The notes beneath the pieces were generated by a model. That model saw only the letters and a program-made list of their open reading frames with translations. It was not told where the DNA came from and did no database searches. From contig NZ_CP108080.1 in the NCBI RefSeq assembly GCF_036181745.1, positions 4,715,501-4,779,500 on the forward strand: a DNA stretch of 64,000 nucleotides, given 5' to 3'. Source of the DNA: Streptomyces sp. NBC_00259 (GTDB taxonomy: Bacteria > Actinomycetota > Actinomycetes > Streptomycetales > Streptomycetaceae). How positions within the stretch are numbered: the stretch's first letter is position 1; every line of letters begins with the position of its first letter. Made by a program: the position numbers and the translations under genes. Shown piece after piece: positions 1-64,000 of this stretch.

Positions 1-42
1 TGATCCGCCCGCGGTCGCGCCTGATCCGCCCGTGGTCCCGCC
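1..42. repeat. Two degenerate 21-bp tandem repeats
   Basis: Positions 1-21 and 22-42 are two copies of a 21-bp unit starting TGATCCGCCCG and differing at two bases, and a further partial copy starts at 43. The unit lies beyond the 3' end of whiD. Nothing else is recognised in 1-185. The array may continue outside the window. Confidence 0.6.
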
Positions 43-185
43 CGATCCGCGCACCCGCCCGCGGTCCCGCGCCGGACCGAACGGTGCGGGACCGCGCACG
101 ACAGGGCAGGGGCGGGTCGTGCAGGACCGGCCGGCCCGGGGCCGGACTGTGCAGGAACGTTTCTTCGAAAGGTTGGCGGCTCGAT

Positions 186-509
186 TCAGCCGTGCGGGGC
201 ACCTCCCGCGCCACCCGCCGGGATCAGCCGGTGCCGGGCCCGCCCCATGAGCTCCTCACGCTCGTCCTCCGTCAGTCCACCCCATACCCCGTAGGGCTCC
301 CGCACCGCCAGTGCGTGCGCCGCGCACTCCGCGCGCACCGGGCACCGCATGCAGACCTCTTTCGCCGAGTTCTCGCGCGCACTCCTTGCCGCGCCGCGTT
401 CCCCCTCGGGATGGAAGAAGAGTGAGCTGTCTACCCCACGGCATGCTGCGAGCAGCTGCCAGTCCCACAGATCGGCGTTCGGTCCGGGAAGGCGGGAGAA
501 ATCTGCCAT
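186..509 (-). CDS. whiD: WhiD, WhiB-family iron-sulfur sporulation regulator
   Basis: A 107-residue WhiB-like protein. Four cysteines at 23, 53, 56 and 62 match the C-X29-C-X2-C-X5-C pattern that binds the [4Fe-4S] cluster in WhiD, and the GVWGG turn follows at about 74-78. WhiB-like proteins act in the cytoplasm, usually by contacting region 4 of the principal sigma factor; WhiD is required for late sporulation-septum and spore maturation. The ATG at 509 was chosen because AAGGGGA lies about 7 bases upstream and because homologues start there; longer in-frame starts add unrelated residues. It is divergent from bldM, as in S. coelicolor. A 23-bp inverted repeat lies 51 bases upstream of the start. 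Confidence 0.95.
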   Translation of the reverse strand: MADFSRLPGPNADLWDWQLLAACRGVDSSLFFHPEGERGAARSARENSAKEVCMRCPVRAECAAHALAVREPYGVWGGLTEDEREELMGRARHRLIPAGGAGGAPHG

Positions 510-560
510 AGCGCATGTCCCCTTGTAGCCGTGCTGAGTGGATGCCTGAGCTCCGACCGT

Positions 561-583
561 ACATCTACGGTGTAAGTAGATGT
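561..583. promoter_or_regulatory. Inverted repeat in the whiD upstream region
   Basis: ACATCTAC, a 7-base spacer, then GTAGATGT: perfect 8-bp arms. It lies 52 bases before the whiD start in the 382-base divergent whiD-bldM gap. The arms and the flanking DNA are unusually AT-rich for this chromosome. It is a good candidate operator, but I cannot assign the protein that binds it. Confidence 0.5.
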
Positions 584-738
584 AAATATGACTCATTGCG
601 AATCTAGCCACAGACACCAGTAAAAGGGAAGAAATGCCGCTAAATGGGGCATAGCTGCCATGTGACGTGCTGATGAGCTGTGTCGCTCTCCTCCGCTCAC
701 GGGTCCTCACGTAGAGTGCCGAAGGTGCCCGGCCCACC

Positions 739-766
739 CGTAACTCTTTCGAGTGACCGTCGTTGA
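739..766 (+). promoter_or_regulatory. Sigma-BldN-type promoter of bldM
   Basis: CGTAAC at 739-744 and CGTTGA at 761-766 are separated by exactly 16 bases. This is the -35/-10 pair established for the sigma-BldN-dependent bldM promoter in S. coelicolor. The start point would be near 773, leaving a leader of about 120 bases before the bldM ATG at 892. A second CGTAAC at 840-845 has no matching -10. The rest of the divergent gap (510-891) holds only the whiD control DNA. Confidence 0.85.
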
Positions 767-891
767 GAGGGCGGAGGCGGTTGAGAGAACAAGCACTCGG
801 GCAGATGTCCGGGGGCGTTCAACCGCACAGGTGACGATACGTAACCAGCCTGGAGGCTCAAGGTGACGCGCATCAGCTGCGGAGGGCGGCC

Positions 892-1503
892 ATGACATCC
901 GTCCTCGTCTGCGACGACTCCCCGCTCGCCCGAGAGGCGCTCCGTCGCGCGGTGGCAACCGTGCCCGGCGTAGAGCGCGTGACGACCGCGGCCAACGGCG
1001 AGGAAGTCCTCCGCCGCTGGGGCGCCGACCGCTCGGACCTGATTCTGATGGACGTACGCATGCCCGGACTGGGCGGCGTCGAGACGGTCCGCCGGCTGCT
1101 GTCCGCCGATCCCGGCGCCCGGATCATCATGCTCACCGTCGCCGAGGACCTGGACGGCGTCGCGCTCGCCGTGGCCGCCGGCGCCCGTGGGTATCTGCAC
1201 AAGGACGCCTCGCGCGCCGAGCTGCGGGCCACGGTGACCCAGGCCCTCGCCGACCCGACCTGGCGGCTCGCCCCACGGCGGCTGCGCTCGGCCGAGATGG
1301 GCGCCGCGCCCACGCTCACCGCGCGTGAGATCCAGGTGCTCGAAGGCATGAGCCACGGCAGGTCCAACGCCGAGATCGGGCGTGAGCTGTTCCTCTCCGA
1401 GGACACGGTGAAGACGCACGCCAGGCGGCTGTTCAAGAAGCTGGGCGCCTCGGACCGGGCGCACGCCGTCGCGCTCGGCTTCCGCTGGGGCCTGGTTCGC
1501 TGA
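892..1503 (+). CDS. bldM: BldM, orphan NarL/FixJ-type response regulator of aerial development
   Basis: A 203-residue cytoplasmic DNA-binding regulator, the length known for BldM. The N-terminal receiver domain (about 3-118) has acidic residues D8 and D9 and the conserved D54 in LMDVRMPG. A LuxR-type HTH follows (about 138-200, with LTAREIQVLEGM and the SEDTVKTHARRLFKKL recognition region). In S. coelicolor BldM controls aerial growth as a homodimer and late sporulation genes as a heterodimer with WhiI, and phosphorylation of D54 is not needed. GGAGGG lies just before the ATG. There is no adjacent kinase. Transcription is predicted from the sigma-BldN promoter at 739-766. The following 266 bases contain no gene. 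Confidence 0.95.
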   Translation: MTSVLVCDDSPLAREALRRAVATVPGVERVTTAANGEEVLRRWGADRSDLILMDVRMPGLGGVETVRRLLSADPGARIIMLTVAEDLDGVALAVAAGARGYLHKDASRAELRATVTQALADPTWRLAPRRLRSAEMGAAPTLTAREIQVLEGMSHGRSNAEIGRELFLSEDTVKTHARRLFKKLGASDRAHAVALGFRWGLVR

Positions 1504-1769
1504 GCGGTGCCGGGCGTGGCCGGGACCGCTCCCGGCGGGCGAACCGAAGGGGCGCGCGGCCGTTCGTACGTGCGACGCGCGCCCGGTGCGCCGCCCCACG
1601 GGTCCCACTGGTCCCACAGGCATCGTGAGTCCCGCCCGTCACACGGTGGGCGGGGCGGCGGACGAGGTGATGGCGACAGCGGGCGCACGTTTCCCGCGCG
1701 ATGCCGCATCCTTGAGTTGTGGAGTTCCTCGGGGACGAGTCTGTCGAGCGCAAGGGGAGGGCGCAGGAG

Positions 1770-2447
1770 ATGACTTCCGGCGCACCTGCTCATAACGCTT
1801 CGGTGCACAACTATGGACACGGTGCCACGGATCGACGGCAGTCGAGGCACCATGGACCGATGCGTGACGACGAGGCGGCGACCGCCCATGGGGCAATCGG
1901 TGCACTCGTTCACCGTGCCGTCGACGGCGACGATCAGGCCACGCACGACCTGCTCGCCCATGTGCACCCGCTCGCGCTGCGGTACTGCCGCACCCGGCTG
2001 AGCCGGCTTCCCGGTGATGCCCGTCACTTCGTCGAGGACCTCGCGCAGGAAGTCTGCGTCGCGGTCCTCATGGCGCTGCCGCGCTACAAGGACACGGGGC
2101 GCCCGTTCGAGGCGTTCGTCTTCGCGATCGCGGCCCACAAGGTCGCCGATCTGCAGCGGGCGGCCATGCGGCATCCCGGCTCGACGGCCGTGCCCTCCGA
2201 CGAGATGCCGGAGCGGCCCGACGACTCGCTCGGGCCCGAGGAGCGGGCACTGCTCAGCGACGACGCGGAGTGGGCCAAGAGGCTTCTCGCCAGCCTTCCG
2301 GAGAACCAGCGGGAGCTGCTGGTGCTGCGGGTCGCGGTCGGGCTCACCGCCGAGGAGACCGGGCAGATGCTCGGGATGTCCCCGGGCGCGGTCCGGGTGG
2401 CACAGCACCGGGCCCTGAGCCGCCTGCGGGCGCTGGCGGAGCAGTAG
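1770..2447 (+). CDS. shbA: ECF sigma factor, SigD/ShbA type
   Basis: A 225-residue RNA polymerase sigma factor. Region 2 spans about 40-110, with [20 protein letters not shown] and [18 protein letters not shown]. Region 4 spans about 160-220, with [18 protein letters not shown] and [18 protein letters not shown]. Its place between bldM and guaB equals that of S. coelicolor SCO4769 and mycobacterial sigD. The S. griseus orthologue ShbA was reported to drive transcription of the principal sigma gene hrdB; applying that name here rests on position and family from memory. The ATG at 1770 follows a GGAG-rich stretch; an earlier GTG at 1719 and a later ATG at 1860 are possible. No anti-sigma gene is adjacent. 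Confidence 0.85.
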
Positions 2448-2492
2448 CGTTGACGGATGACGGCACGCGATGAACCGCACGCCGCGTCCGTA

Positions 2493-2509
2493 CGTACGAA
2501 CGTACAAAG
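2493..2509 (+). promoter_or_regulatory. 17-bp element upstream of guaB, shared with purN
   Basis: CGTACGAACGTACAAAG occurs 92 bases before the guaB ATG. Fourteen of 17 bases match CGTACGACCATACAAAA at 61783-61799, upstream of purN. Both lie before purine biosynthesis genes, so a common control protein is possible, but two sites are weak evidence. Confidence 0.3.
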
Positions 2510-2558
2510 CTGCTCGGCGATCTTGATCGTGGAATGAGACACCTTCGGATCCCGTTAG

Positions 2559-4103
<1,545 letters not shown>

Positions 4104-4114
4104 CGCACGCGTTT

Positions 4115-4156
4115 CGTCAGGGGCGGTTCCGGGGATTCCCGGGACCGCCCCTGACG
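4115..4156 (+). terminator. Intrinsic terminator after guaB
   Basis: CGTCAGGGGCGGTTCCGGG pairs with CGGGACCGCCCCTGACG across a short loop, beginning 12 bases after the guaB stop. It separates guaB from the guaB3-type gene. There is no U tract, as is usual in Streptomyces. Confidence 0.8.
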
Positions 4157-4208
4157 TGTGCGTCGGGGATACTGGTAGGCGCAGACGTAGAGGGAAAGGC
4201 CACACATC

Positions 4209-5336
4209 GTGACTGAGATCGAGATCGGGCGCGGCAAGCGCGGCCGCAGGGCATACGCCTTCGACGACATCGCCGTCGTCCCGAGCCGGCGCACCCGGGA
4301 CCCGAAGGAGGTCTCGATCGCCTGGCAGATTGACGCCTATCGCTTCGAGCTTCCGTTCCTGGCCGCTCCCATGGACTCCGTCGTCTCGCCGCAGACCGCG
4401 ATCCGCATCGGTGAGCTGGGCGGACTGGGCGTGCTCAACCTCGAGGGCCTGTGGACCCGGTACGAGGACCCGCAGCCGCTGCTCGACGAGATCGCCGACG
4501 AACTGGACGAGGACGCGGCGACCCGCCGTCTGCAGGAGATCTACGCCGCGCCGATCAAGGAAGAGCTGATCGGACAGCGCCTCAAGGAGGTGCGCGACTC
4601 CGGAGTCGTCACCGCCGCGGCGCTGTCGCCGCAGCGCACCGCGCAGTTCTCCAAGACCGTCGTCGACGCCGGTGTGGACATCTTCGTCATCCGCGGCACG
4701 ACCGTCTCGGCCGAGCACGTCTCCGGTGCGGCCGAGCCGCTCAACCTGAAGCAGTTCATCTACGAGCTCGACGTCCCGGTCATCGTCGGCGGCTGCGCCA
4801 CGTACACGGCGGCGCTGCACCTGATGCGCACGGGCGCGGCCGGTGTCCTCGTCGGCTTCGGCGGCGGCGCCGCGCACACCACGCGCAACGTGCTGGGCAT
4901 CCAGGTCCCCATGGCGACGGCGGTCGCGGATGTCGCCGCGGCCCGCCGCGACTACATGGACGAGTCCGGCGGCCGCTACGTGCACGTCATCGCCGACGGC
5001 GGGGTCGGCTGGTCCGGCGACCTCCCGAAGGCCGTCGCCTGCGGTGCGGACGCCGTGATGATGGGCTCCCCGCTGGCCCGCGCGACGGACGCGCCCGGCC
5101 GCGGCCACCACTGGGGCATGGAGGCCGTCCATGAGGACGTGCCGCGCGGAAAGCTCGTCGACCTGGGCATCGTCGGCACGACGGAGGAGATCCTCACCGG
5201 TCCGTCGCACACCCCCGACGGCTCGATGAACTTCTTCGGCGCCCTGAAGCGGGCCATGGCGACGACCGGCTACAGCGAGCTCAAGGAGTTCCAGCGCGTC
5301 GAGGTGACGGTCGCGGACTCCCAGCACAAGCGCTGA
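4209..5336 (+). CDS. guaB3: GuaB3 family, IMP dehydrogenase-related protein without catalytic cysteine
   Basis: A 375-residue IMPDH/GMP reductase-family barrel with no CBS pair. LAAPMDSVVSPQTA (about 51-64), VGGCATY and ADGGVGWSGD phosphate-binding loops are kept. The loop that carries the catalytic cysteine in IMPDH (GPGSICTTR) reads GFGGGAAHTTR at 216-226, so the nucleophile is missing, and the YRGMGS substrate loop is replaced by a GHHWGMEAV stretch. Cyanobacterial GuaB3 has been reported as an IMP dehydrogenase, while the actinobacterial group has no assigned function. It could be a regulator or an enzyme with another chemistry. GTG start at 4209. It follows guaB, as in mycobacteria, but behind a terminator. 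Confidence 0.9.
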   Translation: MTEIEIGRGKRGRRAYAFDDIAVVPSRRTRDPKEVSIAWQIDAYRFELPFLAAPMDSVVSPQTAIRIGELGGLGVLNLEGLWTRYEDPQPLLDEIADELDEDAATRRLQEIYAAPIKEELIGQRLKEVRDSGVVTAAALSPQRTAQFSKTVVDAGVDIFVIRGTTVSAEHVSGAAEPLNLKQFIYELDVPVIVGGCATYTAALHLMRTGAAGVLVGFGGGAAHTTRNVLGIQVPMATAVADVAAARRDYMDESGGRYVHVIADGGVGWSGDLPKAVACGADAVMMGSPLARATDAPGRGHHWGMEAVHEDVPRGKLVDLGIVGTTEEILTGPSHTPDGSMNFFGALKRAMATTGYSELKEFQRVEVTVADSQHKR

Positions 5337-5354
5337 CGCCTGCTGCGACGACGA

Positions 5355-5391
5355 CATGGGGCCCGGCACCACCAAGGTGCCGGGCCCCATG
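5355..5391. terminator. Bidirectional terminator between guaB3 and the sugar dehydrogenase
   Basis: CATGGGGCCCGGCACC and GGTGCCGGGCCCCATG form a perfect 16-bp stem with a five-base loop. It lies between convergent genes and can serve both. In 5392-5493 no complete gene is seen. Confidence 0.85.
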
Positions 5392-5493
5392 TGGGTTCGT
5401 GCCCGGTTTATGCGGCGACCTTCTTGGTGATGGCGAAGCCCTCGTAGCCGGCACACGGGGATTCCCGGGCCGTCCGTCGCGGACCTGGGCAGG

Positions 5494-6735
5494 TCAGAGG
5501 CGGTGTGCCGCGCCTGCCGGGGACGCGCCCCTGGTGTCCAGCAGGATCTGCGCCTTCACCGCGAGGCCCTGCAGGTCGTAGGTGCGGTGATGCTGGAGCA
5601 GGACCGTGAGGTCGGCGTTGGCGACCGCCTCGTAGAGGGAGTCGGCGCGCGGGACCGGGCGGTCGTGCACGCGCCAGTCCTGGACGTACGGGTCGTGGTA
5701 GCCGACGGAGGCGCCGAGGTCGATGAGCCGCTGGGCGATCTCGGGTGCTGGAGAGCCTTCGAGGTCTGCGAGGTCCGGCTTGTAGGTGATGCCGAGGAGG
5801 AGCACCCGGGCCGCGCGGGCCGACTTGCCGTGTTCGTTGAGCAGGGTCGCGCAGCGCTGGATGACGTACTGCGGCATGCGTTCGTTGATCTGTCCGGCGA
5901 GTTCGACGAGCCGCAGGGTGCGGTGGGGGCCGACCGTGTCGAGGGGGACGCCGTGGCCGCCGACGCCGGGGCCGGGGCGGAAGGCCTGGAAGCCGAACGG
6001 CTTGGTCTCGGCGCAGCGGATGACGTCCCAGAGGTCGACGCCGAGATCGTGGCAGAGCACCGCCATCTCGTTGACGAGGGCGATGTTGACCTGCCGGAAG
6101 TTGGTTTCGAGGAGCTTGGCGGCCTCTGCCTCGCGGGGGCCGCGGGCGCGGACCACCTTGTCGCTGACGCGGCCGTAGAACGCCGCCGCCGATTCGGTGC
6201 AGGCGGGGGTGAGCCCGCCGATCACCTGGGGGGTGTTGGCGTAGCCGTAGGCGCGGTTGCCCGGGTCGAGCCGGCTGGGGGAGTAGGCCAGATGGAAGTC
6301 GTGGCCGGCGCGCAGTCCGGAGCCCTCTTCGAGGATCGGCTTCAGATAGCTCTCCGTGGTGCCCGGCTCGACGGCGGATTCGAGCAGCACGGTCGTGTGC
6401 GGCCGCAGCCGGGCGGCCAGCGCCCTGGCGGCGTTGCCGACCGCGCCGAGGTCGGGTCTGCGGTCGGCGCCCAGGGTGGTGGGGGCGCAGATGACGGCCG
6501 TGCGGACCCGGCCGAGTTCGGCGGAGTCGGTGGTGGGCCGGAAGCCCCCCGAGAGCATCCGGCGGATTTCGGAGGCGCTGAGCGAACCGTCCACGGGGGG
6601 ACGTCCTGCGGCGAGTTCGGCGGCGGGGCGGGGGTCGGTGTCGTATCCGACGGTCGCGATGCCCGCGGCTACGGCGGCCTGGGCGAGTGGCAGTCCGAGG
6701 TGGCCGAGTCCGATGACGGCGAGGTCTGCGGGCAT
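5494..6735 (-). CDS. Nucleotide-sugar dehydrogenase (UDP-glucose / UDP-ManNAc dehydrogenase family)
   Basis: A 413-residue cytoplasmic enzyme that would oxidise the C6 hydroxyl of a UDP-sugar to a uronic acid with two NAD+, feeding cell-surface glycan synthesis. The N-terminal Rossmann motif VIGLGHLGLPLA (about 6-17) binds NAD. VESAVEPGTT-type central residues and an ETNFRQVNIALVNEM helix follow. The Gly-rich loop after the Cys of IRCAETKPFGF, with PGPGVGGHGVPLD, is the catalytic region: the usual cysteine-containing GGxCxPxD appears as GGHGVPLD, so the exact catalytic cysteine is not obvious. The C-terminal domain has LGITYKPDLADLEGSPA. ATG at 6735 follows GGAAGGA. Divergent from the glycerol-3-phosphate dehydrogenase. 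The substrate is unknown. Confidence 0.85.
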   Translation of the reverse strand: MPADLAVIGLGHLGLPLAQAAVAAGIATVGYDTDPRPAAELAAGRPPVDGSLSASEIRRMLSGGFRPTTDSAELGRVRTAVICAPTTLGADRRPDLGAVGNAARALAARLRPHTTVLLESAVEPGTTESYLKPILEEGSGLRAGHDFHLAYSPSRLDPGNRAYGYANTPQVIGGLTPACTESAAAFYGRVSDKVVRARGPREAEAAKLLETNFRQVNIALVNEMAVLCHDLGVDLWDVIRCAETKPFGFQAFRPGPGVGGHGVPLDTVGPHRTLRLVELAGQINERMPQYVIQRCATLLNEHGKSARAARVLLLGITYKPDLADLEGSPAPEIAQRLIDLGASVGYHDPYVQDWRVHDRPVPRADSLYEAVANADLTVLLQHHRTYDLQGLAVKAQILLDTRGASPAGAAHRL

Positions 6736-6955
6736 GGTGGTGAGGCGTCCTTCCCAGTAGCCGAAGGGGACGTGACGCGCAAGTTCTGTGGACAGAACGA
6801 GGAGGCGCAATGTCAGACTAGGAGTAAATATGACCGTTATGCGGGATTGTGAGTGTCTGGCTGCCCGAGTGTTGTCCACAGGCGGTGGCTGAAGTCGCGG
6901 AGTGCGGACAGAATCATGTGTGTGAGCCCGACCAGTGGGGGCGACGGGAGGCACC

Positions 6956-8662
6956 GTGAGGACAGCGACACTGGGACCCGCGCAGCGCGCGGAGGCCCTC
7001 GCCGCAATGGCAGAGCGTGAGCTGGACGTGCTCGTGGTCGGCGCCGGGGTGGTCGGCGCGGGGACCGCGCTGGACGCCGCGACGCGCGGACTGTCGACCG
7101 GGCTGGTCGAGGCCCGCGACTGGGCCTCCGGCACATCGAGCAGATCGAGCAAGCTCATCCACGGAGGGTTGCGCTATCTGGAGATGCTGGACTTCGCGCT
7201 GGTGCGCGAGGCGCTCAAGGAACGCGGACTGCTGCTGGAGCGCCTGGCCCCGCATCTCGTGAAGCCGGTGCCCTTCCTCTACCCGCTGCAGCACAGGGGC
7301 TGGGAGCGGGCCTACGCCGGAGCGGGCGTCGCGTTGTACGACGCGATGTCGGTGTCCTCGGGTCACGGCCGCGGCCTGCCCGTCCACCGCCACCTCTCCC
7401 GGAAGCACGCTCTGCGGGTCGCACCGTGCCTGAAGAAGGACGCCCTGGTGGGCGCCCTGCAGTACTACGACGCCCAGATGGACGACGCCCGCTATGTGGC
7501 GACCCTGGTGCGGACGGCCGCGGCGTACGGCGCGCATGTCGCCAGCCGGGCACGGGTCATCGGCTTCCTGCGCGAAGGGGAGCGGGTCGTCGGCGCCCGG
7601 GTGCAGGACGTCGAGACCGGCGGGGAGTACGAGATCCGGGCGAAGCAGATCGTCAACGCCACGGGTGTGTGGACGGACGACACCCAGGCCCTGATCGGTG
7701 AGCGCGGGCAGTTCCACGTCCGGGCGTCCAAGGGCATCCATCTGGTCGTGCCCAAGGACCGGATCCATTCGACCACCGGACTCATCCTGCGCACCGAGAA
7801 GTCCGTGCTGTTCGTCATCCCCTGGGGACGGCACTGGATCCTGGGGACCACCGACACCGACTGGGATCTCGACAAGGCCCATCCGGCCGCGTCCAGCGCC
7901 GACATCGACTACCTGCTGGAGCACGTCAATTCGGTGCTCGCCGTGCCGCTCGGCCGCGACGACGTCGAAGGGGTCTACGCGGGCCTGCGCCCGCTGCTCG
8001 CCGGTGAGTCGGACGCGACGAGCATGCTCAGCCGCGAGCACACGGTGGCCCACCCCGCGCCCGGTCTGGTCGTCGTCGCCGGCGGAAAGTACACGACGTA
8101 CCGCGTGATGGCGAAGGACGCCGTGGACGAGGCGGTGCACGGACTGGACCAGCGGGTCGCCGCCTGCGTCACGGAGGATGTGCCGCTGATGGGCGCCGAG
8201 GGCTATCGGGCCCTGTGGAACGCGCGCGCGAGGATCGCGGCGCGGACCGGCATCCATGTCGCCCGTGTCGAGCATCTGCTCAACCGCTACGGATCCATGA
8301 CGGAGGAGCTGCTGGAACTCATCGCGGCCGACCCGAAGCTCGGCGAGCCGCTCGGCGGCGCGGAGGACTATCTGCGCGCCGAAGTCGTCTATGCCGCCTC
8401 CCACGAAGGGGCGCGCCATCTCGACGACGTGCTCACACGCCGGACCCGCATCTCCATCGAGACGTTCGACCGCGGCACGCGCTGTGCGCGGGAGTGCGCG
8501 GAGCTGATGGCCCCGGTGCTCGGCTGGGACAAGGGGCAGATCGAGAGGGAAGTGGAGCACTACGAGAAGCGGGTGGAGGCCGAGCGGGAATCGCAGCGGC
8601 AGCCGGACGATCTGACGGCCGACGCGGCGCGGCTGGGGGCGCCGGACATCGTCCCGATCTAG
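6956..8662 (+). CDS. glpD: FAD-dependent glycerol-3-phosphate dehydrogenase
   Basis: A 568-residue flavoprotein that oxidises sn-glycerol 3-phosphate to dihydroxyacetone phosphate and passes electrons to the quinone pool at the inner face of the membrane. The FAD-binding VVGAGVVGAGTALDAA motif is near residue 23, followed by SGTSSRSSKLIHGGLRYLE, which is diagnostic of the family. WILGTTDTDWD and the C-terminal DAO_C domain are present. GTG at 6956 was chosen because GGGAGG lies 4 bases upstream; an in-frame GTG at 6935 is less well placed. No glycerol kinase or facilitator is adjacent. It lies directly before the kinase cluster. Confidence 0.93.
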   Translation: MRTATLGPAQRAEALAAMAERELDVLVVGAGVVGAGTALDAATRGLSTGLVEARDWASGTSSRSSKLIHGGLRYLEMLDFALVREALKERGLLLERLAPHLVKPVPFLYPLQHRGWERAYAGAGVALYDAMSVSSGHGRGLPVHRHLSRKHALRVAPCLKKDALVGALQYYDAQMDDARYVATLVRTAAAYGAHVASRARVIGFLREGERVVGARVQDVETGGEYEIRAKQIVNATGVWTDDTQALIGERGQFHVRASKGIHLVVPKDRIHSTTGLILRTEKSVLFVIPWGRHWILGTTDTDWDLDKAHPAASSADIDYLLEHVNSVLAVPLGRDDVEGVYAGLRPLLAGESDATSMLSREHTVAHPAPGLVVVAGGKYTTYRVMAKDAVDEAVHGLDQRVAACVTEDVPLMGAEGYRALWNARARIAARTGIHVARVEHLLNRYGSMTEELLELIAADPKLGEPLGGAEDYLRAEVVYAASHEGARHLDDVLTRRTRISIETFDRGTRCARECAELMAPVLGWDKGQIEREVEHYEKRVEAERESQRQPDDLTADAARLGAPDIVPI

Positions 8663-8826
8663 GATCCAGCGGAATCCCTTCCTCCGGAGCCTTCCTGACA
8701 CACGGTGGACCCGGGAGATTCGCCAGTGCTGGAGTGAGAGAGAATGGGGGCTCTTCCAGGGCGGGTTACCGCATCGCGCGGGAAGCGGCAGGCGCGGGCG
8801 AAGATCAGGGATCGCAGAGGGGACGC

Positions 8827-11298
8827 ATGTCGGAGGCGGAGCAGTCGCGGGACACGACACAGGAGCCCCTTCGGGACGCGGCGCGGAACGGCGAACGTGC
8901 CACCGGCGCGGACTCGACGGCGGATGCGACCGGGGGCTCGGCCGGGCGTGAGCACGGCGGTTCGGGCGCGAGCACGGCGAAGGACGGCGGACGCGACGCG
9001 TCGGACGCGTCGCGCCCGGGGGCGGGGAGCGGCGACGCGAAGGACGTGAACGGCGCGAAGGAAGCGAAGAGCGAGAAGCCGGACCCACGACGTGCCGGCA
9101 CGCGGCCGGAGACCGGGGGCGACGCGCCTGCGGCCTCCGGCGGGGCGGACGACGCCAAGTCGGCCGCCGGGCGCGGTGGTACGGCGAAGGACGCGCCCGG
9201 GAGCGCGGGCGGCGGCACGAAGTCCGGGCCGCAGGACGCCCGCGGCGCCCGTGCCGGCGCCGGTGCCGGTGACCGGGGTGCCGGTGAGCGAGGCGCCGGT
9301 GACCGAGGTGCCGAGGACGCGGCAGCCGGGCCCAAGGGCGCGCGGGACTCGGTGAAGGACGCGGCGGAGCAGGGCGCCCGCGGCGGTGACGCGAAGGCCG
9401 CCGGATCGTCGGCGCGACGCGGACCGACGGCCGAGGGACGGCTGTTGGCCGGACGGTACCGGCTGGGAGGCGTCCTCGGACGCGGCGGCATGGGCACCGT
9501 CTGGCGGGCCGTCGACGAGACGCTCGGCCGCACGGTCGCCGTGAAGGAGCTCCGCTTCCCCAACAGCATCGACGACGACGAGAAGCGCCGCCTCATCACA
9601 CGCACCCTGCGCGAGGCGAAGGCGATCGCCCGGATCCGCAACAACGGCGCGGTGACGGTCTACGACGTGGTCGACGAGGACGACCGGCCGTGGATCGTCA
9701 TGGAGCTCATCGAGGGCAAGTCGCTCGCCGAAGCCGTCCGCGAGGACGGCCTTCTGACGCCCCGCCGGGCGGCCGAGGTCGGTCTCGCCATCCTCGACGT
9801 GCTGCGCTCCGCGCACCGCGAGGGCATCCTGCACCGCGATGTGAAGCCGTCCAACGTGCTGATCTCGGAGGACGGCCGGGTCGTGCTCACCGACTTCGGC
9901 ATCGCCCAGGTCGAGGGCGACCCGTCCATCACCTCCACCGGCATGCTCGTCGGCGCGCCCTCGTACATCTCGCCGGAGCGCGCCCGCGGCCACAAGCCGG
10001 GACCGGCGGCCGACCTCTGGTCGCTGGGCGGGCTGTTGTACGCGAGCGTGGAGGGCTGCCCGCCGTACGACAAGGGTTCCGCCATCGCGACCCTGACCGC
10101 CGTGATGACCGAGCCGCTCGACCCGCCGAAGAACGCCGGGCCGCTGGAGGAGGTCATCTACGGCCTGCTCGCCAAGGACCCGGCGCAGCGACTCGACGAG
10201 GCCGGGGCACGGGCACTGCTGCTGGACGTGATCCACGCGCCGGAGCGGCCGGCCGAGCCGGAGCCGTCGCCCGAGGCGACCCGGGTCGTCGCGCTGCCGC
10301 CGCTCCCGCCGGAGCCCGCGGTTCCCGCCAGGGACCGGGCCAAGGAGGCGGCCGACGCGGCGGCCGACCGGGTCCGCGGCGCACTGCGCTCCGTGCGGAA
10401 CGCGGCGGCGAAGCCCGAGCAGAAGTCCGCGGCCGCGGCCGCGGCTCCGAGGCCGGCGAACGGGCCCGCGGTCACGCGGACGGCCCCCGTGCGGGCGCCG
10501 CTCACCGATGTGGTGCCCAAGCGCACGCTGGTCGTCATCGCGGTCGTCGCCGTGCTCGCCGTCCTGTCCACCGTGCTCGTCCTCACGCTGGGCGGGGACG
10601 ACGAGGGCAGCAAGGGCAAGCCCAAGGGCGGTACGACCGCTTCGGCCGGGGCCACCGCCGGCGGTGACGCCAAGGGCAAGGGCGACGGCAAGGACGGCGG
10701 CAGTGGCCAGGGCGGCCAGGGCCAGGGCGACGACTCCCCGAAGGATGACACGGGCCAGACCGGCGGCGGGGGCACGGGCACGGGCGGCACACAGCCGTCC
10801 GGCGGCAAGGACACCGGCGGACCCGCCGGCGGGAAGGCGATTCCCGCCGGGTACGCGAGGGTGACGAACGACCAGTTCCACTTCAGCATGGCGATGCCGA
10901 AGGACTTCCGCCGCACCGGTACCGCCGGCCAGAACTCGGGCGCGATCTTCAGCGCCAACGGCGGCTTCCCGCGCGTCCAGGTGGACTTCACGGGCAGCCC
11001 GGGCGACGACGCGAAGGCCGCGTGGACGGCGGCGGTGTTCGCCGTCAAGAGCAGCAGCAACGGCTACAAGCACCTCGGCATCGACACGGTCGACTACAAG
11101 GGCTACCCGACCGTCGCCGACTGGAGCTTCGAGCGCAACCAGAACGGTCAGCGGGTGCGGGTGCTCAACCGGGGCTTCAAGGTCGACGCCCGTCACGGCT
11201 ACTCGATCATGATCAGCTGCAAGGCGAGCGAATGGGACGGCGCGGAGTGCAGCACGCTGCGCAAGACGGCGTTCGACACGTTCGCCCCAAAGGACTGA
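8827..11298 (+). CDS. Transmembrane Ser/Thr protein kinase, first of three paralogues
   Basis: An 823-residue receptor-like kinase. Residues 1-200 are Gly/Ala/Asp/Lys-rich and disordered. The kinase domain (about 207-465) has the GRGGMGTVWRA loop, K240, HRD at 336-338 and DFG starting at D356, so it should be active. A Pro/Ala linker precedes one membrane helix (about 567-589). Outside is a Gly/Lys/Asp-rich stalk, then a globular domain of about 150 residues starting PAGYARVTNDQFHFSM. There are no PASTA repeats. The outer domain resembles those of the two following proteins. GAGGGGA precedes the ATG. Signal and substrates are unknown. Confidence 0.93.
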   Translation: MSEAEQSRDTTQEPLRDAARNGERATGADSTADATGGSAGREHGGSGASTAKDGGRDASDASRPGAGSGDAKDVNGAKEAKSEKPDPRRAGTRPETGGDAPAASGGADDAKSAAGRGGTAKDAPGSAGGGTKSGPQDARGARAGAGAGDRGAGERGAGDRGAEDAAAGPKGARDSVKDAAEQGARGGDAKAAGSSARRGPTAEGRLLAGRYRLGGVLGRGGMGTVWRAVDETLGRTVAVKELRFPNSIDDDEKRRLITRTLREAKAIARIRNNGAVTVYDVVDEDDRPWIVMELIEGKSLAEAVREDGLLTPRRAAEVGLAILDVLRSAHREGILHRDVKPSNVLISEDGRVVLTDFGIAQVEGDPSITSTGMLVGAPSYISPERARGHKPGPAADLWSLGGLLYASVEGCPPYDKGSAIATLTAVMTEPLDPPKNAGPLEEVIYGLLAKDPAQRLDEAGARALLLDVIHAPERPAEPEPSPEATRVVALPPLPPEPAVPARDRAKEAADAAADRVRGALRSVRNAAAKPEQKSAAAAAAPRPANGPAVTRTAPVRAPLTDVVPKRTLVVIAVVAVLAVLSTVLVLTLGGDDEGSKGKPKGGTTASAGATAGGDAKGKGDGKDGGSGQGGQGQGDDSPKDDTGQTGGGGTGTGGTQPSGGKDTGGPAGGKAIPAGYARVTNDQFHFSMAMPKDFRRTGTAGQNSGAIFSANGGFPRVQVDFTGSPGDDAKAAWTAAVFAVKSSSNGYKHLGIDTVDYKGYPTVADWSFERNQNGQRVRVLNRGFKVDARHGYSIMISCKASEWDGAECSTLRKTAFDTFAPKD

Positions 11299-11498
11299 GG
11301 GGTTCACCCCCAAGGACTGACCAGGCCACGTATCGTGAGAGGCCGTGGACCGTACGCAGCCGCAAGAGACCGGTGAACGACCGGAATTGACGGCTTCGTG
11401 CGGTCGGCGCGACCGGGGGACGGCGAGTGGGCCGAAGGGCGGCCCGAGCGGCCCGAGGCGAGCCGAGCCATGAAAGCAGCACGCTGTGGGGAGGCGTC

Positions 11499-14219
11499 GT
11501 GGACGACTATGCGGGAAGGGTGCTCGCCGAACGCTATCGGCTGCCTCTGCCGCCCTCCGACGAGTACGAACTCGTCGAGACACGCGCCTTCGACACCTAC
11601 AGCGGTCAGGAAGTCCTCCTCCGGCAGGTGCCGTTGCCGGAGGTCGTGGAAGCGGAAGTGCTCGACGCGGACGGCTACGGGGGCGTTCCCGCGCCTCGCC
11701 GGGCTCCCGGGCGCAGCACCCGGCGGCCCACGGATCCGGCGGTGCGGCGGGCCGTAGAAGCCGCCCAGGCCGCCGCGCAGATCCCCGACCACCCCCGGCT
11801 CGACCAGGTCTTCGACGTGTTCGCCGAGGACGGTTCGCTGTGGATCGTCAGTGAACTGGTCGCGGCACGGCCGCTGGCCGCGCTGCTTGCCGAGGAGCCG
11901 CTGAATCCCTACCGGGCGGCGGAGATCGGCTCGGACGTGCTCACGGCGCTGCGTGCCCTCCATGCGCACGGCTGGACCCACCGGAACATCACGGTGCGCA
12001 CGGTCCTCGTCTGCGACGACGGCAGAGTCGTCCTGACCGGCCTCGCGGCGGGCGCCGCCGAGGAGGCCCTGTGCGGGTACGCGCCGGTGCCGGACCCCGT
12101 GGAGCCGGTGGAGGAGGCGGAGCTGGTGGAGGACGCCGGGCCCGCCGCCGGCGAGGCGGTGCAGCCGCACGCGCCGTACACCCCGCCGGCGTACGGGTAC
12201 GGCTTCGGTGAGGGCGCCGGGGACGTACGGGCCGCACGAGCCGGTGCCATCGCCGCGTACCGGGCGGGCACCCGGGCCGCGGCCCGCGTCAGCGAGGACC
12301 GCCGGCAGGAAGTGACCGGCCCGGAGGACCGCCAGGACCGCCAGGACCACCAGGATCGCGAGGACTACCAGGAGGGCCGACTCGGCCGGTACGGCCAGGA
12401 CGACGCGTACGGCCAGGACGACGCGTACGGCCAGGACGGCGGGCATGCCCAGGGCGGTGACGGCGCCGTCGACGACCACGGTGATCCGGGCCTGCTGCCC
12501 GCCCCCGGTCGCGGGATCGACGGGGTCGGGCGACTGCACCACCCCGGTGTACGGGACGAGCCGGACGACGACCGCGGCGCCCTCCTGCCCGCGCCCCGCA
12601 CCGGTACCGCCCCGGCCGCGCCGCAGTGGTGGTCCCAGCCGGCAGGCGACGCCGACGGCAGGGACGACGGCACGGACGACGACAGGGACGACGACAGGGA
12701 CGACGACCTCTACGAGGATCCGCCCCCGAACCCCCGCCGGCCCCGGCTCGCGGGCGTCTGGCGGGACGGCCCCGCATCCGGCGCGGACGGCCCCGCGCCG
12801 ATCTCCGCAGGCGGCGGCACCTCCCGCTACGGTGCGTCCCCCTACGCCGGCACCGGCCGCGACGCCCTGCGTGCCGACGCACGGCGCCAGAGCGGCGCAT
12901 CCGTCCACGAGGAGCAGGCGACCGTCGGCGGCCGCTGGGACGAGGTGGTCGCCGCCGGTGCGGCCACGGCCTATCGAGGACCCGCCACGCCTCTCGCCGC
13001 CGAGCGGGCGCGCCAGACCCGCATCGCCGTCGTCGGCGCGGTCACCGAGCGCTGGGCACCCGAGCAGGCCGGACCCGTGCACGAGAACTGGCAGCTGGCG
13101 CCGCCCATCGGCCCGGCCACCGATCTCTGGGCGCTCGGCGCGCTGCTCTACCGCGCGGTGCAGGGCCACGCCCCGTACCCCGAGGAGAGCGCCGTCGAGC
13201 TGGTCCAGCTCGTCTGCGCCGAACCGCCCGCCTTCGCCGAGGAATGCGGACCGCTGCGCCCGGTCGTCGAGTCGCTGCTGCGTCAGGACCCCACCGAGCG
13301 CCCGGACTTCGAGGAGCTGCGCGGCTGGCTGCGCTCGCTCGTGCGGTCCGCTCCGGAACCCGACGCGGGCGCCGAGGTCGTTCCGCTGCCCTCGGTCGAC
13401 GGCACCCGTCTGCCCGTCGTACGCCGCCGGGGCGAACTGGTCCGCAGGCGCCGGGCCGGTTCCCCGGACATCAGGCACGGCCGCCATCGCCACAAGAAGG
13501 CCAAGGCTCCGCGTGAGCCCCGGGAGCGGCGCCCGCGCGGACCCCGCTCGCTGGGCAGGATCCTGCTCCTGCTGATCCTGCTCGCGCTCGCCGCCGCCAT
13601 CGCCTACGCCGTGCTGTTCATGCCGAAGTCCGGCCCGGGGACGGGCGCCGGGGAGGCTCCGCAGTCCCCTCCCGCGTCCCAGGGGGGCACGCCCGCGAAC
13701 GAGCCGGCGGGCGACGCCTCCCCGGACGGCCGGCAGCCGCAGACCTCCGCGCCCGCCGTCGACCTCGCCGACGGCTATGTCGTGCGTATCGACCCCGAGG
13801 GCTTCCGGATCGGTGTCGACAAGACCTGGCAGCGCAGGCCCGTCAACGACAGCGGCCAGGTCCGGTACATCGGCGGTGACTTCACGCTCATCGTCGTCCC
13901 CGGCCGCGATCCGGTGAGTGCCAACGGCGCGGACCCGATGGCGTACCAGCGCGACAAGGAGCGTGAACTCCAGCCGTTCCGCGACTCCTCGTGGTCCTCC
14001 GCGTCCGGGCTGCGCCGGATAGACGTGGGCAAGCAGGCCATGGCGGAAGGCCAGTTCACCTGGCAGGACAGCACCGGGCGCGAGGTGTTCGTCCGCAACC
14101 TCGCGATGATCGTCGGCGACAGGTACCACGTGCTGCAGGTGATCGGTCCCGAGGACCGGCGGGACAAGGTCACCGAGATCTACGAGCAGGCCACGGCGGC
14201 CTATCGGGCGGGTGGTTGA
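11499..14219 (+). CDS. Receptor-like pseudokinase with a large disordered insertion
   Basis: A 906-residue membrane protein with a degraded kinase fold. The glycine loop is absent, the beta-3 lysine is R42, the catalytic HRD is HRN at 161-163, and DFG is GLA at 181-183, so phosphotransfer is not expected. About 340 residues (185-525), acidic and rich in Gln-Asp and Asp-Arg repeats, separate this part from a recognisable C-lobe (TDLWALGALLYRAVQG, about 538-555). One membrane helix (about 688-708) leads to an outer domain of about 150 residues with GFRIGVDKTWQRRPV. GTG at 11499 follows GGGGAGG; a GTG-type start further upstream gives no better ribosome site. It sits between two active-looking kinases, so it may scaffold or regulate them, as known for the mycobacterial pseudokinase MviN. 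Confidence 0.88.
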   Translation: MDDYAGRVLAERYRLPLPPSDEYELVETRAFDTYSGQEVLLRQVPLPEVVEAEVLDADGYGGVPAPRRAPGRSTRRPTDPAVRRAVEAAQAAAQIPDHPRLDQVFDVFAEDGSLWIVSELVAARPLAALLAEEPLNPYRAAEIGSDVLTALRALHAHGWTHRNITVRTVLVCDDGRVVLTGLAAGAAEEALCGYAPVPDPVEPVEEAELVEDAGPAAGEAVQPHAPYTPPAYGYGFGEGAGDVRAARAGAIAAYRAGTRAAARVSEDRRQEVTGPEDRQDRQDHQDREDYQEGRLGRYGQDDAYGQDDAYGQDGGHAQGGDGAVDDHGDPGLLPAPGRGIDGVGRLHHPGVRDEPDDDRGALLPAPRTGTAPAAPQWWSQPAGDADGRDDGTDDDRDDDRDDDLYEDPPPNPRRPRLAGVWRDGPASGADGPAPISAGGGTSRYGASPYAGTGRDALRADARRQSGASVHEEQATVGGRWDEVVAAGAATAYRGPATPLAAERARQTRIAVVGAVTERWAPEQAGPVHENWQLAPPIGPATDLWALGALLYRAVQGHAPYPEESAVELVQLVCAEPPAFAEECGPLRPVVESLLRQDPTERPDFEELRGWLRSLVRSAPEPDAGAEVVPLPSVDGTRLPVVRRRGELVRRRRAGSPDIRHGRHRHKKAKAPREPRERRPRGPRSLGRILLLLILLALAAAIAYAVLFMPKSGPGTGAGEAPQSPPASQGGTPANEPAGDASPDGRQPQTSAPAVDLADGYVVRIDPEGFRIGVDKTWQRRPVNDSGQVRYIGGDFTLIVVPGRDPVSANGADPMAYQRDKERELQPFRDSSWSSASGLRRIDVGKQAMAEGQFTWQDSTGREVFVRNLAMIVGDRYHVLQVIGPEDRRDKVTEIYEQATAAYRAGG

Positions 14220-14355
14220 CCCGGTCGCCCGGGCCCCGCGAGGCGACCGCGCCCCGCAACCATCGGATCACGGTGCGAGTTACTGAGCCGCCCCAGGTTC
14301 CGCGTACGTACCTCCCCTCCGTAACCTGTCAATCCAAGGAACGGGGCGGGGACAC

Positions 14356-15963
14356 GTGGAACACGCACAGAGCGCGAGTACGGCAGCGGGACTGCTGCTG
14401 GCAGGCCGGTACCGGCTGACCGAGACCATCGGCCGGGGCGGCATGGGCAAGGTCTGGCGCGCCCAGGACGAAGTCCTGCACAGAACCGTCGCCGTCAAGG
14501 AACTCACCGCAGGTCTGTACGTGTCCGAGGCGGACCGTACGGTGCTGCACGCCCGCACCCAGAAGGAAGCCCGCGCGGCAGCCCGTATCAGCCACCCCAA
14601 CGTCGTGACCGTCCATGACGTCCTGGAGCACGACGGCCGGCCGTGGATCGTCATGCAGTACGTCGACGGGCCGTCACTCGCCGACGCGGCCAAGGAGTCG
14701 GGCCGTATCCCGCCCGCCGAGGCCGCCCGCATCGGTCTGCACGTCCTCGGCGCACTGCGCGCCGCGCACGCCGCCGGTGTGCTGCACCGCGACGTCAAGC
14801 CGGGCAATGTGCTGCTCGCCTCCGACCGACGGGTCCTGCTCACCGACTTCGGCATCGCCGCGATCGAGGGCGACTCGACCATCACCAGGACCGGTGAACT
14901 GGTCGGCTCCATCGACTACCTGGCCCCCGAGCGGGTACGCGGCGGCGACCCGGGGCCCGCCTCCGACCTGTGGTCCCTGGGCGCCACGCTCTACACCGCG
15001 GTGGAAGGGACGTCGCCCTTCCGCCGTACGTCACCGCTGTCCACGATGCAGGCCGTGGTCACCGAGGAGCCGGCGCCCGCCGAGCACGCGGGATCGCTGG
15101 GGCCGGTCATCACCGCGCTGCTGCGCAAGGAGCCCGGGCAGCGCCCGCCGGCCGACGAGGCCGAGAGGATGCTGCTGGAGGCGATGGAGGGCCGCCGCCC
15201 CAAGTCGGCGCAGCAGTACGTCCCGACGCAGTCCGTGGACGCCGAGGAGCGGCGCGCGGCGACGGCGGTGCTCTCCGGGCCGCACGTACCGGACGGGCAC
15301 GCACACCCGTCCACCGCGGCGGTGCCGGTGCGGAAACGTTCCGGTCGCTGGCGCAGGACGTTGCTCGTCATCGCCCTGGCGGCGGTTGTCGGAGGCGGGG
15401 CGGGATTCCTGGCACTGCGCTACGCGGATAGCGGCGGCCAGGGCAAGGACGACCCCGGTTCGTCCACCACGTCCGGCGCGGCCGGCGGCAAGACCACGCC
15501 ATCGGCCGAGCAGGACGGATGGGAGCGGGTCGACGACCCCGCCGGCTTCAGCCTGCTCGTACCGGAGGGCTGGGAACGGCAGCTGGACGGCGACCAGATC
15601 GACTACACGCCCGACAACGGACGCCATCTCATCCGGATCAGCATCGACAGGACGCCCGACTTCGAGAACCCGTACATGCACATGCAGGACGTCGAGAAGA
15701 CCGTCCGCACCCGGCTGCCCGAGTACCAGCGGGTGAGGCTGGACCAGAACACCTTCCGCGACCAGGAGAAGTCCGCGCTGTGGGAGTTCACCTGGACCGA
15801 GACCAAGAACAACGCGGGCGAGCGCCGGGCGATCGACCAGGTCTACTACGCGGACGACGGCACCGAGTACGCGCTCTACATGTCGAGCCCCGCGAAGGAG
15901 TGGTCGACCACGCGGAAGCAGTTCGACACGATGGTGCAGAGCTTCCAGCCTCCGGCGGGCTGA
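14356..15963 (+). CDS. Transmembrane Ser/Thr protein kinase, third of three paralogues
   Basis: A 535-residue receptor kinase. The kinase domain starts almost at the N-terminus (about 15-280): GRGGMGKVWRA, K48, HRD at 144-146, and DFG at 164-166, with a GSIDYLAPE activation segment. One membrane helix lies at about 335-354. The outer part is a short Gly/Ser linker and a domain starting DGWERVDDPAGFSLLVPEGW, resembling PsbP-like beta sandwiches. The GTG at 14356 follows a GGAACGGGGCGGGG stretch. It is likely co-transcribed with, or controlled together with, the two upstream kinases (137-base gap). The 268 bases after it hold no gene, only a CCCCTGATCAGGGG palindrome at 16122-16135. Confidence 0.93.
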   Translation: MEHAQSASTAAGLLLAGRYRLTETIGRGGMGKVWRAQDEVLHRTVAVKELTAGLYVSEADRTVLHARTQKEARAAARISHPNVVTVHDVLEHDGRPWIVMQYVDGPSLADAAKESGRIPPAEAARIGLHVLGALRAAHAAGVLHRDVKPGNVLLASDRRVLLTDFGIAAIEGDSTITRTGELVGSIDYLAPERVRGGDPGPASDLWSLGATLYTAVEGTSPFRRTSPLSTMQAVVTEEPAPAEHAGSLGPVITALLRKEPGQRPPADEAERMLLEAMEGRRPKSAQQYVPTQSVDAEERRAATAVLSGPHVPDGHAHPSTAAVPVRKRSGRWRRTLLVIALAAVVGGGAGFLALRYADSGGQGKDDPGSSTTSGAAGGKTTPSAEQDGWERVDDPAGFSLLVPEGWERQLDGDQIDYTPDNGRHLIRISIDRTPDFENPYMHMQDVEKTVRTRLPEYQRVRLDQNTFRDQEKSALWEFTWTETKNNAGERRAIDQVYYADDGTEYALYMSSPAKEWSTTRKQFDTMVQSFQPPAG

Positions 15964-16231
15964 CCAGCGGGTCGTCCCCACCAACCTGGACGGCATGGAC
16001 GCCGCTCTGCTGCGGCCGGGACGAGGCCGAAGGCATCGACCTCTTCAAGGGCGTCCGGGAGCGCGTCCCGCCTCGGAAAGGTGGCGACGGGGGCCACGGG
16101 GAGGGCCAACGACGCCACAAGCCCCTGATCAGGGGTTATCTGCCAGTGATCGCTGGCGCAATGTGTGGGCCTCGCGAAAAGCTGTTACCGACGGGTACCC
16201 AAAGCCTTGATTGCGTCATACCCTCGCCCCC

Positions 16232-17860
16232 ATGACGGACTCGCAGGCCCCCGCCGCCCAGCACACCGACGCGCTCGGCACCAACCCCACCGCCGCCGCC
16301 CCCGCCGGCGCGCGCACCGCCGCCGACGTGGTCACACCCGAGGTGGTCGCCCAGCTCACCCGAGGCGTCGTCGGTTCCGGCCGTACGGCCAACCACACCC
16401 CCTTCACCGGGGAGAAGCTGGCCGATCTGCCCGAGTCCACCCCCGAGGACGTCGCCGAGGCGTTCACCCGCGCCCGCGCCGCCCAGCCCGCCTGGGCCGC
16501 GACCTCCCCGCGCGCCCGCGCCGCCGTACTGCTGCGCTTCCACGACCTGGTCCTGGAGCGCCAGGCCGAGGTCCTCGACCTGATCCAGCTCGAGACCGGC
16601 AAGGCCCGCCTCCACGCCCACGAAGAGGTCCTGGCCGTCGCCGTCGCCGCCCGCCACTACGGCCGCAAGGCTCCTTCGTACCTGAAGCCGAAGCGGCACA
16701 CCGGTGTCGTGCCCGTGCTCACCAAGACCACCGAGCTGCGCCAGCCGCGTGGCGTCGTCGGCCAGATCGCGCCCTGGAACTACCCGCTGGAGCTGTCGGT
16801 CGGCGACGCGCTGCCGGCGTTCGTCTCCGGGAACGCCGTCGTGATGAAGCCCGACACCGAGACCGCGCTCACCGCCCTGTGGGCCCGTGACCTCCTCATC
16901 GAGGCCGGGCTCCCGGCCGGTGTCTTCCAGGTCGTCATCGGCGACGGACCGGTCGTCGGCCCCGAGGTCGTCAAGCACGCCGACTACGTCTCCTTCACCG
17001 GCTCCACCCGCACCGGCCGCGAGGTCGCCCAGGGCGCCGCCGCCCGTCTCGTCGGCGTCTCTCTCGAACTCGGCGGCAAGAACGCCATGCTGGTGCTGCA
17101 CGACGCCGACATCGACAAGGCCGCCGCCGGTGCCGTACGCGCCTGCTTCTCCTCGGCCGGCCAGCTCTGCATCTCCATCGAGCGCCTGTACGTGCACGAG
17201 TCCGTCGCCGACGCGTTCGTGGAGCGCTTCGCGGCCCGTACGAAGGCGATGCGCCTCGGCAACTCCCTCGCGTACGGCGCCGACATGGGCTCCCTCGTCG
17301 GCGAGCGCCAGCTGGAGACCGTGCAGCGGCACGTGGACGAGGCCGTCGCCAAGGGCGCCACGCTCGTCACGGGCGGTGTCCACCGCACCGACATCGGCCC
17401 GCTCTTCTACGAACCCACCATCCTCGACGGCGTAGAGGCACCGATGGCCGTCTGCGCCGAGGAGACCTTCGGTCCCGTCGTCTCCATCTACCGCTTCAAG
17501 GACGAGGACGACGTCATCGAGCAGGCCAACGGCACCCCGTACGGCCTGAACTCCAGTGTCTGGACCAAGGACGGCAGGCGCGGCCACGCCGTCGCCGCCC
17601 GACTGCGCACCGGCACCGTCAACATCAACGAGGGGTACGCGCCCGCGTACGGCAGTGTGCAGTCCCCGATGGGCGGAATGAAGGACTCCGGTCTCAGTCG
17701 TCGGCACGGCTCCGAGGGCATCCTCAAGTACACCGAGGCACAGACCGTGGCCCAGCAGCGGCTGATCCCGCTCGCCCCGTCCTTCGGCATGGACGACGCG
17801 AAGTACGCGGCGTTCATGAGCACGTCCCTGAAGGTGATGAAGGCCCTGCGCCTGCGCTGA
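16232..17860 (+). CDS. Succinate-semialdehyde dehydrogenase-type aldehyde dehydrogenase
   Basis: A 542-residue NAD(P)-dependent aldehyde dehydrogenase, close to the actinobacterial GabD2 type. The conserved PWNYPLELSVGDALPA region, FTGSTRTGREVA, the general base E279 in LELGGKN, and the nucleophile C313 in AGQLCISIERL are all present. It would oxidise succinic semialdehyde, or a related aldehyde, to the acid. The ATG at 16232 lacks a Shine-Dalgarno sequence and CATACC lies about 9 bases upstream, so a leaderless transcript is plausible. The GMC oxidoreductase starts 50 bases downstream on the same strand, suggesting an operon that pairs alcohol or sterol oxidation with aldehyde oxidation. Confidence 0.9.
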   Translation: MTDSQAPAAQHTDALGTNPTAAAPAGARTAADVVTPEVVAQLTRGVVGSGRTANHTPFTGEKLADLPESTPEDVAEAFTRARAAQPAWAATSPRARAAVLLRFHDLVLERQAEVLDLIQLETGKARLHAHEEVLAVAVAARHYGRKAPSYLKPKRHTGVVPVLTKTTELRQPRGVVGQIAPWNYPLELSVGDALPAFVSGNAVVMKPDTETALTALWARDLLIEAGLPAGVFQVVIGDGPVVGPEVVKHADYVSFTGSTRTGREVAQGAAARLVGVSLELGGKNAMLVLHDADIDKAAAGAVRACFSSAGQLCISIERLYVHESVADAFVERFAARTKAMRLGNSLAYGADMGSLVGERQLETVQRHVDEAVAKGATLVTGGVHRTDIGPLFYEPTILDGVEAPMAVCAEETFGPVVSIYRFKDEDDVIEQANGTPYGLNSSVWTKDGRRGHAVAARLRTGTVNINEGYAPAYGSVQSPMGGMKDSGLSRRHGSEGILKYTEAQTVAQQRLIPLAPSFGMDDAKYAAFMSTSLKVMKALRLR

Positions 17861-17910
17861 CCCCCGAACCCGCACGATCGCACGTCCGCACGTTCTCGAC
17901 GAGGAGAGCC

Positions 17911-19707
17911 ATGTCCGAGGTCCCCCCTGCCCAGAATCACGACTACGACTACGACGTCATCGTGGTCGGCTCCGGCTTCGGCGGCTCGGTCTCGGCGCTG
18001 CGCCTCACCGAGAAGGGCTACCGCGTCGGAGTCCTCGAAGCCGGCCGCCGCTTCACCCGCGAGACGCTCCCCAAGAACTCCTGGGACCTGCGCAACTACC
18101 TCTGGGCCCCGGCGCTCGGCCTCTTCGGCATCCAGCGCATCCATCTGCTCGGCAATGTGATGGTGCTGGCCGGAGCCGGGGTCGGCGGCGGCTCCCTCAA
18201 CTACGCCAACACGCTGTACGTCCCCCCTGCCCCCTTCTTCAACGACCCGCAGTGGAAGGACATCACGGACTGGCAGGAGGAGCTGAAGCCGTACTACGAC
18301 CAGGCCAAGCGCATGCTCGGGGTCCGGCTCAACCCGACGATGACCCCCTCGGACGTCCATCTGAAGGCCACCGCCCAGGCGATGGGCGTGGGGGACTCCT
18401 TCCACATGGCGCCGGTCGGCGTCTTCTTCGGCGACGGGGTCGACGCCGACGGCAAGGCGAAGGCCGAGCCCGGAGCGGAGATCCCCGACCCGTACTTCGG
18501 TGGCGCGGGCCCCTCCCGCCGCGCCTGCACCGAGTGCGGCGAGTGCATGACCGGCTGCCGCCACGGCGCGAAGAACACCCTGAACGAGAACTACCTCTAC
18601 CTCGCCGAGAAGGCGGGAGCCGTCATCCACCCCATGACGTCGGTCTCCGCCGTCACCGAGGACTCCCGTGGCGGCTTCGCCGTCACGACCCTTCCCAGCG
18701 ACAACAAGCGCAAGGGCCGGGGCCGTACGTTCACGGCGCAGCGGGTCGTCATCGCCGCCGGTACGTACGGCACCCAGACCCTCCTCCACCGGATGAAGGA
18801 CAGCGGGCTCCTGCCCCGCGTGTCCTCGCGGCTCGGGGAGCTGACCCGCACCAACTCCGAGGCGATCGTCGGCGCCCAGACGGACAACCGCAGGTACCGC
18901 AAGCGGCACGGCCAGGACCGGGTCGACTTCACGCGGGGCGTGGCGATCACGTCGTCGATCCACCCGGACGCCAGCACCCACATCGAGCCGGTGCGCTACG
19001 GCAAGGGCTCCAACGCCATGGGCGGCATGACCGTCCTCCAGGTCCCCTACAGCTCACGGCGCGTCCTGGCCTGGCTGGCCAACTGCGCCCGCCACCCCTG
19101 GCTCACGCTCCGCGCGCTGTCCAACCGCCGCTGGTCGGAGCGGACCATCATCGGCCTGGTCATGCAGTCCCTGGACAATTCGCTGACGACGTACCGCAAG
19201 CCGAAGGGCCTCGGCAAGGGTCTCCTCACCGCCCGCCAGGGCCACGGCGTCCCGAACCCGAACCAGATCCCCGAGGCCACGCGGGCCGCGTCCCTTCTCG
19301 CGGAGGAGATCAACGGCTTCGCCGGCTCCAACATCGGTGAGCTGATGGGCACCCCGCTCACCGCCCACTTCCTGGGTGGCTGCCCCATCGGCGACTCGGC
19401 GGAGTCCGGCGTCATCGACCCGTACCACCGCCTCTACGGCCACCCCGGCATCTCGGTCGTCGACGGGGCCTCGGTCTCCGCGAACCTCGGTGTGAACCCG
19501 TCCCTCACGATCACGGCCCAGGCGGAACGCGCGATGTCCTTCTGGCCCAACAAGGGCGAGAGCGACCCCCGTCCGCAGCAGGATGCCGCGTACGAACGCC
19601 TCACCCCGGTCGCCCCGAAGTCCCCCGCGGTCCCGGCGGACGCCTTCGGCGCGCTGAACCTGCCCTTCCTGGGCATGCCGGCGGTCCCGCCGAAGTCCTC
19701 CGCCTGA
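17911..19707 (+). CDS. GMC-family oxidoreductase (ChoD-like), with a ferredoxin-like cysteine cluster
   Basis: A 598-residue FAD-dependent oxidoreductase. The Rossmann GSGFGGSV motif is near residue 18, and NYANTLYVPPAPFF and the C-terminal GASVSANLGVNPSLTI segment are typical of GMC enzymes related to mycobacterial ChoD. Cysteines 206, 209, 212 and 216 form C-X2-C-X2-C-X3-C, the spacing of a [4Fe-4S] ferredoxin site. Family members of this ChoD type are called cholesterol oxidases, but sterol activity is not assured in a Streptomyces. There is no signal peptide, so it is cytoplasmic. GAGGAG lies before the ATG. It follows the aldehyde dehydrogenase by 50 bases. Confidence 0.88.
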   Translation: MSEVPPAQNHDYDYDVIVVGSGFGGSVSALRLTEKGYRVGVLEAGRRFTRETLPKNSWDLRNYLWAPALGLFGIQRIHLLGNVMVLAGAGVGGGSLNYANTLYVPPAPFFNDPQWKDITDWQEELKPYYDQAKRMLGVRLNPTMTPSDVHLKATAQAMGVGDSFHMAPVGVFFGDGVDADGKAKAEPGAEIPDPYFGGAGPSRRACTECGECMTGCRHGAKNTLNENYLYLAEKAGAVIHPMTSVSAVTEDSRGGFAVTTLPSDNKRKGRGRTFTAQRVVIAAGTYGTQTLLHRMKDSGLLPRVSSRLGELTRTNSEAIVGAQTDNRRYRKRHGQDRVDFTRGVAITSSIHPDASTHIEPVRYGKGSNAMGGMTVLQVPYSSRRVLAWLANCARHPWLTLRALSNRRWSERTIIGLVMQSLDNSLTTYRKPKGLGKGLLTARQGHGVPNPNQIPEATRAASLLAEEINGFAGSNIGELMGTPLTAHFLGGCPIGDSAESGVIDPYHRLYGHPGISVVDGASVSANLGVNPSLTITAQAERAMSFWPNKGESDPRPQQDAAYERLTPVAPKSPAVPADAFGALNLPFLGMPAVPPKSSA

Positions 19708-19748
19708 CCGCCTCCGGACATGAGACCTGACCGCCTCCGGACATGAGA
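19703..19748 (+). repeat. Perfect 23-bp tandem duplication over the GMC stop codon
   Basis: Positions 19703-19725 and 19726-19748 are identical. The first copy contains the GMC stop codon, so the duplication adds nothing to the protein. It ends exactly where the terminator stem begins. Confidence 0.85.
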
Positions 19749-19782
19749 GAGGCGCTGCACCCCCCTCCGAGTGCAGCGCCTC
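19749..19782. terminator. Bidirectional terminator between the GMC and LAETG genes
   Basis: GAGGCGCTGCAC and GTGCAGCGCCTC form a perfect 12-bp stem around a 10-base loop, between convergent genes. TCCCTTGCTT follows on the plus strand. Confidence 0.85.
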
Positions 19783-19801
19783 CCTTGCTTGTCGCGGTGT
19801 G

Positions 19802-20872
19802 TTACGCGATCGCGTCGCCCTTACGGCGCTTCATCGCGAAGACCACACCCGCACCGGCGACGACGGCGACACCGCCGGCGATCCCGATGGCCGGCAGCAC
19901 CGAGGACGAACCGGTCTCGGCCAGGTTGCCCGTGACCTCGATCGGCTTGGCCTCGCCCTGCGGCTTGACGTCGTTCGACGGCTTCTCACCGGTCGGCTCG
20001 GAGTCCTCGACGTCACCGGCGTCGCTGCCGGCCTTGATCACCTGGAACGGGTAGACGTCGCCGTTCTCGAAGCACGCGAACGTCTCGTCCTCGGCGCCGT
20101 TGTCGTAACCACCGGCGGCGAGCGCCAGGCCGTCGCCCGCGGGGGCGGCCTTGTCGATCTTCACGCGGAGGTCGATGCTGACCTTCTGGCCGGCGTCGAG
20201 GGCGAACTCGCCGAAGAAGATGCCGTTGTTGATCCCGGAGCCGGCGAAGTCGTTGACCCACTTGCCCGACGGGTCCTTGTACTCGAAGTGCGCGTACTTC
20301 TCGATGAGCCTGTCGTCGAAGTCCTCGGGGGACTTGCCGTACGTGGCGACCGTGTAGACCTGCAGGCTCTCGATGTCGTTCTTGCCGGAGTTCTCCACGT
20401 CGAACGTGAAGTTCTTCCAGCCGCTGCCCGCGACGATCTTGTTCGGGAAGCCGCCGAGGGAGACCTGGATGTCGCCCTCTTCGCAGATCGGGAACTCCTC
20501 GTCCTCGCCGTCCTCGGCGGGGTCCTCCTCGCCCGGCTTGGTGTCCTCGTCGGGCTTGGTGTCCTCGCCCGGCTTGGTCTCCTCGTCCGGCTTGGTGTCC
20601 CCGGCCGGGGTCTCGCCCTCCGGCTTGGTCTCCTCCGCCGGGGTCTCGCCCTCGGGCTTGGTCTCCTCGGCCGGGGTCTCGTCCGCCGGCGTGGTGTCCT
20701 CGCCCGGCGTGGTGTCCTCGGCAGGCACGGCCCCTGTGTCACCCGTCGAACCGGAGGTCGTGCTGGTGGTGCCGCCGGTCGTCGCGAATGCGACCGGCGC
20801 CGCCGCCAGGAAGGCGGCGGGGGCTATGACAGCGGTCGCGGCGGCGACGGCCATAGCGCGGCGAAGCTTCAT
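19802..20872 (-). CDS. LAETG-anchored cell-wall surface protein (class E sortase substrate)
   Basis: A 356-residue exported protein. The signal peptide covers about residues 1-30, with a basic start, a hydrophobic core and AFA. A Thr/Lys/Pro/Glu repeat region (about 40-115, with units such as ETKPEGETPAE) could span the wall. A globular beta-rich domain with paired cysteines follows. The C-terminus has LAETG at 317-321, a hydrophobic helix and a basic MKRRKGD tail. LAXTG is the motif recognised by Streptomyces class E sortases, as in long chaplins. No sortase gene is in the window. The ATG follows CCGAGG. The ligand or partner is unknown. Confidence 0.9.
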   Translation of the reverse strand: MKLRRAMAVAAATAVIAPAAFLAAAPVAFATTGGTTSTTSGSTGDTGAVPAEDTTPGEDTTPADETPAEETKPEGETPAEETKPEGETPAGDTKPDEETKPGEDTKPDEDTKPGEEDPAEDGEDEEFPICEEGDIQVSLGGFPNKIVAGSGWKNFTFDVENSGKNDIESLQVYTVATYGKSPEDFDDRLIEKYAHFEYKDPSGKWVNDFAGSGINNGIFFGEFALDAGQKVSIDLRVKIDKAAPAGDGLALAAGGYDNGAEDETFACFENGDVYPFQVIKAGSDAGDVEDSEPTGEKPSNDVKPQGEAKPIEVTGNLAETGSSSVLPAIGIAGGVAVVAGAGVVFAMKRRKGDAIA

Positions 20873-20894
20873 GAAGACCTCGGTGAAGTCCGGC

Positions 20895-20913
20895 GTACCG
20901 CGTCATGCGGTAC
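20895..20913. promoter_or_regulatory. Inverted repeat in the leader of the LAETG gene
   Basis: GTACCGC, five bases, GCGGTAC: perfect 7-bp arms, 22 bases before the start of the surface-protein gene. It could be an operator or an RNA hairpin in the leader. Upstream, to 21090, I see no gene. Confidence 0.4.
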
Positions 20914-21090
20914 GGAGTCTGATGGCCCTCACCGGTTATGGGGGTACGGGTGTGGCCGATGTTCCGCATGCATGACCTGTGACCAGGGGGATTGGTTGCA
21001 CGGGAACTCACACAGACTTTATGTGACCCCCGACACATTGCCTCCGGCCTATGCCAGGCGAACGCAGCGCGCTCCTGTCCGGACAACAGG

Positions 21091-21123
21091 AAGGGCCCCG
21101 CGGAACGTTTCCGCGGGGCCCTT
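21091..21123. terminator. Strong terminator-like hairpin in a gene-poor region
   Basis: AAGGGCCCCGCGGAA and TTCCGCGGGGCCCTT form a 15-bp perfect stem. It lies in the 680-base gap 20873-21552, away from any recognised gene end. Confidence 0.7.
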
Positions 21124-21282
21124 GGCTGTCAGCACCGGCGTCAGGGCAGCGCCGGTGCCGAGGGCGGCGCCCGGGGGGGTGGGGCACCGCTGGTCTGGTG
21201 TGTGGTGTGGACCAATGGCAGTGGTGATGCGTTTCTGCATCGTGCTGGACGGTCCTGGTGTGCGCAACTGTTTCGACCGGAT

Positions 21283-21316
21283 GCGGTCGGTTCCGGGCGT
21301 CCCCGGAACCGACCGC
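21283..21316. terminator. Second terminator-like hairpin in the same gap
   Basis: GCGGTCGGTTCCGGG and CCCGGAACCGACCGC form a 15-bp perfect stem with a four-base loop. On the minus strand it lies about 240 bases beyond the chorismate mutase stop, so it could end that transcript. No convincing gene is seen in 21124-21552. Confidence 0.6.
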
Positions 21317-21552
21317 CTTGGGGTGACCGGGCTGCTGTCCCCTGCCGACCGGTCACGCGCGCCGGGGCGAGGTCCCACGACGTACCCGTTACCTGTGGTA
21401 CGCCACACGCCCCGGCGGAGCCACGCGTGGTTCTTTCCTGCGGGGCCCGCCCCTGGCTGACACGGACATCGGTACCAACGAAGTGGTCCAGGAGCGGTCA
21501 CGGGCCGTACGGGTGAGAGCGCGCCCGTACAGATGTATGGATCGGTCGCGTC

Positions 21553-21843
21553 TCAGATACGGCCCCGGCACAGCTCCAGCATCGTCATCGCCAACGCCGT
21601 ACCCGGCTTGCCGAGCGCGTCCCGGTAGTGGCCGAGCACCTCCATCTCCCGCGACAGGTTCACCCGGCGGCCGCCCGACGTGACCCGGGCCTCCTGGATG
21701 ACGGCCGAGACGGCCATGCGTTCCTGGATCAGACCGATGATGCGGTCGTCGAGGGCGTCGATCCGCTCACGGGCGCCGGAGATCAGATCCGCGGCCTCGT
21801 CGGTGCGGGCGCCGGTGTCGGTCGGGAGGGACATGGCGGTCAT
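21553..21843 (-). CDS. Chorismate mutase, AroQ type
   Basis: A 96-residue all-helical chorismate mutase that converts chorismate to prephenate, the branch point to phenylalanine and tyrosine. The N-terminal helix has ISGARERIDALDDRIIGLI with the conserved Arg. QERMAVSAVIQEARV contains the Lys/Arg-equivalent positions, and the C-terminal helix ends the domain. ATG at 21843 follows AAGGAG by 7 bases; a second in-frame ATG at 21834 is less well placed. No signal peptide is present, so it is the intracellular enzyme. It is preceded on the same strand by a short leader peptide gene and an intrinsic terminator, pointing to attenuation control. Confidence 0.92.
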   Translation of the reverse strand: MTAMSLPTDTGARTDEAADLISGARERIDALDDRIIGLIQERMAVSAVIQEARVTSGGRRVNLSREMEVLGHYRDALGKPGTALAMTMLELCRGRI

Positions 21844-21898
21844 CAGGGGGCTCCTTGTGTACGAGGCCCCGGACCGACCAGCCCCGGAAGACACAGAA

Positions 21899-21925
21899 CG
21901 CCCCGGGCCTTGTCGGCCCGGGGCG
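21899..21925 (-). terminator. Attenuator-type terminator before chorismate mutase
   Basis: On the minus strand CGCCCCGGGCC, loop GACAA, GGCCCGGGGCG form a perfect 11-bp stem, followed by the T-rich TTCTGTGTCTT. It lies 24 bases beyond the leader-peptide stop and 55 bases before the chorismate mutase start. GGCCCG inside the leader gene (21976-21981) can pair with CGGGCC of the 5' arm, which would make a competing antiterminator. Confidence 0.75.
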
Positions 21926-21949
21926 CCTGGGAAGTCGCTTGTCAGTAGC

Positions 21950-22021
21950 TCAAGCAGCACGACCATGGCAGCCGGCGGGCCGGGTGCCATAGGTAAAGAC
22001 GAAGGTCGGGTGCTTGCGCAT
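21950..22021 (-). CDS. Putative aromatic-rich leader peptide of the chorismate mutase gene
   Basis: A 23-residue open frame starting MRKHPTFVFTYGTR and ending HGRAA. Phe at 7 and 9 and Tyr at 11 are end products of the chorismate mutase branch. Phe9 is TTT and Tyr11 is TAT, both rare codons in this GC-rich genome, which would make a ribosome sensitive to low charged tRNA. There is no clear Shine-Dalgarno sequence; CATACT lies about 6 bases before the ATG, so the transcript may be leaderless. The frame is followed by a terminator and then chorismate mutase. This is an inference from layout; no expression is shown. Confidence 0.65.
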   Translation of the reverse strand: MRKHPTFVFTYGTRPAGCHGRAA

Positions 22022-22102
22022 GGGAGCAGTATGGCCCCCCGGTCCCCGTCGGGGCCAATGCGGGTTCGGATGGTGAGACGAAAACCGGCCCCGGGGCGCC
22101 GG

Positions 22103-22108
22103 TAGAAT
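22103..22108 (+). promoter_or_regulatory. Probable -10 element of guaA
   Basis: TAGAAT lies 46 bases before the guaA start and matches a principal-sigma -10. No good -35 is seen at the usual distance. The short divergent gap (22022-22154) also holds the leader-peptide promoter region. Confidence 0.4.
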
Positions 22109-22154
22109 CGACAAATAGAGCCCCTCCTCCCACCACCGCCGGAAGGCCGCCGTA

Positions 22155-23759
22155 GTGTCCTCAGCGTCCCCTGCTGCCGCGCCCGACATCGCCAACCCGG
22201 ACGTCGTCCTCGTTGTCGACTTCGGCGCCCAGTACGCCCAGCTCATCGCCCGCCGCGTCCGTGAGGCCCGGGTCTACAGCGAGATCGTCCCGTCCACCAT
22301 GCCGGTGGCGGAGATGCTGGCCAAGCAGCCGGCGGCGATCATCCTCTCCGGCGGCCCGTCGTCCGTGTACGAGGAGGGCGCCCCGAGTCTCGACCGGGCC
22401 ATCTTCGAGGCCGGCATCCCCGTCTTCGGCATGTGCTACGGCTTCCAGCTGATGGCGCGGACCCTCGGCGGCACCGTCGACAACTCCGGCGCCCGCGAGT
22501 ACGGCCGCACCGACCTGCACGTCTCCAAGACCGGCTCCACCCTCTTCGAGGGCACCCCGGCCGAGCAGCCGGTGTGGATGTCCCACGGCGACGCCTGCTC
22601 CGCCGCGCCCGAGGGCTTCACCGTGACCGCGTCCACGGACGTCGTACCGGTCGCCGCCTTCGAGAACGACGAGAAGAAGCTGTACGGCGTTCAGCACCAC
22701 CCCGAGGTGATGCACTCGACGTACGGCCAGCAGGTCCTGGAGCACTTCCTCTACCGGGGCGCCGGCATCGAGCCGACCTGGACGACCGGCAACGTCATCG
22801 AGGAGCAGGTCGCCGCGATCCGTGAGCAGGTCGGCGCGAAGCGCGCGATCTGCGGACTGTCCGGCGGTGTCGACTCGGCGGTCGCCGCGGCGCTCGTGCA
22901 GAAGGCCATCGGCTCCCAGCTGACCTGTGTGTACGTCGACCACGGTCTGATGCGCAAGGGCGAGACCGAGCAGGTCGAGAAGGACTTCGTCGCCGCGACC
23001 GGCGTCTCGCTGAAGGTCGTCGACGCGCAGGAGCGCTTCCTGAACGCGCTCTCCGGCGTCTCGGACCCCGAGGAGAAGCGGAAGATCATCGGCCGGGAGT
23101 TCATCCGGGTCTTCGAGCAGGCCCAGGTCGAGATCATCGCCGAGGCCGGCGCCCACGGCGACGAGCCGGTCCAGTTCCTGGTGCAGGGCACGCTCTACCC
23201 GGACGTGGTGGAGTCCGGCGGCGGCACCGGCACCGCGAACATCAAGTCGCACCACAACGTCGGCGGCCTCCCCGAGGACCTCGAGTTCGAGCTGATCGAG
23301 CCGCTGCGCAAGCTGTTCAAGGACGAGGTCCGGATGGTCGGCCAGGAGCTGGGCCTGCCCGAGGAGATCGTCCACCGCCAGCCGTTCCCGGGCCCCGGCC
23401 TCGGCATCCGCATCGTCGGCGAGGTCACCAGGGACCGCCTGGACCTGCTGCGCGAGGCCGACGCCATCGCCCGCGAGGAGCTCACCGCGGCCGGTCTCGA
23501 CCGTGAGATCTGGCAGTGCCCGGTGGTCCTGCTCGCCGATGTCCGCTCCGTGGGCGTCCAGGGCGACGGCCGCACGTACGGCCACCCGATCGTGCTCCGG
23601 CCCGTCTCCTCCGAGGACGCGATGACGGCGGACTGGACGCGCATGCCGTACGACGTGCTGTCGAAGATCTCGACCCGCATCACCAACGAGGTCGCGGACG
23701 TCAACCGCGTCGTCCTCGACGTGACGTCGAAGCCGCCGGGCACTATCGAGTGGGAGTGA
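22155..23759 (+). CDS. guaA: GMP synthase (glutamine-hydrolysing)
   Basis: A 534-residue cytoplasmic enzyme that converts XMP to GMP with glutamine and ATP. The N-terminal class I glutaminase domain (about 17-205) has the nucleophile cysteine in FGMCYGFQ and the HHPEV histidine. The ATP pyrophosphatase domain has the P-loop [13 protein letters not shown] (about 235-247). The C-terminal dimerisation domain ends KPPGTIEWE, as in the family. It acts after GuaB in the same pathway. GTG start with GGAAGG nearby. It is divergent from the chorismate mutase leader and ends at a clear terminator. Confidence 0.97.
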
Positions 23760-23776
23760 TTCCCGCTCCGTAGGTC

Positions 23777-23822
23777 AACGCCGACGCCGTCGCTCATACG
23801 TTTGGGTGGCGGCGTCGGCGTT
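23777..23822 (+). terminator. Terminator after guaA
   Basis: AACGCCGACGCCG and CGGCGTCGGCGTT form a perfect 13-bp stem with a 20-base loop, 17 bases after the guaA stop. Confidence 0.75.
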
Positions 23823-23873
23823 CACGGTGGGTGGTCTGATCGGACGCACGAGACTCATGCTCATGGAGCATGC

Positions 23874-24458
23874 ATGAGTGCAGAGATCTCGCACCAGTGG
23901 CCGGTGCCGCCGCGCGAGGGTTACACCGTGGACGACCTTCTCACCCTGCCCGACCTCCCGCCGCACACCGAGCTGATCGACGGGAGCCTGGTCTTCGTGA
24001 GTCCCCAGTGCTGTTTCCACAGCATCGCGATCGACCTCCTGGTGCAGGGGCTGCGCGGCACGGTGCCGCCCGAGCTGAGGGTCATCCGGCAGATGACCGT
24101 GGTACTCGACAAACGCAATGGTCCCGAGCCGGACGTCTCGGTCGTCCGAGCTGCCGCCGTGCGGAGCCGGGAGCAGACCTACTTCCAGGTCCGGGACGTA
24201 CTCCTCGCAGTCGAGGTCGTCTCCCCCGACTCCGAGGCGCGCGACACCGACACCAAGCCGCACAAGTACGCCAACGCGGGCATCCCCTACTTCTGGCGGG
24301 TCGAGATGGCAGGCACGGACGAACGCCCGATCGTCCATACCTTTGAGCTCGACAAGGAGTCGCGCGTCTACGAGCCCAGCGGCATCTTCCGCGACCGGCT
24401 CAAGCTCGCCGTCCCCTTCGACATCGACATCGACCTCGCGGAGATCGACAACCTCTGA
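23874..24458 (+). CDS. Uma2-family (DUF820) putative restriction-endonuclease-like protein
   Basis: A 194-residue protein of the Uma2 group, which has a PD-(D/E)XK nuclease-like fold and is highly amplified in Streptomyces and cyanobacteria. Visible motifs are HTELIDGSLVFVSPQ (about 33-47), GPEPDVSVVR with the acidic site residue, LLAVEVVSPDSEARDTDTK, with the E-V-V-S-P-x-S core, and YANAGIPYFWRVE. Catalytic activity has not been shown for most members. The ATG at 23874 follows GGAG; upstream in-frame codons overlap the guaA terminator. It stands alone between guaA and a convergent cupin gene. Confidence 0.85.
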   Translation: MSAEISHQWPVPPREGYTVDDLLTLPDLPPHTELIDGSLVFVSPQCCFHSIAIDLLVQGLRGTVPPELRVIRQMTVVLDKRNGPEPDVSVVRAAAVRSREQTYFQVRDVLLAVEVVSPDSEARDTDTKPHKYANAGIPYFWRVEMAGTDERPIVHTFELDKESRVYEPSGIFRDRLKLAVPFDIDIDLAEIDNL

Positions 24459-24473
24459 GCGGGGCCCGCCCCG

Positions 24474-24914
24474 TCAGGACTCCTCAAGTGTGAAGTCGTC
24501 GAAGTGGAAGCCCGGAGCGACGACGCAGGTGACCAGGACCGGCTCGTCGCCCGCGGGAGCCGCGGACTGCCAGGTGCCGGCGGGGACCAGGAGTTGGGGC
24601 TGTTCGCCGGATTCGACGGACGGGCCGAGGGTGAGGGCCGTGGCGGGTTCCGCCTTCTCGCCGGTGCCGCCCAGAAGGAGTCGGAGCGGGCCGCCTCGGT
24701 GCCAGAGCCACAGTTCGTCGGAGCGGACGCGGTGCCAGCGTGAGGTCTCTCCGGGGTGGAGCAGGAAGTAGATCCCCGTGGCGTAGGCGCGCGCGCCGGG
24801 GTAACCGGGTGGGGTCGTGGAGCCCTCCGTCCGCCAGGTCTGGCGGTACCAGCCGCCTTCGACGTGCCGTTCCAGGCCGAGGAGCGCGACGAGGGGTGAA
24901 GTCGGTGGGGTCAT
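24474..24914 (-). CDS. Cupin-fold protein of the DUF985 family
   Basis: A 146-residue protein with a single cupin beta-barrel. Recognisable segments are LERHVEGGWYRQTWR (about 14-28), YFLLHPGETSRWHRVRSDELWLWHRGG and LLVPAGTWQSA, which are the conserved parts of DUF985. The histidines and glutamate of the cupin motif (RWHRVRSDE) could bind a metal or sugar. The function is not known. The ATG at 24914 has no strong ribosome site; CACAAT lies about 10 bases upstream. It is convergent with the Uma2 gene (15 bases apart) and divergent from the class II aldolase gene. Confidence 0.85.
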   Translation of the reverse strand: MTPPTSPLVALLGLERHVEGGWYRQTWRTEGSTTPPGYPGARAYATGIYFLLHPGETSRWHRVRSDELWLWHRGGPLRLLLGGTGEKAEPATALTLGPSVESGEQPQLLVPAGTWQSAAPAGDEPVLVTCVVAPGFHFDDFTLEES

Positions 24915-25021
24915 GTGCACATTGTGGCGACGGGCCGTACGGAACACCTGCCGGGCATGTGCTTTCGCGGAGCCTGCGATCGCTCTGGCCTGTTGTGGTG
25001 ACCGGAGGTACCTTCCGCCGC

Positions 25022-25837
25022 ATGACCGAGACGACGCCGGCCGGAACGCCGCTCCCCGTCCCCGTGCCCATCCCCGTCGATCAGCTCCACTTCGCCATGC
25101 CGCCGGACCACGAGACACCGGCCCAGGAACGCGCGTACCGCAAACAGCGGCTCGCCGGCGCGCTCCGGCTGTTCGCGCGGCTCGGGTACGAGGAGGGCGT
25201 CGCCGGGCACATCAGCGTGCGGGACCCGGAGGTGCCGGACTGCTTCTGGGTCAATCCGTTCGGGGAGCCGTTCGCGACGATGACCGCGGGCAAGCTGATC
25301 CTCGTCAACGGTGACGGTCAGGTCGTACGCGGCACCCGGCACGTCAACCAGGCCGCGTTCACCGTGCACGCGGAGGTGCACCGGGCCCGTCCCGAGGCCG
25401 TCGCCGTCGCGCACACGCACTCCGTGCACGGCCGCGCGCTGGCCGCGCTGGGCGAACTGCTCGACCCGGTCACGCAGGAGGCCTGTGCCTTCTACGAGGA
25501 CCACGCGCTGTACGACGCGTACACCGGAGTGGCCGTCGACGCCCAGGAGGGCCGGCGCATCGCCGCCGCGCTCGGCGCGTACAAGGCCGTCATCCTGCGC
25601 AACCACGGGCTGCTCACCGTCGGAGCCTCGGTGGACGCGGCCGCCTGGTGGTTCATCTCGATGGAGCGCTGCGCCCAGGTGCAACTCACCGCCCGCGCCG
25701 CCGGGAAGCCGCTCCTCATCGACCACCGTGACGCCCTCGCCACCCGGGAGCAGCTCGGCAGCGATCTCGTCGCATGGATCAACTATCAGCCCATGTGGCG
25801 GCAGATCGCCGCCGCCGAGCCCGAACTCATGTCGTAG
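25022..25837 (+). CDS. Class II aldolase/adducin-family protein
   Basis: A 271-residue protein of the class II aldolase / adducin group. Residues about 45-250 hold the domain: GHISVRDPEVPDCFWVNPFG near the phosphate-binding region, HTHSVHGRALA with the two zinc-binding histidines, and LRNHGLLTVG with the distal histidine. Such enzymes cleave phosphorylated sugars or, in other members, act on aldols of unknown origin; the substrate cannot be read from the sequence. ATG at 25022 is preceded by GGAGGTACC at a slightly long distance. It starts 107 bases from the divergent cupin gene. Confidence 0.87.
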   Translation: MTETTPAGTPLPVPVPIPVDQLHFAMPPDHETPAQERAYRKQRLAGALRLFARLGYEEGVAGHISVRDPEVPDCFWVNPFGEPFATMTAGKLILVNGDGQVVRGTRHVNQAAFTVHAEVHRARPEAVAVAHTHSVHGRALAALGELLDPVTQEACAFYEDHALYDAYTGVAVDAQEGRRIAAALGAYKAVILRNHGLLTVGASVDAAAWWFISMERCAQVQLTARAAGKPLLIDHRDALATREQLGSDLVAWINYQPMWRQIAAAEPELMS

Positions 25838-25971
25838 TACGTCAATTTGATCGTGCGGAAATCACCCGCGCGGCGGCTCAGCGGTGCGTGCGCAGCCCGG
25901 CTCGTGCGGCACAATTCCTTGCAAATGCGGGGTAGTTGCCGAAGCTGCCTACCGGGGAAGGATGCGTCGCC

Positions 25972-27213
25972 GTGGCGGTGCAGGACGTGGGACAGAGCGT
26001 GCACGGCGGTGGCTGCACCTGCGGCGACTGTCCGCACGGCAGGCGCGAGGGCCATCGCAGAGCGGTCGCCTGGTTCCTCGCCCGGCGGGACGAACTCGCC
26101 GACGGGCAGGGGCTGCCCGCCCAGGTCGCCTACTCCGCCGGCGGAACCCGCCAGTGGATCTCGGACGAGCTGACCGAGTCGGCCCAGGCCGTCGCCGAAC
26201 GAAGCCGCTCCGCCGGGGAGGCCTGGCTCACCCGCGTCTGGCGGCGCACCCTGCTCGTGCTGTGGGGCTGGGTCACGCTGCTGCTCCTCGCCTTCGCGCT
26301 GACCGCGATCGGCTCCGGCTGGACCACCTCGCGCACCGCGGGCCTCGCCGCCGCGGCCTGCCTGGCCGCGCTGCTCACCGCCGCGGCCCGGCTGCACCGG
26401 GCGCACGGCGGCCTGCTCGCCCCGCTCGTCGGCGAGGACAACCGGCTGTCGACGTCGCGGGCCGTCGCCGCCGCGTGGGTGCTCTTCGCCGCGTACACCG
26501 TGCTGTTCCTCGCGTTCCGCCTCGCCGCCTCCGCCCCCGCGGGCCTCGGGCTCGCCCAGGGCGCCGCCCTGCTGACGATCGTCGCGGTCGTCTCCCTGAT
26601 CGCCGTCGTCGTACGCCGGGTCGTCACCGTCCGCGTCATCACCCAGCGACTGCAGAAGGTGCAGGCCGACCGGCCCCGCCCCGCCGACCTGCTGTGCGAC
26701 GACGCGGGCCGCGGCAGCTTCCCGGACGCGCAGTACGTCCTCGTCGGCGCCGTCGCGCTGACCTGTGCGACGGTGCTGCTCGCCCGCCGCCCCGACCAGC
26801 TGCCGGGGCTGCCGTGGGGCCTGACCGTGCTGGTCCTGGTCTCGGCGGGGGTCTACCTCGCCGGGAAGTATGCGGAGGGCGGCCGCCCGGTCGTCCTCTC
26901 CGTCGTCCGCGCCCGTGAACCCGGCGGCCTCGACGGCCCCATCCGCACCGGCGACGACATCGAGATCCGTGGCGCCGGTTTCGTCCCGCCCGGCGCGGAA
27001 GGCCCCGACCGGCTGGCCCGGATGACGGTCCGTATCGGCGCCGTCCATGTGCATGTGCCGCTGGTGCCCGTGCCCGGCGGATTCATCAACCCCAGTGATA
27101 CAAGCATCACGGTCCCGGTCCCGGTCGAGGTCGCACCCGGCCGGGTGGACGTGCAGGTGGTGACGGCCTCGGGGGCCGAATCGAACCGGATGACGATCGA
27201 CGTCGCCGACTGA
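25972..27213 (+). CDS. Multi-spanning membrane protein with a Cys-rich N-terminus and an outer Ig-like domain
   Basis: A protein of 413 residues of unknown function. The start has a small cysteine/histidine cluster (GGGCTCGDCPHGRREGHR), which could bind zinc. Four to six hydrophobic helices follow, among them LLVLWGWVTLLLLAFALTAI and AWVLFAAYTVLFLAFRLAAS. The C-terminal 100 residues look like an IPT/TIG Ig-like beta sandwich, with GDDIEIRGAGFVPP and VDVQVVTASGAESN. GTG at 25972 was chosen after GGGGAAGG, with a spacing of about 11; a GTG at 25978 is also possible. No neighbour suggests a role. Confidence 0.75.
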   Translation: MAVQDVGQSVHGGGCTCGDCPHGRREGHRRAVAWFLARRDELADGQGLPAQVAYSAGGTRQWISDELTESAQAVAERSRSAGEAWLTRVWRRTLLVLWGWVTLLLLAFALTAIGSGWTTSRTAGLAAAACLAALLTAAARLHRAHGGLLAPLVGEDNRLSTSRAVAAAWVLFAAYTVLFLAFRLAASAPAGLGLAQGAALLTIVAVVSLIAVVVRRVVTVRVITQRLQKVQADRPRPADLLCDDAGRGSFPDAQYVLVGAVALTCATVLLARRPDQLPGLPWGLTVLVLVSAGVYLAGKYAEGGRPVVLSVVRAREPGGLDGPIRTGDDIEIRGAGFVPPGAEGPDRLARMTVRIGAVHVHVPLVPVPGGFINPSDTSITVPVPVEVAPGRVDVQVVTASGAESNRMTIDVAD

Positions 27214-27314
27214 GCGCACCGAAAGCGACTGAGCCGTACGGCCGTCCTCTCCGTATCCAAAAGTGCGGGACGTGGGGACAATCGTCCCAGCCGGGTGAGA
27301 CCGCGGAGGCGACG

Positions 27315-27833
27315 ATGACGCATGTGTACCGAACGACGGCGACGTACGCGACCGACGAGGCGCGCAGTACCTGGAAGGAGCGCGCGGCGCGTCACTCCCT
27401 GCTGCCGCTGCGGCTCTTCCTCGGCGTGACCTTCATCTACGCGGGGCTGGACAAGCTCACCGACAGCGCGTTCCTGTCGGCGAGCGGAGCCGGCTCCATC
27501 GGGGAACTGATGAACAACGTGCGGAACACCTCCGCCGTCCCCGCGCTCGTGGACATGGCCCTGAAGAACCCCGAAGGCTTCGGCTACGCGATGGCCCTCG
27601 GCGAACTCGCTGTCGGCATCGGCACCCTGGTCGGGCTGCTGGCGCGGCTCGCCGCGCTCGGCGGGGTACTGATCTCGCTGAGCCTGTGGCTGACCGTCAG
27701 CTGGCAGACCGAGCCGTACTACTACGGCAACGACCTGGCCTATCTGATGGCCTGGCTGCCGCTGGTGCTGGCCGGCGCCGCCACCTTCTCGCTCGACGGG
27801 GCACTGGCGGACCGGCGCCGACGGGACCTGTAG
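27315..27833 (+). CDS. DoxX-family membrane protein
   Basis: A 172-residue integral membrane protein. Four helices are visible, beginning LPLRLFLGVTFIYAGLDKLTD (the DoxX signature, about 33-53) and ending YLMAWLPLVLAGAATFSLDG. Family members (DoxX, DoxD, MhqP) are linked to thiosulfate:quinone oxidation or to membrane redox balance, but this one has no such neighbours. GGAGG precedes the ATG. Its last 94 bases overlap the convergent small membrane protein gene on the other strand. Confidence 0.87.
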   Translation: MTHVYRTTATYATDEARSTWKERAARHSLLPLRLFLGVTFIYAGLDKLTDSAFLSASGAGSIGELMNNVRNTSAVPALVDMALKNPEGFGYAMALGELAVGIGTLVGLLARLAALGGVLISLSLWLTVSWQTEPYYYGNDLAYLMAWLPLVLAGAATFSLDGALADRRRRDL

Positions 27834-28003
27834 TGGACGAAGGTCGCGAACGCGGCCGCCAGCAGTCCGCCGAAGACCACCGGCAGGGCCACGAACCACG
27901 CGGTCTCCCAGGCGCCCGCCGCGTCGCCCAGATAGGCCGCGGCGGCAGCCAGGGCGGCCAGGCCCGCGATCAGCCGGCCCGGACGGAACTCATGAAGCAG
28001 CAC
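27740..28003 (-). CDS. Small two-helix membrane protein coupled to the PspC gene
   Basis: An 87-residue protein with two hydrophobic segments (about 11-30 and 36-57) and a basic tail YRSRRRRSA. GTG at 28003 follows GGAGG by 6 bases, and that site lies inside the upstream PspC gene, whose stop is 14 bases past this start, so translation is probably coupled. The 3' end runs 94 bases into the convergent DoxX gene; the last residues are low-complexity and the true gene may be conserved only over the first 60 residues. The function is unknown; a role in the PspC membrane-stress system is an inference from coupling. Confidence 0.65.
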   Translation of the reverse strand: MLLHEFRPGRLIAGLAALAAAAAYLGDAAGAWETAWFVALPVVFGGLLAAAFATFVHYRSRRRRSASAPSSEKVAAPASTSGSQAIR

Positions 28004-29300
28004 GGGTGACCTCCACCTGTCCGAGCGCGACCCTCAGATCGAGGTCGAGCGTGCCCGCGGCTTTCCCACCGGCCGGCGGGGCGAGCGTATGCGTACGGTC
28101 CCTGTCCGGGGCGACGTCGACATCGCCCCGCGGGTCGTCGCCGGGCAGCCGGATGTCTCCGAGCCCCGCGCGCGCGGTGACGTGCACCGTCACGTCCTTC
28201 GGCACGACGACCTTCAGCCGCCCCGCCCCCACCTCGGCCTCGGTGCTCACCGTCGTCCTCGCCGGGACCGCCAGCCGGCTCAGATCGAGCGTGGCGAGGC
28301 CCGAGCCCAGTTCGTAGCGCGGCTCGACGGCCGCCGCCGTCACCGGCTTCCACTCCGTGCGCATCCACTGCGTACTGATCTCCTTGGGGAGCACCGCGGC
28401 GCCCGCCAGCAGCATCGCCGTGACCACCGTCAGCAGGATCGTGCCCACACCGATCCGCCCGAGGAAGCTGCCGACCACGAGGCCGAGACCGAACACCGCC
28501 ATCGCGCACGCGAACCCGATCTGCAGGCTCGTGCCCAGCGGCTGGGATTCCCAGGACAGCCCGCTGCCCAGCCCGCCCGCCACCAGGGCCAGCAGAAAGA
28601 CGAGCCCACCGATGCCGCGCGGCCCGCGGGGGCGTGCCGCGGGGGCGGTGTCCCGCAGGTCGCGCCCGTGGCCACGGGCGGGCGGCCCCGCCGTCGCCGC
28701 GTCGGCGGGGCCCCACAGATAGCCGGTGGCGACCGGTCCGGTGGTGCCGTCCTTGACGATCGGGTCGCGCCACCAGGAAGGGCTGTCCGGCGTCGGCGGC
28801 GCCTTCGTCTCCGGCGGGGCCTCGGCCACCGCGTGCGCCGTGGCCGCGTCGAGCGGGCCGCCGTCCGGAGTGACCCTGGTGCGCCGCTGGGACCACACGG
28901 CGGCGCCCGCGACCGTCAGCGACAGCAGCGCGGAGAAGGCGAGCGTCCCCCCGTTGCCGAGCATCGACAGGAACAGGCCGCAGCCGAGCAGCGCCACCAG
29001 CACGGCGACCAGGGCGGGCCCGTCGACGCGGCCGGACAGGGCGCGCCGTGCCTCGTTCTCCTCCTCGCCCTCCAGCGGGATCAGCAGCCAGGCGAAGCCG
29101 TAGAAGATCAGGCCGATTCCGCCGGTCACCGACAGCACCCCGATGGCGATGCGGAAGATCACCGGGTCTATGTCGCAGTACCGGCCGAGGCCGCCGCACA
29201 CACCGCCCACGACCTTGTGCCGCGGGGACCGGCGCAGCAGCGCCGGCGCGGGCTGCTGCTCCGGTGGCGGCTGGGGCGGCGGAGCGGTCGGCTGAGTCAT
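27990..29300 (-). CDS. PspC-domain membrane protein with an adhesin-like C-terminal domain
   Basis: A 436-residue protein. A Pro/Gln-rich start leads to a PspC domain (about 22-77: HKVVGGVCGGLGRYCDIDP, then a hydrophobic helix and LIPLEGEEEN). Several more helices follow in 95-340. The C-terminal about 100 residues are beta-rich (TTVSTEAEVGAGRLKVVVPK, GDIRLPGDD), like the DUF2154/LiaF-type or adhesin beta-helical domains. PspC proteins take part in phage-shock and membrane-stress signalling. It is divergent from a PspC-fused histidine kinase, with a set of CCCTGA boxes between them. The ATG at 29300 has only a weak ribosome site. Confidence 0.87.
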   Translation of the reverse strand: MTQPTAPPPQPPPEQQPAPALLRRSPRHKVVGGVCGGLGRYCDIDPVIFRIAIGVLSVTGGIGLIFYGFAWLLIPLEGEEENEARRALSGRVDGPALVAVLVALLGCGLFLSMLGNGGTLAFSALLSLTVAGAAVWSQRRTRVTPDGGPLDAATAHAVAEAPPETKAPPTPDSPSWWRDPIVKDGTTGPVATGYLWGPADAATAGPPARGHGRDLRDTAPAARPRGPRGIGGLVFLLALVAGGLGSGLSWESQPLGTSLQIGFACAMAVFGLGLVVGSFLGRIGVGTILLTVVTAMLLAGAAVLPKEISTQWMRTEWKPVTAAAVEPRYELGSGLATLDLSRLAVPARTTVSTEAEVGAGRLKVVVPKDVTVHVTARAGLGDIRLPGDDPRGDVDVAPDRDRTHTLAPPAGGKAAGTLDLDLRVALGQVEVTRAAS

Positions 29301-29356
29301 GACTCCATGGTGACGGGCCGTCTCCGCGGGCGGCAGCCGCCCCGACCCTGGCCCTT

Positions 29357-29416
29357 CCCTGATATTGCACCCCGGTTGCCCCTGACGTTCAGGGTCGGTC
29401 TCAGGGACGGCCCTGA
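29357..29416. promoter_or_regulatory. Array of CCCTGA/TCAGGG boxes between divergent PspC genes
   Basis: CCCTGA at 29357; a perfect palindrome CCCTGA-CGT-TCAGGG at 29380-29394; and TCAGGG-ACGG-CCCTGA at 29401-29416. The units are spaced by 23 and 21 bases, two helical turns, so they face the same side of the DNA. The array fills the 151-base gap between the PspC gene and the kinase gene. It is a strong candidate for the binding site of the response regulator encoded just downstream. Confidence 0.65.
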
Positions 29417-29451
29417 TGCCCGGGCCCGTACGCGCGTGTGACCATCGGGGC

Positions 29452-30726
29452 ATGCCAGTCGCCGCCGCCCGTCCGACCGAGACCGAGGAGCCCGCCGTCC
29501 GCAGGCTGTACCGCAGCGCGGACGGACGGTGGCTGGGCGGTGTCGCGCGAGGGCTCGCCGGGCATCTCGGACTGCCGGTGATCTGGGTCCGGCTGGTGTT
29601 CCTCGCGCTGTTCATGGCCGACGGTCTCGGCGCGCTGCTGTACGCGGTCTTCTGGATCGTCGTACCGCTCGGTGTAGGGGGCAGGCCCGCCGAGCCGAAG
29701 CCGGTCTTCGAGACGGCCCCCGACGGCAGACGGCGACTGCGCAAGCCCGACAAGGGGCAGCTGTTCGCGCTGATCGCGCTGCTGATCGGCGCGGTCGTCT
29801 TCGGCGCCAACGTCGAACTGGGCGGCCCCGTCAGCCGCTATCTCTGGCCGGTGCTGCTGACCGGCGCCGGTCTCGTGCTGGTGTGGCGGCAGGCGGACAA
29901 CGCCCGCCGCGCCCAGTGGGCCGGGGACGGCCGCCGCCGCAGACTGCTGCAGCTCGCGCGCGGACTCGCCGGTGTCGCCCTGGTCGGCATGGGCCTGACC
30001 GTCTTCGTGGTCGTCCGCGGCTCGGCCGCCCAGCTCGGCAACGTGCTGACGGCCGCACTCGCCGTGATCGTCGGCATCGGCCTCCTCGCCGGCCCCTGGC
30101 TGGTGCGGATGACCCAGGACCTCTCGGAGGAGCGCCTGATGCGCATCCGCGCCCAGGAGCGCGCCGAGGTCGCCGCCCACGTCCACGACTCGGTGCTGCA
30201 CACCCTCACCCTGATCCAGCGGAACGCGGACGACGCGGGCGAGGTGCGCAGGCTCGCCCGCGCCCAGGAGCGCGAGCTGCGCAACTGGCTGTACCGGCCG
30301 GAGGGCACCGGCAAGGAGGAGGACGAGGAGCCGTCCACGCTCGCCGACGCGGTCAAGAAGGCCGCGGCGGAGGTCGAGGACAAGCACGGCGTCCCGCTGG
30401 AGGTCGTGGTCGTCGGCGACTGCCCGCTCGACGAGCGCCTGACCGCGCAGCTCCAGGCCGCGCGCGAAGCAATGGTCAACGCCGCGAAGTACGGTGGCGA
30501 GGGTGGGCCCGTTCAGGTGTACGCGGAGGTCGAGGGCCGTACGGTGTTCGTCTCCGTACGGGACCGGGGGCCCGGTTTCGACCCGGACGCGGTTCCGGAG
30601 GACCGGATGGGCGTACGAGAATCGATCATCGGCCGTATGCAGCGCAACGGTGGCACGGCGCGCCTGCGGTCGGTGCCCGGAGGGGGCACCGAAGTGGAGC
30701 TCGAGATGGAGAGGGCGGACGGATGA
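29452..30726 (+). CDS. PspC-fused sensor histidine kinase (NarL/DesK type)
   Basis: A 424-residue membrane kinase. Residues about 16-75 are a PspC domain (RLYRSADGRWLGGVARGLAG, then a hydrophobic helix and VVPLGVGG). Four more helices lie in 103-215. The HisKA_3 dimerisation helix contains the phospho-accepting H245 in HVHDSVLHTLTLIQ, and the HATPase domain has NAAKYGG and RDRGPGFDP. It should phosphorylate the response regulator whose gene overlaps its stop by 4 bases (ATGA). The ATG at 29452 lacks a clear Shine-Dalgarno. The upstream CCCTGA boxes suggest autoregulation together with the divergent PspC gene. Confidence 0.92.
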   Translation: MPVAAARPTETEEPAVRRLYRSADGRWLGGVARGLAGHLGLPVIWVRLVFLALFMADGLGALLYAVFWIVVPLGVGGRPAEPKPVFETAPDGRRRLRKPDKGQLFALIALLIGAVVFGANVELGGPVSRYLWPVLLTGAGLVLVWRQADNARRAQWAGDGRRRRLLQLARGLAGVALVGMGLTVFVVVRGSAAQLGNVLTAALAVIVGIGLLAGPWLVRMTQDLSEERLMRIRAQERAEVAAHVHDSVLHTLTLIQRNADDAGEVRRLARAQERELRNWLYRPEGTGKEEDEEPSTLADAVKKAAAEVEDKHGVPLEVVVVGDCPLDERLTAQLQAAREAMVNAAKYGGEGGPVQVYAEVEGRTVFVSVRDRGPGFDPDAVPEDRMGVRESIIGRMQRNGGTARLRSVPGGGTEVELEMERADG

Positions 30727-31421
30727 CCGAGCAGACCGACGGAACGCCGGGGGCGTCGGAGCGTCGCGTACGGGTCGTGCTCGTCGACGACCACCGGATG
30801 TTCCGGGCCGGAGTGCAGGCCGAGATCGGCAGGACCGAGGAGACGGGTGTCGAGGTCGTCGGCGAGGCCGCCGACGTGGACCAGGCGGTCACCGTGATCA
30901 CGGCGACGCGGCCCGAGGTGGTGCTCCTCGACGTGCACCTGCCGGGCGGCGGCGGGGTCGAGGTGTTGCGCCGCTGCGCGGGCCTGGTGGGCGCGGCCGA
31001 GCGCCCGGTCCGCTTCCTGGCGCTGTCCGTCTCGGACGCCGCCGAGGACGTCATCGGGGTGATCCGCGGCGGGGCCCGCGGCTACGTCACGAAGACCATC
31101 ACCGGCACCGACCTGGTCGACTCGATCTTCCGGGTCCAGGACGGCGACGCGGTGTTCTCACCCCGGCTGGCCGGGTTCGTCCTCGACGCCTTCGCGTCGA
31201 CGGACGCCCCGCCGGTGGACGAGGACCTGGACCGGCTCACCCAGCGCGAGCGGGAGGTGCTGCGGCTGATCGCGCGCGGGTACGCGTACAAGGAGATCGC
31301 GAAGCAGCTCTTCATCTCCGTGAAGACGGTGGAGTCGCATGTGTCGGCGGTGCTGCGGAAGCTGCAGCTGTCGAACCGGCACGAGCTGACGCGATGGGCG
31401 ACGGCGCGCCGGCTGGTGTGA
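30723..31421 (+). CDS. NarL/LuxR-type response regulator, partner of the PspC kinase
   Basis: A 232-residue cytoplasmic transcription factor. The receiver domain (about 17-135) has D22/D23, the phospho-acceptor D70 in LLDVHLPGGGG, and a KT pair at about 125. The LuxR HTH (about 165-228) has LTQREREVLRLIARGYAYKEIA and SVKTVESHVSAVLRKLQL. The ATG overlaps the kinase stop in ATGA, so the two are translationally coupled. The CCCTGA/TCAGGG palindromes at 29357-29416 are the likely target. Homologous pairs in Gram-positive bacteria respond to cell-envelope stress; the signal here is unknown. Confidence 0.93.
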   Translation: MTEQTDGTPGASERRVRVVLVDDHRMFRAGVQAEIGRTEETGVEVVGEAADVDQAVTVITATRPEVVLLDVHLPGGGGVEVLRRCAGLVGAAERPVRFLALSVSDAAEDVIGVIRGGARGYVTKTITGTDLVDSIFRVQDGDAVFSPRLAGFVLDAFASTDAPPVDEDLDRLTQREREVLRLIARGYAYKEIAKQLFISVKTVESHVSAVLRKLQLSNRHELTRWATARRLV

Positions 31422-31513
31422 GCGCCGGGTGCGCGTATGTACGCGCATGTGTGAGGAAACCGGCATAGGGCCATGGCAACCGGGACGGGGCCTGTTCCCT
31501 CTAACCGTCCGTG

Positions 31514-32656
31514 ATGAGCCTGACCGGAACTCCCTTCTTCGTGACCGCGATCGTGCTGGCCGTGGTCGCGGTGCTGCTGCCGCTCGCCCTGTGGAGCAGG
31601 GTGCGCGGCCCCGCCGTGGTGCGCGGCGTCACGCGGCTGCTGATGGTCGGCTTCGCGCAGGCGACCGCGCTCGTCGTGGTCTTCGTCGCCGTGAACAACA
31701 GCAACGGTCTGTACGACAGCTGGGACGACCTGCTCGGCACGGGTGACCATGTCACGGCCGCGACGGACCTCGGCAAGGACGGCATGGGCGGCGTGCGCCT
31801 CGCCGATCTGCCGAGGTCCAGGTCGGTCTTCAAGCCCGCGACGGACCCGGTCCTCGGCGAGGGCGTGCGGGTCACGAACCTCTCCGGGCAGGTGTCGGGG
31901 GTCGAGGGCGAGGTGTACGTCTGGCTGCCTCCGCAGTACGACGAGCCGGCGTACCGGAACACCAAGTTCCCCGTCGTCGAGCTGCTGCCCGGCTACCCGG
32001 GCTCCGCCAAGGCCTGGTTCGGCACCCTCAAGGTGCAGGAGCAGCTGCGGCCGATGATGGAGAGCGGCGAGATCGCGCCGTTCATCCTGGTCGCCCCGCG
32101 CACGACGCTGCTGGGGCGCGTCGACACGGGCTGCGCCAACATCCCGGGCCGCATCAACGCGGACACCTGGCTCAGCGTCGACGTCCGCAAGATGGTGACG
32201 GACACCTTCCGCGCCACCCAGCGTCCCGAGGGCTGGGCCGTCGCCGGCTACTCGGCGGGCGGCCACTGCGCGGCGAAGCTCGCCGTCGCCCACCCCGACC
32301 GCTACCGCGCCGGGGTGAGCCTGTCCGGCTACAACGACCCGGCCGCGGAGAAGGCCTCCCTCGCCGCCCTGGACGAGGAACTCCGGCGCGCCAACGACCC
32401 GCTCCACCTCCTGCGGTCCGCCCCGACCCCTCCGCGCACGTCCCTGTTCGTCTCCGGCGCCCGCGGCGACGGGTTCGAGTCCGGCCTCGCCCTGCGTGCC
32501 GCCGCCAAGCCCCCGACACTCGTCGACGTCGTCGAGATCGGCGGCGCCCACGACACCGGCGAGTGGAAGCGCCAGGTCCCCGACGTCTTCTTCTGGCTGA
32601 CCCGCCACCTCGCGTACGAGCGCGGTACGACCCCGTCGGCATCGGCGGGGCACTGA
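31514..32656 (+). CDS. Membrane-anchored esterase, antigen 85/esterase D-like
   Basis: A 380-residue alpha/beta hydrolase. Two N-terminal hydrophobic helices (about 7-27 and 39-60) place the catalytic domain outside the membrane. The nucleophile serine is in VAGYSAGGHCAAK (about 253), with LPGYPGSAKAWF near the oxyanion side and a GGAHDTGEWK histidine near the C-terminus. The family includes trehalose mycolyltransferases and feruloyl esterases; no mycolate exists in Streptomyces, so the substrate is probably another ester of the envelope. Start: GTG at 31511 and ATG at 31514 are adjacent, with no ribosome site; TCTAAC 6-12 bases upstream suggests a leaderless transcript. Confidence 0.83.
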   Translation: MSLTGTPFFVTAIVLAVVAVLLPLALWSRVRGPAVVRGVTRLLMVGFAQATALVVVFVAVNNSNGLYDSWDDLLGTGDHVTAATDLGKDGMGGVRLADLPRSRSVFKPATDPVLGEGVRVTNLSGQVSGVEGEVYVWLPPQYDEPAYRNTKFPVVELLPGYPGSAKAWFGTLKVQEQLRPMMESGEIAPFILVAPRTTLLGRVDTGCANIPGRINADTWLSVDVRKMVTDTFRATQRPEGWAVAGYSAGGHCAAKLAVAHPDRYRAGVSLSGYNDPAAEKASLAALDEELRRANDPLHLLRSAPTPPRTSLFVSGARGDGFESGLALRAAAKPPTLVDVVEIGGAHDTGEWKRQVPDVFFWLTRHLAYERGTTPSASAGH

Positions 32657-32755
32657 CGGGGGCGGCTGCGGAGGCGGTCGGACCGGCCTCGGTGGCCCCG
32701 GGCGGAGCGGCCCGGGCCGAAACGGACCCGAATCGGGGCCGGTCGGTCGCAGTCG

Positions 32756-33529
32756 TCAGTTCAGGGTGAAGTCCGCCTTCTCCGCGACCCGGTGGTAGCC
32801 GATGCCGGCGTAGATGCGCTCGACGGCGGCGTCACCCGGCTCCAGCCAGACCGTGCCGATGCCGCGGCCGAAGGCGGTGGCGGTGAGGAAGGCGGAGACC
32901 GCGGCGCCGATGCCGCGGCGGCGGAAGGCGGCTGCCACGCCCAGACCGGCGAGCTCGCTGAGGCCATCGGTCGGGACGGAGCAGCCGCCCGCGCCGACGG
33001 GGGTGCCGTCGTCCACCGTGGCGAGGGCCGTGACACCGCCGCCCCCGGACGCCTCCTTCAGCCAGCGGACCGAGCCCGCCGAGGGTTCGCCCGTCCCGCC
33101 GTACGCGAGGTGCTGGACGCCGGCCGCGGCCGCGTACTCGGCATCCGTGGACGGTTCGGTGACGGTGATACCGGCGGCCGGCTCCGGCGCCCGGAGGCCG
33201 TCGGGCGTACAGGCCAGCAGCGGGGCGCGGTTGCTGACCGTGAACCCGGCCGCCAGCAGCGCCTCTTCGGCCCCCGGCGCGGTGGACGGCAGGAACTCCA
33301 GCCGCGGCACCCTGCCGAGCTCCCGGAACAGCGCGACGAGCGCCTCGATGTCCGCCGTCGACGGAGCCGCGTCCGGGTCGGGAATGGCGTAATTGGCGGG
33401 CGGGATGTCCCAGTCGGGGTTGTACCGCACCGTGAACGGGCCGATCCGCCGGTGGTGCGGCGAACTCCGTGCCAGTGTGCGCGTGGAGTTCTGGATGGCC
33501 CGGCCCATGTCCTGATCGATCGTGTCCAT
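32756..33529 (-). CDS. GNAT-family N-acetyltransferase
   Basis: A 257-residue protein with a C-terminal GNAT fold (about 120-255). The acetyl-CoA pyrophosphate loop is VAAAFRRRGIGAAVSAFL (about 203-220), and the C-terminal YAGIGYHRVAEKADFTL is typical. The N-terminal half (FTVRYNPDWDIPPANYAIPD) is an additional domain seen in some actinobacterial members. The acceptor substrate is unknown. The gene begins 12 bases after the stop of the NlpC/P60 hydrolase gene on the same strand, so they are likely co-transcribed; this might mean acetylation linked to the wall, but that is only proximity. No strong ribosome site is seen before the ATG. Confidence 0.83.
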   Translation of the reverse strand: MDTIDQDMGRAIQNSTRTLARSSPHHRRIGPFTVRYNPDWDIPPANYAIPDPDAAPSTADIEALVALFRELGRVPRLEFLPSTAPGAEEALLAAGFTVSNRAPLLACTPDGLRAPEPAAGITVTEPSTDAEYAAAAGVQHLAYGGTGEPSAGSVRWLKEASGGGGVTALATVDDGTPVGAGGCSVPTDGLSELAGLGVAAAFRRRGIGAAVSAFLTATAFGRGIGTVWLEPGDAAVERIYAGIGYHRVAEKADFTLN

Positions 33530-33541
33530 GGGGCCGGGATG

Positions 33542-34603
33542 CTACGCGACCCGGGTCGCCCCCGCATACGGCATTTGGTCGATCGGCGCGATCCGCACCG
33601 GAGCACCCGCCCGCGGGGCGTGGATCATCCGGCCGCCGCCGATGTAGAGGCCCACATGGGAGACACCGGAGTAGAAGAAGACCAGGTCCCCGGGGGCGAG
33701 TTGGGACCGGGGCACCCTTTGGCCCGCGTTGATCTGGGTGTACGTGGTGCGGGGGAGGGAGACGCCCGCGGAGCGCCACGCGGCCTGCGTCAGACCCGAG
33801 CAGTCGAACGCGGACGGCCCGGTCGCGCCCCATACGTACGGCTTCCCCAGCGCCCCGTACGCGTAGGCGACGGCCTGTGCGGCACGGGCGTTGGGGGCGG
33901 CGACCGGGGCCGGCGTGCCGGGGGCGGTGCGGGCGGTGTCGCGGTCCGCGCGGCCCGTCGGCGTACCGTCCTGGGCCGTGTACGCGGCGCGCTGATCGGC
34001 GGTGAGCCGTGCCAGCAGCGCCTCGGCCGCGGCGAGCTTCTTCCGTATCGTCGAACGGTGGTGCGCCAGTTCGGCCCGCCGCTCCTCCAGTTCGGCCAGC
34101 CGCTCGCCCGCCTCCCTGCGCACCTGGGAGATCTCCCGCATCTGCCGTTGCACCCCGGCGATCGCCGTGGCCTGCCGTTCCCCGACTCGTTCGGTCAGCT
34201 CCGCGCCCGCCAGATACCGCACGGGGTCGGAGGTGAGCGCGAGCTGCACGGCCGGATCGAGGCCGCGGGACCGGTACTGCGCGGTGGCGAAGGAACCGAG
34301 GGCGTTACGGGAGGCGTTGAGACGCTCGGTGCGCCGAGCCGCCTCGTCGCGGAGCGCGTTGGCCGCGGTCCGCGCCGCGTCGGCCTTCTCCTTCGCTCCG
34401 TTGTACTTCTCGGTCGCGGCCTCCGCCTCCTCGTAGAGCCGGTCGGCCTTGGCCTTCACCTCGTCCGGGGTGAGCAGGGGCTCTGCGTGCCCGGAGCCCT
34501 CGAAGGCGGTGGCGGCCGTCGCACCGGCGAGCGCGAGGGTGGCGGAGAAGCGGGCGGCTGAGCCGGGAAGCGTGCGCTGCCTCGGTTTGCGGTGCGCTGC
34601 CAC
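33542..34603 (-). CDS. Secreted NlpC/P60 peptidoglycan endopeptidase (first paralogue)
   Basis: A 353-residue exported hydrolase expected to cut within peptidoglycan stem peptides. The signal peptide covers about 1-41. A long coiled coil (about 45-205) resembles those of RipA/RipC-like hydrolases that are held inactive or recruited by FtsEX. After a Thr/Ala/Pro linker comes the NlpC/P60 domain (about 238-350) with the catalytic Cys in FDCSGLTQAAW, His in SHVGLYIGGG and a third residue in MIHAP. The GTG at 34603 begins VAAHRKPR and follows GGAAGGA by 9 bases; the paralogue at 36763-37926 starts in the same way. The leader has a strong hairpin but no riboswitch. The GNAT gene follows by 12 bases. 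Confidence 0.92.
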   Translation of the reverse strand: MAAHRKPRQRTLPGSAARFSATLALAGATAATAFEGSGHAEPLLTPDEVKAKADRLYEEAEAATEKYNGAKEKADAARTAANALRDEAARRTERLNASRNALGSFATAQYRSRGLDPAVQLALTSDPVRYLAGAELTERVGERQATAIAGVQRQMREISQVRREAGERLAELEERRAELAHHRSTIRKKLAAAEALLARLTADQRAAYTAQDGTPTGRADRDTARTAPGTPAPVAAPNARAAQAVAYAYGALGKPYVWGATGPSAFDCSGLTQAAWRSAGVSLPRTTYTQINAGQRVPRSQLAPGDLVFFYSGVSHVGLYIGGGRMIHAPRAGAPVRIAPIDQMPYAGATRVA

Positions 34604-34642
34604 GAGGGCCGGTCCTTCCGTCGGAGTCCGCCGGTGCGGGTA

Positions 34643-34681
34643 CCGGCGGCGGACCGCACAGGGGGAGCGGTCCACCGCCGG
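34643..34681 (-). promoter_or_regulatory. Stable hairpin in the leader of the first NlpC/P60 gene
   Basis: CCGGCGGCGGACCGC and GCGGTCCACCGCCGG form a 15-bp stem with one mismatch and a nine-base loop, about 40-78 bases before the start codon. It lies between a TAGCGT -10-like sequence (34754-34759, minus strand) and the gene, so it would be in the leader RNA. The stem could be an attenuator, an operator or part of an unknown RNA element. Confidence 0.45.
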
Positions 34682-34856
34682 GTCTTTCGGCGGGGGCGAC
34701 CGACTGCCGCCCGGGTACGGGACGGTGGATGGGAGCCGGTCACCTGGTGGAGGACGCTAGACCGCCGGGTTACGGCGAAGTGGCGCCATGACCGTTATTG
34801 GCGCCAGAAGGACCGCCGGGGTTCGCTTTGGGACCGTACGGCTAGGCTCCGGTGCC

Positions 34857-35210
34857 ATGGACGTACTCATCAATGTCTTCGTCGCCCTGCACATCATCGG
34901 TATCGCGTCGCTGCTCGGCGGCTTTCTGACCCAGATGAAGGCCATGGGCGAGGGGACGACCCGCTTCACCCCGGCGATGCTGCACGGTGCGCTGACCATG
35001 CTGGTGACGGGCGTGGCGCTGGTGGGGCTCAACCAGGCGGACGACCAGCCGGTGAACAACCTCAAGATCGGCATCAAGCTGGCCGTGCTCGTCGTGATCC
35101 TGGCACTCGTCTATGTGAAGCGGGACGAGGAGAAGGTGGACAAGGGCATGTTCGCCGCGGTGGGCGGACTGACGCTGGCGAACATCTTCATCGCGACGCT
35201 GTGGACGTGA
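34857..35210 (+). CDS. Small integral membrane protein, four helices
   Basis: A 117-residue protein with about four hydrophobic helices: MDVLINVFVALHIIGIASLL, AMLHGALTMLVTGVALVGL, IGIKLAVLVVILALVYV, and MFAAVGGLTLANIFIATLW. A basic/acidic loop KRDEEKVDKG precedes the last helix. No function is known. ATG at 34857 has no ribosome site, and TAGGCT at 34843-34848 lies 8 bases upstream, so it is probably leaderless; an ATG at 34788 would add an Arg/Gly-rich stretch that does not look like protein. Divergent from the NlpC/P60 gene, as in related genomes. Confidence 0.8.
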   Translation: MDVLINVFVALHIIGIASLLGGFLTQMKAMGEGTTRFTPAMLHGALTMLVTGVALVGLNQADDQPVNNLKIGIKLAVLVVILALVYVKRDEEKVDKGMFAAVGGLTLANIFIATLWT

Positions 35211-35303
35211 CGTGACGGCGCGCAGGTCGACGATCATCGGCGGACCGGTGGAGATCGCCGGGAATGTGCTTCGAGCCGGCTGATGAAGGCCACCGCGAGC
35301 TGA

Positions 35304-36591
35304 TCAGCCCTTGCCTTCCCCGGCAGCTGCTTCTGCGCCGTGACGTGTCAGATCAGCTGTCGAGGGAACGAGTTCGTCGTCGGTGCGGGCCCTGCGGGTG
35401 GGAGAAACGGCCAGCGCGAGTGCCTGGACGACTGCTCCGGACAGTCCGATCCACAGGGCGAAGCGATAACCGACCTGGTCGGCGAGTACGCCGCCAAGTG
35501 GTGCGCCCACCGCTACCATTCCCCAGTTCATCGAGCGGATCGTCGCGTTCATCCGCCCGCGCAGCCGGTCGGGTGTCACCGCCTGCCGGTAGCTCATCTC
35601 CACCGGGCTTTCGATGCCGATGGCCAGGGACACGATGAAGAAGCCGAGCGAAACGGAGACGAGCGCCCACGGTCCCCGCTCGGCCAGGACCAGGGGCAGC
35701 CAGCCGAAGGCGGCGACCAAGCGGAAGGCGATCAGAGTGGCGCCGACGTCCAGCCTTCCGGCCACGCGCCCGGAGAGCGCACCGCCGAGGACCGCGCCGA
35801 CACCCGCGCAGGCATAGGTGCCCCCCAGACCGAATTCCCCGATCCTGAGATCGTGCAGGGCGAAGACCAGGAAGACCGTGCTCACCATGCTGTTGAAAAG
35901 CAGCATCGCGTGCGAGGTCAGGGCCATGGACGCGCCAGCGTGCGATGCCGGTAGACCCAGGCCACCCCCTCACGCAACTCGCTGCCCAGGCTGCGCCGTG
36001 CGCGATCGGGGACGGGGTCGGGCGCCTTCAGCGAGGAGAGGAGCAGGCCGGACATCAGATAGGTGAAGGCGTCCACCAGCACGGCGAGCGGCGCTCCACG
36101 ATTTTGATCAGGACCCCGGCGATCAGCGGGCCTGTCGAGCCGGCCACCGCGCCGGCCTGTTCCACCCGGGCGTAGCCTGCGTTGAGCAGTTCTTTTGGGA
36201 CCAGCTGGGGCACATACGACTGGTTCGCCGCCTCGAACAGCAACGACAGCACCCCGAACGCGAAGACGAACATGCACAGTGCAGGGATGCTGAGCCGACC
36301 CAGCGCACAGAGCACGGGTATCGCACCGAGCAGGACCGCCCTTGCGAGGTCCGTGACGACCATCATCAGCTTGCGCCGGCAGCGGTCCACCACGACCCCG
36401 GCCATGAGACCGAAGAGCAGATACGGAACCCAGCGGGCGGCGTTGACGATGCCGACCTCCGTGGCGGATGCGCTCAGGGCCACGGCGGCGAGGATCTGCA
36501 GGGCCAGCCCGGTGACCTGAGAACCGAAGGCAGACACAGCCGAGGCGGTCCAGAAGCGTACGTACCCAGGAACGTCCACCAGGCGCGGCAT
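35304..36591 (-). pseudogene. Broken MFS exporter gene (two frameshifts)
   Basis: Three consecutive frames together encode one MFS transporter of the EntS/MFS_3 type. Frame 1 starts at ATG 36591 (MPRLVDVPGYVRFW) and runs to about 36097 (GVLIKIVE). Frame 2 continues APLAVLVDAFTYLMSGLLL to about 35925 (WVYRHRTLA). Frame 3 continues ALTSHAMLLFNSMVSTVF to the stop at 35304. Each junction fits the loss of one base. The full product would be about 430 residues with 10-12 helices. An assembly error is possible, but two independent shifts favour real decay. It lies between two NlpC/P60 genes and looks like an accessory insertion. Confidence 0.8.
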
Positions 36592-36673
36592 GACCGGACC
36601 GTACCAGGAAGATCACCGATGGACGATGTCGGACCAGGTCACCCAACGACGGCATCCACCCGCGAGAGCGGAC

Positions 36674-36722
36674 TTCTCATCGCCCTGTCCAACCGGACAA
36701 GCCGCGGACAGAACGATGAGAA
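36674..36722. terminator. Imperfect 17-bp inverted repeat, likely terminator of the second NlpC/P60 gene
   Basis: TTCTCATCGCCCTGTCC (36674-36690) and GGACAGAACGATGAGAA (36706-36722) pair at 15 of 17 positions around a 15-base spacer. It begins 40 bases past the NlpC/P60 stop on the minus strand. It could also be the edge of the inserted MFS segment. Confidence 0.5.
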
Positions 36723-36762
36723 ACGGCCAACTCACATGCGGACCTGCAACCGCGTCCACCGG

Positions 36763-37926
36763 CTACGCGGGGCGGATGCTCCCGTAGATCGGCATGTAGT
36801 AGATCGACTCCTCGCGGACGTTCGCACCCGGCTTCGGGGCGTGGATCATCTTGCCGTCGCCGATGTAGATGCCGACGTGGCTGATGTCGTCGTAGAAGAA
36901 GACCAGGTCCCCGGGGAGCAGGTCCGCCGTCGCCACGCTCTGTCCGGCCTTCACCTGGTCCCAGGTGGTACGGGGCAGATCGACGCCCGCGGCCTTCCAG
37001 GCGGCCTGGGTGAGCCCGGAGCAGTCGAAGGAGCTCGGGCCGGTCGCGCCCCAGACGTACGGCTTGCCGATCTGGGCGCGCGCGAAGGACAGGACCTTCT
37101 CGGCCTTGGCGGCGTACGCGCCGCCGGCGGTGCCGGTGCCCGTGCCGGTGCCGGATCCCGTGTCCGAGCCCGCGCCCGTACCGGAACCGCTCTGCTCCTG
37201 CTGCTCACGCTCCTGGCGCTGCCGCTCGGCCTCGGCCTCCGCTTCCGCCTTGGCTCTCGCCTCGGCCTTGCGACGGGCCTCTTCCTCGCGCTTGCGCTCC
37301 AGTTCCGCGAGCCGCGCCTTCTCCTCGGCGGTCAGCTGCGAGAGCAGCTCACGCGCCTCGGCGAGCTTCGTCTGGACGGTCTGCTTGCTGGTGCGCAGCG
37401 ACTGCTGCGAGGCCGTCAGCGACTCCAGGCTCTTGGTGGCCTGCGCTCGCTGCTTCGCCGCCGCGGCCTGTTCGGCCTCGAACTCGGTGATGGTGCTGCG
37501 CTGCTGCTCGGTCAGCCGGTCCATGAGCTGTGACTGCTCGAAGTAGGCCTGCGGGCTGTCGGCGAAGAGCAGCGCGGCGGTCGGGGTGACCGCGCCGGTG
37601 CGGTACTGCGCGGCCGCGTAGCTGCCGAGAGCGCGGCGGGACTCGTTGAGGGAGTCCGTGCGCTTGGCGACGTCGTCGAGGATCCGGTCCACCGTGCGGC
37701 GCTGCTTCGCGGTGGACTCCTTGGCCCTGTTGTACTCCTGGGTCGCGGAACCCGCCTGCCGGTAGAGGTCGTCGACCTTCTTCTGGACCTCGTCGATGCT
37801 GGGCTTCGGGTCGGCTGTCGCGCTCTGTGCCGAGAGGAGCGAGACGCTCGCTATGGCGGCCGTCGTCAACCCGACGGCGGGGGAGTTGGTGCGTGTACGG
37901 CTGCGCGGCTTGCGGTGCGACGCCAA
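36763..37926 (-). CDS. Secreted NlpC/P60 peptidoglycan endopeptidase under c-di-AMP riboswitch
   Basis: A 387-residue exported wall hydrolase, paralogue of the gene at 33542-34603. Signal peptide about 1-39; a long coiled coil (about 45-255) rich in Glu/Lys/Ala; a Gly/Ser/Thr linker with GTGTGTG; then NlpC/P60 (about 275-385) with FDCSGLTQAAW, SHVGIYIGDG and MIHAP. I chose the TTG at 37926: AAGGAG lies 9 bases upstream, and the product begins LASHRKPR, matching VAAHRKPR of the paralogue. The ATG at 37935 touches AAGGAG and cannot use it. The leader contains a ydaO-type riboswitch and a promoter further up. Confidence 0.92.
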   Translation of the reverse strand: MASHRKPRSRTRTNSPAVGLTTAAIASVSLLSAQSATADPKPSIDEVQKKVDDLYRQAGSATQEYNRAKESTAKQRRTVDRILDDVAKRTDSLNESRRALGSYAAAQYRTGAVTPTAALLFADSPQAYFEQSQLMDRLTEQQRSTITEFEAEQAAAAKQRAQATKSLESLTASQQSLRTSKQTVQTKLAEARELLSQLTAEEKARLAELERKREEEARRKAEARAKAEAEAEAERQRQEREQQEQSGSGTGAGSDTGSGTGTGTGTAGGAYAAKAEKVLSFARAQIGKPYVWGATGPSSFDCSGLTQAAWKAAGVDLPRTTWDQVKAGQSVATADLLPGDLVFFYDDISHVGIYIGDGKMIHAPKPGANVREESIYYMPIYGSIRPA

Positions 37927-37950
37927 GGCCGGCATCTCCTTCCGTGGACC

Positions 37951-38108
37951 GCCTACCGGGTTAGCTGTCGGGTTCGGACGGAACGGAAGGCTGTCCTACG
38001 GGCCGAGAGAAACGCGGCCCGATTCACCCCAGTTATGCACAAATGGTGGGTCCCCGGTTCCGAACTCCCGCGAGGGAAGCACGGATTCGGCGTGGCGACC
38101 CGGTTGGC
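37951..38108 (-). ncRNA. ydaO/yuaA-type cyclic di-AMP riboswitch
   Basis: On the minus strand the leader has the hallmarks of the ydaO class in order: CCGAATCCGTG, then GGGGACCCACC, GGGGTGAATC, and CCGAACCCGACAGCTAACC. The closing helix P1 pairs GCCAACCGGG (38099-38108) with CCCGGTAGGC (37951-37960), with one mismatch. The class binds c-di-AMP and usually turns expression off; in Streptomyces such elements precede cell-wall hydrolases such as rpfA. The start codon is 24 bases downstream. No separate terminator stem is obvious, so the output step is uncertain. Confidence 0.9.
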
Positions 38109-38146
38109 GTGGTTCGCCGATGGGGGTACGGGCTGCCTGGGCGAGC

Positions 38147-38176
38147 ACGCTAGCCAAAGTGTGGTGCTGCTGTGAA
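38147..38176 (-). promoter_or_regulatory. Promoter of the riboswitch-controlled NlpC/P60 gene
   Basis: TTCACA (38171-38176) and TAGCGT (38147-38152) on the minus strand are 18 bases apart, fitting a principal-sigma promoter. The start point would be near 38140, about 30 bases before the aptamer. The other NlpC/P60 gene also has TAGCGT at a similar place. Confidence 0.55.
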
Positions 38177-38310
38177 GGCGGATGTTCGATATGCCCGATA
38201 CATTTTCGTTACCTTAGCGCTGTGTGCTCCGATGTGACCGTGTGTGTTCGTGGCGAGTGTGGTGAAGGCGGCGGCGGGCTGTCAGTGGAGCGGCCTAGAC
38301 TCGTAGAGCG

Positions 38311-40758
38311 ATGAGCAGCCTCTTTGACGACAGCTTCCTGGCGGACCTCCAGCGCACCTCGGCCTCGGAGGGGCCCCCGCCCCCCGAGCACGACGAGCAC
38401 GCGCCCCACGAGGAGGTCCCGCACGACCTCTTCGAGGGCACGTTCGACGTGCCTCCGTCCGGGGGCGCGTACTACAGAGACGGCGCTCCGCGCCCCGTCG
38501 TGGACCCGGCTGCGCTGCTCGAAGGGCTGAACGAGCAGCAGCGCGCCGCCGTCGTGCACACGGGCTCGCCGCTGCTCATCGTGGCCGGCGCGGGCTCCGG
38601 CAAGACCCGGGTGCTGACCCACCGGATCGCCCATCTGCTGGCGACCCGCAATGTCCACCCCGGCCAGATACTGGCGATCACGTTCACGAACAAGGCCGCG
38701 GGCGAGATGAAGGAGCGCGTCGAGCATCTCGTCGGCCCGCGCGCCAACGCCATGTGGGTCTCCACCTTCCACAGCGCCTGCGTGCGCATCCTGCGCCGCG
38801 AGAGCAAGAAGCTCGGCTTCACGTCGTCGTTCTCGATCTACGACGCCGCCGACTCCAAGCGGCTCATGGCCCTGGTCTGCCGTGATCTCGACCTGGACCC
38901 GAAGAAGTTCCCGCCGAAGTCCTTCAGCGCCAAGGTCTCGAACCTGAAGAACGAGCTGATCGACGAGGAGACCTTCGCCGACCAGGCCGCCGACGGTTTC
39001 GAGAAGTCGCTCGCCGAGGCCTACCGGATGTACCAGTCGCGGCTGCGCGAGGCCAACGCGCTGGACTTCGACGACATCATCATGACCACGGTCCATCTGC
39101 TCCAGGCGTTCCCGGACGTCGCCGAGCACTACCGGCGCCGCTTCCGCCACGTCCTGGTCGACGAGTACCAGGACACCAACCACGCCCAGTACACGCTGGT
39201 GCGCGAGCTGGTGGGGGAGGGGTACGAGGACCTGGCCCCGGCCGAGCTGTGCGTCGTCGGCGACGCCGACCAGTCGATCTACGCCTTCCGCGGCGCCACG
39301 ATCCGCAACATCCTCCAGTTCGAGGAGGACTACCCGGACGCGACCACGATCCTGCTCGAGCAGAACTACCGCTCGACCCAGACCATCCTCTCCGCCGCCA
39401 ACGCCGTCATCGAGCGCAACGAGAGCCGCCGTCCCAAGAACCTGTGGACGAATGCCGGTGCCGGAGCGCAGATCGCCGGCTATGTCGCGGACACCGAGCA
39501 CGACGAGGCGCAGTTCGTCGCCGACGAGATCGACCGGCTGACGGACGCGGGCGAGGCCAAGGCCGGCGATGTCGCCGTCTTCTACCGGACGAACGCCCAG
39601 TCCCGTGTCTTCGAAGAGATCTTCATCCGCGTCGGCCTGCCCTACAAGGTCGTCGGCGGCGTGCGCTTCTACGAGCGCAAGGAGGTCCGGGACGTCCTGG
39701 CGTATCTGCGGGTCCTCGCCAACCCCGAGGACAACGTCCCGCTGCGCCGCATCCTCAACGTCCCGAAACGCGGCATCGGTGATCGCGCGGAGGCGATGAT
39801 CGACGCGCTGGCGCTCAGGGAGAAGATCACGTTCCCGCAGGCGCTGCGCCGCGTGGACGAGGCGTACGGCATGGCGGCCCGCTCCGCCAACGCCGTGAAG
39901 CGCTTCAACACGCTGATGGAGGAGCTGCGCACGATCGTCGAATCGGGTGCGGGCCCCGCCGTCGTGCTGGAAGCCGTGCTGGAGCGGACCGGCTATCTGG
40001 CCGAGCTGCAGGCGTCGACCGACCCGCAGGACGAGACGCGCATCGAGAACCTGCAGGAGCTCGCGGCGGTGGCCCTCGAGTTCGAGCAGGAGCGCGGGGC
40101 GGAGGAAGGCGCAGGCACGCTCGCCGAGTTCCTGGAGCAGGTCGCCCTCGTCGCCGACTCCGACCAGATCCCCGACGAGGACGAGGAGGGGACGGGCGTC
40201 ATCACGCTGATGACGCTGCACACGGCCAAGGGCCTGGAGTTCCCCGTGGTGTTCCTCACCGGCATGGAGGACGGCGTCTTCCCGCACATGCGGGCGCTCG
40301 GCCAGACCAAGGAGCTGGAGGAGGAGCGTCGGCTGGCGTATGTGGGCATCACCCGCGCCCGCGAGCGGCTCTATCTGACGCGGTCCTCGATGCGGAGCGC
40401 CTGGGGTCAGCCGGCGTACAACCCGCCGTCGCGGTTCCTGGAGGAGATCCCGGACGCGCACATGCAGTGGAAGCGGACGGGCCCGATGGCTGCGCCCGCA
40501 GGGCCGACGTCCGGCATCACTTCCTCGCTGTCGTCGTCCCGCGCACGCTCCGGGCCCTCGGGCTTCGCGACGCGGCGCGCGACGGACAAGCCGGTGATCG
40601 CGCTGGCGGTCGGCGACCGGGTCACGCACGACCAGTTCGGGCTGGGGACCGTCATGGCGGTGACGGGCACGGGCGGGGACGCCCAGGCGACGATCGACTT
40701 CGGGGACGAGAAGCCGAAGCGGCTGCTGCTGCGGTACGCGCCGGTGGAGAAGCTCTGA
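38311..40758 (+). CDS. pcrA: ATP-dependent DNA helicase PcrA/UvrD
   Basis: An 815-residue superfamily 1A 3'-5' helicase for repair and replication-fork processing. An acidic tail (1-60) precedes LNEQQRAAVVHTGSPLLIVAG with the Walker A GAGSGKT at 93-99. Then come AITFTNKAAGEMKERV (Ia), VLVDEYQDTN (II), GDADQSIYAFRGA (III), LEQNYRS (IV), TLHTAKGLEFP (V) and VGITRARERLYL (VI). The C-terminus (about 765-815: VGDRVTHDQFGLGTVMAV) is the Tudor-like domain that binds RNA polymerase in PcrA. Complete. The ATG has no strong ribosome site; TAGACT ends 9 bases upstream, so it may be leaderless. Confidence 0.96.
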   Translation: MSSLFDDSFLADLQRTSASEGPPPPEHDEHAPHEEVPHDLFEGTFDVPPSGGAYYRDGAPRPVVDPAALLEGLNEQQRAAVVHTGSPLLIVAGAGSGKTRVLTHRIAHLLATRNVHPGQILAITFTNKAAGEMKERVEHLVGPRANAMWVSTFHSACVRILRRESKKLGFTSSFSIYDAADSKRLMALVCRDLDLDPKKFPPKSFSAKVSNLKNELIDEETFADQAADGFEKSLAEAYRMYQSRLREANALDFDDIIMTTVHLLQAFPDVAEHYRRRFRHVLVDEYQDTNHAQYTLVRELVGEGYEDLAPAELCVVGDADQSIYAFRGATIRNILQFEEDYPDATTILLEQNYRSTQTILSAANAVIERNESRRPKNLWTNAGAGAQIAGYVADTEHDEAQFVADEIDRLTDAGEAKAGDVAVFYRTNAQSRVFEEIFIRVGLPYKVVGGVRFYERKEVRDVLAYLRVLANPEDNVPLRRILNVPKRGIGDRAEAMIDALALREKITFPQALRRVDEAYGMAARSANAVKRFNTLMEELRTIVESGAGPAVVLEAVLERTGYLAELQASTDPQDETRIENLQELAAVALEFEQERGAEEGAGTLAEFLEQVALVADSDQIPDEDEEGTGVITLMTLHTAKGLEFPVVFLTGMEDGVFPHMRALGQTKELEEERRLAYVGITRARERLYLTRSSMRSAWGQPAYNPPSRFLEEIPDAHMQWKRTGPMAAPAGPTSGITSSLSSSRARSGPSGFATRRATDKPVIALAVGDRVTHDQFGLGTVMAVTGTGGDAQATIDFGDEKPKRLLLRYAPVEKL

Positions 40759-40856
40759 GGCCGTGAGGCCGTGAGCCCTGAGCCCTGAGGCCGTGAGGCC
40801 GTGAGGCTGCGAAGTCGTGAGGTCCTGAGGCCGTGAAGTCGTGAAGCCGTAGGGAG
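40759..40856. repeat. Degenerate GCCGTGAG-type short repeats after pcrA
   Basis: About 98 bases made of variants of an 8-10 base unit: GGCCGTGAG, CCCTGAG, GTCGTGAG, GCCGTGAAG. At least nine units are visible. They start immediately after the pcrA stop and resemble slippage-prone DNA rather than a coding region. No terminator stem is evident. Confidence 0.65.
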
Positions 40857-40970
40857 TGTGAGGCGCTCGGCCGTCCTGGGCCGGGCGCCGGACGAAGGGC
40901 GCCGGACGACGGCAGGCGAGCGGACGGCAGGCAGGGTCCTGCCCGGGCGGCTGATCCGGGTGCCGCAGGA

Positions 40971-42542
40971 CTACGTGGGGTTGAGACCGTGGCTGCGCAG
41001 CCACGACAGCGGATCGATCGCCGACCCGCCACCCGGCCGGACCTCGAAGTGCAGGTGCGGACCGGTGGAGTTGCCCGAGTTGCCCGAGTATGCGATGGTC
41101 TCGCCGGCCTTGACCGTACCCGAACGGATCTTGGTGCTGCTCAGGTGGCAGTACCAGGTCTCCGTCCCGTCCGCGGCGGTGACGATGGCCATGTTGCCGT
41201 ACGCGCTGTTCCACTGGGTGCGTACCGTGCCGTCGGTCGCGGCCAGCACCGGCGTTCCGTAGGAGACCGGGAAGTCGATGCCGGTGTGCATGGACATCCA
41301 GTTGACGCCGGCCTGGCCGTAGTACGCGCTGAGCCCGTGCTCGGCGACCGGCAGGGCGAACTTGGGGCGCAACGCCTCGCGGCGTGCGGCCTCTTCCTCG
41401 CGCTTCTTGCGCTCGGCCGCCTGGCGCGCCTTGAGGTCGATACGTTCCTGGGTGCGGCTGGCGCGGTCGCCGAAGTCGCGGGCGTCGGCGCTGAGCGCGG
41501 CGAGCTGGGTGTCGAGCTTGCTGTTCGCGGCGACGGGCTTCACGGACGCCGGATCGGCGGCGGTGACCGCGGTGTTGTCGTCCTTCGTCTCCTCGCTGCC
41601 GGTCAGTCCGCTGACCGAGGCCGCCGCCACACCGGCAACGCCCATCACGCAGACGGAAGGCACCGCGACGGTCAGGAGTGCGGAACGCTTGGCGGGAGTA
41701 CGGCGGCGGCCGCCGCGGCCGCCGGACCGGCGCACGGGGCGGGCGGAGGCGGCGGAGCGGGTGACGGCGGGCGTGACGTCCGTGTCGGTGTCCGTGTCGG
41801 CGGCCGGCTCGTCGTCGTACGCGGACTCCGCCGTTCCCGTCTCGGACCCGGGGTCGGCTTCCTGCTCGTACTCGTACTCGTACTCCACCGCATGTTCAGG
41901 CTCGGTGTCGGTGTCGAGCGGTGCGTCGAGGGGCACTTCGAGCGGGGCGTCGTACTCGGCCGTGGGCGAGAACTGTTCCGGGACGAAGGCCTCGCCGAGA
42001 TCCTGGTGCTCTTCGTACGCCGCATACTCGGTGTGTTCGGAGTGCACCGTGTGCTCGGTGTACTGCGGATAGGCGGTGGCCGTCGCGTCCGCGCCCGTGT
42101 TCCAGGCGGTGGCGTCGTAGGCGCCCGTCTCGTACGACGTGGCCGCGCCGTAGCCCGGCGCCGTCCACTGGCCGGTCGTGTCGTAGGCGAAGGTCGCCGC
42201 GGCGGTCTCGAACTGCTCCGTGGCGAACTGCCCCGACTGGTTCCAGGCGTTGGCGTCCCACTGGCCGGTGGTGTCGTACTGCGTCGCGTCGTACTGCGCC
42301 GCGTCGAGCGGTGTCGCGTCGTACTGCTGCGGGTACGCCTGCTGGTGTGTCTGCGCGCCGTAGGCGTCGTAACCGGCCGCGGCACCCGTGTTCCACTGCG
42401 TGGCGTCGTACTGTCCGCTGTGTCCGTCGTGCCCGACATGTCCCGTCTCGTAACTGCCCGGCATGGCGCCGAAGAGCGGGTCGGTGTCGAAGCTGCCGGT
42501 GGCGTACGCGTCGTACCCGGCGTGGGGGTGCTGGTCGTTCAC
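40971..42542 (-). CDS. M23-family peptidase (LytM type) with a Tyr/Asp-rich repetitive cytoplasmic tail
   Basis: A 523-residue membrane-anchored peptidase. Residues 1-180 are low-complexity, rich in Tyr, Asp, Ala, Thr, Gln and Trp, with repeats such as QYDATQWNTG and YDTTGQWDANAWN. An acidic stretch and a basic Arg/Gly patch precede one membrane helix (about 285-310). A short coiled coil leads to the LytM domain with zinc ligands H419, D423 and H498, and the catalytic H496 (HTGIDFP, GPHLHFE). The active site is therefore outside. GTG at 42542 (VNDQHPHAG) follows a GAGAGAGAAG sequence. The long cytoplasmic tail is unusual for this family. Confidence 0.88.
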   Translation of the reverse strand: MNDQHPHAGYDAYATGSFDTDPLFGAMPGSYETGHVGHDGHSGQYDATQWNTGAAAGYDAYGAQTHQQAYPQQYDATPLDAAQYDATQYDTTGQWDANAWNQSGQFATEQFETAAATFAYDTTGQWTAPGYGAATSYETGAYDATAWNTGADATATAYPQYTEHTVHSEHTEYAAYEEHQDLGEAFVPEQFSPTAEYDAPLEVPLDAPLDTDTEPEHAVEYEYEYEQEADPGSETGTAESAYDDEPAADTDTDTDVTPAVTRSAASARPVRRSGGRGGRRRTPAKRSALLTVAVPSVCVMGVAGVAAASVSGLTGSEETKDDNTAVTAADPASVKPVAANSKLDTQLAALSADARDFGDRASRTQERIDLKARQAAERKKREEEAARREALRPKFALPVAEHGLSAYYGQAGVNWMSMHTGIDFPVSYGTPVLAATDGTVRTQWNSAYGNMAIVTAADGTETWYCHLSSTKIRSGTVKAGETIAYSGNSGNSTGPHLHFEVRPGGGSAIDPLSWLRSHGLNPT

Positions 42543-42624
42543 CAACTTCTCTCTCGCCTCGGCAGCAGGACCAGGGTCTGGGGTCACCCCGCGGCGGGGG
42601 TCCCAGGGGCAACGCAGTGGCGCG

Positions 42625-42654
42625 ACTGTACCCGGCGGTATGCGACGCCGACAA
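42625..42654 (-). promoter_or_regulatory. Promoter of the M23 peptidase gene
   Basis: TTGTCG (42649-42654) and TACAGT (42625-42630) on the minus strand, 18 bases apart, fit a principal-sigma promoter, giving a leader of about 75 bases. The region 42543-42752 holds nothing else recognisable. Confidence 0.5.
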
Positions 42655-42752
42655 TCTTCGGCAGGTTTTGGGTCAGCGGGAAACGGGCATTCGGCCGTGT
42701 TTCGGCGAACTGCGGGCAGAGCTTTGGCTTTACGTTCGACTGTTGTTCGACC

Positions 42753-43595
42753 TCAGGCCACCGAGGCCGCGCCGGAGGACTCGGCTTCCGCACCCGACGA
42801 CTCGAGCTCCTCGCGGATGCTCGTGGCGACGGTGGGATGGACCGGGAGCGCGAGATGGCCGATGCCGCTCACGCGGACGTTCCGCACGATCAGGTCGGGG
42901 TGCTCCAGGCGGGCCGTCTCGAGCGGAACCATCAACTGGTCGAGGTCGCTCCAGAAGCTGACGAACCTGGTCCGGCAGCCCGGCGCGGGCTGCCGCAACT
43001 CCTCGATCACGGCGGAACCCGGACGCATCTGGCGCACGATGGGGTGAGCGCTCGCGAGCGGGGCGACGCCGGTGCCCGAATGGGGCGTGCCGAGGGTGAC
43101 GAGCGTGCGGACGCGGCGGTCACCGCCGAGGCGCTGGACGTAGTACCTCGCGATGAGGCCGCCGAGGCTGTGTCCGACGATGTCGACCCGCTGGTGGCCG
43201 GTCCGGACGCAGATCTCCTCGACATGGCGGCCCAGCAACTCGGCGGCCGCCCGGATGTCACAGGTCAGCGGTGAGTAGTTGAGCGACTCCACATGGCGCC
43301 CGCCGGGCCGGGTGAGGGTACGGCGCAGCAGGACGAAGACGGAGCGGTTGTCGACGAAGCCGTGGAGGAGAACGGCGGGCGGGCCCGGCGGTCCCTGGGC
43401 GGGCAGTACGGAGGCGCCGTCCCCTGACGCCGCGTCGGGGGCCCGCTCGGGCGTGCGGCGCCCCGGGGCGTGGCGCTCGGGAGCGATGCCCGATGGGTAG
43501 AGGAGCAGATGCCCGGCGAGAATGGCCAGCTCCAGGGCCGTGGCCCGCAGCAAGGCGATCGACATTCGTATCCGCAAGAGCGGCAGGAACCCCAT
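42753..43595 (-). CDS. Membrane-anchored alpha/beta-hydrolase (lipase-like)
   Basis: A 280-residue lipase-like protein. An N-terminal hydrophobic segment (about 11-33) is a signal anchor. The oxyanion motif HGF is at 78-80, the nucleophile S143 is in IVGHSLGGLIARYY, and a histidine in GIGHLALPVHPTV near the end completes the triad. The closest families are triacylglycerol lipases and Streptomyces extracellular esterases. ATG at 43595 follows GGGAGG by 6 bases; longer in-frame starts add an Arg-rich segment. The 210 bases to the M23 gene carry that gene's promoter. Substrate unknown. Confidence 0.87.
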   Translation of the reverse strand: MGFLPLLRIRMSIALLRATALELAILAGHLLLYPSGIAPERHAPGRRTPERAPDAASGDGASVLPAQGPPGPPAVLLHGFVDNRSVFVLLRRTLTRPGGRHVESLNYSPLTCDIRAAAELLGRHVEEICVRTGHQRVDIVGHSLGGLIARYYVQRLGGDRRVRTLVTLGTPHSGTGVAPLASAHPIVRQMRPGSAVIEELRQPAPGCRTRFVSFWSDLDQLMVPLETARLEHPDLIVRNVRVSGIGHLALPVHPTVATSIREELESSGAEAESSGAASVA

Positions 43596-43870
43596 GGCCG
43601 ACCTCCCGAACGGCGCACGGGTGGGCGGCTCCGTCCCCCGTATGCCCTCATGGGGCTGCCGACGGGTCGCGCCCTCGTACCGTCGCGCCGCGCGGCCGGC
43701 GGCACGGTGGTACGACGACCGAATGGCGGCTCCCCTGGCGATCGTCCCGGCTGCGGGTGTGCGGCTCCGAATGCGGGTACGACGCGTAGCGAACATGTCC
43801 CACGTGTGATTTCCCCCTCGCTGTCCACCGCGAAACGGCCGGTTGCGGGATGCTGTAGATAACGTTCGTT

Positions 43871-43881
43871 CACCTCAGGTG
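43871..43881. promoter_or_regulatory. Palindrome upstream of icmB
   Basis: CACCTCAGGTG is an 11-base palindrome, preceded directly by AACGTTCGTT, itself nearly palindromic, and by TAGATA at 43855-43860. These lie 35-60 bases before icmB in the 320-base gap 43596-43915, which otherwise holds no gene. They may form an operator overlapping the promoter. Confidence 0.35.
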
Positions 43882-43915
43882 CCAATGGCGGCACAGGCGG
43901 TATGTGGAGGCAGTG

Positions 43916-44329
43916 ATGGGTGTGACCGGTCCGATCCGCGTGGTGGTGGCCAAGCCGGGTCTCGACGGCCACGATCGCGGCGCGAAGGTGATCGCACGGG
44001 CTCTGCGGGACGCCGGTATGGAGGTCATCTACACCGGGCTCCACCAGACCCCCGAGCAGATCGTGGACACCGCGATCCAGGAGGACGCCGACGCGATCGG
44101 CCTCTCCATCCTGTCCGGCGCGCACAACACGCTCTTCGTGAAGGTGATCGAGCTGTTGAAGGAGCGCGACGCGGAGGACATCAAGGTCTTCGGCGGCGGC
44201 ATCATTCCGGAGGCGGACATCCCGCCGCTGAAGGAGAAGGGCGTCGCGGAGATCTTCACCCCGGGCGCGACGACGACATCGATCGTCGACTGGGTCAACG
44301 CGAACGTGCGGCAAGCGGCCGACGCGTAG
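43916..44329 (+). CDS. icmB: Cobalamin-binding small subunit of isobutyryl-CoA mutase (IcmB)
   Basis: A 137-residue B12-binding Rossmann domain. The cobalamin signature D17-x-H19-x-x-G22 (in [10 protein letters not shown]) supplies the histidine that ligates cobalt; LSILSGAHN and [10 protein letters not shown] are the other nucleotide-loop contacts. Length and motifs equal IcmB, which joins the separate large subunit IcmA to interconvert isobutyryl-CoA and butyryl-CoA, linking valine catabolism to fatty acid and polyketide precursors. No large subunit is in the window. ATG at 43916 follows GTGGAGG; GTG codons just upstream overlap the ribosome site. A methylmalonyl-CoA mutase accessory role is the alternative. 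Confidence 0.9.
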
Positions 44330-44398
44330 CGCCCCCGGCGAACGGCGGTACGGGAGGCGGTACGGACGGCACAGGGCGCGCCGGTACCGCACCCGGGG

Positions 44399-46018
44399 CT
44401 AGAGGGTGTCGCCCTGGGGCGTGAGTTCCGTGTGCATCGTGGCGCGGAAGCGCAGCGTGGAGACGAGGCGCTGGAAGGCCTCGGACCAGTAGCCGCCCGC
44501 GCCGGGCGATGCGCCCTCCGGTTCGTCGGGCGTGGCCGTGAGGAGGTCGAGGCGGCTCGCCTCCGCCGGATCGAGGCAGCGCTCCGCGAGGCCCATGACA
44601 CCGCTGAAACTCCACGGGTAGCTCCCCGCGTCCCGCGCGATGTCGAGCGCGTCGACGACCGCGCGGCCGAGCGGCTCCGCCCACGGCACCGCGCAGACGC
44701 CGAGCAGCTGGAACGCCTCCGACAGCCCGTGCGCCGATATGAACGCGGCCACCCACGCCGCCCGTTCCTCCGCGGGCAGCGTCGCCAGGAGCTTCGCCCG
44801 CTCGGCGAGCGAGGACGTACCGGGGCCGGTCGCCGGTGGCTCGGACGGCGCGCCCAGGAGGGCGCGGGCCCAGTCCGGGTCGCGCTGACGCACCGCCGCC
44901 CGGCACCACGCCGCGTGCAGCTCACCGCCCCAGTCGTCGGCGACGGGCAGGGCGACGATCTCCTCGGGCGTCCGGCCGCCGAGCCGCTCCGTCCAGGCCG
45001 GAAGCGGCGCGGCCTCGACCAACTGGCCCAGCCACCACGAGCGTTCGCCCCGGCCGGAAGGCGCCGTCGGAACGACTCCGTCCCGCTGCATCTCCGCGTC
45101 GCATGCGTGCGGAGCCTCGACCGCGATCCCCGCCGCGCGCTTCGTGCGGTCCAGGCCGACACAGTCGGCGGCCCGGGCCGCCATCCGCCCGGCGAGCGCG
45201 GAGTGCGGCAGCGCGGACAGCAGCTCGGCCGCGGTCGCCCGGACATTGCGGCTGCGGTCGGCCAACGCCTGCTCCAGGAAGGGCTCGTCCGCGTCGGACA
45301 GCCCGGTGCGCAGGGAATCCAGGAACATCAGCCGGTCCTCCGCGCGCTCGGTCGCCCATGTCCGTGCCAGCAGGGCCGATGCCGCCGCCGGATCGTGGGC
45401 ACGCAGGGAGCCGAGGAGCGCGACCCGCTCGGCGAACAGGCCCTCCTCCCACAGCTGCCGGACGGCCTCCGTGTCGGCGGGGCCCGGGAGCGCGGTGCCG
45501 GCCGACGTCCCGCGCAGGGCGAACTTCCAGTCCGCGTTGAGCCGGGCGAGCCAGATGCCGCGCGGTCCGGCGAAGCGCAGCGCCAGGGGCCGCAGATCGG
45601 TGCGTGCACGGGCCGCGTCGAGCAGGGCGGGCAGCGTGGACGACGGCGCCCGGTAGCCGTGCTCGTTGGCGGCGGTGAGCCACTGCGGCAGCAGCTCCGT
45701 CAGGTCCGGTGCGGTGCCGCGGCGGCCACCCGAGCTGGGCGCGGCCCGGTCGGCCAGCAGCAGCGCCAGCCGCCGCCGGGCCGCTTCGGGCAGCACCCGG
45801 CGGGTGTCGGGCGGCGCCGGCTCGGGCCTCGGCCGGGCCGTGGCGGGCCGCAGTCCGGCCCGTCGCCGCACCGTGTGCAGCGCGGCCGCGTCCAGCAGCG
45901 CGACGGGTGCCTCCCGGTCCGGGGCCAGGACGTCGGCCGGTGGTGTGCGCCGGTCGGTGCCGAGAAGGGCGGAGGTGACGAGCTCTTCCCAGGCGGTGGT
46001 GCCGGTGGTGCTGGACAT
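44399..46018 (-). CDS. DUF5691 protein of the MoxR/vWA module
   Basis: A 539-residue cytoplasmic protein, mostly alpha-helical, of the DUF5691 group. It begins TAWEELVTSALLGTDRRTPP, the family start, and contains HEAT-like helical repeats in the middle (for example LFAERVALLGSLRAHDPAAA, NVRATAAELLSALPHSALAG). No catalytic motif is visible. The gene starts 19 bases after the SWIM gene on the same strand; both are divergent from the MoxR-DUF5682-vWA operon. DUF5691 genes are commonly found with these partners, so it is likely an adaptor or scaffold of the module. Convergent with icmB. Confidence 0.85.
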   Translation of the reverse strand: MSSTTGTTAWEELVTSALLGTDRRTPPADVLAPDREAPVALLDAAALHTVRRRAGLRPATARPRPEPAPPDTRRVLPEAARRRLALLLADRAAPSSGGRRGTAPDLTELLPQWLTAANEHGYRAPSSTLPALLDAARARTDLRPLALRFAGPRGIWLARLNADWKFALRGTSAGTALPGPADTEAVRQLWEEGLFAERVALLGSLRAHDPAAASALLARTWATERAEDRLMFLDSLRTGLSDADEPFLEQALADRSRNVRATAAELLSALPHSALAGRMAARAADCVGLDRTKRAAGIAVEAPHACDAEMQRDGVVPTAPSGRGERSWWLGQLVEAAPLPAWTERLGGRTPEEIVALPVADDWGGELHAAWCRAAVRQRDPDWARALLGAPSEPPATGPGTSSLAERAKLLATLPAEERAAWVAAFISAHGLSEAFQLLGVCAVPWAEPLGRAVVDALDIARDAGSYPWSFSGVMGLAERCLDPAEASRLDLLTATPDEPEGASPGAGGYWSEAFQRLVSTLRFRATMHTELTPQGDTL

Positions 46019-46037
46019 CGCGTCCTCCGTGGTGCGT

Positions 46038-47384
46038 TCAGGTGAGGGTGACCGTCTCGGCGCTGTCGTCGGACCAGGCGGCCAGCGGGACGAAGCCGCG
46101 GTGACCGCACTCGCCGAAGACGGTGACCGGACTGCCGCCGGACAGCGCGGCGAGCTTCCACAGCCCAGGCCGGGAGAGCGCGGCGGGAGCGACGGGAAGC
46201 GCGGACCGCCCGTCCGCGTCGGCCAGCTGCCAGCCGTCGTCCCCCGGCACCGGTATGGCGTCCGTCAGCGTGACCGGCCACGAGTCCAGCCACGGGTCGT
46301 CGCGCAGCGCGGCCCCATAGGCGGCGAGCGCGTCCTGAGTGGTGCCGCCCGGGGGCGGTGCCTTGATGGGGACCGGGGCGCCGAACTGCTCGCCCAGATC
46401 CGCCCGGAGCTGCCCCGCGCCCCCGTACGGAACGACCTCGGCGTCGATCATCAGCCCCGCCGGCAGGGCCAGTTGCGGCGCGCGGCCGGCCACGCCGAAG
46501 GAGAGCAGCAGGGCCGTGCGGTGCGTCTCCCGCCCGTACAGCCAGACGCGCCGGCTGGTGATCCTGCCGTCCGCCGAGTCGTACTGCGCGAGCACCAGCC
46601 AGTCGTCCCGGACGGCGGGGCCCTCGGCGGGAGCGGTCAGCCCCACCCTGGTGCGCACGGTCGCGGCGAGCGGCTCGGGCAGCCGGTCGATGCCGAGCCA
46701 GGCCCGGTCGAGGAGGTGCACCAGCGCGGACTCCTCCAGCAGCCGGACGGGCCAGCCGGGGCCGGAGCCGGGGACGGCGCCCAGCTCCCGCACCCGTCCG
46801 GCCAGCCCGGGGGCCTGGGCGTCGACCATGCGCGCGGCCGTCTCCTCCCACAGTCCGTACCCGGAACGCTCCGCCGAGGCCAGGCCGCCCCGCAGCAGAT
46901 CCGCCAGCCGCTGCTCCAACTCCCGGGCTCCCGCGGTGATCCGGCTCGCCCTGCGCTCCGCCCTGCGCCGGGCCGCCTCCGGATCGGCGGACTTCGCGGA
47001 CCGCCCCTCGGCCGCGCCCCCCTCCTCCTGGTCGGCGGCGCGCTTGCGGCGTCCCGCCAGCCATGCGTCGGCCCAGTCCGGCACCTCGCCGTCCCGGACG
47101 CTCTCCTTGTCCCCCGCCCAGAGCAGCAGCAGCCCCAGCGCGTGCTTGCACGGGAACTTCCGGCTCGGACAACTGCACTTGTACGCCGGGCCCGTCGTGT
47201 CCACGATCGTCTGATACGGCTTGCTGCCGCTGCCCTTGCACAGGCCCCAGACGGCACCGCCGCCGCTGCCCGCCCCGGACCACGGGCCTGCCGTGCCCAG
47301 CTTGCTTCCCGCCTTGCGTGACGCGGCGTCAGGAGCCAGAGCCAGCACCTGTTCCGCCGTCCAGCGCACCCCCTGCTGATTCAT
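46038..47384 (-). CDS. SWIM zinc-finger protein of the MoxR/vWA module
   Basis: A 448-residue protein. The SWIM finger C70-x-C72-x6-C79-x-H81 (YKCSCPSRKFPCKHALGL) is predicted to bind zinc and contact nucleic acid or protein. The N-terminus MNQQGVRWTAEQVLALAPD is conserved among these proteins. A basic Arg-rich linker (about 110-150) leads to a long domain ending in a beta-rich part (VTVFGECGHRGFVPLAAW). ATG at 47384. First gene of the SWIM-DUF5691 operon. Function unknown; the finger makes it the best candidate for target recognition in the module. Confidence 0.87.
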   Translation of the reverse strand: MNQQGVRWTAEQVLALAPDAASRKAGSKLGTAGPWSGAGSGGGAVWGLCKGSGSKPYQTIVDTTGPAYKCSCPSRKFPCKHALGLLLLWAGDKESVRDGEVPDWADAWLAGRRKRAADQEEGGAAEGRSAKSADPEAARRRAERRASRITAGARELEQRLADLLRGGLASAERSGYGLWEETAARMVDAQAPGLAGRVRELGAVPGSGPGWPVRLLEESALVHLLDRAWLGIDRLPEPLAATVRTRVGLTAPAEGPAVRDDWLVLAQYDSADGRITSRRVWLYGRETHRTALLLSFGVAGRAPQLALPAGLMIDAEVVPYGGAGQLRADLGEQFGAPVPIKAPPPGGTTQDALAAYGAALRDDPWLDSWPVTLTDAIPVPGDDGWQLADADGRSALPVAPAALSRPGLWKLAALSGGSPVTVFGECGHRGFVPLAAWSDDSAETVTLT

Positions 47385-47517
47385 GCCGACGACGCTACGG
47401 GCCACCACTGACAATCGCCTCTGACCTGCGGCTTCGCCTCCTCCGCAACGGTTTGACTTTGCCTTTCCTCTGCGATTCGCTGCCGGGGACAACCCGACGA
47501 TCCTTGGGGGGATCCAC

Positions 47518-47940
47518 ATGCGCCGGTCCATCCGTACCGCCGTCTGCACGCTCGCTGCCGCGGGCCTCGCCTTCGGCCTGACCGCCTGTTCCGAGGCCGC
47601 GGACAAGGCGGTCGACCAGGTCGACAAGGCCGTGACCGACACGTACGAGGTGACCTACGAGGTCACCGGCAAGAACGTCGACTCGATCGAGTACCACGCG
47701 GGCGGCGGCACGGCCATGGAGCCGAAGATCGAGACGGTGCAGAAGCCCACGCTGCCGTGGAAGAAGACCGTGACGCTGAAGGGCATCATGCCGCCCGCCG
47801 TCATGCCGGTCGCGGTGGACGCCGCCGGCGCCGAGGTCACCTGCCGGATCACCTACCAGGGCAAGGCGATCAAGGAGGCGAAGGGCGAGGGCATCGCGAC
47901 CACCGGCGGCTGCATCGCGGTCTCGCCGCTCGCGGGATAA
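47518..47940 (+). CDS. Lipoprotein, MmpS-like
   Basis: A 140-residue lipoprotein. The signal peptide ends at the lipobox LTAC (cysteine 24), so the mature protein is lipid-anchored outside the membrane. The mature part (YEVTYEVTGKNVDSIEYHAGG, then WKKTVTL and a two-cysteine C-terminus with VTCRITYQG and GGCIAV) resembles the MmpS beta-sandwich fold of mycobacteria; the two cysteines probably form a disulfide. No MmpL partner is adjacent. ATG at 47518 follows GGGGGG. It is placed between the two halves of the MoxR module, but its membership is doubtful. Confidence 0.83.
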   Translation: MRRSIRTAVCTLAAAGLAFGLTACSEAADKAVDQVDKAVTDTYEVTYEVTGKNVDSIEYHAGGGTAMEPKIETVQKPTLPWKKTVTLKGIMPPAVMPVAVDAAGAEVTCRITYQGKAIKEAKGEGIATTGGCIAVSPLAG

Positions 47941-48050
47941 CTCCTCGACCGAGCCGCTGACTTCGGCCCTGACCTGCGGGAACGGGCCGTTGTCAGTGGC
48001 GTGGTGCACGGTGGGATCCACACCCGGTCGAACGATCTGGAGGGGGATCC

Positions 48051-49163
48051 ATGACCGTGCCCGAAACCACGGCGGACACCGGCGCCGAGGCCCTGCGGCC
48101 GCATGCGGAGGACGCCTTCGCCGACGAGCTCAAGGCCCTGGCCGCGGCGGACGACCGCCCGCGTCCGGCCCGCTGGCGGCTGTCGCCGTGGGCCGTGGCC
48201 ACGTATCTGCTCGGCGGCACGCTGCCCGACGGGACGGTGATCACACCCAAGTACGTGGGCCCGCGCCGGATCGTCGAGGTCGCCGTCACGACGCTCGCGA
48301 CCGACCGCGCGCTGCTCCTTCTCGGCGTGCCCGGCACCGCCAAGACCTGGGTCTCCGAGCATCTGGCCGCGGCGGTCAGCGGAGACTCGACCCTGCTCGT
48401 GCAGGGCACCGCCGGCACGCCCGAGGAGGCGATCCGGTACGGCTGGAACTACGCGCGGCTGCTCGCCCACGGCCCCAGCCGTGACGCCCTCGTGCCCAGC
48501 CCGGTCATGCGCGCGATGTCGGACGGTATGACCGCGCGCGTCGAGGAGCTGACCCGCATTCCGGCGGACGTGCAGGACACGCTCATCACCATCCTGTCGG
48601 AGAAGACGCTGCCGATCCCGGAGCTGGGCCAGGAGGTCCAGGCGGTCCGCGGGTTCAACCTCATCGCCACCGCCAACGACCGGGACCGTGGGGTCAACGA
48701 TCTGTCGAGCGCGCTCCGGCGCCGGTTCAACACCGTGGTCCTGCCGCTGCCCGCGACCCCGGACGCCGAGGTCGACATCGTGTCCCGGCGGGTGGACCAG
48801 ATAGGGCGCTCGCTCGATCTGCCCGCCGCGCCCGAGGGCGCGGACGAGATCCGCCGCGTCGTCACGGTCTTCCGTGAGCTGCGCGACGGCGTCACCGCGG
48901 ACGGGCGCACCAAGCTCAAGTCTCCCTCGGGGACGCTCTCCACGGCCGAGGCGATCTCCGTCGTCACCAACGGGCTGGCGCTCGCGGCGCACTTCGGGGA
49001 CGGAGTGCTGCGGCCGGGCGACGTGGCGGCCGGGATCCTCGGGGCGGTCGTCCGGGACCCGGCGGCCGACCGCGTCATCTGGCAGGAGTATCTGGAGACG
49101 GTCGTGCGTGAGCGGGACGGCTGGAAGGACTTCTACCGCGCCTGCCGCGAGGTGAGCGTATGA
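48051..49163 (+). CDS. MoxR-type AAA+ ATPase
   Basis: A 370-residue AAA+ ATPase. Walker A is GVPGTAKT at 92-99. Walker B is RVEELTR at 163-169, where the usual first acid (DE in MoxR) is E165 and the catalytic E166 is kept. Sensor 1 is N209 in IATAND, and the arginine finger is within ALRRRF at 221-226. A C-terminal helical lid follows. MoxR proteins act as chaperone-like remodelling machines with vWA partners. The stop overlaps the next ATG in ATGA, so MoxR, DUF5682 and vWA are translationally coupled. GGAGGGGG precedes the ATG. Confidence 0.92.
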   Translation: MTVPETTADTGAEALRPHAEDAFADELKALAAADDRPRPARWRLSPWAVATYLLGGTLPDGTVITPKYVGPRRIVEVAVTTLATDRALLLLGVPGTAKTWVSEHLAAAVSGDSTLLVQGTAGTPEEAIRYGWNYARLLAHGPSRDALVPSPVMRAMSDGMTARVEELTRIPADVQDTLITILSEKTLPIPELGQEVQAVRGFNLIATANDRDRGVNDLSSALRRRFNTVVLPLPATPDAEVDIVSRRVDQIGRSLDLPAAPEGADEIRRVVTVFRELRDGVTADGRTKLKSPSGTLSTAEAISVVTNGLALAAHFGDGVLRPGDVAAGILGAVVRDPAADRVIWQEYLETVVRERDGWKDFYRACREVSV

Positions 49164-51490
49164 CGTCACGGACGGCGCCCGCGCCGACGGCCTGGCCGGC
49201 CGAGGGCCCCCTGTTGCTCGGGGTGCGCCATCACGGGCCGGGGTCCGCCCGGGCGGTGCGGGCCGCGCTCGACGCCGCAGGGCCGAAGGCGCTGCTGATC
49301 GAGGGTCCGCCCGAGGGTGACGCGTTGCTGCCGCTCGCCGCCGACGAGGGCATGGTCCCGCCCGTCGCGCTCCTCGCGCATGCCGTGGACGATCCCGGCC
49401 GGGCCGCGTTCTGGCCGCTCGCCGAGTTCTCCCCCGAATGGGTCGCGATCCGCTGGGCCCTGGCGCACGACGTGCCCGTACGGTTCATCGACCTCCCCGC
49501 CGCCCACTCCCTGGCGGCCGCGACCGACCCCGGCTGGGGCGAAGGGGAGGACGAGGCGGACGGTGGAGAGGGCGCGCTGCGGATCGATCCCATCGCCGTG
49601 CTCGCCGACGCCGCCGGCTACGACGATCCGGAGCGCTGGTGGGAGGACGTGATCGAGCACCGCGGCACCACGGCCCCGCAGGACGGTGCGGACCCTGGCG
49701 GCCCGTTCGCACCGTTCACCGTGCTCGCCGAGGCCATGGCCGCTCTCCGGGAGACCTACGGGCACGGCGGGCACGCGCGTGACCTGGTCCGCGAGGCCCA
49801 TATGCGGATCCAGCTGCGCGCCGCCCGCAAGGAGTTCGGGGACGAGGTGGCCGTCGTCTGCGGAGCCTGGCATGTGCCGGCGCTGGCCGTCAGGTCGACG
49901 GCCACCGCGGACCGCGCCCTGCTGAAGGGGCTGCCGAAGGTCAGGACCGAGATGACCTGGGTGCCCTGGACCCACCGCAGGCTCGCCCGGCACAGCGGGT
50001 ACGGCGCGGGGATCGACTCCCCGGGCTGGTACGCGCACCTGTTCAGCGCCCCGGACCGTCCCGTCGAGCGCTGGATGACGAAGGTCGCCGGGCTGCTCAG
50101 GGACGAGGACCGGATGGTGTCCTCGGCCCATGTCATCGAGGCGGTCCGGCTCGCCGCGACGCTCGCCGCCATGCGGGCCCGTCCGCTCGCCGGGCTGGGC
50201 GAGACGACGGACGCGATCCGGGCCGTGATGTGCGACGGCTCCGACGTTCCGCTCGGGCTCGTCCACGACAAGCTGATCACCGGCGATGTGCTCGGCGAGG
50301 TCCCGGACACGGCCCCGGCCGTCCCGCTGCAGCGCGATCTGACCCGCCTCCAGCGCAGCCTGCGGCTCAAACCGGAGCTGTTGGAGCGGGAGCTGGAGCT
50401 CGACCTGCGCAAGGACACCGACGCCGCGCGCAGCCGGCTGCTGCACCGGCTCCGGCTCCTCGGCGTCGGCTGGGGCGCGCCGGAGGCGGGGCGTGGCTCG
50501 ACCGGCACCTTCCGGGAGACCTGGCGGCTGCGCTGGGAGCCCGAGCTGTACGTCAAGGTCGCCGAAGCGGGCGTGTGGGGCACCACGGTGCTCTCCGCCG
50601 CGACCGCCAGGGCGGAGGCGCAGGCCGTGTCGGCGACGGCGCTCGCCGATGTCACCTCCCTCGCCGAGCGCTGCCTGCTCGCCGAACTGCCCGAAGCCCT
50701 CCCGGTGGTGATGAAGGCCCTCGCCGACCGGGCCGCGCTGGACGCGGACGTCGGCCATCTCGCCCAGGCCCTGCCGGCGCTCGCCCGCTCCCTGCGGTAC
50801 GGAGACGTCCGTGCCACGGACACCGCGGCGCTCGGTGACGTGGCGGCCGGGCTCGCCGAGCGGATCTGCGTCGGGCTGCCGCCCGCCTGCACCGGCCTCG
50901 ACGCGGACGGCGCGGCCGAGATGCGGGGGCATCTCGACGGCGTCCACACGGCGATCGGACTGCTGCCGCGGGCCGAGGAGTTGAGCGGGCGCTGGGCGGA
51001 CGTGCTGCGCAAGCTCGCGCTGCGCGACACCGTGCCCGGGGTGATACGAGGGCGCGCGGTCCGGCTGCTGCTGGACGACGGCCGCCTCGCCGAGGACGAG
51101 GCCGCACGGCTGATGGGGCTTGCGCTCTCTCCCGGCACCCCGCCCGCCGACGCCGCGGCCTGGATCGAGGGCTTCGTCGGCGGTGCGTCGGGAGGCGGCA
51201 TGCTCCTGGTGCACGACGAGCGCCTCCTCGGACTGGTCGACGCCTGGCTGACATCCGTTCCGGCGAGCGCGTTCACGGATGTGCTGCCGCTGCTGAGGCG
51301 CACGTTCTCGGCATACGAGCCGGGCGTGCGCCGCACCCTCGGGGAACTGGTGCGGCGCGGCCCCGCGGCCGGGGGGCGGCCGGCGCGGGGAGAGGCAGGC
51401 GTGCCCGGATTCGGGGCCGGGCTCGACGAGGAGCGGGCGGACGCGGTGCTGCCCGTACTGCGGCTGATTCTGGAGGGGGAGCACGTATGA
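49160..51490 (+). CDS. DUF5682 protein of the MoxR/vWA module
   Basis: A 776-residue protein of unknown function. The N-terminal domain (about 15-270) has LLGVRHHGPGSARAVRAAL, LIEGPPEGDALLPL, and later VVCGAWHVPALAV; the H-H-G-P-G-S and G-A-W-H pattern with an early glutamate recalls the TIKI/TraB/ChaN metal-binding fold, but this is an inference. The remaining 500 residues are largely helical, with HEAT-like repeats (LADRAALDADVGHLAQALPA). No signal peptide. Start and stop overlap both neighbours by 4 bases (ATGA), so it is made in fixed ratio with MoxR and vWA. Confidence 0.87.
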   Translation: MTSRTAPAPTAWPAEGPLLLGVRHHGPGSARAVRAALDAAGPKALLIEGPPEGDALLPLAADEGMVPPVALLAHAVDDPGRAAFWPLAEFSPEWVAIRWALAHDVPVRFIDLPAAHSLAAATDPGWGEGEDEADGGEGALRIDPIAVLADAAGYDDPERWWEDVIEHRGTTAPQDGADPGGPFAPFTVLAEAMAALRETYGHGGHARDLVREAHMRIQLRAARKEFGDEVAVVCGAWHVPALAVRSTATADRALLKGLPKVRTEMTWVPWTHRRLARHSGYGAGIDSPGWYAHLFSAPDRPVERWMTKVAGLLRDEDRMVSSAHVIEAVRLAATLAAMRARPLAGLGETTDAIRAVMCDGSDVPLGLVHDKLITGDVLGEVPDTAPAVPLQRDLTRLQRSLRLKPELLERELELDLRKDTDAARSRLLHRLRLLGVGWGAPEAGRGSTGTFRETWRLRWEPELYVKVAEAGVWGTTVLSAATARAEAQAVSATALADVTSLAERCLLAELPEALPVVMKALADRAALDADVGHLAQALPALARSLRYGDVRATDTAALGDVAAGLAERICVGLPPACTGLDADGAAEMRGHLDGVHTAIGLLPRAEELSGRWADVLRKLALRDTVPGVIRGRAVRLLLDDGRLAEDEAARLMGLALSPGTPPADAAAWIEGFVGGASGGGMLLVHDERLLGLVDAWLTSVPASAFTDVLPLLRRTFSAYEPGVRRTLGELVRRGPAAGGRPARGEAGVPGFGAGLDEERADAVLPVLRLILEGEHV

Positions 51491-52695
51491 CAGCGCCGGG
51501 AGCACAGAGGGCAACGCCGGACGCGCCGGCGGACACGGCACCCGACGAGCGGCTGCGGCGCTGGCGGCTCGTCCTGGGAGGCGACGCGGCCGACGGCACC
51601 GGCTGCGCACTGTCCGGGACGGACACCGCGATGGACGGCGCACTGGCCGCGCTCTACGGGGCGGCGGGCAGCGGCCAGGACAGGCGGGGCGGCAGGCGTT
51701 CGGCCGGGCTGGAAGGCTCCGCGCCCAGTGTCGCGCGCTGGCTCGGAGACATCCGCACCTACTTCCCGAGCTCCGTCGTCCAGGTCATGCAGCGCGACGC
51801 GATCGACCGGCTCGGCCTGTCCACACTGCTGCTGGAGCCGGAGATGCTGGAGGCCGTCGAGGCGGACGTCCACCTCGTCGGGACCCTCCTCTCCCTGAAC
51901 AAGGCGATGCCCGAGACGACCAAGGAGACCGCCCGCATGGTCGTCCGCAAGGTCGTCGAGGACCTGGAGAAGCGCCTGGCCAGCCGCACCCGTTCGACGC
52001 TCACCGGCGCGCTCGACCGCAGTGCGCGCATCAGCCGCCCGCGGCACCGGGACATCGACTGGGACCGCACGATCCGGGCGAATCTGAAGAACTACCTGCC
52101 CGAGTACCACACGGTGGTGCCCGAGCGGCTCGTCGGCTACGGACGCGCGTCGCAGTCCGTGAAGAAGGACGTCGTCCTGTGCATCGACCAGTCGGGGTCG
52201 ATGGCGGCGTCCGTCGTCTACGCCTCGGTGTTCGGCGCGGTGCTCGCCTCGATGCGCTCGATCGCGACGCGGCTCGTCGTCTTCGACACCGCGGTCGTCG
52301 ACCTGACGGAACAACTGGACGATCCGGTGGACGTCCTGTTCGGCACCCAGCTCGGCGGCGGCACGGACATCAACCGGGCCCTCGCGTACTGCCAGTCGCA
52401 GATCACCCGGCCCGCCGACACCGTCGTCGTGCTGATCAGCGATCTGTACGAAGGCGGCATCCGGGACGAGATGCTGAAGCGGGTCGCGACGATGAAGGCG
52501 TCGGGCGTGCAGTTCGTCACCCTCCTCGCGCTCTCCGACGAGGGAGCCCCCGCCTACGACCGCGAGCACGCGGCGGCCCTCGCGGCGCTGGGTGCCCCGG
52601 CGTTCGCGTGCACGCCCGACCTCTTCCCCGAGGTGATGGCCGCAGCGATCGAGAAGCGGCCACTGCCCATACCGGACAAGGCGACTCATCAGTAA
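51487..52695 (+). CDS. vWA-domain protein, partner of the MoxR ATPase
   Basis: A 402-residue cytoplasmic protein. A helical N-terminal part (about 80-215) leads to a C-terminal vWA domain with a complete MIDAS: D234-x-S236-x-S238 in CIDQSGSM, T293 in GGGTDI and D319 in LISDLYEGG. In MoxR systems such proteins bind the ATPase and present metal-dependent clients. The start overlaps the DUF5682 stop in ATGA. It is the last gene of the three-gene plus-strand operon of the module. Confidence 0.92.
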   Translation: MTAPGAQRATPDAPADTAPDERLRRWRLVLGGDAADGTGCALSGTDTAMDGALAALYGAAGSGQDRRGGRRSAGLEGSAPSVARWLGDIRTYFPSSVVQVMQRDAIDRLGLSTLLLEPEMLEAVEADVHLVGTLLSLNKAMPETTKETARMVVRKVVEDLEKRLASRTRSTLTGALDRSARISRPRHRDIDWDRTIRANLKNYLPEYHTVVPERLVGYGRASQSVKKDVVLCIDQSGSMAASVVYASVFGAVLASMRSIATRLVVFDTAVVDLTEQLDDPVDVLFGTQLGGGTDINRALAYCQSQITRPADTVVVLISDLYEGGIRDEMLKRVATMKASGVQFVTLLALSDEGAPAYDREHAAALAALGAPAFACTPDLFPEVMAAAIEKRPLPIPDKATHQ

Positions 52696-52831
52696 CAAGG
52701 GACTTGCGTAAACCCAGGAGGCTCGTGCAAGCATCGTCCCTGTTGCCCGTGGAGGGTCATGTTCCGCGACTGGGAGGGCTCGTCCCATTTCGACTGTCAC
52801 CGCTGCTCAGCCTGTTGCCGCCGGGCGCTTC

Positions 52832-53728
52832 GTGCGCCGTGCGGCCGGCCGGCATGCGGTGCGTGCGGCAGCGGTGTTGCTGTTCCTCGGCGGGCTGGCG
52901 GTGCTGGGATTCGTCCTCGGCGGCCAGGCGCACGCGGCGGAACGGCCCGGCGTGGCCACGGCGTCGGCCGCCGCGGCCGACCGCGGTGCTCCCGTTCGCA
53001 GTGGTCCCGTCCGGCAACTCCGTGACAGCGCCGAGCCGGTCAAGAGCGTGGCACGGCACGCGGTGCGGCCGGCCGCCGAGCAGGCCGTGCGCGACGTCGT
53101 GCGGCCCGTCGCCGAGCCGGTGGTGGAGCGGGCGGTCCGTCCGGTCGTCCGGCCCGTCGCCGACGCCGTCGAGAAGACCGTCACCGATGTGACGGAGCCC
53201 GTCGCTGACGTGGTCGACCCGGCCGTCCAGGGCCTGCCCGCACGGCCGTTGCCCGTACCCGCCCCGATGTGGCCGGGCGACGGAGCGGCCGTTCCCGGCC
53301 TGGATCTGCCCCTGGGCAGCGCTCCGGCGGCCGGCATGCTCGACGTGCCACGACCCGTCGCACCCGCGGGCCCCGCCCCCGTCGCCATCGCGGCCGGCAA
53401 GGTCCCGGCCACCGACCGGCAGTACCGCTACGGGTACGTCGCGGACGCACCCGGGTCCGCCCGCGCCGACGCGGCCGTCCGTACTCCGGTGTTCGGTGAC
53501 GGCCTGGGCGGCGGTCCGTACCCGCGGTACCCCGGCCACGTTCCGGCCGGTCCGCACGGTGGCGTGATCCAGACCGCCGCCGACAACCACACACCACGAC
53601 CCGGCGACCAGCACGCCGCGTGGTTCCCGCACGCCATGGCCTTCGGGCTCGTGCCCGGCTCCCGGCAGCCGGCGACCGGCGCCGACGTCCGCGACCGGCA
53701 TCGCGACATCCTCGAATTTCCCGGATAG
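52832..53728 (+). CDS. Secreted repetitive Val/Pro/Ala-rich protein of unknown function
   Basis: A 298-residue protein. Residues about 1-38 form a signal peptide (RRAAGRHAVRAAAVLLFL and a QAHA cleavage region). Residues 60-115 are amphipathic repeats of the form RPVAEPVVERAV and RPVADAVEKTVTDV. The C-terminal part is Pro/Gly-rich with no known domain. The GTG at 52832 has no good ribosome site; well-placed sites upstream (52759 ATG after GGAGGG) open a different frame, so the start is uncertain and a frameshift cannot be excluded. It is followed by a related secreted protein. Confidence 0.65.
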   Translation: MRRAAGRHAVRAAAVLLFLGGLAVLGFVLGGQAHAAERPGVATASAAAADRGAPVRSGPVRQLRDSAEPVKSVARHAVRPAAEQAVRDVVRPVAEPVVERAVRPVVRPVADAVEKTVTDVTEPVADVVDPAVQGLPARPLPVPAPMWPGDGAAVPGLDLPLGSAPAAGMLDVPRPVAPAGPAPVAIAAGKVPATDRQYRYGYVADAPGSARADAAVRTPVFGDGLGGGPYPRYPGHVPAGPHGGVIQTAADNHTPRPGDQHAAWFPHAMAFGLVPGSRQPATGADVRDRHRDILEFPG

Positions 53729-53817
53729 GGCAGGCCGTTCCCCCGCCTCATGACCTGCCGCGCGGGGGCGGAGCAGGTCTGCCCGAAACCGTCGGAAACC
53801 GAAGGAAACTCCCGATC

Positions 53818-54813
53818 ATGAACAAGAACATCCGCCGTTCCATAGCCGTCGCGGCCGGTGCCGCCGGCATGTGGGCCATCGGCACCGCCGCCGCCAGCGC
53901 GGACGAGCTGCCCTCGCTCTCCCTCTCGACCGCCGACCAGGCGGTGGACTCCGTCGACGACACCGTCACCGGTGTCACCGAGGCCCCGGCCGTCGCTGCC
54001 GTGACCGGCAAGGCGCAGGCCACGGTGCAGGCCACCGCGGGTGCCGCGAGCGCCACCGCCGCCACCGTGACGGGCACCGCCACCGCGACGGCAGAGCAGG
54101 CCAAGGGCGCCGCCCACGACGCCACCCGGGCCCCGGTCGCCGCCACCGCGGACCAGACCCGCCACTACGTCGAGAGCGAACTGCCCGACGCGGGCGCCGA
54201 GATCGACTACCTCTTCGGTCCGCTCTCCGCCTTCGCCCCCGAGCTGGTGGAGCAGACCCCGGCCGCGGCCCAGGGCTACGCCCAGGGCGCGGTCACCGCC
54301 GCCGGCCCGATCGTCGACGAGACCGCGCAGGACGTTCTGCCGCCCGTCGCCGACCGCGCGGTCGACGGTGTGCTCCCGGTCGCCGGCCAGGCGGTCGGTG
54401 ACGTCGATGGCCTGGCCACGGGTGTCGTCGGCGACGTGACCCCGTTCGCGGGCGGTGTCGTGGGCGAGGTCCAGCCGTTCGCGTACGGCGTGGTCGGCGA
54501 GGTCCAGCCCTTCGCGGGCGGCGTCGTCGGCTCGGTCCAGCCGGTCGTCGAGACCGTCGTCGACCACGTTCGCCCGGTCGTGCACGGCGTCGGCGGCAGC
54601 GCCGGGAACCTCGCCCACGGCGTCGTGGGCGACGTGACCCCCTTCGCGGGCGGCGTCGTCTCCGAGGTACAGCCGTTCACGCAGGACCTGACCGGCACGG
54701 TCGCCGCGACGCCGGTCGCGGGCAACGCCGTCTCGGGCGTGCAGGGCGTGGCCACCGCGGTCACCCCGAGTTACGTCGACACCCTGGGCGGGCAGCTGAC
54801 CCAGGGCGTCTGA
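53818..54813 (+). CDS. Secreted protein with eleven-residue (hendecad) repeats
   Basis: A 331-residue protein. Signal peptide about 1-29 (NIRRSIAVAAGAAGMWAIG, cleavage after ASA). A Thr/Ala-rich region follows. Residues 202-289 are eight contiguous 11-residue repeats based on GVVGEVQPFAG (for example GVVGDVTPFAG, GVVGEVQPFAY, GVVGSVQPVVE). Hydrophobic residues recur in an 11-residue phase, as in lipid-binding amphipathic helices or right-handed coiled coils. No membrane anchor or sortase signal is present at the C-terminus. GAAGGA precedes the ATG. The function is unknown. It is 89 bases after a secreted protein of similar composition. Confidence 0.85.
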   Translation: MNKNIRRSIAVAAGAAGMWAIGTAAASADELPSLSLSTADQAVDSVDDTVTGVTEAPAVAAVTGKAQATVQATAGAASATAATVTGTATATAEQAKGAAHDATRAPVAATADQTRHYVESELPDAGAEIDYLFGPLSAFAPELVEQTPAAAQGYAQGAVTAAGPIVDETAQDVLPPVADRAVDGVLPVAGQAVGDVDGLATGVVGDVTPFAGGVVGEVQPFAYGVVGEVQPFAGGVVGSVQPVVETVVDHVRPVVHGVGGSAGNLAHGVVGDVTPFAGGVVSEVQPFTQDLTGTVAATPVAGNAVSGVQGVATAVTPSYVDTLGGQLTQGV

Positions 54814-54852
54814 CGGCGCCACGCAGCAGGTGACCGGCGGGTCACGGACATC

Positions 54853-54888
54853 GACGGGCGGTTCCCATTGGGGTGGGGACCGCCCGTC
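54853..54888 (+). terminator. Terminator after the hendecad-repeat gene
   Basis: GACGGGCGGTTCCC and GGGGACCGCCCGTC form a 14-base stem with one mismatch and a short loop, 40 bases after the stop. The rest of 54814-55148 holds the sucC promoter. Confidence 0.7.
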
Positions 54889-54991
54889 CCCGTACCCGGC
54901 TCGTGCCGGGTGCGTCGCCGTCCCGTCACCGCAGAGTTCCGCCGCGCGCGCGATCTGTGACCGGTATCACCGCTCCGGTGTGATCTGCGAT

Positions 54992-55019
54992 TTAGGCCCC
55001 CACGGCCCACGGGGATAAC
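54992..55019 (+). promoter_or_regulatory. Putative promoter of sucCD
   Basis: TTAGGC and GATAAC are 16 bases apart, with a partial inverted repeat (ATCACCG...CGGTGTGAT, 54966-54984) just upstream of the -35, a position suited to an activator. The leader to the sucC GTG would be about 120 bases. Confidence 0.4.
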
Positions 55020-55148
55020 CTGCGAGACGGACATGCCGCGTGCCCGGACACCGTGTACGCCTCCCTAGTGACAGCGCAGTCACGTTGCCCTTCGCGGCAC
55101 GCCCACGCAGACAACGAACCGCGAATCACGGAAAAGGGACGGACGCGC

Positions 55149-56327
55149 GTGGACCTGTTCGAGTACCAGGCGAGGGACCTCTTCGCCAAGCACGGTGTAC
55201 CGGTGCTGGCCGGTGAAGTCATCGACACGCCTGAGGCGGCGCGCGAGGCGACCGAGCGACTGGGCGGCCGTTCGGTCGTCAAGGCGCAGGTGAAGGTCGG
55301 CGGCCGTGGCAAGGCCGGTGGCGTCAAGCTCGCCGCCACGCCGGACGAGGCCGTCGCCCGCGCGACCGACATCCTCGGCATGGACATCAAGGGCCACACG
55401 GTCCACAAGGTGATGATCGCCGAGACGGCTCCGGAGATCGCAGACGAGTACTACGTCTCCTACCTCCTCGACCGCACCAACCGCACCTTCCTGGCCATGG
55501 CCTCGGTGCAGGGCGGCGTGGAGATCGAGGTCGTCGCGGAGGAGAACCCCGAAGCCCTCGCGAAGATCCCGGTCAACGCCAACGAGGGCGTCGACCTGGC
55601 GAAGGCCCGCGAGATCGTCGCGGCCGCGAAGTTCCCGGCCGACGTCGCCGACCAGGTGGCCGACATCCTGGTCACCCTGTGGAAGACCTTCATCGAAGAG
55701 GACGCGCTCCTCGTCGAGGTCAACCCGCTGGCCAAGGTCGCCGACGGCCGTGTCATCGCCCTCGACGGCAAGGTCTCGCTCGACGAGAACGCCGACTTCC
55801 GCCAGCCGGAGCACGCGGTGCTCGAGGACAAGGACGCAGCCAACCCGCTCGAGGCTGCCGCCAAGGCCAAGAACCTCAACTACGTCAAGCTCGACGGCGA
55901 GGTCGGCATCATCGGCAACGGCGCGGGTCTGGTCATGTCGACCCTCGACGTCGTCGCGTACGCCGGTGAGAACCACGGTGGCGTGAAGCCCGCCAACTTC
56001 CTCGACATCGGTGGCGGCGCCTCGGCCGAGGTCATGGCGAACGGTCTCGAGATCATCCTCGGCGACCCGGACGTCAAGTCCGTCTTCGTCAACGTCTTCG
56101 GTGGCATCACCGCCTGTGACGAGGTCGCCAAGGGCATCGTCCAGGCCCTGGAGCTGCTCAAGGCCAAGGGCGAGGACGTCTCCAAGCCGCTGGTCGTGCG
56201 CCTCGACGGCAACAACGCGGAGCTGGGTCGCCAGATCCTGTCCGACGCCAACCACCCGCTCGTGCAGCGTGTGGACACCATGGACGGCGCGGCCGACAAG
56301 GCCGCCGAGCTCGCGGCCGCGAAGTAA
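55149..56327 (+). CDS. sucC: Succinyl-CoA synthetase beta subunit
   Basis: A 392-residue subunit of the TCA-cycle enzyme that converts succinyl-CoA to succinate with ATP or GTP formation. The ATP-grasp domain begins [18 protein letters not shown], and contains [28 protein letters not shown], and [12 protein letters not shown]. The C-terminal CoA-ligase part has [19 protein letters not shown] at 55149 yields the standard N-terminus; AAGGGA lies upstream. sucD begins 16 bases after the stop in the same operon. Confidence 0.97.
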
Positions 56328-56343
56328 GGGAAATCAGACCACC

Positions 56344-57228
56344 ATGGCTATCTTCCTCAACAAGGACAGCAAGGTCATCGTCCAGGGGATGACCGGCTCC
56401 ACCGGCATGAAGCACACCAAGCTCATGCTGGCCGACGGCACCAACATCGTCGGTGGCGTGAACCCCCGTAAGGCGGGCACCACCGTCGACTTCGACGGCA
56501 CCGAGGTGCCGGTCTTCGGCACGGTCGCCGAGGCGATGGAGAAGACCGGGGCCGACGTCTCCGTTCTCTTCGTTCCGCCGGCCTTCGCCAAGGCCGCCGT
56601 CGTCGAGGCGATCGACGCCGAGATCCCGCTGGCCGTCGTCATCACCGAGGGCATCGCGGTGCACGACTCCGCCGCCTTCTGGGCGTACGCGGTCAGCAAG
56701 GGCAACAAGACCCGGATCATCGGCCCGAACTGCCCGGGTCTGATCACCCCCGGCCAGTCCAACGCCGGCATCATCCCGGGCGACATCACCAAGCCCGGTC
56801 GCATCGGTCTCGTGTCCAAGTCCGGCACGCTGACCTACCAGATGATGTACGAGCTCCGTGACATCGGCTTCTCCTCGGCCGTCGGCATCGGTGGCGACCC
56901 GGTCATCGGTACGACGCACATCGACGCCCTCGCGGCGTTCGAGGCGGACCCCGAGACCGAGCTGATCGTGATGATCGGCGAGATCGGCGGCGACGCCGAG
57001 GAGCGTGCGGCCGACTTCATCAAGGCCAACGTCACCAAGCCGGTCGTCGGTTACGTCGCGGGCTTCACCGCGCCCGAGGGCAAGACCATGGGCCACGCCG
57101 GCGCCATCGTCTCCGGCTCCTCCGGCACCGCGCAGGCCAAGAAGGAGGCCCTGGAGGCCGCGGGCGTCAAGGTCGGCAAGACGCCGACCGAGACGGCCAA
57201 GCTGGCGCGCGAGATCCTCGTCGGCTGA
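56344..57228 (+). CDS. sucD: Succinyl-CoA synthetase alpha subunit
   Basis: A 294-residue partner of SucC. The CoA-binding Rossmann domain begins [35 protein letters not shown] and the phospho-histidine in [10 protein letters not shown] (about 254) are in place, as is [10 protein letters not shown] at the C-terminus. Together with SucC it forms the heteromeric cytoplasmic enzyme. The operon ends at a very strong terminator. Confidence 0.97.
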
Positions 57229-57244
57229 CCTTCACAGGCACCCA

Positions 57245-57289
57245 GCGGATGGGCCCGCACCCCGGTCTCCGGGGTGCGGGCCCATCCGC
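57245..57289. terminator. Very strong bidirectional terminator between sucD and the XRE-sigma gene
   Basis: GCGGATGGGCCCGCACCCCGG and its exact complement form a perfect 21-bp stem with a three-base loop between convergent genes. It is the longest perfect stem I saw in the window. Confidence 0.9.
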
Positions 57290-57306
57290 GTTCCGCCGCC
57301 CGGCCG

Positions 57307-58716
57307 TCATCGGGCGAGCGGAAGGAGACGCTCCGGGCCGGTGTCGAGATGGGAGCGGAGCTGCCCGCGGAGCCGGTAGTCCGCCTTCGTGTAGGGCTCG
57401 GGGCCGCCTCGGGGCGGTACGCCGCCGACCGTCTCGCCCGGCGACTGCGGCGGCTCGTAGTGGTCCTCGGTGACGGCCATGGTGATCGCCGCGGCCCCGA
57501 GGATCAGCGCGGTCAGTCCGATCGCGGCGCGGGTCCAGAGCTCGGCACGGTGCTCGCTGCCCGCGCGGACGCTACGGGCCGACGCGATCTTCGGCGCCGC
57601 GACATGGGCGACCAGATCGCCCAGCTCGGCCTGCAGAGCCTGCGGTTCGGCCAGCTCCGGCAGCCGCTCGGCGACGGCGGCGCGGGCGTTCAGCAGCCGG
57701 TTCGCTGCGGCCGGCGTGCTGGCCTCGGTCTCGGCAGCCGTCTCGGGCAGGTCGATGCCGAGTCCGTCGTACAGCAGCAGCGTGCGGCGGTACGAGGGCG
57801 GCAGTCCGAGCAGCGCCTCGCGGAGCGTGGTCCGGCGGGGAGCGGGGGGAGCGGAAGGCCCGGCTGTCCGGGTGGCCGGGGCGGCCGGATCGTCGGGGTC
57901 GGGGCGGCGGTGGACGCGGCGCAGCCGGTGCCAGGGCGACATGGCGTGCTCGTACGCCACCATGCGCACCCAGCTCGCGGGGTCCCGGTCCACGGCGACC
58001 TCGGGCCAGCGCTGCCAGGCGAGGTGGAAGGCGCGCTCGACGGCCTCCTGGGAGAGCAGGCGCCGACCGGTGAGCAGATAGGTCTGGCGTACGAGACCGG
58101 GTGCGGTACGGGCGTAGAGGTCGTCGAAGGCCTGCTCGGCGGTGAGGAAGGCAGGGGCGGCCGGAGCCCCGTCGGCGGAATCGGACGTGGAGGGGGCCTT
58201 GGCCGGGGTCGGGGCCTTGGCCGGAGGCGTGACCGGGGGTGGCGGCGGGGGCGCCACGGGTGGCCTGAGAGCGGGCGGCGTTCGCGGTGCCTCCGGCGCT
58301 TCCCGGGCTTCCGGAGTCTCTCCGGCTTCCCGTGCCGGCCGGGCGGCCGGCGACGTTCCCCGGGATCCCGGCGCTTCAGGCGCAGGCGCAGCCGGGGACA
58401 CGTCGGGGGCCGCGGCCCATTCCGCCTCCTGGGCCTGCACGACGTCCACGGCGTCCTCGGCCTGCACGGCGTCCTTCGCCTCTTCGCCGTCCCGGGTCGC
58501 ACCCGTGGCGAGGAGCTTCGCGTACGCCTCGCGCTTGCGGCCGCGCGGGGTGGTACGTCCGGTCTCCCAGGACCTGATGGTCGTCTTGGTGACGCCCAGG
58601 GCCTTCGCGAACCGTTCCTCGCTCAGTCCCCTGGCCTCGCGCAGCCTGCGTCGTTCCTTGGGGGAGGGCAACGGGGGCGCGGCCGCTTCGGTGCTGTCCG
58701 CGGTGCGCTTCGTCAT
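57307..58716 (-). CDS. Membrane-anchored fusion of an XRE-type HTH and an ECF-like sigma factor
   Basis: A 469-residue protein. Residues 18-72 are an XRE/Cro-type HTH ([28 protein letters not shown]). Residues 75-190 are a Pro/Ala-rich linker. Residues 194-270 look like sigma region 2 ([24 protein letters not shown], then [14 protein letters not shown]). Residues 297-353 look like region 4 ([23 protein letters not shown]). A membrane helix at 394-415 follows, then a 54-residue outer tail. So a DNA-binding domain, a sigma-like core and a membrane tether lie in one chain. It may be a tethered transcription factor. ATG follows GGGAGG by 6 bases. Function unknown. Confidence 0.85.
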
Positions 58717-58758
58717 GAAGGCCTCCCGGGGGAGCCGTACTGGGCCGAAAAGTACATA

Positions 58759-58786
58759 AGCGTATTTTTAGCGACACAGCGAGCAA
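58759..58786 (-). promoter_or_regulatory. Promoter of the XRE-sigma fusion gene
   Basis: TTGCTC (58781-58786) and TACGCT (58759-58764) on the minus strand, 16 bases apart, lie in an AT-rich patch 43 bases or more before the ATG. They fit a principal-sigma promoter. Confidence 0.5.
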
Positions 58787-58824
58787 TCTCCTGTTACGCG
58801 GATAAAGCGCGTGTCGTTGGGAGC

Positions 58825-60699
58825 ATGGCCCGCGTGACGCAGACGACCGATCACAGCCTGCCGTTCGCGGCCGTGCGGGGCGGCCGGTCCGCGGCCGCGC
58901 TGGTGACCTCACTCGTGCGGGGGGCGATCGCGGCGGGGCTCGGGCTCGGCGCGATCGCCGCGCTGGTGATGGTGATGTGGATCAGCTCGCCGTATCCGGA
59001 CAGCGGACCGGGCGGCGCGCTCCATGTGGCGGCCGGGCTGTGGCTGCTCGCGCACGGTACGGAACTGGTCAGGGCCGACACGCTCTCCGGTGTGCCCGCG
59101 CCCGTGGGGCTGGTGCCGATGCTGCTGGCGGCGGCGCCCCTGGTGCTGACCCACCGGGCGGCCCGGGACTCCATCGAGGCGGTGGAGGACTGGCGACAGC
59201 CGTCCGCGGCCGTGGCGGTGTGCGGGGTGACCTGCGGATATCTGCTGGTCGGAGCCGCGGCGGCGCTCTACTCGCTGGGCGGTGCGCTCGCCGCGAAGCC
59301 GCTCAGCGCGGCGCTGCATCTGCCCGTGGTGGCGACACTGTCCGCGGCGGCGGGGGTGTGGACGGCGCACGGCCGGCCGCTCGGGCCGCTGCCGGCCTGG
59401 CTCCCCGAGGGCATGCGGGTCGCCCTCTTCCGTACCCGGGTGCTGGTCGCGCTCCGGTCCGCGGGGGCGGCGGTCGCGGTGCTGCTCGGGGGCGGCGCGC
59501 TGCTCGTCGGGGCGTCGCTGGTGTGGCACGCGGAGGCCGCGCAGGAGTCGTTCCTGCTGCTCGCGAACGACTGGCAGGGGCGCTGCGCGCTGCTGCTGCT
59601 CGTGCTGGCGCTGATGCCGAACGCGGCGGTGTGGGCGGCGGCGTACGGACTCGGTCCCGGTTTCGCGCTCGGTACGGGAGCGACGGCGACGCCGCTGGGG
59701 CTCGCGGGTGACCCGGCGCTGCCCGCCTTCCCGCTGCTCGCCGCGGTACCGGCGAACGGTGCCGGGACGCCGCTGAGCTGGGCGACGGTGGTGATGCCGC
59801 TCGCGGCGGGCGCGGCGGTGGCGTGGTGCACGGTGCCGGGAACGGAGGTGGCGCGGACGGCGGGGCCGGGAAGCCGCCGGGAGACCGCGCTCACCGCGCT
59901 GCTGGGAGCCGCGGTGTGCGGCGCCCTCATGGCCCTGCTGGCGTCGGCGGCCGGCGGCGCGCTCGGTACGGGGGCCCTGGCCGCCTTCGGCCCGTCCTGG
60001 TGGCTCACGGGCCCGGCGGCCTTCCTCTGGACCGCCGCGGTCGGCGTTCCCGTCGCGCTCGCCCTTCACGTCTGGCGCTTCCGCGACACCGACCGCCATC
60101 TCCGGGTGCCACGCTGGTCGGCCATCAAGCAGGCGTCGGGCGGCCTGATGGCGGCGTTCCCCTTCCCCTTCCCTTCGCCCTCGGCTCCTGCCGTTCCGGT
60201 GCCCGAGGTGCCCCCGCGGCCGGCCGACCCACCGGTTGCCGGGTCCGGGTCCGGGTCCATGTCCGGGTCCATGTCCGAGTCCGAATCCGGGTCCGCGCCG
60301 GAGCCGCGACCGGCCGTCCCCGAGCCCTCATCCGCGCCGAGTGCCGGGCCGTCCAAGGACGCTGCACCGGATTCGGACGGGTCGGACGGGTCGGACGGAC
60401 GCGCCGACGGGTCCGCAACGCCTGTATCGCCCGTCTCGGCCGACCCGCTCGCCTCGCCCGCCGGTTCGGTGGGCCTGCTCGGTCTGGGCGCCTGGTCGGG
60501 CCTCTCGGGGCTCCGCCCCCAGGAGCCGGCAGCCGCGCCCTCGCCCCGGGCCCCGATCCCGGTCGGCCAGGGCGGGACGGACCGGGCGGATGCGGCCGCC
60601 CCGGCCGAGCCCGCCGACGCGGCCGAGACGGGCCCGCCGGTGAAGGACTCGGACGACCCGGTCGGGAAGGCGCTGCACACGGAGCCGCACGACGCGTAG
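58825..60699 (+). CDS. DUF6350-type polytopic membrane protein
   Basis: A 624-residue protein. The first about 435 residues hold 9-11 hydrophobic helices, such as [20 protein letters not shown] and [20 protein letters not shown]. The C-terminal about 190 residues are cytoplasmic and low-complexity (Pro, Ala, Ser, Asp, Gly; [11 protein letters not shown] and SDGSDGSDG). I know the family as DUF6350, lying upstream of purN in actinobacteria; the function is unknown. Start: the ATG at 58825 is only 2 bases from GGGAG, so the GTG at 58834 ([10 protein letters not shown]) is a good alternative. It is divergent from the XRE-sigma fusion (108 bases). Confidence 0.85.
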
Positions 60700-60717
60700 C
60701 CCGTGAGCGGTCCCGCG

Positions 60718-61602
60718 CTACTCCTTGACGCCGATGACCCCGCGCAGCGGTTCCGGCAGGAGCTCGTTGCAGGAGAGCTGGCCCGTCTTCGTCAGGGAGT
60801 CGGACACGCAGGTGTAGAAGTCCTTGTACACCAGCTGCATCGTGAAGGTCATCGCCACGATGGTGAGGGCGATTCCGGCCATCACGATGCCGCTCACCGC
60901 GGCCGTCACCTGGGGTCTGCCCGTCGGCCGTTCGGACGCCGAGGCGGAGGCGGAGGCGGGGGCGGGTGCCGAAGGCGCCGCAGACGTGACGGACGTCGCG
61001 GACGTCGCGCCGCCGGTGGACGCCGCGGTACGGCGGGACTTGGAGCGCAGCGAGCTGGCGCCCCAGTAGATCGCGAGGGCGCCGAGGAGCAGCGCGATCT
61101 CGGGGAAGTCGAAGAGGGCGAAGAAGAACGCCCACATACCCGAGAGCAGCGCATAGCGGGCGCGGCGCTGGACCGGGTCCGTCGGGTCCCAGCGAAGGCC
61201 GGTGCCCTGGCTGCCGCCGCCTTCCGGGCCGGTGCCCTGGCCGCCTCCACCGCCACCGGTGCCGCTGTTCTGGCCGCCCGTGCGGCCGCCGAAGCCGCCC
61301 GAGGAGCGGCCCGGCTGGCGGCTGCTCCACTGGCTGCCCCAGGACGAGCGCCCACCCTCACGCCCGCCTTCACGTCCGCCTTCGCGGTCGCGGTCGCCGT
61401 CGTCGCCCGAGCCCTGCCCCGGATCGTTGTCGCCCGAGCCCCGCCGGGGCTGCCACGGCCGGTCCTGCGAGCCCTCCGGCGGAGGAGCGAACGGGTTGCT
61501 CTCGTCCTTGGGCTCCGTGGACTGGCGTTCCCGCAGCAGCAGGGAGTCCCGCTCGAGGGAGAGCGGGAGGCGGAGTGCCGTGCGGCGGCGTCGGTCCGGC
61601 AT
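60718..61602 (-). CDS. Membrane protein with a long Gly/Asp/Arg-rich cytoplasmic region
   Basis: A 294-residue protein. The first about 145 residues are low-complexity, with repeats GREGGREGGR and Gly-rich runs. Two hydrophobic hairpin helices (about 147-180: ARYALLSGMWAFFFALFDF, EIALLLGALAIYWGAS), a Ser/Ala-rich loop, then a third helix (about 228-250) and an outer C-terminus with two cysteines (FYTCVSDSLTKTGQLSCNEL). No function is known. It starts with ATG 61602 after AGGGGAAG at a long spacing. Convergent with the DUF6350 gene (18 bases apart) and divergent from purN. Confidence 0.75.
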   Translation of the reverse strand: MPDRRRRTALRLPLSLERDSLLLRERQSTEPKDESNPFAPPPEGSQDRPWQPRRGSGDNDPGQGSGDDGDRDREGGREGGREGGRSSWGSQWSSRQPGRSSGGFGGRTGGQNSGTGGGGGGQGTGPEGGGSQGTGLRWDPTDPVQRRARYALLSGMWAFFFALFDFPEIALLLGALAIYWGASSLRSKSRRTAASTGGATSATSVTSAAPSAPAPASASASASERPTGRPQVTAAVSGIVMAGIALTIVAMTFTMQLVYKDFYTCVSDSLTKTGQLSCNELLPEPLRGVIGVKE

Positions 61603-61782
61603 GTGGTGAACGTCTTCCCCTCTTGTACGTCTGTACGCGGGTACTCCGTCTGGAACGGGCCCTGCCCCCAGACGCTACCTCCCGGCCTCGCCCCCGTCCC
61701 GTGGGGGCCGCTCGGTGTGCCGGTATCGTTGCTGACGGTCGACGGCTTCGTAGAGTTCCCCTATCGCCGGGCTCTTTTCATT

Positions 61783-61799
61783 CGTACGACCATACAAAA
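61783..61799 (+). promoter_or_regulatory. 17-bp element upstream of purN, similar to that of guaB
   Basis: CGTACGACCATACAAAA lies 29 bases before the purN GTG and matches the guaB element at 2493-2509 at 14 of 17 bases. The surrounding 61770-61820 is AT-rich and probably carries the purN promoter. Confidence 0.3.
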
Positions 61800-61827
61800 A
61801 CGTACCGCAACGCGAAATGAGTGCCCC

Positions 61828-62445
61828 GTGGCTGCCGCCCGCCTCGTCGTCCTGGTCTCCGGATCCGGCACCAATCTCCAGGCGCTGCTCGACGCCATCA
61901 GCGACGATCCGCAGGGCTTCGGCGCCGACATCGTCGCCGTGGGTGCGGACCGCGACGGCATCATCGGCCTCGACCGGGCCCGGCTGGCCGGGATCCCCAC
62001 CTTCGTCTGCAAGGTGAAGGATCACGCGACCCGCGAGGAGTGGGACCGTGCGCTGACCGAGGCCACCGCCGGGTACGAGCCCGATCTCGTCGTCTCGGCC
62101 GGCTTCATGAAGATCGTCGGCAAGGACTTCCTCGCCCGGTTCGGCGGCCGGATCGTGAACACGCACCCCGCGCTGCTGCCCAGCTTTCCCGGTGCCCACG
62201 GAGTGCGTGACGCACTCGCCTACGGGGTGAAGGTCACCGGATGCACCGTCCACTTCGTCGACGACGGTGTCGACACCGGCCCGATCATCGCCCAGGGCGT
62301 GGTCGAGGTCCGGGACGAGGACGACGAAGCCGTTCTGCACGAGCGCATCAAGGAAGTCGAGCGTCAGCTGCTCGTCGAGGTCGTGGGGCGTCTGGCCCGT
62401 AACGGCTACCGCATTGAGGGACGAAAGGTTCATGTCGGTGAATAA
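61828..62445 (+). CDS. purN: Phosphoribosylglycinamide formyltransferase
   Basis: A 205-residue enzyme that transfers a formyl group from 10-formyltetrahydrofolate to GAR, the third step of purine synthesis. [19 protein letters not shown] (about 5-23) is the phosphate loop. The active site has the Asn/His pair in [13 protein letters not shown] and the aspartate in [18 protein letters not shown] at 61828 was chosen for family length; an ATG at 61817 is in another frame. purH begins inside its last 14 bases, so the two are translationally coupled. Confidence 0.95.
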
Positions 62446-63988
62446 GCCCATCCGTCGCGCGTTGGTGAGTGTCTACGACAAGACGGGGCTGGAGGAGCTC
62501 GCCCGCGGGCTCCACGAGGCCGGCGTCGAGCTCGTGTCCACCGGCTCCACCGCCGCGAAGATCGCCGCGGCCGGTGTCCCGGTCACCAAGGTCGAGGAGC
62601 TCACCGGCTTCCCCGAGTGCCTGGACGGCCGGGTCAAGACCCTGCACCCGCGCGTGCATGCCGGAATCCTCGCCGACCTGCGCCTGGAGACGCACCGCGA
62701 GCAGCTCGCCGAGCTGGGCGTGGAGCCGTTCGACCTCGTGGTCGTGAACCTGTACCCGTTCCGGGAGACCGTCGCCTCCGGCGCGAGCCCCGACGAGTGC
62801 GTCGAGCAGATCGACATCGGCGGCCCCTCGATGGTCCGCGCCGCCGCCAAGAACCACCCCTCGGTCGCGGTCGTCACCAGCCCCGCGCGGTACGGCGACG
62901 TCCTCACCGCGGTCGCCTCCGGCGGCTTCGACCTGGCCGCCCGCAAGCGCCTCGCCGCCGAGGCGTTCCAGCACACCGCCTCCTACGACGTCGCCGTCGC
63001 CTCCTGGTTCGCCTCCTCGTACGCCCCGGCGGACGAGTCGGCCTTCCCCGACTTCACCGGTGCCACGTACGCCCGCTCCAACGTCCTGCGCTACGGCGAG
63101 AACCCGCACCAGGGCGCGGCGCTGTACGTCACCGAGGCGGGCGGCGGGCTCGCCCAGGCGGAGCAGCTGCACGGCAAGGAGATGTCGTACAACAACTACA
63201 CGGACACGGACGCCGCACGCCGTGCCGCCTACGACCACACCGAGCCGTGCGTGGCCATCATCAAGCACGCCAACCCGTGCGGCATCGCGATCGGCGACGA
63301 CGTCGCCGAGGCGCACCGCAAGGCCCACGCCTGCGACCCGCTGTCGGCCTTCGGCGGTGTGATCGCGGTCAACCGCCCGGTGTCGGTGGCGATGGCCGAG
63401 CAGGTCGCCGAGATCTTCACCGAGGTCATCGTCGCCCCGGACTACGAGGACGGCGCGGTCGAGGTCCTGGCCCGCAAGAAGAACATCCGCGTGCTGCGCT
63501 GCCCCGACGCTCCGTCAGCACCGGTCGAGCTCAAGCCGATCGACGGCGGCGCGCTGCTCCAGGTCACCGACCGCCTCCAGGCCGACGGGGACGACCCGGC
63601 CAACTGGACCCTCGCCACCGGTGAGGCGCTGTCCGACGCCGAACTGGCCGAGCTGGCCTTCGCCTGGAGGGCGTGCCGCGCGGTCAAGTCCAACGCGATC
63701 CTGCTCGCCAAGGACGGCGCGAGCGTCGGCGTAGGCATGGGCCAGGTCAACCGGGTCGACTCCGCGAAGCTCGCCGTGGAGCGCGCGGGCGAGGAGCGCG
63801 CGGCGGGCGCGTACGCCGCCTCGGACGCGTTCTTCCCGTTCCCCGACGGCCTGGAGATCCTGACCGCGGCCGGCGTCAAGGCCGTGGTCCAGCCCGGTGG
63901 TTCGGTCCGTGACGAGCAGGTCGTCGAGGCCGCGCAGAAGGCGGGCGTGACGATGTACTTCACGGGTACGCGGCACTTCTTCCACTGA
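62432..63988 (+). CDS. purH: Bifunctional AICAR formyltransferase / IMP cyclohydrolase
   Basis: A 518-residue bifunctional enzyme that makes IMP in the last two steps of purine synthesis. The cyclohydrolase (MGS-like) domain covers about 1-145, with [18 protein letters not shown]-like [16 protein letters not shown] and [15 protein letters not shown]. The transformylase domain has [13 protein letters not shown], the catalytic [20 protein letters not shown] and the ending [13 protein letters not shown] at 62432 overlaps the purN stop by 14 bases. Its product, IMP, is the substrate of GuaB at the other end of the window. The remaining 12 bases of the window are non-coding. Confidence 0.97.
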
Positions 63989-64000
63989 CCGGTGACCGGT

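Follow-up and report, generated by a model that had tools for sequence, protein, structure and literature searches.

How expression of chorismate mutase, which opens the phenylalanine and tyrosine branch, might be adjusted to the supply of these amino acids is the question raised by a short reading frame that precedes a chorismate mutase gene of Streptomyces. The frame lies in the 64,000-nucleotide stretch of DNA analyzed here (the window), taken from a genome of 8.16 Mb. An earlier note on this DNA had proposed an attenuator of the trp or phe type and had suggested aligning the region from relatives, with a lack of conservation counting against the idea. The proposal was supported by the alignment, which revealed conserved aromatic codons and covarying stems: the leader codons, a pause hairpin, a terminator, and an antiterminator were conserved with compensatory changes in several actinobacterial families. 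From these sequence comparisons, we consider that chorismate mutase is very probably controlled by a ribosome-mediated transcription attenuator sensing shortage of Phe or Tyr (probability of about 0.86).

Organization of the chorismate mutase locus

The protein encoded downstream of the leader matched the Pfam family CM_2 (PF01817) with a score of 32.3 bits (cut-off, 27) and the intracellular enzyme Rv0948c of Mycobacterium tuberculosis (PDB 2qbv) with an E value of 4e-12, and its gene is preceded by AAGGAG, in agreement with the earlier description of a chorismate mutase with a good ribosome site (Table 1). No minus-strand gene that would need the terminator was apparent just upstream, guaA being divergent. 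The putative small hairpin around the leader stop codon could draw strands 2 and 3 of the putative attenuator together.

Table 1. Features of the chorismate mutase locus, in coordinates of the window
Feature	Position	Strand	Basis or remark
guaA	22155-23759	+	Divergent from the leader and chorismate mutase side
-35-like TTGGCC, separated from the -10 box by 19 nt	22053-22058	-	Read directly; preference for T/T/G near that distance only weak in 174 leaders
-10 box CATACT, 6 nt 5' of the leader start codon	22028-22033	-	Read directly; NANNNT widespread among leaders
Leader peptide ORF MRKHPTFVFTYGTRPAGCHGRAA, 23 codons, stop codon TGA	21950-22021	-	ORF read directly; leaders at 231/247 unique chorismate mutase loci
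Putative sensor codons TTC(7) GTC TTT(9) ACC TAT(11)	21989-22003	-	TTT and TAT near-fixed in leaders with the FTYG core
Putative pause hairpin P1 (1:2), beginning at the Tyr codon	21964-21991	-	3/8 counted pairs change on both sides, with pairing kept in some sequences
Strand 2, predicted antiterminator partner of strand 3	21963-21982	-	Complementarity, folding model, swap test
Putative spacer hairpin, small, GCTTG/CAAGC on either side of the leader stop codon	21937-21955	-	Complementarity read from the sequence
Strand 3, terminator 5' arm plus the preceding CCA	21914-21930	-	Complementarity, swap test
Predicted intrinsic terminator hairpin (3:4), weak U-tract	21897-21927	-	Terminator finder; 5/12 counted pairs change on both sides, with pairing kept in some sequences
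Ribosome site AAGGAG before chorismate mutase	21856-21851	-	Read directly
AroQ-type chorismate mutase, related to Rv0948c of M. tuberculosis	21553-21843	-	PF01817; PDB 2qbv

Between guaA and the leader promoter, the minus strand carries a second terminator-like inverted repeat, ACCGGCGCCCCGGGGCCGGT followed by TTTTCG (22103-22084), which could insulate this promoter from antisense transcription across guaA.

Conservation and distribution of the leader

The 23-codon frame that had been reported, with Phe, Phe, and Tyr within five residues, was found where expected, with TTC, TTT, and TAT as codons 7, 9, and 11. Such clustering of Phe and Tyr codons ahead of a gene of the Phe/Tyr pathway is what a short sensor ORF of an attenuator would be expected to contain. 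TTT and TAT had been called rare codons, and five ORFs of the window bear this out: TTT was used for 0 of 63 Phe residues and TAT for 0 of 51 Tyr residues (0/114 Phe plus Tyr codons). Among the leaders of the genus set (f1) with an FTYG core, Phe was nevertheless encoded by TTT in 173/174 and Tyr by TAT in 174/174. The aromatic codons were conserved and the remainder of the peptide was variable, with FxFTYG (FVFTYG, for example) in the genus and FFYGYG, FFYGYR, FFYGN, FFYGNR, FYGDR, and others elsewhere. The C-terminal part was in another reading frame in 10 of 177 genus leaders, the RNA 3' of the Tyr codon still being conserved.

For these comparisons, a DNA search matched 28 of 31 genomes, including the present one, and a protein profile search gave a match in 242 of 246 genomes of the genus and in 150 of 394 of the class. 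Part of the matches was taken, yielding 247 unique chorismate mutase loci after removal of duplicates. The 80 named loci were all from Streptomyces except for one (Microtetraspora glauca). The genus set comprised 181 loci, 71 of them unique named loci, and 179 had at least 300 nt of upstream sequence (L017 and L019 had too little).

A leader was identified at 231 of the 247 loci by patterns that had been tuned on peptides already identified and that favored starts with a -10 box. Fairer counts are provided by the promoter analysis with blindly picked starts (172/174; see below) and by a neutral rule, namely an ORF of 12 to 40 codons with at least three Phe or Tyr in six residues and with NANNNT 6 to 7 nt ahead of its start, in a stretch of 400 nt. 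This rule identified a leader upstream of 187/244 chorismate mutase loci versus 3/626 window segments and 0/608 flank segments of 400 nt, well in excess of the chance expectation. Within the genus set, the leader was present at 177 of the 179 loci with sufficient upstream sequence; the two exceptions (L157 and L159) were diverged second copies of chorismate mutase. In other families, it was present at 54 of 66 loci, a spread across the class that is unexpectedly wide. The 12 loci of these families that lacked it were one f20 locus (L127), L117, which is cut by a contig end, and ten f6 loci outside genus g8 (L121, L123, L128, and L140 to L146, all those of f6 outside g8 that were examined). The latter genus is probably Mycobacterium, since the enzyme fragment of L120 aligned closely with Rv0948c (E value of 6e-36). 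At the f6 loci outside g8, control may be exerted on 3-deoxy-7-phosphoheptulonate (DAHP) synthase instead, because this is the case for AroR of Corynebacterium glutamicum (see below).

Promoter and 5' end of the leader mRNA

In 229 of 231 leaders, an NANNNT box (CATACT in 163 of them) was located 5 to 7 nt ahead of the start codon, starts preceded by such a box having been favored. Picking the starts blind to the box gave NANNNT in 172 of 174 leaders and a CATACT-like hexamer at 6 to 7 nt in 164 of 174. A Shine-Dalgarno-like tetramer was present in 23 of 231 leaders. The position of the -10 box, 6 to 7 nt before the start codon, suggests that the leader mRNA is leaderless, with a 5' end at or next to 22021. 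It also argues against a transcription start downstream of 21899 on the minus strand, which the earlier note had named as evidence against attenuation.

Conserved and mutually exclusive RNA helices

The perfect stem of 11 bp that had been noticed after the leader is present, formed by CGCCCCGGGCC and GGCCCGGGGCG with GACAA as the loop. A terminator finder returned a 13-pair terminator-like site there, one of 2 such sites in a 2-kb region versus 0.3 in shuffled sequences. The stem had been credited with a T-rich tail, a generous description: the tail reads TTCTGTGTCTTCC, and the genus median is 5 T in the 14 nt that follow CGGGG of the stem. The candidate intrinsic terminator thus combines a strong, conserved stem with a weak U-tract. 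The predicted pairing of GGCCCG in the leader with CGGGCC in the terminator arm proved to extend to 7 contiguous pairs (CGGCCCG/CGGGCCG) and, with interruptions, to 16 pairs overall in the window.

In an alignment of 34 sequences, 95.9% of the cells of P1 and of the terminator were paired. The covariation score of these helices was 0.303; shuffles gave 0.153, with none of 500 attaining the observed score, and slid helices gave no more than 0.096. Eight of the 20 pairs changed on both sides, a bare count that is ordinary in comparison to shuffles (151/500). P1 started at the last aromatic codon or a few bases from it, a nearness due in part to construction, as the hairpin was searched only up to 14 nt from that codon.

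The antiterminator was examined by exchanging strand 3 between clades. Own partners paired more stably than swapped partners (-24.1 versus -18.9 kcal/mol; p of about 2e-5) among 16 representatives, comprising 13 chorismate mutase leaders and 3 DAHP synthase leaders chosen from 24 usable ones and partly non-independent (three f6g8, three f3, and two f1). This refined test was designed after an earlier, broader one, in which 24 representatives gave a p value of 0.0046. Examples of strands 2 and 3 that match each other are CGGCCCG/CGGGCCG (the window), GGACTCCGG/CCGGAGTCC (L092), and GGACCCG/CGGGTCC (L312). Exceptions were L130, L020, and L319, whose own pairing was equaled or bettered by 7 of 15 swapped partners. 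The test covered families other than f20, f16, f14, f23, and a few more, for which the hairpin finder returned no canonical terminator, and L091 was dropped for want of a motif match. Together, these comparisons point to three mutually exclusive and covarying helices, 1:2, 2:3, and 3:4, as in the enterobacterial pheL and trpL attenuators.

In f20 (L096, L101, the f20 members of L103 to L116, L126, L131, and L132), most leaders are longer, with just one Phe-Tyr pair and a P1 that is strong. The canonical GCCCCGG terminator was not returned by the hairpin finder for f20, and the mechanism may differ there from that of the other families.

A T-box or another catalogued riboswitch was rejected since no Rfam family fits: positions 21500 to 22300 gave four matches up to an E value of 5, the best (0.82) lying far below its gathering score, and 11 relatives gave no match at the gathering score.

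Folding model of the stalled ribosome

The effect of ribosome position was modeled for 173 genus leaders by folding the RNA as far as the terminator loop with a 28-nt mask placed around the A site. A ribosome at TTT was predicted to allow at least 5 antiterminator pairs in 173/173 leaders (median, 15.6), and one at TAT in 168/173 (median, 12.8). In the model, stalling on the sensor codons would therefore free strand 2, Phe codon 9 (TTT) being the best-placed stall site. With no ribosome, the predicted median was 1.6 pairs for the antiterminator versus 9.2 for P1, although 64 of the 173 leaders already formed at least 5 antiterminator pairs; L154, L156, and L133 leaned almost entirely toward the antiterminator. 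L098 formed almost no antiterminator in the stalled states, probably as the result of a mis-called terminator.

A ribosome on the stop codon left the antiterminator unblocked (at least 5 pairs) in 155 of the 173 modeled genus leaders; it did block 2:3 in L089, L090, L091, L020, and L137. Most of the genus would thus lack the arrangement of the E. coli trp operon, in which the ribosome on the stop codon blocks 2:3. That arrangement is not universal, and its predicted absence need not be a defining failure, since release of the ribosome and re-formation of 1:2 would give the same outcome. As the antiterminator would remain possible with the ribosome on the stop codon, termination under fed conditions would have to depend on this release and on P1 re-forming.

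Proposed mechanism and alternatives

In the mechanism that we propose, RNA polymerase would initiate at the leader start codon or immediately beside it, and the leaderless mRNA would be engaged by a ribosome. If Phe-tRNA (TTT, codon 9, the best placed) or Tyr-tRNA (TAT, codon 11) were short, the stalled ribosome would cover the 5' side of P1; strand 2, thereby freed, would pair with strand 3, preventing formation of the terminator and allowing transcription to enter chorismate mutase. If both tRNAs were charged, the ribosome would pass and leave, P1 would re-form, strand 3 would pair with strand 4, and transcription would be expected to end near 21890. The comparisons show the conservation, the codon choice, the covariation of the three helices, and what the mask does in the folding model, whereas the transcription start, termination itself, and the response to Phe or Tyr are deduced.

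The weak U-tract raises two other readings, both of which we regard as unlikely. In the first, the leader ribosome would set the accessibility of the ribosome site of chorismate mutase rather than termination, a translational mode of attenuation said to operate on cysteine genes of Mycobacterium smegmatis in the accessible part of PMC13236596. AAGGAG is located about 40 nt past the terminator stem, however, and was predicted to fold in a small local hairpin that involves neither the terminator nor P1; the conserved hairpin itself is terminator-like, and DAHP synthase leaders have T-rich tails. In the second, which we judge slightly less probable still, the leader ribosome would control access of Rho, and the hairpin would be merely a pause or processing site. 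The leaders of several families that were found without a canonical terminator are compatible with this, but strand 2 covaries with the 5' arm of the hairpin, which is best explained if the hairpin matters, and the pairs of the stem covary as well. Very improbable is a conserved small-protein gene followed by an unrelated terminator, with aromatic residues that serve the peptide: the core FxFTYGxRPxGCHGRAA is highly similar over most of the genus, but the C-terminal frame differs in 10/177 leaders, the peptides of other families differ outside the aromatic run, the rare codons are fixed, and the alternative helices covary.

Related leaders upstream of DAHP synthase

A covariance model built from the chorismate mutase leaders (R1) gave a single strong match in the genome of the window (E value of 8.2e-37; next, 1.6e-7) among 27 matches up to an E value of 10. 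Three of the others (L270, L271, and L274) lay just after long frames (455, 509, and 493 codons, respectively) and looked like plain terminators; an aromatic frame before the stem of L271, MFRFWEIKKG, was rejected as the end of the 509-codon frame.

In 296 genomes of the class, R1 matched many f19 genomes with E values of about 1e-13 to 1e-8. Fourteen of 20 fetched places (13 from f19 and one from f30) were aromatic leaders before DAHP synthase, beginning MQRNFWRFYGYRP..., MRTAWSFWYGDGP..., and MRTAFWFWYGDGP..., for example. Each of these 14 stretches was matched in the enzyme search, and all three of the proteins that were scanned scored above the cut-off for PRK08673 and TIGR01361. The other six places (L320 to L325) contained no leader meeting the rule.

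A search for DAHP synthase at E values up to 1e-60 matched 103 of the 296 genomes. Sixty-two loci were examined (30 loci, 20 more stretches, and the 14 places found by R1, minus two duplicates), and a leader preceded the gene in 36, from nine families. The 26 loci without a leader include L356 and L362, which were too short to tell. T-rich tails, with 4 to 10 T in 14 nt, were found in 31 of the 36 leaders. In the six genomes in which both upstream regions were covered (G339, G277, G350, G398, G407, and G268), the chorismate mutase leader was present in all six and the DAHP synthase leader in none.

All three aromatic amino acids depend on DAHP synthase, whereas only Phe and Tyr depend on chorismate mutase. 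Trp was present in the first 14 residues of 29 of the 36 DAHP synthase leaders (21 of 23 genera; in L328, after the run), whereas Trp occurred no later than the motif end in 6/231 chorismate mutase leaders and within the aromatic run in 3/231, a contrast that is perhaps exaggerated because Trp counted as aromatic in the DAHP synthase rule and not in the chorismate mutase rules. The Trp-free rule nonetheless sufficed for the 177/179 genus loci mentioned above. Codon content thus follows the branch of the pathway that the downstream gene serves.

Common descent of the two sets of leaders is plausible, since the model built on one set finds the other; their likeness could also have arisen by convergence. 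Somewhat speculatively, and with odds that we place below even, the leaders may form an old, relocatable, leaderless module of the Actinomycetia, set before chorismate mutase (Phe/Tyr) or DAHP synthase (Trp added), with sensor codons rewritten for each branch and the wobble codons TTT and TAT fixed as a tuning device. A scan of 296 genomes of the phylum with R1 (E values up to 1e-7, stricter filters) returned no credible element outside the class; the matches in G669 and G739 (outside the class) and in G259 (within it) had no rule-meeting leader and looked like plain terminators.

Comparison with known attenuators

The match between leader codons and pathway product is shared with pheL-pheA and trpL of Enterobacteria. 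A leader of the pheL type codes for Phe only and has a ribosome site, whereas the leader described here combines Phe with Tyr, is probably leaderless, and precedes a monofunctional chorismate mutase. The pheA gene with the pheL leader encodes CM-PDT, which has chorismate mutase activity, according to the section consulted of PMC11802643. The nearest described case is AroR of C. glutamicum, likewise a leader of an actinobacterium and of the aromatic pathway, in which Phe and Tyr codons are clustered (Phe-Tyr-Phe) and which, in the excerpts available, is reported to respond to Phe limitation and not to Tyr availability (PMC11802643, PMC4046766). As far as a comparison by description goes, AroR differs in controlling aroF (DAHP synthase) rather than chorismate mutase and, in these excerpts, in having been described for C. 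glutamicum only.

In the same genus, eight leaders were reported for Streptomyces lividans TK24 (Ala, Ile/Val/Leu, Thr, two for Trp, two for Leu, and Met), none of them for Phe or Tyr; seven of the eight were called leaderless and some are followed by terminators, and the main text contains none of the words chorismate, phenylalanine, and tyrosine (PMC8079986). Three leaders, none for Phe, are listed for Corynebacterium diphtheriae in the part of PMC5784534 available to us. The accessible text of PMC4128351 contains nothing on chorismate mutase, and that of PMC1173090, on tyrA attenuators, nothing on the leader described here. A literature search that covered mostly papers outside subscription yielded no report of an actinobacterial chorismate mutase leader among the titles and abstract openings listed.

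Streptomyces and several other actinobacterial families feed aromatic precursors into many natural products. Their Phe/Tyr branch gains a concrete candidate control point, the survey of Seliverstov (2005) having reported, in its available portion, that phenylalanine and tyrosine operons of Actinobacteria were not preceded by conserved RNA structures (PMC1262725). The chorismate mutase and DAHP synthase versions constitute a natural experiment on the way in which sensor codons track the branch under control. The fixed codons TTT and TAT, which are absent from the five sampled ORFs of the window, offer a direct test of ideas on codon choice in attenuators. A covariance model now exists for an element that had no Rfam family match in the window and 11 relatives.

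Elsewhere in the window, a predicted protein (19802-20872, minus strand), for which a Pfam match was absent, contains tandem repeats of the ETPAEETKPEG type. With an LAETG motif and then a hydrophobic tail at its C terminus, it resembles surface proteins anchored by sortase.
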